Of a stretch of DNA of 10,899 nt, positions 1 to 10,899 are shown one piece after another. The number at the start of each line of letters is the position of its first letter. Position 1 is the stretch's first letter. The notes beneath the pieces are model-generated. The model was not told the DNA's origin. It ran no database searches and saw only the letters and a list, made by a program, of their open reading frames with translations. The translations under genes were made by a program, and so were the position numbers. The stretch comes from Corynebacterium faecale (GTDB taxonomy: Bacteria > Actinomycetota > Actinomycetes > Mycobacteriales > Mycobacteriaceae): NCBI RefSeq assembly GCF_030408735.1, contig NZ_CP047207.1, positions 1 to 10,899 of the forward strand. The letters run 5' to 3'.

Positions 1-252
1 ATGAGTAGAAGAACGAAAAACCAAAAAAGATTTTTTATCGGATTTCTGGTGCTCACGCTCGGGACAAGCATCTTTTCGGCCCCTACGGCTCAAGCCATTC
101 AGTTTTCACAATTCTTCCCAACCATGACCTATTGTGAAAACCATATCCACGCGTTTGGTCTTCAATCCACGCATCATTGCGTTAAAGTTGGAATAGGCCC
201 AATCGCAGAGCTGAAAAAAAATGGAGGCGGTTTTAGAGGTGGAAGGTTCTAA
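1..252 (+). CDS. Small secreted two-cysteine peptide (candidate bacteriocin/toxin), copy 1
   Basis: Encodes 83 residues. The first 32 look like a Sec signal peptide: basic MSRRTKNQKR, hydrophobic core FFIGFLVLTLG, and an A-Q-A cleavage site before I33. The mature part would be about 51 residues with two cysteines (C45, C60) that could form a disulfide, several histidines, and a basic Gly/Arg-rich tail. Just after the signal peptide it shares the pattern [FW]xxxFx[ST]MxxCxxH (F35, F39, T41, M42, C45, H48) with the secreted peptide at 5850-6077, so the two are probably homologous. The sequence is AT-rich compared with the plasmid backbone. The downstream acidic gene overlaps its 3' end, which suggests translational coupling. 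The ATG is the first base of the window, so an earlier start or RBS cannot be assessed. I do not recognise a named family. Secretion is well supported; an antimicrobial or toxin role is inference. Confidence 0.65.
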   Translation: MSRRTKNQKRFFIGFLVLTLGTSIFSAPTAQAIQFSQFFPTMTYCENHIHAFGLQSTHHCVKVGIGPIAELKKNGGGFRGGRF

Positions 253-661
253 AGAAGAAAAAGCAGCATCTCTGACCATCTGCGCTGTTCCTCTGTGGGA
301 ATTAGGCGGAGATCATCAATTCTCCTCTGAAGAAGACATTTTAAACCTGATCGTCCGAATCAGGTTGTTCGAAGATGATATTTTTGCAGAATTTACAATC
401 GCAGAGTTAATTGAACTCAACTGGTATAAGAACCTTTCGTCTCTTATTCTGCAATATAAAAAATGGCGTGAGTCTGGAGTACTGGAATGGATTCCGGAGC
501 AGAGGGTGCATCAAGAGACTTCCCCGTTCTCTGACTACTTTTCTGAGACAAAAATTTCCGAGCTATACCTCACCGAAGAACCGGACCATAGTCATTGGGG
601 GCCAGTGAAGTACTGGGGAGAGCGAAGGACACCCCGAGAACCATGGGAACCAGATGAGTAA
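239..661 (+). CDS. Acidic cytosolic protein overlapping the secreted-peptide gene (possible immunity or regulatory protein)
   Basis: The frame is open from ATG 221. I prefer GTG 239 because GGAGG at 223-227 lies 11 bases upstream of it, whereas ATG 221 has no SD-like sequence. From GTG 239 the protein is 140 residues; from ATG 221 it is 146. Either start lies inside the end of the secreted-peptide gene, so the two are probably translationally coupled. There is no signal peptide or TM segment. The protein is rich in Glu/Asp and ends in a Trp/Pro-rich tail (WGPVKYWGERRTPREPWEPDE minus its last residue). The middle part (EEDILNLIVRIRL, then FTIAELIELNW, then a helix ending WRESGVLEWI) has the rhythm of a winged helix, but this is weak. 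Pairing with a basic secreted peptide makes an immunity protein plausible, and a regulator is the alternative. I do not recognise the family. Confidence 0.55.
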   Translation: MEGSKEEKAASLTICAVPLWELGGDHQFSSEEDILNLIVRIRLFEDDIFAEFTIAELIELNWYKNLSSLILQYKKWRESGVLEWIPEQRVHQETSPFSDYFSETKISELYLTEEPDHSHWGPVKYWGERRTPREPWEPDE

Positions 662-751
662 GCATGTTCCATGATGTTGAATAACTAACGCCTCTCCACC
701 GCTAACAGTTCCGAGACGGGGTTGAGGGGTCCCTACATAAATATGTCAGGG

Positions 752-767
752 TAGAAAGTATTTTCTA
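752..767. repeat. Short inverted repeat upstream of the 78-aa gene
   Basis: TAGAAA (752-757) and TTTCTA (762-767) form a perfect 6-bp dyad around GTAT, 45 bases before the start at 812. It could be an operator for the downstream gene. I could not identify a convincing -35/-10 pair around it, so the role is a guess. Confidence 0.25.
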
Positions 768-811
768 GTCATTTCCTATGTCCGTCCACCCCTGATAGAA
801 GACTGATACTC

Positions 812-1048
812 ATGAAGCCAATCAAGGATGTCCTCGCTGCTCATGGTGTGCCCATCGATGATCCTGACGATGCCACCTTAAGCGGTGGCGAGCATGCCCA
901 GGCGATCATTATCACCGCCTTGGTCGAGCAGTGGGATCGCCTTGATGGTGGCCAGCAACGGAGCATTGCGAACGCTTTGGCAGCGTCTACCGCGGTCACG
1001 GAAGAAGCCGAATCATGGGTGAGGGATCGCATCCGCCCTGCCGAATAA
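812..1048 (+). CDS. Small acidic plasmid protein, 78 aa, unknown function
   Basis: Predicted soluble protein of 78 residues rich in Asp, Glu and Ala. It starts MKPIKDVLAAHGVPIDDPDD and contains a helical stretch around residues 27-70 (AQAIIITALVEQWDRL, then QQRSIANALAASTAV). There is no signal peptide, TM segment or recognisable DNA-binding motif. The ATG is preceded only by a weak AGAAG-type SD (798-802). Base composition matches the plasmid backbone rather than the AT-rich peptide cassettes, and a strong terminator follows 14 bases after the stop, which supports a real, independently transcribed gene. Small accessory genes of this size occur on related corynebacterial plasmids, for example the copy-number effector per of pGA1. 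I cannot establish that identity from the sequence. Confidence 0.6.
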   Translation: MKPIKDVLAAHGVPIDDPDDATLSGGEHAQAIIITALVEQWDRLDGGQQRSIANALAASTAVTEEAESWVRDRIRPAE

Positions 1049-1062
1049 TCTCGGTTGTTTTT

Positions 1063-1097
1063 AACCCGCTCACCACTGTGGTGGTGAGCGGGTTTTT
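1063..1097 (+). terminator. Rho-independent terminator after the 78-aa gene
   Basis: A perfect 14-bp stem (1063-1076 paired with 1081-1094, core AACCCGCTCACCAC) closes on a TGTG loop and runs into a T-tract (1093-1097). A T-run on the other flank (GGTTGTTTTT) does not read as a matching A-tract, so it probably acts in the forward direction. It separates the 78-aa gene from the traA control region. Confidence 0.9.
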
Positions 1098-1171
1098 GCT
1101 GGCGCGGGTACTCGCTAGCGCTCTCACCCTTGCCCCGACACAGCCACGATCGCGGTAGTGACCGAAAGAGC

Positions 1172-1369
1172 ACTGTTCTGAAAAGAACAGTCCTCCTGAC
1201 CACCTGCGGTTCCCTCGCCTTGGCGAGGGAAGATCCGCTTCCAGGCCACCTACCGGTGGCCTGTTTCACGTTTCCCACCAGCTCCCACCTGCCTTGCAGT
1301 AAGATGAGAATCAAGAAAAAGAAAACCAAATGGGACATTTGCAATAGATTGCTTTCGCGCTATCGCGCG
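1172..1369. other. oriT: Candidate oriT: six consecutive inverted repeats upstream of traA
   Basis: The gap between the terminator and traA is non-coding and unusually rich in dyads. An 8-bp stem with a GAAA loop lies at 1172-1191. A 10-bp stem lies at 1210-1231 (TTCCCTCGCC), extended by GCGG/CCGC. A 9-bp stem CAGGCCACC lies at 1242-1263. CAAATG/CATTTG lies at 1327-1341, GCAAT/ATTGC at 1341-1352 and CGCGC/GCGCG at 1356-1369. On the minus strand the CGCGC hairpin is followed ten bases later by TCT then ATTGC. This resembles the R388 arrangement recognised by the MobF relaxase TrwC (hairpin, then TATTGTCT/ATAGC). The predicted nick is between 1346 and 1345 on the minus strand, which would make traA enter the recipient last. 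A location next to the relaxase gene is typical of oriT. The exact nic site is inference. Confidence 0.6.
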
Positions 1370-1386
1370 GGGGCCAGGCGGTGGAG

Positions 1387-1393
1387 AAGGAGG
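1387..1393 (+). promoter_or_regulatory. RBS that fixes the traA start
   Basis: AAGGAGG lies 8 bases before GTG 1402. This strong SD selects GTG 1402 over the in-frame upstream GTG at 1381, which has no SD. Starting at 1402 also gives the family-typical N-terminus V/M-LTIGKMHGQSVAYYE. Confidence 0.85.
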
Positions 1394-1401
1394 TGGGCGC
1401 G

Positions 1402-4400
1402 GTGCTGACGATTGGCAAGATGCATGGTCAGTCCGTGGCCTACTATGAGTCCACCGTGGACGAGGTTCCTGGCCCTGATGGTTATTATTCCGAGGCCGGA
1501 AACGCGCCTGCGCAAGCGTGGGTAAAAGGTGGCGATGCGGTTGAGTACGCTCGGCTGTTGGGCGTGGAGCAGGGCCAGACGATCAGTGGTGAACAGGTGA
1601 AAAACTGGTTCAATAACGTCACTTCCCCCAAGGGCGAGAAACTGGGGCGGGCCTTACGGGAAGATGGTGTTCCTGGTTTTGATCTGACGTTTTGCGCCCC
1701 GAAAAGTGTGTCGGTGTTGTGGGGGTTATCGGGACGTGATCAGGTGCGCCAGGCCGTGGATGAAGCCCACGGCGTGGCGGTGGCCACGGCGTTGGATTAT
1801 TTAGAAACCCATGCTGCCTACACTCGCCGGTGGGATGAAACAGACACCCTGATTGTGGATAAAACCCTGGGGTTATCGGGTGTGAAATATGAGCACCGGA
1901 CTTCTCGTGCGGGGGATCCTCATGTTCACTCACATGTTCTATTAGCTAATCGCCAACTCTGTGTGGATGGTAAGGCGCGCTCGATAGATGGGGTGAGCCT
2001 GTATCACGAGGCACGGGCTGCTGGGATGTTGTATCAGGCGGTGTTGCGGGAGGAATTAACCCGCCAATTGGGTGTGGAGTGGGGCGAGGTGACTAACGGC
2101 CAGGCCGATATTCTGGGGCTTCATGATCCGGCTGTGTTGACGGCTTTTTCTACCCGCAGTACCGAGATCGGTCAGTGGGAAGCGGAGAATACGTTGACCA
2201 CGAATTATCAGCTCCAGCGGGTAGCGCAGAAAACCACTCGTCAGGTTAAAGATGTTGATGCGACTCTTTCTGATTTGGAAACCCAGTGGAACCAGCATCA
2301 GGCAGCTGGGCTGGTCGCGCGGTTTGTCGCCGATCTAGGTACCACCCCAGAATCGGAAAACAGGAAGCCGTTGCCGACCCCGGAGGCGGTGTTAACCGAG
2401 GTCACCACGGAGCGGTCGACGTTTACCCGTGCTGATGTGGTGGAAAAATGTGCTGAGATGATCCCCGTGGGTGCCTTGAACGTCGATGAAATCGTAGAGT
2501 TTGCCGAGGCTACCGCCACCGCAGCACTGGAATCAGTGGCCTTAAGTGTCACCCCGGATCGTGCCCGCGAGGTCGATAACACCCAGCGGGAAGGTTCCCA
2601 GCGGTTTACCACTGATGTGGTGATCGAGGAGGTCAATAAGGGCATTGACCTGGCTGTGACCCGCACCAATAATGCGGTATCTGCTGCATCTATTGTCCCT
2701 GTGGAGGGGAAACTCTCGCCTGCCCAGGCTGAGGCCATGACCGCTGTGGTGACCTCTAATTTCTTAGCGTCTGTCGTGGTCGCACCTGCCGGTGCGGGTA
2801 AAACCTCGTCGTTGAAGGCGGCACGCGAGGTGTGGGAACACGCCGGTAAAACCGTGATCGGCTTGGCGCCGACGGGTAAAGCTGCGGATGTGATGGTCGG
2901 GGAACACGTCGCCCATGAATCCTCCACGATTGCCCGAGCACTGTATGGCACAGAGGATCTCACCCCGGCCCAGGTGGCCGCGACATTGGGGTGGAACCGC
3001 GACACTGTGGTGGTCGTGGATGAGGCCGGGATGGTGGCCACCCCAGATGTGGTGCGCCTGTTGGAGATCACCCGTGCGGCCCAGGCCAAGATTGTGCTGG
3101 TCGGTGACCCACAGCAGTATTCGGCAGTGAAGGCCAGGTCAGGGATGCTGGCGACTTTGGCGTATGAACTGCCCGATGCGGTGGAGTTGACGGAGGTTTT
3201 CCGTCAGCGTGACATGGCTGAGCGCGAGGCCAGCACCCAGTTACGTAGTGGGGATAGGGATTCGATTAAGCGTGCGGCCCACTGGTACATGCTTCAGGGT
3301 CGTCTTGATGCCGGTTCCACCACCGCGATGCTTGATGATGCGCTCGCTGGTTGGAAGAACGATACTGAAGCCGGCAAGGACTCTTTGCTGGTTGCTGCCA
3401 CTGGTGAGCAGGTCAAGGCGTTGAATGCTGGTACCCAGAAGATTCGCGCTGATCGCGGGGAACTTAATCTGTCGGAGGCCCGTGAATTATCGACTGGTCA
3501 GTGGTTGCATGCAGGTGATGTGTTGTTGACCAGGAAAAATGATTATGACCTGCTCACTAGCGTGGGTGATGTGGTTCGTAATGGTCAACGCTGGCGGGTC
3601 GATGCCTTGCATGGTGATGGTTCGATTAGTGCCACCCGTCTTGATGACACCCAGGCCACAGCCCTGATCCCAGCCTCCTATTTAAAGGAGTCTGGTCAGT
3701 TGGGTTATGCCTCTACCGGGCATTCCGCCCAGGGCGCCACGGTGGATGTGGCCCGCGTGGTGGCCGGTGCTGGTCAGGTTGACCGGGCCAGTGTCTATGT
3801 TCCACTCACCCGTGGTCGGGAGGGTAACTACCTGTATCTCACTGAATCCATGCCGGGTGATACCGATACCGGTCATGGTGGGGTCACACCGACTCAGCGT
3901 CGTAAGGGGGCGGAATATGCCCGTGATCTGCTGGTCGCGGCAGCTGCTCGTGATGGTGCTGATCAGACCCCGCACCAGGTGTGGGGCACAGCGCGCGCTG
4001 ATTGGGCGTTGACTCGTCTTGCCGCAAGTGGTGAGTTTATTAACGAGTCGCCGTTTAGTGGCACCCGGATGGGTGAAGTCATGGAGAATCGTGAGCAGCG
4101 TCGTGCAGAGCGGTTTAGTGAGTTCTTTCGGTTGACGCAGACCCCACCGAAGCAGAAACGGAAACTAGCACCACAACCCACACCACCAGCGTCAGATAAG
4201 GGTGTGGCCACCGGATTACTCGACATGTTGGGCATGTCAGCCACTGCTCAGCGCGAGGGAGAGACGTCTTCACCTGACCCGGTGAAGGAAGCAGAGAAGG
4301 TAGTGGCTGTGTTGGAGGAGCAACGCCGCGTGCTGGCCCAGCAGCGTCAGGTAATTGCCCAGCAGGTGGGGCAGGTGCAGGGGCAGGAACGCCAGATCAT

Positions 4401-4815
4401 CCAGCAGGTAGAGCAGGTGACACACCAGATCACCCAGGCGCAGCAGGCCCGCGATAACCGCGGGTGGTTGGCCAAGATGATCAAACCGAATGAGGGGGTG
4501 GCGCAGATTGAGCAGTGGAGTAAGCAGCAGGCTGGTTTAGAGCGCGATCGTGCCCAGATCACCGAGCAGCGCCAGAGCATTGAACGCGATCTTGCCCAGG
4601 TTGATCAGCAGTACCGTGATGTTCATGCGCAGTACCAACGTGCGCAGCTTTATCGTGATGGGGTCAAAGTTGAGCAGCTGTTGGGAAGAGTGTCTAAGCA
4701 TGATCTGAATGATGTGCTGGGTCGTCCTCAGTCACAGCGAAGCCAGGGAATTAGTGCGGCTCAGCAGTTCGGCATGAACCGTGGCCCCCACAAGGATCAC
4801 GGTGTGGAACGTTAA
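1402..4815 (+). CDS. traA: MobF-family conjugative relaxase/helicase TraA
   Basis: 1137-residue TrwC/TraI-like protein that nicks plasmid DNA at oriT and unwinds it for conjugative transfer. The N-terminal relaxase domain has paired tyrosines Y14-Y15 and Y28-Y29 and the metal-binding three-histidine motif H174-V-H176-S-H178. The middle of the protein is an SF1 RecD-like helicase: Walker A APAGAGKTS (residues 461-469), motif II VVVDEAGM (DE at 540-541), motif III VGDPQQ (567-572), and near the end of the helicase STGHSAQGAT and YVPLTRGRE (motifs V and VI). The C-terminal roughly 170 residues are a Gln-rich coiled coil (EEQRRVLAQQRQVIAQQ and following), probably for protein contacts. No TraD-like coupling protein or secretion channel is encoded in the window, so the plasmid is probably mobilisable with help from elsewhere. 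The frame is intact and full length. Confidence 0.93.
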   Translation: MLTIGKMHGQSVAYYESTVDEVPGPDGYYSEAGNAPAQAWVKGGDAVEYARLLGVEQGQTISGEQVKNWFNNVTSPKGEKLGRALREDGVPGFDLTFCAPKSVSVLWGLSGRDQVRQAVDEAHGVAVATALDYLETHAAYTRRWDETDTLIVDKTLGLSGVKYEHRTSRAGDPHVHSHVLLANRQLCVDGKARSIDGVSLYHEARAAGMLYQAVLREELTRQLGVEWGEVTNGQADILGLHDPAVLTAFSTRSTEIGQWEAENTLTTNYQLQRVAQKTTRQVKDVDATLSDLETQWNQHQAAGLVARFVADLGTTPESENRKPLPTPEAVLTEVTTERSTFTRADVVEKCAEMIPVGALNVDEIVEFAEATATAALESVALSVTPDRAREVDNTQREGSQRFTTDVVIEEVNKGIDLAVTRTNNAVSAASIVPVEGKLSPAQAEAMTAVVTSNFLASVVVAPAGAGKTSSLKAAREVWEHAGKTVIGLAPTGKAADVMVGEHVAHESSTIARALYGTEDLTPAQVAATLGWNRDTVVVVDEAGMVATPDVVRLLEITRAAQAKIVLVGDPQQYSAVKARSGMLATLAYELPDAVELTEVFRQRDMAEREASTQLRSGDRDSIKRAAHWYMLQGRLDAGSTTAMLDDALAGWKNDTEAGKDSLLVAATGEQVKALNAGTQKIRADRGELNLSEARELSTGQWLHAGDVLLTRKNDYDLLTSVGDVVRNGQRWRVDALHGDGSISATRLDDTQATALIPASYLKESGQLGYASTGHSAQGATVDVARVVAGAGQVDRASVYVPLTRGREGNYLYLTESMPGDTDTGHGGVTPTQRRKGAEYARDLLVAAAARDGADQTPHQVWGTARADWALTRLAASGEFINESPFSGTRMGEVMENREQRRAERFSEFFRLTQTPPKQKRKLAPQPTPPASDKGVATGLLDMLGMSATAQREGETSSPDPVKEAEKVVAVLEEQRRVLAQQRQVIAQQVGQVQGQERQIIQQVEQVTHQITQAQQARDNRGWLAKMIKPNEGVAQIEQWSKQQAGLERDRAQITEQRQSIERDLAQVDQQYRDVHAQYQRAQLYRDGVKVEQLLGRVSKHDLNDVLGRPQSQRSQGISAAQQFGMNRGPHKDHGVER

Positions 4816-4899
4816 GAGTAAGTGCAGCAAAACACCCCTTTAGCCTTTTCCTTTCATGCCTGTGATCGATCTTTCAGCAGGTGAAAGGGCGTAATAATT
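4816..4899. other. Post-traA spacer with an imperfect hairpin (4850-4888)
   Basis: CCTTTCA (4850-4856) and CCTG (4859-4862) pair with CAGG (4878-4881) and TGAAAGG (4882-4888), with a two-base bulge. This may help to end the traA transcript, but there is no clear T-tract after it, so I do not call a standard terminator. Nothing else coding is visible between traA and the membrane-protein gene. Confidence 0.35.
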
Positions 4900-4936
4900 T
4901 ATTTACAGTTTTACAGCACCTGTAAAACTGTAAATA
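4900..4936. repeat. Palindrome A: four 8-bp TTTACAG/CTGTAAA units
   Basis: Perfect 17-bp inverted repeat (4900-4916 paired with 4920-4936) around the spacer CAC. Each arm consists of two 8-bp-phased units, ATTTACAG then TTTTACAG. The same unit occurs at 6143-6174, 7085-7127 and 7591-7639. Palindrome D also has the same TTTTACAGCACC-type centre. It is probably bound by the RHH proteins encoded at 6794 and 7321, as operator or partition site. It sits between traA and the second peptide cassette. Confidence 0.85.
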
Positions 4937-5032
4937 GTGCTTCTATATGTCAGGTGAAATCATGCTGATTCACGTATTCGTTGGGCGGGGGATGCCATGA
5001 ATCGTTGAAGTCGGCATAGACAATATAGTGCA

Positions 5033-5061
5033 TTGAAGCTATCTGGAGCAGTGGGCATAAA
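5033..5061 (+). promoter_or_regulatory. Candidate promoter of the second peptide cassette
   Basis: TTGAAG (5033-5038) and CATAAA (5056-5061) are separated by 17 bases, which fits a vegetative promoter. It would start transcription near 5068, some 55 bases before the membrane-protein gene. An alternative TTGAAG/TATAGT pair just upstream has a 13-base spacer and was discounted. Confidence 0.45.
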
Positions 5062-5121
5062 ATCTATGTAGACACCAGGGCGTGAGAACCAGCTTCGAAC
5101 TTGTATAGAAAGAGGGCATTT

Positions 5122-5751
5122 TTGTCCGCAGTATTATTTACTATCGCACCTTATGCACTTATAGATTCAGTAAATCTACTTTTAATTGGAGTGGTACTTT
5201 TATCTAGATTATTTTCCGACCTGAGAAACAAAATATCTTGGATATCGATATCAATCCTATTTGGAGACTTTGTTGGAATTGTACTGGCTGGACTGATTGC
5301 CTTTACTGTGGTGAATCGTACTGGTCTAAATGCGCAGGAAATTCTGGAATCCCCCATTTTCGGTGGTGCACTTATTGCGGTGGGGTTATTGGGTCTTATT
5401 GCTGCAAGGAGCAGCCATTTAGTGTCGAGCGTATATAAATCGATTCGCTTTGTGGGAAAACGCAAATTAAACGCCATTCTTTTTGCAGTTTTTACTGGTC
5501 TGGTCCAATCTCTTACTTCTATTCCTTTTTGGGGCGGAATTCTAGAGATGAACGGATTTAATCTCGCTAATGTCAACTCTTTAGCAGTGCTGGTGGTTTA
5601 TAGTTTGATGGCAACTTTTGCTGTTGCTCTAGTCGTTTTCTATTCCTTGGTTGTGAAATCGGAAAAGACAGTTAATACAGCAAAGATCATTTCATGGGGA
5701 ACCCTACTTTCTTCAGTGGCTCTAATAGGGCTGGGAATTTTAAAATTATAA
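5122..5751 (+). CDS. Six-TM membrane protein, GAP/LysE-like
   Basis: Predicted integral membrane protein of 209 residues. I start it at TTG 5122 because AAGAGGG (5110-5116) lies 5 bases upstream. The more distal TTG 5101 has no SD and would add a charged MYRKRAF segment. Six hydrophobic segments are visible: LFTIAPYALIDSVNLLLIGV, ISILFGDFVGIVLAGLIAFT, GGALIAVGLLGLIAA, LNAILFAVFTGLVQSLTSI, LAVLVVYSLMATFAVALVVF and WGTLLSSVALIGLGIL. The first segment, with D-S-V-N in a hydrophobic context, and the three-plus-three layout recall GAP/LysE-type small exporters, but no diagnostic motif is conclusive. It lies 98 bases upstream of a secreted peptide gene and shares its AT-rich composition. An immunity or export role for that peptide is therefore the main hypothesis. 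Confidence 0.7.
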   Translation: MSAVLFTIAPYALIDSVNLLLIGVVLLSRLFSDLRNKISWISISILFGDFVGIVLAGLIAFTVVNRTGLNAQEILESPIFGGALIAVGLLGLIAARSSHLVSSVYKSIRFVGKRKLNAILFAVFTGLVQSLTSIPFWGGILEMNGFNLANVNSLAVLVVYSLMATFAVALVVFYSLVVKSEKTVNTAKIISWGTLLSSVALIGLGILKL

Positions 5752-5836
5752 ATTCTTATTTCATGTAGTGAATATATTTACCCGCAAAAGCGCCATAGAG
5801 CTTATGATTTTCTTATTCTGTTCATGGCATTTACTT

Positions 5837-5842
5837 AAGGAG
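5837..5842 (+). promoter_or_regulatory. RBS selecting a TTG start
   Basis: AAGGAG lies 7 bases before TTG 5850. No ATG or GTG in this frame would preserve the whole signal peptide, so the TTG start is well supported. Confidence 0.75.
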
Positions 5843-5849
5843 AGGTATT

Positions 5850-6077
5850 TTGAAGCTTGCAAAGCGGGTAGGCGCAACTTCTGCAGCACTAATGTTGTCT
5901 TTTGCCGTACTATTCCCGGCAACTGCCTCGGCTGCAGCGAGTTGGAATGGCCCTTTCAATTCTATGTTTACATGTTTATTACACATGAAGATCCCCCGTT
6001 TGGATGCGGGGGCAAACTTCCCCAATATTCGTGGTTGTGAAATGCATGATGATGGAAAGTATTGGTACCTGCTTTAA
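5850..6077 (+). CDS. Small secreted two-cysteine peptide (candidate bacteriocin/toxin), copy 2
   Basis: 75 residues from a TTG start. The signal peptide is clear: basic MKLAKR, a hydrophobic core around TSAALMLSFAVLF, and cleavage at A-S-A before A29 or two residues later. The mature peptide of about 45 residues has two cysteines (C42, C63) and an aromatic C-terminus (KYWYLL). W32, F36, S38, M39, C42 and H45 align with the secreted peptide at 1-252 in the pattern [FW]xxxFx[ST]MxxCxxH. The spacing between the cysteines differs (20 residues here, 14 there). It is the last gene of a two-gene unit with the six-TM protein and is followed by a terminator. This arrangement (membrane protein plus secreted peptide) is typical of small bacteriocin loci. 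Bacteriocin-linked plasmids such as pKW4 are known in Corynebacterium jeikeium, but I cannot claim identity with any described peptide. Confidence 0.7.
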   Translation: MKLAKRVGATSAALMLSFAVLFPATASAAASWNGPFNSMFTCLLHMKIPRLDAGANFPNIRGCEMHDDGKYWYLL

Positions 6078-6092
6078 GTAGGGCGAGAATTT

Positions 6093-6126
6093 GGGGTAAG
6101 GCACTTCGGGCTTTCTGCCCCTTTTT
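6093..6126 (+). terminator. Rho-independent terminator of the second peptide cassette
   Basis: GGGG (6093-6096) pairs with CCCC (6118-6121), and the inner AAGGC (6098-6102) pairs with GCTTT (6110-6114) using one G-T pair, around ACTTCGG. TTTTT (6122-6126) follows. It ends the membrane-protein/peptide transcript 16 bases after the peptide stop and insulates parA. Confidence 0.8.
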
Positions 6127-6142
6127 CTAAATTTAAATCTGA

Positions 6143-6174
6143 CTGCAAACCTGTAAACCCGTAAACCTGTTAGG
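6143..6174. repeat. Site B: four tandem 8-bp repeats before parA (operator/parS candidate)
   Basis: Four head-to-tail octamers: CTGCAAAC, CTGTAAAC, CCGTAAAC and CTGTTAGG. Contiguous short direct repeats are the classic target of RHH partition proteins; the heptads bound by the pSM19035 omega protein are a known analogue. The array overlaps the presumed parA promoter (TAGGCT, 6171-6176, as -10), so the RHH protein encoded downstream probably represses its own operon here. The last unit is degenerate. Confidence 0.8.
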
Positions 6175-6176
6175 CT
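6171..6176 (+). promoter_or_regulatory. Candidate -10 element of the parA promoter
   Basis: TAGGCT fits the actinobacterial TANNNT -10 pattern and lies 33 bases before the parA start codon. No good -35 is visible; that region is occupied by the octamer repeats. AGGGGAA at 6200-6206 serves as the RBS. Confidence 0.45.
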
Positions 6177-6209
6177 GAGTGTGCACCCACTACAACCGCA
6201 GGGGAAACC

Positions 6210-6797
6210 ATGATTATTAGTGCCGTCAACGCCAAAGGTGGGGTGGGTAAAACCACCACCACCATTTTCGTGGCCACCGAGTTAGCACGTCGCGGACATC
6301 AGGTGCGCGTGATTGATCTTGACCGCCAGGGCAGTGCCCTGGACTGGGCAGAACGAGCAGAAGAACACGGCGACCCACTTCCCTTCGATGTCGAGGTGTC
6401 CATCCCCCGCCAGCTACCCAGGATCGCCGCCCGACTAACAGACGAGGAAATTATCGTCATCGATGCCCCGCCCGGTGATGAAACAGCAATTGAGGCAGCC
6501 ATTGAAGTCAGTGACTTCGTAATCCTACCAACGCGTGCTACTGCGGCTGATCTGACACGAGTGTGGGAAATCCGCGACGCGCTCGATGACACCCCACATG
6601 CTGTCTTGTTGACCTTTGTCCGCCGTGGCACCAGCGCCCCGGAAGTTACCCGCGAGATCCTCGATGCCGAGCAACTACCGCGTTTCTCTACCGAGATCCC
6701 TTTGCGGGAGGATATGCACGCCGCTTATGGCTATGCCCCGATAGAGATGCACGGCTATGACGCCGTGACCACTGAGATGATGGAGCAGATGCAATGA
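6210..6797 (+). CDS. parA: ParA-family partition ATPase (small, type Ib)
   Basis: 195-residue Walker-type ATPase that moves plasmid copies apart by ATP-dependent binding to the nucoid or assembly. The deviant Walker A motif KGGVGKTTT starts at K9, with signature lysine K9 and catalytic K14. The A' motif [11 protein letters not shown] lies at residues 36-46, and Walker [10 protein letters not shown] has its aspartate at D85. There is no N-terminal helix-turn-helix domain, which places it with the short ParF-like (type Ib) proteins that leave autoregulation to a small partner. RBS AGGGGAA precedes the ATG. The stop overlaps the start of the next gene by 4 bp (ATGA), so the two are translationally coupled. 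The operon is preceded by the octamer array that is probably its operator and centromere. Confidence 0.92.
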
Positions 6798-7069
6798 CCA
6801 CCCGAGCACGTGTTGCCGACCAAGCCGGCCCGCGTAAAAAGACCACTACCACCCCGGTGACAAAGACCCCTGCGAAGAAAGCCACCCGCAAAGCAGCGGT
6901 GGAAAAAGCTTTCCAGCAACCCAGCACCCGCGACTTCGTGAAGAAAATGACCGTGGAAATCGACCAGGACGCCCACGCTGAACTAAAGATGATCGCAGCC
7001 AGGGATGGGGTCACCATCCGAGAAATCATTACCGACCTGATTGATGAGTACATCACAACCCACAGGTAA
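6794..7069 (+). CDS. parB: ParB-like ribbon-helix-helix partition protein
   Basis: 91 residues in two parts. The N-terminal half is basic, Thr/Lys/Ala-rich and probably disordered ([17 protein letters not shown]). The C-terminal half (residues 51-91) is an RHH fold: strand KMTVEID, helix around 59-71 ([13 protein letters not shown]), a turn at GVT, and helix around 74-88 ([14 protein letters not shown]). Its organisation matches ParG-type partners of ParF-like ATPases. In ParG the flexible tail carries an arginine that stimulates ATP hydrolysis, and R4 or R6 could play that part here. Likely target DNA is the CTGTAAAC octamers on both sides of the operon. The gene overlaps the end of parA by 4 bp. 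Its RHH domain is 26/41 identical to the membrane-linked protein encoded at 7321. Confidence 0.85.
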
Positions 7070-7084
7070 ACGACCATAAACCAA

Positions 7085-7127
7085 CGTTACAGGTTTACAG
7101 GTTTGCGACACCTGTAAACCTGTAACG
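7085..7127. repeat. Palindrome C downstream of parB
   Basis: Perfect 18-bp inverted repeat (7085-7102 paired with 7110-7127) around a 7-base spacer. Each arm holds two TTACAG units 8 bp apart (GTTACAGGTTTACAGG). It shares the octamer unit of sites A, B and D. It lies 16 bases after the parB stop, so it could serve both as the parAB terminator stem (no T-tract) and as an RHH binding site. Confidence 0.85.
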
Positions 7128-7320
7128 GGCAACGCCACGACCCTCACTGCGTTCTCCGCCCAGGGAAAGAGGTCATCCTCTGTGGGGGTTGAGATTGTTT
7201 TATTCCATCACCAGAACCAGACACGATAGGTCTACGTTTTACGGTTAACTGAGGGGGTAGGTAATCACTGTTTATTTTTCCTACAGTCATGCACGCGCGA
7301 TTATTATTTAAGGAGACATC
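7128..7320. other. Intergenic region upstream of the membrane-linked RHH gene
   Basis: No ORF or RNA gene is recognisable. It contains a small AGAGG/CCTCT dyad and a GGTTAAC tract. It ends in AAGGAG (7310-7315), a strong RBS five bases before ATG 7321. The separate RBS and the 250-base distance from parB suggest that this gene has its own promoter, but I could not place one with confidence. Confidence 0.4.
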
Positions 7321-7575
7321 ATGTCTATGGGCAGCGGGGAACTGATGGTTCTTCTTATCCTGTTCTTTCTTTTACTTGGAGTAATCGGGGTGATTGTCGT
7401 CGTTATCACCAAAGTGCTCCAGTGGTCGAACAACCGTAGTGGTGTCACGAAACCCACGGTTGAAATTGACCGAGAGCTCCATGCTGAGTTGACGAGAATC
7501 GCCGCTAGGGACGGGGTGACGGTTCATAGAATGGTTGGTGATCTTCTTCATGAGTACATCACAACCCGCAGGTAG
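7321..7575 (+). CDS. Membrane-anchored ribbon-helix-helix protein (ParB paralogue with a TM helix)
   Basis: 84 residues. Residues 8-29 (LMVLLILFFLLLGVIGVIVV plus two) form one strong transmembrane helix, followed by a short linker with K31 and R39 and then an RHH domain (residues 44-84). That domain is 26/41 identical to the C-terminus of the parB-like protein encoded at 6794, including [13 protein letters not shown] and EYITT. The charge pattern predicts the N-terminus outside and the RHH domain in the cytoplasm. The paralogue has therefore exchanged its basic disordered tail for a membrane anchor. AAGGAG five bases upstream of the ATG gives a clear start. The gene is bracketed by palindromes C and D. 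Possible roles are tethering the plasmid to the membrane, sequestering the soluble ParB by heterodimer formation, or membrane-linked repression. I know of no named family with this architecture. Confidence 0.8.
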   Translation: MSMGSGELMVLLILFFLLLGVIGVIVVVITKVLQWSNNRSGVTKPTVEIDRELHAELTRIAARDGVTVHRMVGDLLHEYITTRR

Positions 7576-7590
7576 CAGCGAGAAACCTTA

Positions 7591-7639
7591 GGTATGGGTT
7601 TATGGTTTTACAGCACCCGTAAACCTGTAAACCCATACC
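7591..7639. repeat. Palindrome D downstream of the membrane-linked RHH gene
   Basis: Imperfect inverted repeat (7591-7613 paired with 7617-7639) around the spacer CAC. The outer 12 bp (GGTATGGGTTTA) are perfect and the inner part contains TTTTACAG opposite CCGTAAAC-CTGTAAAC. It has the same octamer unit and the same TTTTACAGCACC-like centre as palindrome A. It lies 15 bases after the stop and upstream of the repA control region, so it could link partition proteins to replication control. Confidence 0.75.
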
Positions 7640-7711
7640 AGGAGAGTGAAGGCCAGGGGGGGAAAGGTATTTTTACCTGCATCGACGTGTCGTTCAATCA
7701 GGTGGGGTAAG

Positions 7712-7726
7712 GCACTGCTACAGTGC
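7712..7726. repeat. Short palindrome in the repA upstream region
   Basis: GCACTG and CAGTGC form a perfect 6-bp dyad around CTA. TACAGT (7719-7724) inside it could be a -10 for the repA message, but no well-spaced -35 is visible. It may be an operator. Confidence 0.3.
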
Positions 7727-7734
7727 GGGAAAAG

Positions 7735-7777
7735 AACTTAACAAAAGCGAAAGCCCACCAGCTCGACACTGGTGGGC
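7735..7777 (-). terminator. Probable terminator of an antisense (countertranscribed) RNA
   Basis: A perfect 9-bp stem GCCCACCAG/CTGGTGGGC (7753-7761 with 7769-7777) is followed, reading on the minus strand, by TTTCGCTTTTGTT. This is a rho-independent terminator pointing away from repA. On the plus strand the stem is followed by ATTCATTG, so it would not terminate repA mRNA. This is the layout expected for an antisense RNA that controls RepA synthesis. Confidence 0.65.
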
Positions 7778-7856
7778 ATTCATTGAATCGCTTAGCACCT
7801 AGCTTCGAACCTAGCTGCTGAGCGCTTTACACCGGTCTTCGACCACCGGGGAAAGC
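7778..7856 (-). ncRNA. Putative antisense RNA covering the repA leader
   Basis: The leader opposite this interval folds into a 14-bp stem with one mismatch and one wobble (7789-7802 with 7811-7824) closed by a CTTCGAAC loop. A CCGGT/ACCGG hairpin (7832-7836 with 7845-7849) then ends just before the repA RBS. A minus-strand terminator lies directly beyond. Countertranscribed RNA control of repA is established for relatives such as pGA1. I did not find a convincing minus-strand promoter, so the 5' end is unknown. Confidence 0.45.
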
Positions 7857-9308
7857 ATGGCTATGAGTCTAGTCAATAACACCGTGCCTGGCACAACCAG
7901 ACACACTCAGACCACCGATATTTACGGTGGCCTAGAAGACACCCCTGCCAGTGGCCTGGATCGTGAGGCCTTGCTTGCCCACCTGGGCCGCAAGGTGCTG
8001 CACGGGAGCCGGGGGCGTGATTTCGCTAGCTCTTATCTCACCACTAAAAACGGCACCCGAGCACCCCGAATGTACCGGGTGGACTCAGAGGCGCTGGGTA
8101 AATGCGAGTACGTTCAATTAACCACCAAGCAGTATGCCTCTGTCCTGGTGGTTGATATTGATCTTCCTGGTGATGCCGGTGGACACCCGGTGAGTTTGAA
8201 TGACCAGGTCAAGGAAAAGTTCTCCCAGCTGATTACCCATTACCTAGGCCCTTCCTGGGTGGGGATTAACCCGGTTAACGGTAAATGCCAGGCGATCTGG
8301 TTGATTGATGCGGTCTATGCCGATAAAGACGGCCAATCCCGGGCTATGACGCTACTGGCCGCAGCGACCCATGACCTGGGACAATGGTTAGGTCATGACA
8401 GCCATTTTTCCCATCGTTTCAGCCGGTCACCGTTTTATACCGGCGATTCCCCGACCGCGTATCGGTGGTATCGCCAGCATCATCGCGTGTACCGGTTGGC
8501 GGATCTTCTTGCAGGGGTGCGTGCGATGACCGGTCAGGAGCAGTACAGCAAGCCTCGTCAGCAGTTTTCCAGTGGCCGTGAGCTGATCAACGCTGTGAAG
8601 GCCAGGCGTGAGGACGCAGAACGCTTCAAAGCTTTATCGAAGGATGTGGAAGCAGAACTCGCCGGCCAATTCGATCAGTATGACCCGGAGCTGATCCAGG
8701 GTGTGCGGGTGTTGTGGATCCGTGAAGGCCGAGCAGCGCGTGATGAAACCGCGTTTCGCCATGCCTTAAAGACTGGTCATCGGTTGCGTCAGGCTGGTCA
8801 GCGGATGACCGATGCGGCGATCATTGATGCCTACGAACATGCCTACACCGTGGCCCAGGAGGTCGGGGCTGATGGGCGCAAACGTGAGTTACCGCCGATG
8901 AAAGACCGCCAGACGATGGCCAGGCGAGTGCGTGGTTATGTCACGACGTCTAAAGGCGAGGTCTACGGCAGCTCAGCAGCCGCGGGGCGTGCGACCAGTG
9001 CGGAGCGTAAAGCATTAGCTACGATGGGGCGTAGAGGCGGGAAAAAGGCCGCAGAACGCTGGGAAACTGACCCAAATGGCGAATATGCACAAAGTCGCCG
9101 AGCCGTGATGAAGAAGACACATAAGCGGAAGAAAATTGAGGGTGTCGGCAATCGTCAAAAAGTAGGACAGTTTATTACGTCGTACTGGATGGAGACAGAA
9201 CAGCTCCCAACCTGGCAGGAGATCCAACAAGAAACAGGATTATCCCGCGCGACTGTCGCCCGGCATATCTCAGCGTTGAAGGAACTTGGTGAGTATCCAG
9301 AAATTTAA
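7857..9308 (+). CDS. repA: Plasmid replication initiator RepA (replicase family, pCG1/pNG2 type)
   Basis: 483-residue replication protein of the corynebacterial RepA/ColE2-like replicase group, which binds the origin and can make the primer. The N-terminal catalytic region (about residues 40-215) has an acidic V-D100-I-D102 motif in a hydrophobic strand, a VNGKCQAIWLI segment and HFSHRFSRSPF. A helical region with primase C-terminal character follows (about 230-370). A very basic stretch (RRGGKKAAERW, then KKTHKRKKI) leads to a C-terminal helix-turn-helix in the last 34 residues (EIQQETGLSRATVARHIS) for origin recognition. Start choice is ambiguous: ATG 7857 sits only 4 bases after GGGGA, while ATG 7863 has better spacing. 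The structured leader and antisense terminator upstream indicate control at the RNA level. The origin may lie within or just after the gene, but I see no clear iterons. Confidence 0.93.
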   Translation: MAMSLVNNTVPGTTRHTQTTDIYGGLEDTPASGLDREALLAHLGRKVLHGSRGRDFASSYLTTKNGTRAPRMYRVDSEALGKCEYVQLTTKQYASVLVVDIDLPGDAGGHPVSLNDQVKEKFSQLITHYLGPSWVGINPVNGKCQAIWLIDAVYADKDGQSRAMTLLAAATHDLGQWLGHDSHFSHRFSRSPFYTGDSPTAYRWYRQHHRVYRLADLLAGVRAMTGQEQYSKPRQQFSSGRELINAVKARREDAERFKALSKDVEAELAGQFDQYDPELIQGVRVLWIREGRAARDETAFRHALKTGHRLRQAGQRMTDAAIIDAYEHAYTVAQEVGADGRKRELPPMKDRQTMARRVRGYVTTSKGEVYGSSAAAGRATSAERKALATMGRRGGKKAAERWETDPNGEYAQSRRAVMKKTHKRKKIEGVGNRQKVGQFITSYWMETEQLPTWQEIQQETGLSRATVARHISALKELGEYPEI

Positions 9309-9326
9309 CTAAAGGGTCTCACACCA

Positions 9327-9342
9327 TAAGCAATATACGGTT
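9327..9342 (+). repeat. 16-bp repeat outside the left end of the IS
   Basis: TAAGCAATATACGGTT matches TAAGTACTATACGGTT at 10428-10443 in 14 of 16 positions, same orientation. The copies lie 62 and 13 bases outside the IS ends, so they are not its target-site duplication. They could be traces of an older element into which the IS inserted. Confidence 0.4.
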
Positions 9343-9345
9343 CCC

Positions 9346-9359
9346 CTGCCGGTAGGCAG
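9346..9359 (+). terminator. Possible weak terminator after repA
   Basis: CTGCC and GGCAG form a 5-bp stem with a GGTA loop, followed by TAGTAGTTATTTT. The stem is short and the T-rich stretch is interrupted, so termination here is uncertain. Confidence 0.3.
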
Positions 9360-9404
9360 TAGTAGTTATTTTCCTTAGTTGTTTTACTCTTGGTAGAGAA
9401 CTAG

Positions 9405-9427
9405 CTAGATGATTAAGTCCTAATAGG
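9405..9427 (+). repeat. Left terminal inverted repeat of the IS
   Basis: 23 bases, 22 matching the reverse complement of the right repeat at 10392-10414. The single mismatch is T9413 against the base paired with C10406. Confidence 0.85.
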
Positions 9428-9428
9428 T

Positions 9429-10334
9429 TCAGTGATCATAAGCAGTCAAGGAACGCTTATCAGATGCACCGATAAGCCAGTTATGCCAGATCACAGAGGC
9501 CAACGCCAACAACTTGCCCGCCACCTTGGCATAGACACCACCAGGACTTCTCGCCCGGTGGTACTTCAACCCCAACTGGTCTTTTAACGTGTCAAACACC
9601 GATTCTACCCACTGCCTAATCCCACCAAGATCCCCATACCTTGGGACCTCATTTTTACGATCAGGACGCACCAACCGCACACCTAACTCGTGGGAGATAA
9701 ACCCCTCGAAATCTTTCCCGGCAAACCCCTTATCCGCCACGATCACCTGACCCGAATGAAGAAGATGCTGGTCATGGTCCAGTAACACCATAGCGACTTC
9801 TCGTTCCCCGATTTTAGGGTTCGCCAGTCCCCAGATCACCGGCATCCCATCCGGGGTGCACACCAGGTAGAGACGAAACCCCCAGAAATATCTCGAATGC
9901 GACGCACAATACCCATAGTTGGCATACCCGGCCAGGTCTGATCGTTTCACAGTTTCCTTCGACATCGCACACGGAACTGGGGTGGAATCTAACAATCGGC
10001 ACAGGTCGTACCAGGAGTCAGTATCTCGTGCCAGAGCAGTGATCACCAGCGAAATCAGTGAGCTAGCCGCACGGACGCGTTTGTTGTACCCGGATTGTTG
10101 GGGGATATCGGGAAACATCTCGGCCAGGTGCTGGTGGGCGTAGCGCACCCAGCGTGTTTCCGACGAGGTGCCGTGCAGGAGGTGTTGGGCGATGACCAGG
10201 CAGAGTAGTTCGGCATCGTCCAGGGCGGGTTTTCTACCTGGGCGGTGAGTGCGATCGATGCCTATAGAAGGCAGGACATCGTCTACCAGGGTGACGTAGA
10301 GTGTGGTCAGGAGAGTGTTTAGGTTATTGTTCAC
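9429..10334 (-). CDS. IS982-family transposase
   Basis: 301-residue DDE transposase, close to the usual family length. Probable catalytic residues are D116 (LLDSTPVP), D201 (VIVADKGFAG) and E244 (RQWVESVFDTLK). Other family-like parts are YANYGYCASHSRYFWGFRLY after the first aspartate and LGLKYHRARSPGGVYAKVAG near the C-terminus. The N-terminal region contains a predicted helix-rich DNA-binding part. The frame is intact, so the element may be active. Family assignment rests on motif order and length rather than a database match. Confidence 0.85.
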   Translation of the reverse strand: MNNNLNTLLTTLYVTLVDDVLPSIGIDRTHRPGRKPALDDAELLCLVIAQHLLHGTSSETRWVRYAHQHLAEMFPDIPQQSGYNKRVRAASSLISLVITALARDTDSWYDLCRLLDSTPVPCAMSKETVKRSDLAGYANYGYCASHSRYFWGFRLYLVCTPDGMPVIWGLANPKIGEREVAMVLLDHDQHLLHSGQVIVADKGFAGKDFEGFISHELGVRLVRPDRKNEVPRYGDLGGIRQWVESVFDTLKDQLGLKYHRARSPGGVYAKVAGKLLALASVIWHNWLIGASDKRSLTAYDH

Positions 10335-10391
10335 ACCTTCAACTTAAACACTCTCCCCTTATCTTTGTATAGACTTTTTCTGTCGAGGAGC

Positions 10392-10414
10392 CCTATTAGG
10401 ACTTACTCATCTAG
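10392..10414 (-). repeat. Right terminal inverted repeat of the IS
   Basis: CCTATTAGGACTTACTCATC and three further bases, the inverted partner of 9405-9427. It lies about 58 bases upstream of the transposase start. Confidence 0.85.
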
Positions 10415-10427
10415 GGGCCTTATCTCC

Positions 10428-10443
10428 TAAGTACTATACGGTT
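10428..10443 (+). repeat. 16-bp repeat outside the right end of the IS
   Basis: Second copy of the 14/16 direct repeat described at 9327-9342. It lies just before the resolvase remnant. Confidence 0.4.
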
Positions 10444-10463
10444 TTGACGGGTGTGTAAATTGG

Positions 10464-10646
10464 CTATTCAGGGTGTTGTTGTGCGAGTGTGCGGTAGAGG
10501 GTGGCATGGCTGGTGCCGAGGTCTTGAGCGATAGCGGCCTTGGGTTCTCCTGCTTTTACCTGCTAGTGAGTTTGAGCGACTTGTGTGGGGCTGAGGGCTT
10601 TCTTTCTTCCCTTGTACTTGTCTGCTTTTTTCGCCAGGGTAATACC
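10464..10646 (-). pseudogene. C-terminal remnant of a serine resolvase/invertase
   Basis: Read on the minus strand the translation gives GITLAKKADKYKGRKKALS, then PTQVAQTH, a TAG stop (10563-10565), QVKAGEPKAAIAQDLG and TSHATLYRTLAQQHPE with a natural stop. This is the hinge and helix-turn-helix tail of Tn3-type resolvases and DNA invertases (GRKxALT, then AGEPKAALA, then YR.L). The catalytic domain is absent: the frame meets TAA (10647-10649) directly upstream and no serine motif is recognisable beyond it. With both the internal stop and the missing front it is non-functional. It marks an earlier transposon or resolution module that has decayed. Confidence 0.85.
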
Positions 10647-10666
10647 TTAAGCAGAATCTGGGGCAT

Positions 10667-10834
10667 TCAGGGTCGTTTGGTTATGCCTTTCCAGAGTTTT
10701 AGACTGGGGTGAGCGGCAATCACATCAGCACCAACTGGCCCAATTCCCATCATTCCAAAATCTTTTTGCAGCTCAAGTTTACTTCTCCTGGTGGGATTTT
10801 CGACGGGCTTTGTGAACGCTAGGTTGCCTTTCAC
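10667..10834 (-). CDS. Small ORF of unknown status, 55 aa
   Basis: Open frame on the minus strand from GTG 10834 (or TTG 10840) to TGA at 10667-10669. It contains KLELQKDFGMMGIGPVGADV and then IAAHPSLKLWKGITKRP. GIGPVGA resembles a helix-hairpin-helix turn, but no family is recognisable and no SD precedes either start. It may be a small gene, or part of the same decayed element as the resolvase remnant. The low confidence reflects the short length and lack of an RBS. Confidence 0.2.
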   Translation of the reverse strand: MKGNLAFTKPVENPTRRSKLELQKDFGMMGIGPVGADVIAAHPSLKLWKGITKRP

Positions 10835-10842
10835 TATCAATT

Positions 10843-10871
10843 TTGTAACTAAAATTAATATTTGTTACATA
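10843..10871 (+). promoter_or_regulatory. Operator-promoter at the right end, reading rightwards
   Basis: TTGTAA (10843-10848) and TACATA (10866-10871) are separated by 17 bases and fit a vegetative promoter starting near 10878. The promoter is embedded in a 26-bp near-palindrome (10844-10869, 22 of 26 symmetrical positions; TGTAAC, 14 bases centred on ATTAAT, GTTACA). That is the form of a dimeric repressor site. It reads out of the window. If the molecule is a circle of this length, it would drive the secreted-peptide gene at position 1 with a leader of about 22 bases. Confidence 0.5.
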
Positions 10872-10899
10872 ATCTGATTTCATAATCGATACTTCTGAC

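Follow-up and report, generated by a model that had tools for sequence, protein, structure and literature searches.

A putative membrane-anchored RHH protein encoded beside parA-parG on a Corynebacterium faecale plasmid

The window analysed here is a whole contig (C4) of 10,899 bases from a 3.15 Mb genome of five contigs (G000), and between its parG-like and replication initiator genes lies a conserved gene of a little-noticed family, here called TM-RHH. It is a real gene, because a full-length relative 90% identical to it occurs in public assemblies, because homologues are present on Corynebacterium chromosomes, and because dN/dS over the whole gene is 0.43-0.49. Judged from its sequence, the product is probably a membrane-tethered RHH DNA-binding protein: a single-pass membrane protein with its N-terminus outside and its RHH domain in the cytoplasm, where that domain would dimerise and bind DNA at the membrane.

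Genomic setting

The genes and the plasmid-specific stretch referred to below are:

1381-4815: mobF relaxase gene
6210..6797, + strand: parA-like ATPase gene, overlapping the start of parG
6794..7069, + strand: parG-like gene, encoding a soluble relative of TM-RHH (product P0002; PF09274, E 6.4e-06)
approx. 7128..7660, + strand: stretch without a pCE2 counterpart (edges inexact), containing TM-RHH and palindrome D
7321..7575, + strand: TM-RHH gene (product P0001), 84 aa, ATG to TAG, recognised as an ORF with homologues
7857..9308, + strand: replication initiator gene (rep), downstream of TM-RHH

The window resembles pCE2, a plasmid of C. efficiens (which covers 53% of the window at 85%), on which parA, parG and rep stand in the same order; parG and rep are separated there by 304 bases with no annotated gene inside, and in the window by 787 bases. 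TM-RHH does not directly follow parA, since parG and a 251-base gap (from the parG end at 7069) intervene. The 193 bases at 7128-7320 matched no plasmid record at E ≤ 0.01, and no Rfam family reached its gathering score within 5700-9400. A second parA-parG-rep module with octads is present in the same genome (L027 8224-10824, on the 103,707-base contig C2), and its ParA is 92% identical to that of the window. Two small proteins encoded at 5850-6077 and 1-252 have starts that, by eye, resemble signal peptides; neither has a Pfam match at E ≤ 0.1.

Gene start and predicted membrane helix

7304..7316, + strand: Shine-Dalgarno leader TTATTTAAGGAGA, identical in both chromosomal homologues (G034 and G064)
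7342..7410, + strand: predicted transmembrane helix, residues 8-30 (hydropathy; AlphaFold2 helix 5-39, low confidence)

The original prediction of one strong transmembrane helix in the 84-residue frame agrees with hydropathy analysis: its best 19-residue Kyte-Doolittle mean, from residue 11, is 3.51. Among the 70 frames of the window (stop to stop, minimum 60 codons) this is the highest and the only value of 2.9 or more (the next is 2.61). Net charge is -1 over residues 1-8 and +3 over residues 31-45, and the positive-inside rule therefore predicts an N-out topology with the RHH domain inside, the cytoplasmic placement that had been proposed. A signal peptide is disfavoured, as the N-terminus is not basic and the charges come after the helix. 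The AlphaFold2 model is weak (pLDDT 65, pTM 0.29) and has no strand in the monomer.

That the gene is real had been argued from its strong ribosome-binding site and the flanking palindromes C and D, and both features are confirmed: TTATTTAAGGAGA also precedes the starts in G034 and G064, and both palindromes were located (see below). The helix is retained in P0003, P0007, P0008 and P0009 and in both chromosomal proteins (best means 3.13-3.51), and no Shine-Dalgarno sequence was seen by eye before a possible internal start at codon 32. A soluble protein or a wrongly chosen start is rejected on the basis of the conserved leader and helix. When homologues lacking the membrane segment through a different start were looked for, the helix proved conserved in these members, with start and leader conserved in the two chromosomal homologues; two public sequences, P0004 and P0010, are shortened. 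Elsewhere in the window, TTACTTAAGGAGA, which precedes the small gene at 5850-6077, resembles the TM-RHH leader.

Two separate 53-residue membrane proteins of other Corynebacterium genomes, L046 1501-1662 (per-genome E 0.0016) and L055 1501-1662 (0.0066), are weakly similar to the N-terminal part of TM-RHH, and the profile search of Corynebacterium genomes gives further weak N-terminal matches of this kind. The resemblance is too weak to claim a common origin.

The RHH domain and its relation to ParG

7450..7572, + strand: RHH domain, residues 44-84, by homology to ParG

The C-terminal domain was said to be identical at 26 of 41 positions to the parB-like protein encoded about 250 bases upstream, and this holds over residues 44-84 of TM-RHH and the window's ParG-like protein, residue 43 being a mismatch; by tblastn the two share 55.6% identity over 54 residues. 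Profile-profile alignment extends the similarity (hhalign probability 98.3, E 2.3e-14), placing columns 30-84 of TM-RHH on columns 38-92 of the ParG profiles, with K, Q and R just after the helix common to both. An Arc-like repressor family, phrog_582, matches three members (E 0.00037, 5.8e-05 and 0.00022). Every tested member falls below the cut-off of the Pfam RHH families, and PF09274 (ParG), which P0002 matches, does not match P0001, P0003, P0005 or P0006 at E ≤ 1. A profile search of the PDB returned an uncharacterised protein first (E 0.058), then ParG and omega (E 0.15-0.67), none of them significant.

The predicted helix occupies the place of the basic tail of ParG. A tree was built from the 26 distinct RHH pieces left when three duplicates were dropped from 29 rows; in it the seven TM-RHH rows form one side of a branch supported at 100/99, with the window's ParG on the other side; the TM-RHH/ParG split recurs in 100% of 200 bootstrap trees and with 17 rows. 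These unrooted trees, built on short pieces and with three long-branched rows, favour a single origin of the TM-RHH group. We infer that one N-terminal element replaced the other, helix for tail or tail for helix. The idea that a duplication had exchanged the tail of ParG for a membrane anchor thus survives in part: the anchor does sit where ParG has its tail, but a recent local duplication of parG is rejected, the TM-RHH rows being separate from all ParG rows and the same leader standing before the chromosomal TM-RHH genes. What resembles a recent duplication is explained by the similarity of RHH domains in general, by the short 3' end in common and by the repetition of the palindrome; TM-RHH and ParG may still go back to an old duplication.

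The shared 3' end comprises:

7043..7069, + strand: 3' end of parG (EYITTHR), resembling that of TM-RHH
7549..7575, + strand: 3' end of TM-RHH; 22 of the 24 bases of codons 77-84 are the same as in parG

In the last eight codons (24 bases) TM-RHH shares 22 bases with the local parG and 16 with its G034 homologue; over codons 43-76 the corresponding counts are 64 and 77 of 102. It looks from these counts as if only the last ~24 coding bases were exchanged between TM-RHH and the parG of this plasmid. The likely direction, for so short a tract, is from TM-RHH to parG, because the EYITTHR ending of the local ParG is unlike the [GE]Y[IV]KK[HY]R of the eight other ParG proteins listed, and P0003 and P0004 end in TTRR.

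In G034 and G064 alike, TM-RHH itself is all that the family profile matches at E ≤ 1, and no ParG was found in either; it therefore seems that the family can do without ParG as a partner. At E ≤ 1e-6, G064 yields a single ParA match, a weak one (2.5e-07, in a 312-codon frame) that is presumably the chromosomal ParA; G034 has a presumed chromosomal ParA and a plasmid-type ParA on contig C3.

Distribution and selection

A search of 5.8 billion proteins gave four candidates for TM-RHH, P0003 and P0004 being the relatives among them, and with a four-row profile six of 233 candidates matched at E ≤ 1: P0003, P0004 and four that resemble the chromosomal forms. P0003 is the full-length, 84-residue relative with 90% identity, carried on contigs of up to 2,420 bases; P0004, at 64 aa, is missing roughly 20 residues at its N-terminus, and P0007 and P0008 are full-length homologues. 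P0010 (52 aa) lacks 38 internal residues relative to P0006, a chromosomal form (L007 1501-1773), and the ends of the gap fall at ATCGCAGC, repeated in L007. Given this internal loss, the chromosomal-form gene may be dispensable where P0010 occurs.

Among 242 Corynebacterium genomes, one per species, a whole-length match was found in three: that of the window, G034 and G064, the latter two with 57% and 50% identity over all 84 residues. The G064 chromosome we take to be that of the C. glutamicum type strain, ATCC 13032, an organism well suited to laboratory work. Start, Shine-Dalgarno sequence, helix and RHH are common to all three forms, and their DNA is similar from ~40-65 bases upstream of the start through to where the RHH ends. 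Both chromosomal copies lie on the main contig, between an ORF of ~207 codons, which adjoins an aldo/keto-reductase-like gene, and rpmA-rplU (names by eye). The ~207-codon ORF is matched in 22 of the 242 genomes; at the best ten of these loci (at least 65% identity) TM-RHH is present in two, G034 and G064, and absent from the other eight, the chromosome of G000 among them. This sporadic presence counts against the reading that we prefer.

The window and G034 genes differ at 22, 16 and 33 first, second and third codon positions, and dN/dS is 0.24-0.39 for the RHH and 0.59-0.74 for residues 1-40. None of the 13 plasmid records with RHH matches covered 80% of TM-RHH. A phage origin found no match in 50,697 phage records, and 23 stretches of viral contigs that fit a pattern encoded no TM-RHH relative. 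An order-wide profile search of 397 genomes, in which just 13 of the first-look candidates were scored in many of the large genomes, gave two matches at E ≤ 0.001: the window's own genome and G546, where the match spans only profile positions 41-77 inside a 5936-codon frame. Two scans of genome contigs returned no relative, their reach being limited, since homologues exist.

Octads, palindromes and strand residues

6144..6167, + strand: three tandem TGTAAACC-type octads upstream of parA, the presumed operator/centromere
7085..7127, no strand: palindrome C, of octads, between parG and TM-RHH (arms 7085-7102/7110-7127, 18 bases, 100%)
7591..7639, no strand: palindrome D, of octads, 16 bases after the TM-RHH stop (arms 7591-7611/7619-7639, 21 bases, 86%)

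Palindrome C thus precedes TM-RHH and palindrome D stands between it and rep. In the window's own genome the double octad occurs at seven places (up to two mismatches), all on the non-chromosomal contigs C2 and C4 (reversed-pattern control, 0), and the palindrome core at four, on C2 and C4 only (control, 0). No octads were found beside the chromosomal TM-RHH genes of G034 and G064. Over whole genomes, G034 has no double octad (reversed control, 3), G064 has two, scattered, and in G042 four are located at the pCE2-like contig C1, with a fifth elsewhere.

A weaker octad palindrome at 4900-4936, after mobF, was not seen within 11,915 of the 23,743 bases of pCE2. Downstream of it, 5101-5751 encodes a 216-codon multi-helix membrane protein (SfLAP below its cut-off, E 0.0032). 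A palindrome of another kind lies ~100-150 bases before the TM-RHH gene of G064 (L007 1354-1398; arms 1354-1375/1377-1398, 22 bases, 86%); it was not seen in G034, and could be an operator or the terminator of the preceding gene.

In the strand that presumably reads the DNA, K44, T46 and E48 are present in the plasmid form and in P0003, as they are in ParG, and the chromosomal forms have T, T and D or N; P0004 has M at position 46. We take T46 and E48 to be equivalent to the base-contacting residues of omega. Among 11 ParG-type loci with K-T-E, eight have at least two octad pairs and three (L038, L039 and L054) have none (shuffled mean ≤ 0.03), and two loci with K-T-Q have two and one pairs; the link between K-T-E and octads is not strict and is suggestive only.

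Proposed role and alternatives

Because K44, T46 and E48 are ParG-like and ParG-type octad palindromes flank the gene, the plasmid form most likely uses the same sites as ParG. By binding them it would bring the par/rep region near the membrane, repress from the membrane, or both. With the RHH kept and the ParA-activating tail of ParG lost, it would therefore hold or repress DNA without stimulating an ATPase, outside ParA-driven movement. The chromosomal forms would be stand-alone membrane-tethered DNA binders, independent of ParG. Membrane insertion, dimerisation, DNA binding, the identity of the sites, and tethering or repression are what we infer for TM-RHH from these comparisons.

An explanation that overlaps this one, and that we would put short of an even chance, is that TM-RHH is a local regulator only: a membrane-borne repressor of the rep/par promoters or of the TM-RHH gene, with no tethering. 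ParG of TP228 is described as likewise repressing its own operon (PMC7308502), palindromes C and D are placed before TM-RHH and ahead of rep, the chromosomal copies are orphans with no par neighbours, and the different palindrome before the G064 start is a candidate operator (or terminator). However, we found no operator that the three genes share: G034 lacks the palindrome of G064, and the chromosomal copies lack octads.

It is rather unlikely that TM-RHH is a passenger, an orphan gene that the plasmid has picked up and that now plays no part in its biology. Its sporadic presence, the existence of the related pCE2 without it and the internal deletion in the public sequence P0010 would suit a passenger, but dN/dS below 0.5, the 90% identical P0003 elsewhere, the ParG-like strand residues that the plasmid form and P0003 have, and the flanking ParG-type palindrome all speak against one.

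We consider it unlikely that the protein acts on this plasmid as a modulator of ParG, through mixed dimers or competition for sites, drawing ParG to the membrane. The RHH identity of 26/41, the near-identical 3' end (22/24 bases) and the same octad palindromes on either side are what such a modulator might be expected to have; it cannot be the general role of the family, however, as the gene is kept in G034 and G064, where no ParG was found, and the only ParA match of G064 at E ≤ 1e-6 is weak. The earlier suggestion of ParB titration by mixed dimers fails as a family role on the same ground, TM-RHH being the sole profile match in both genomes.

Finally, a toxin- or bacteriocin-like membrane-active peptide with an autoregulatory, antitoxin-like RHH is very improbable: a family of putative bacteriocins is weakly matched by both chromosomal forms (E 0.17-0.19; score 13 bits, cut-off 40), but the match is at chance level and is not shown by P0001 or P0003.

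Comparison with known systems

To our knowledge, partition DNA-binding proteins of the RHH kind have been treated as soluble. The original prediction knew of no described system with such a part, and in keeping with this we found no RHH domain joined to a transmembrane helix beside partition genes among the papers listed by searches of open-licence PubMed Central; the part of PMC4158269 drawn on here describes no fusion of an RHH with a single transmembrane helix.

In the account of TP228 ParG drawn on here, the RHH domain binds DNA and the protein represses its own operon, and the tails, besides modulating DNA binding, stimulate ParF by means of an arginine-finger-like motif (PMC7308502). TM-RHH resembles ParG and omega in its RHH domain, in the profile similarity of residues 30-84 to Corynebacterium ParG, and in the position of its plasmid copy next to parA-parG with octad palindromes. 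It differs in having a transmembrane helix for the flexible basic tail, in a gene that does not overlap parA, and in its occurrence beside rpmA-rplU on chromosomes of genomes with no detected ParG.

ToxR and CadC are membrane one-component regulators that combine a winged helix with an outside sensor domain. As in these regulators, the DNA-binding domain of TM-RHH would be anchored in the membrane; unlike them, it has only ~7 residues before the helix, and P0001 matches no winged-helix or sensor domain at E ≤ 1 in Pfam or NCBIfam.

The domain plan of phi29 p16.7 includes a DNA-binding fold different from RHH. This membrane protein is described as having been proposed to recruit phage DNA to the membrane (PMC4974454), and membrane recruitment of a mobile element's DNA is its likeness to the role proposed for TM-RHH. 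It is set apart by its description, which concerns phage replication and displaced single strands.

Noc is kin to ParB. In B. subtilis it is described as binding DNA and membrane at once, recruiting DNA to the membrane (PMC4331003). TM-RHH is like it in plan only, each being related to a DNA-binding protein of partition and having a membrane element at the N-terminus: Noc is of the ParB type and peripheral, through an amphipathic helix, whereas TM-RHH is of the RHH type with a predicted true transmembrane helix, and P0001 matches no ParB-type family of Pfam or NCBIfam at E ≤ 1. It is tempting, if somewhat unlikely, to see in TM-RHH an RHH counterpart of Noc, a DNA-to-membrane tether derived from a centromere-binding RHH protein that arose once in the Corynebacterium glutamicum group, moves between chromosome and plasmid, and has been adapted on the plasmid so that it keeps the par/rep region at the membrane via the sites of ParG. 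If a conserved membrane-anchored branch of RHH proteins does exist, it would be a second route, independent of that taken by Noc, from a relative of a segregation protein to a linker of DNA and membrane.
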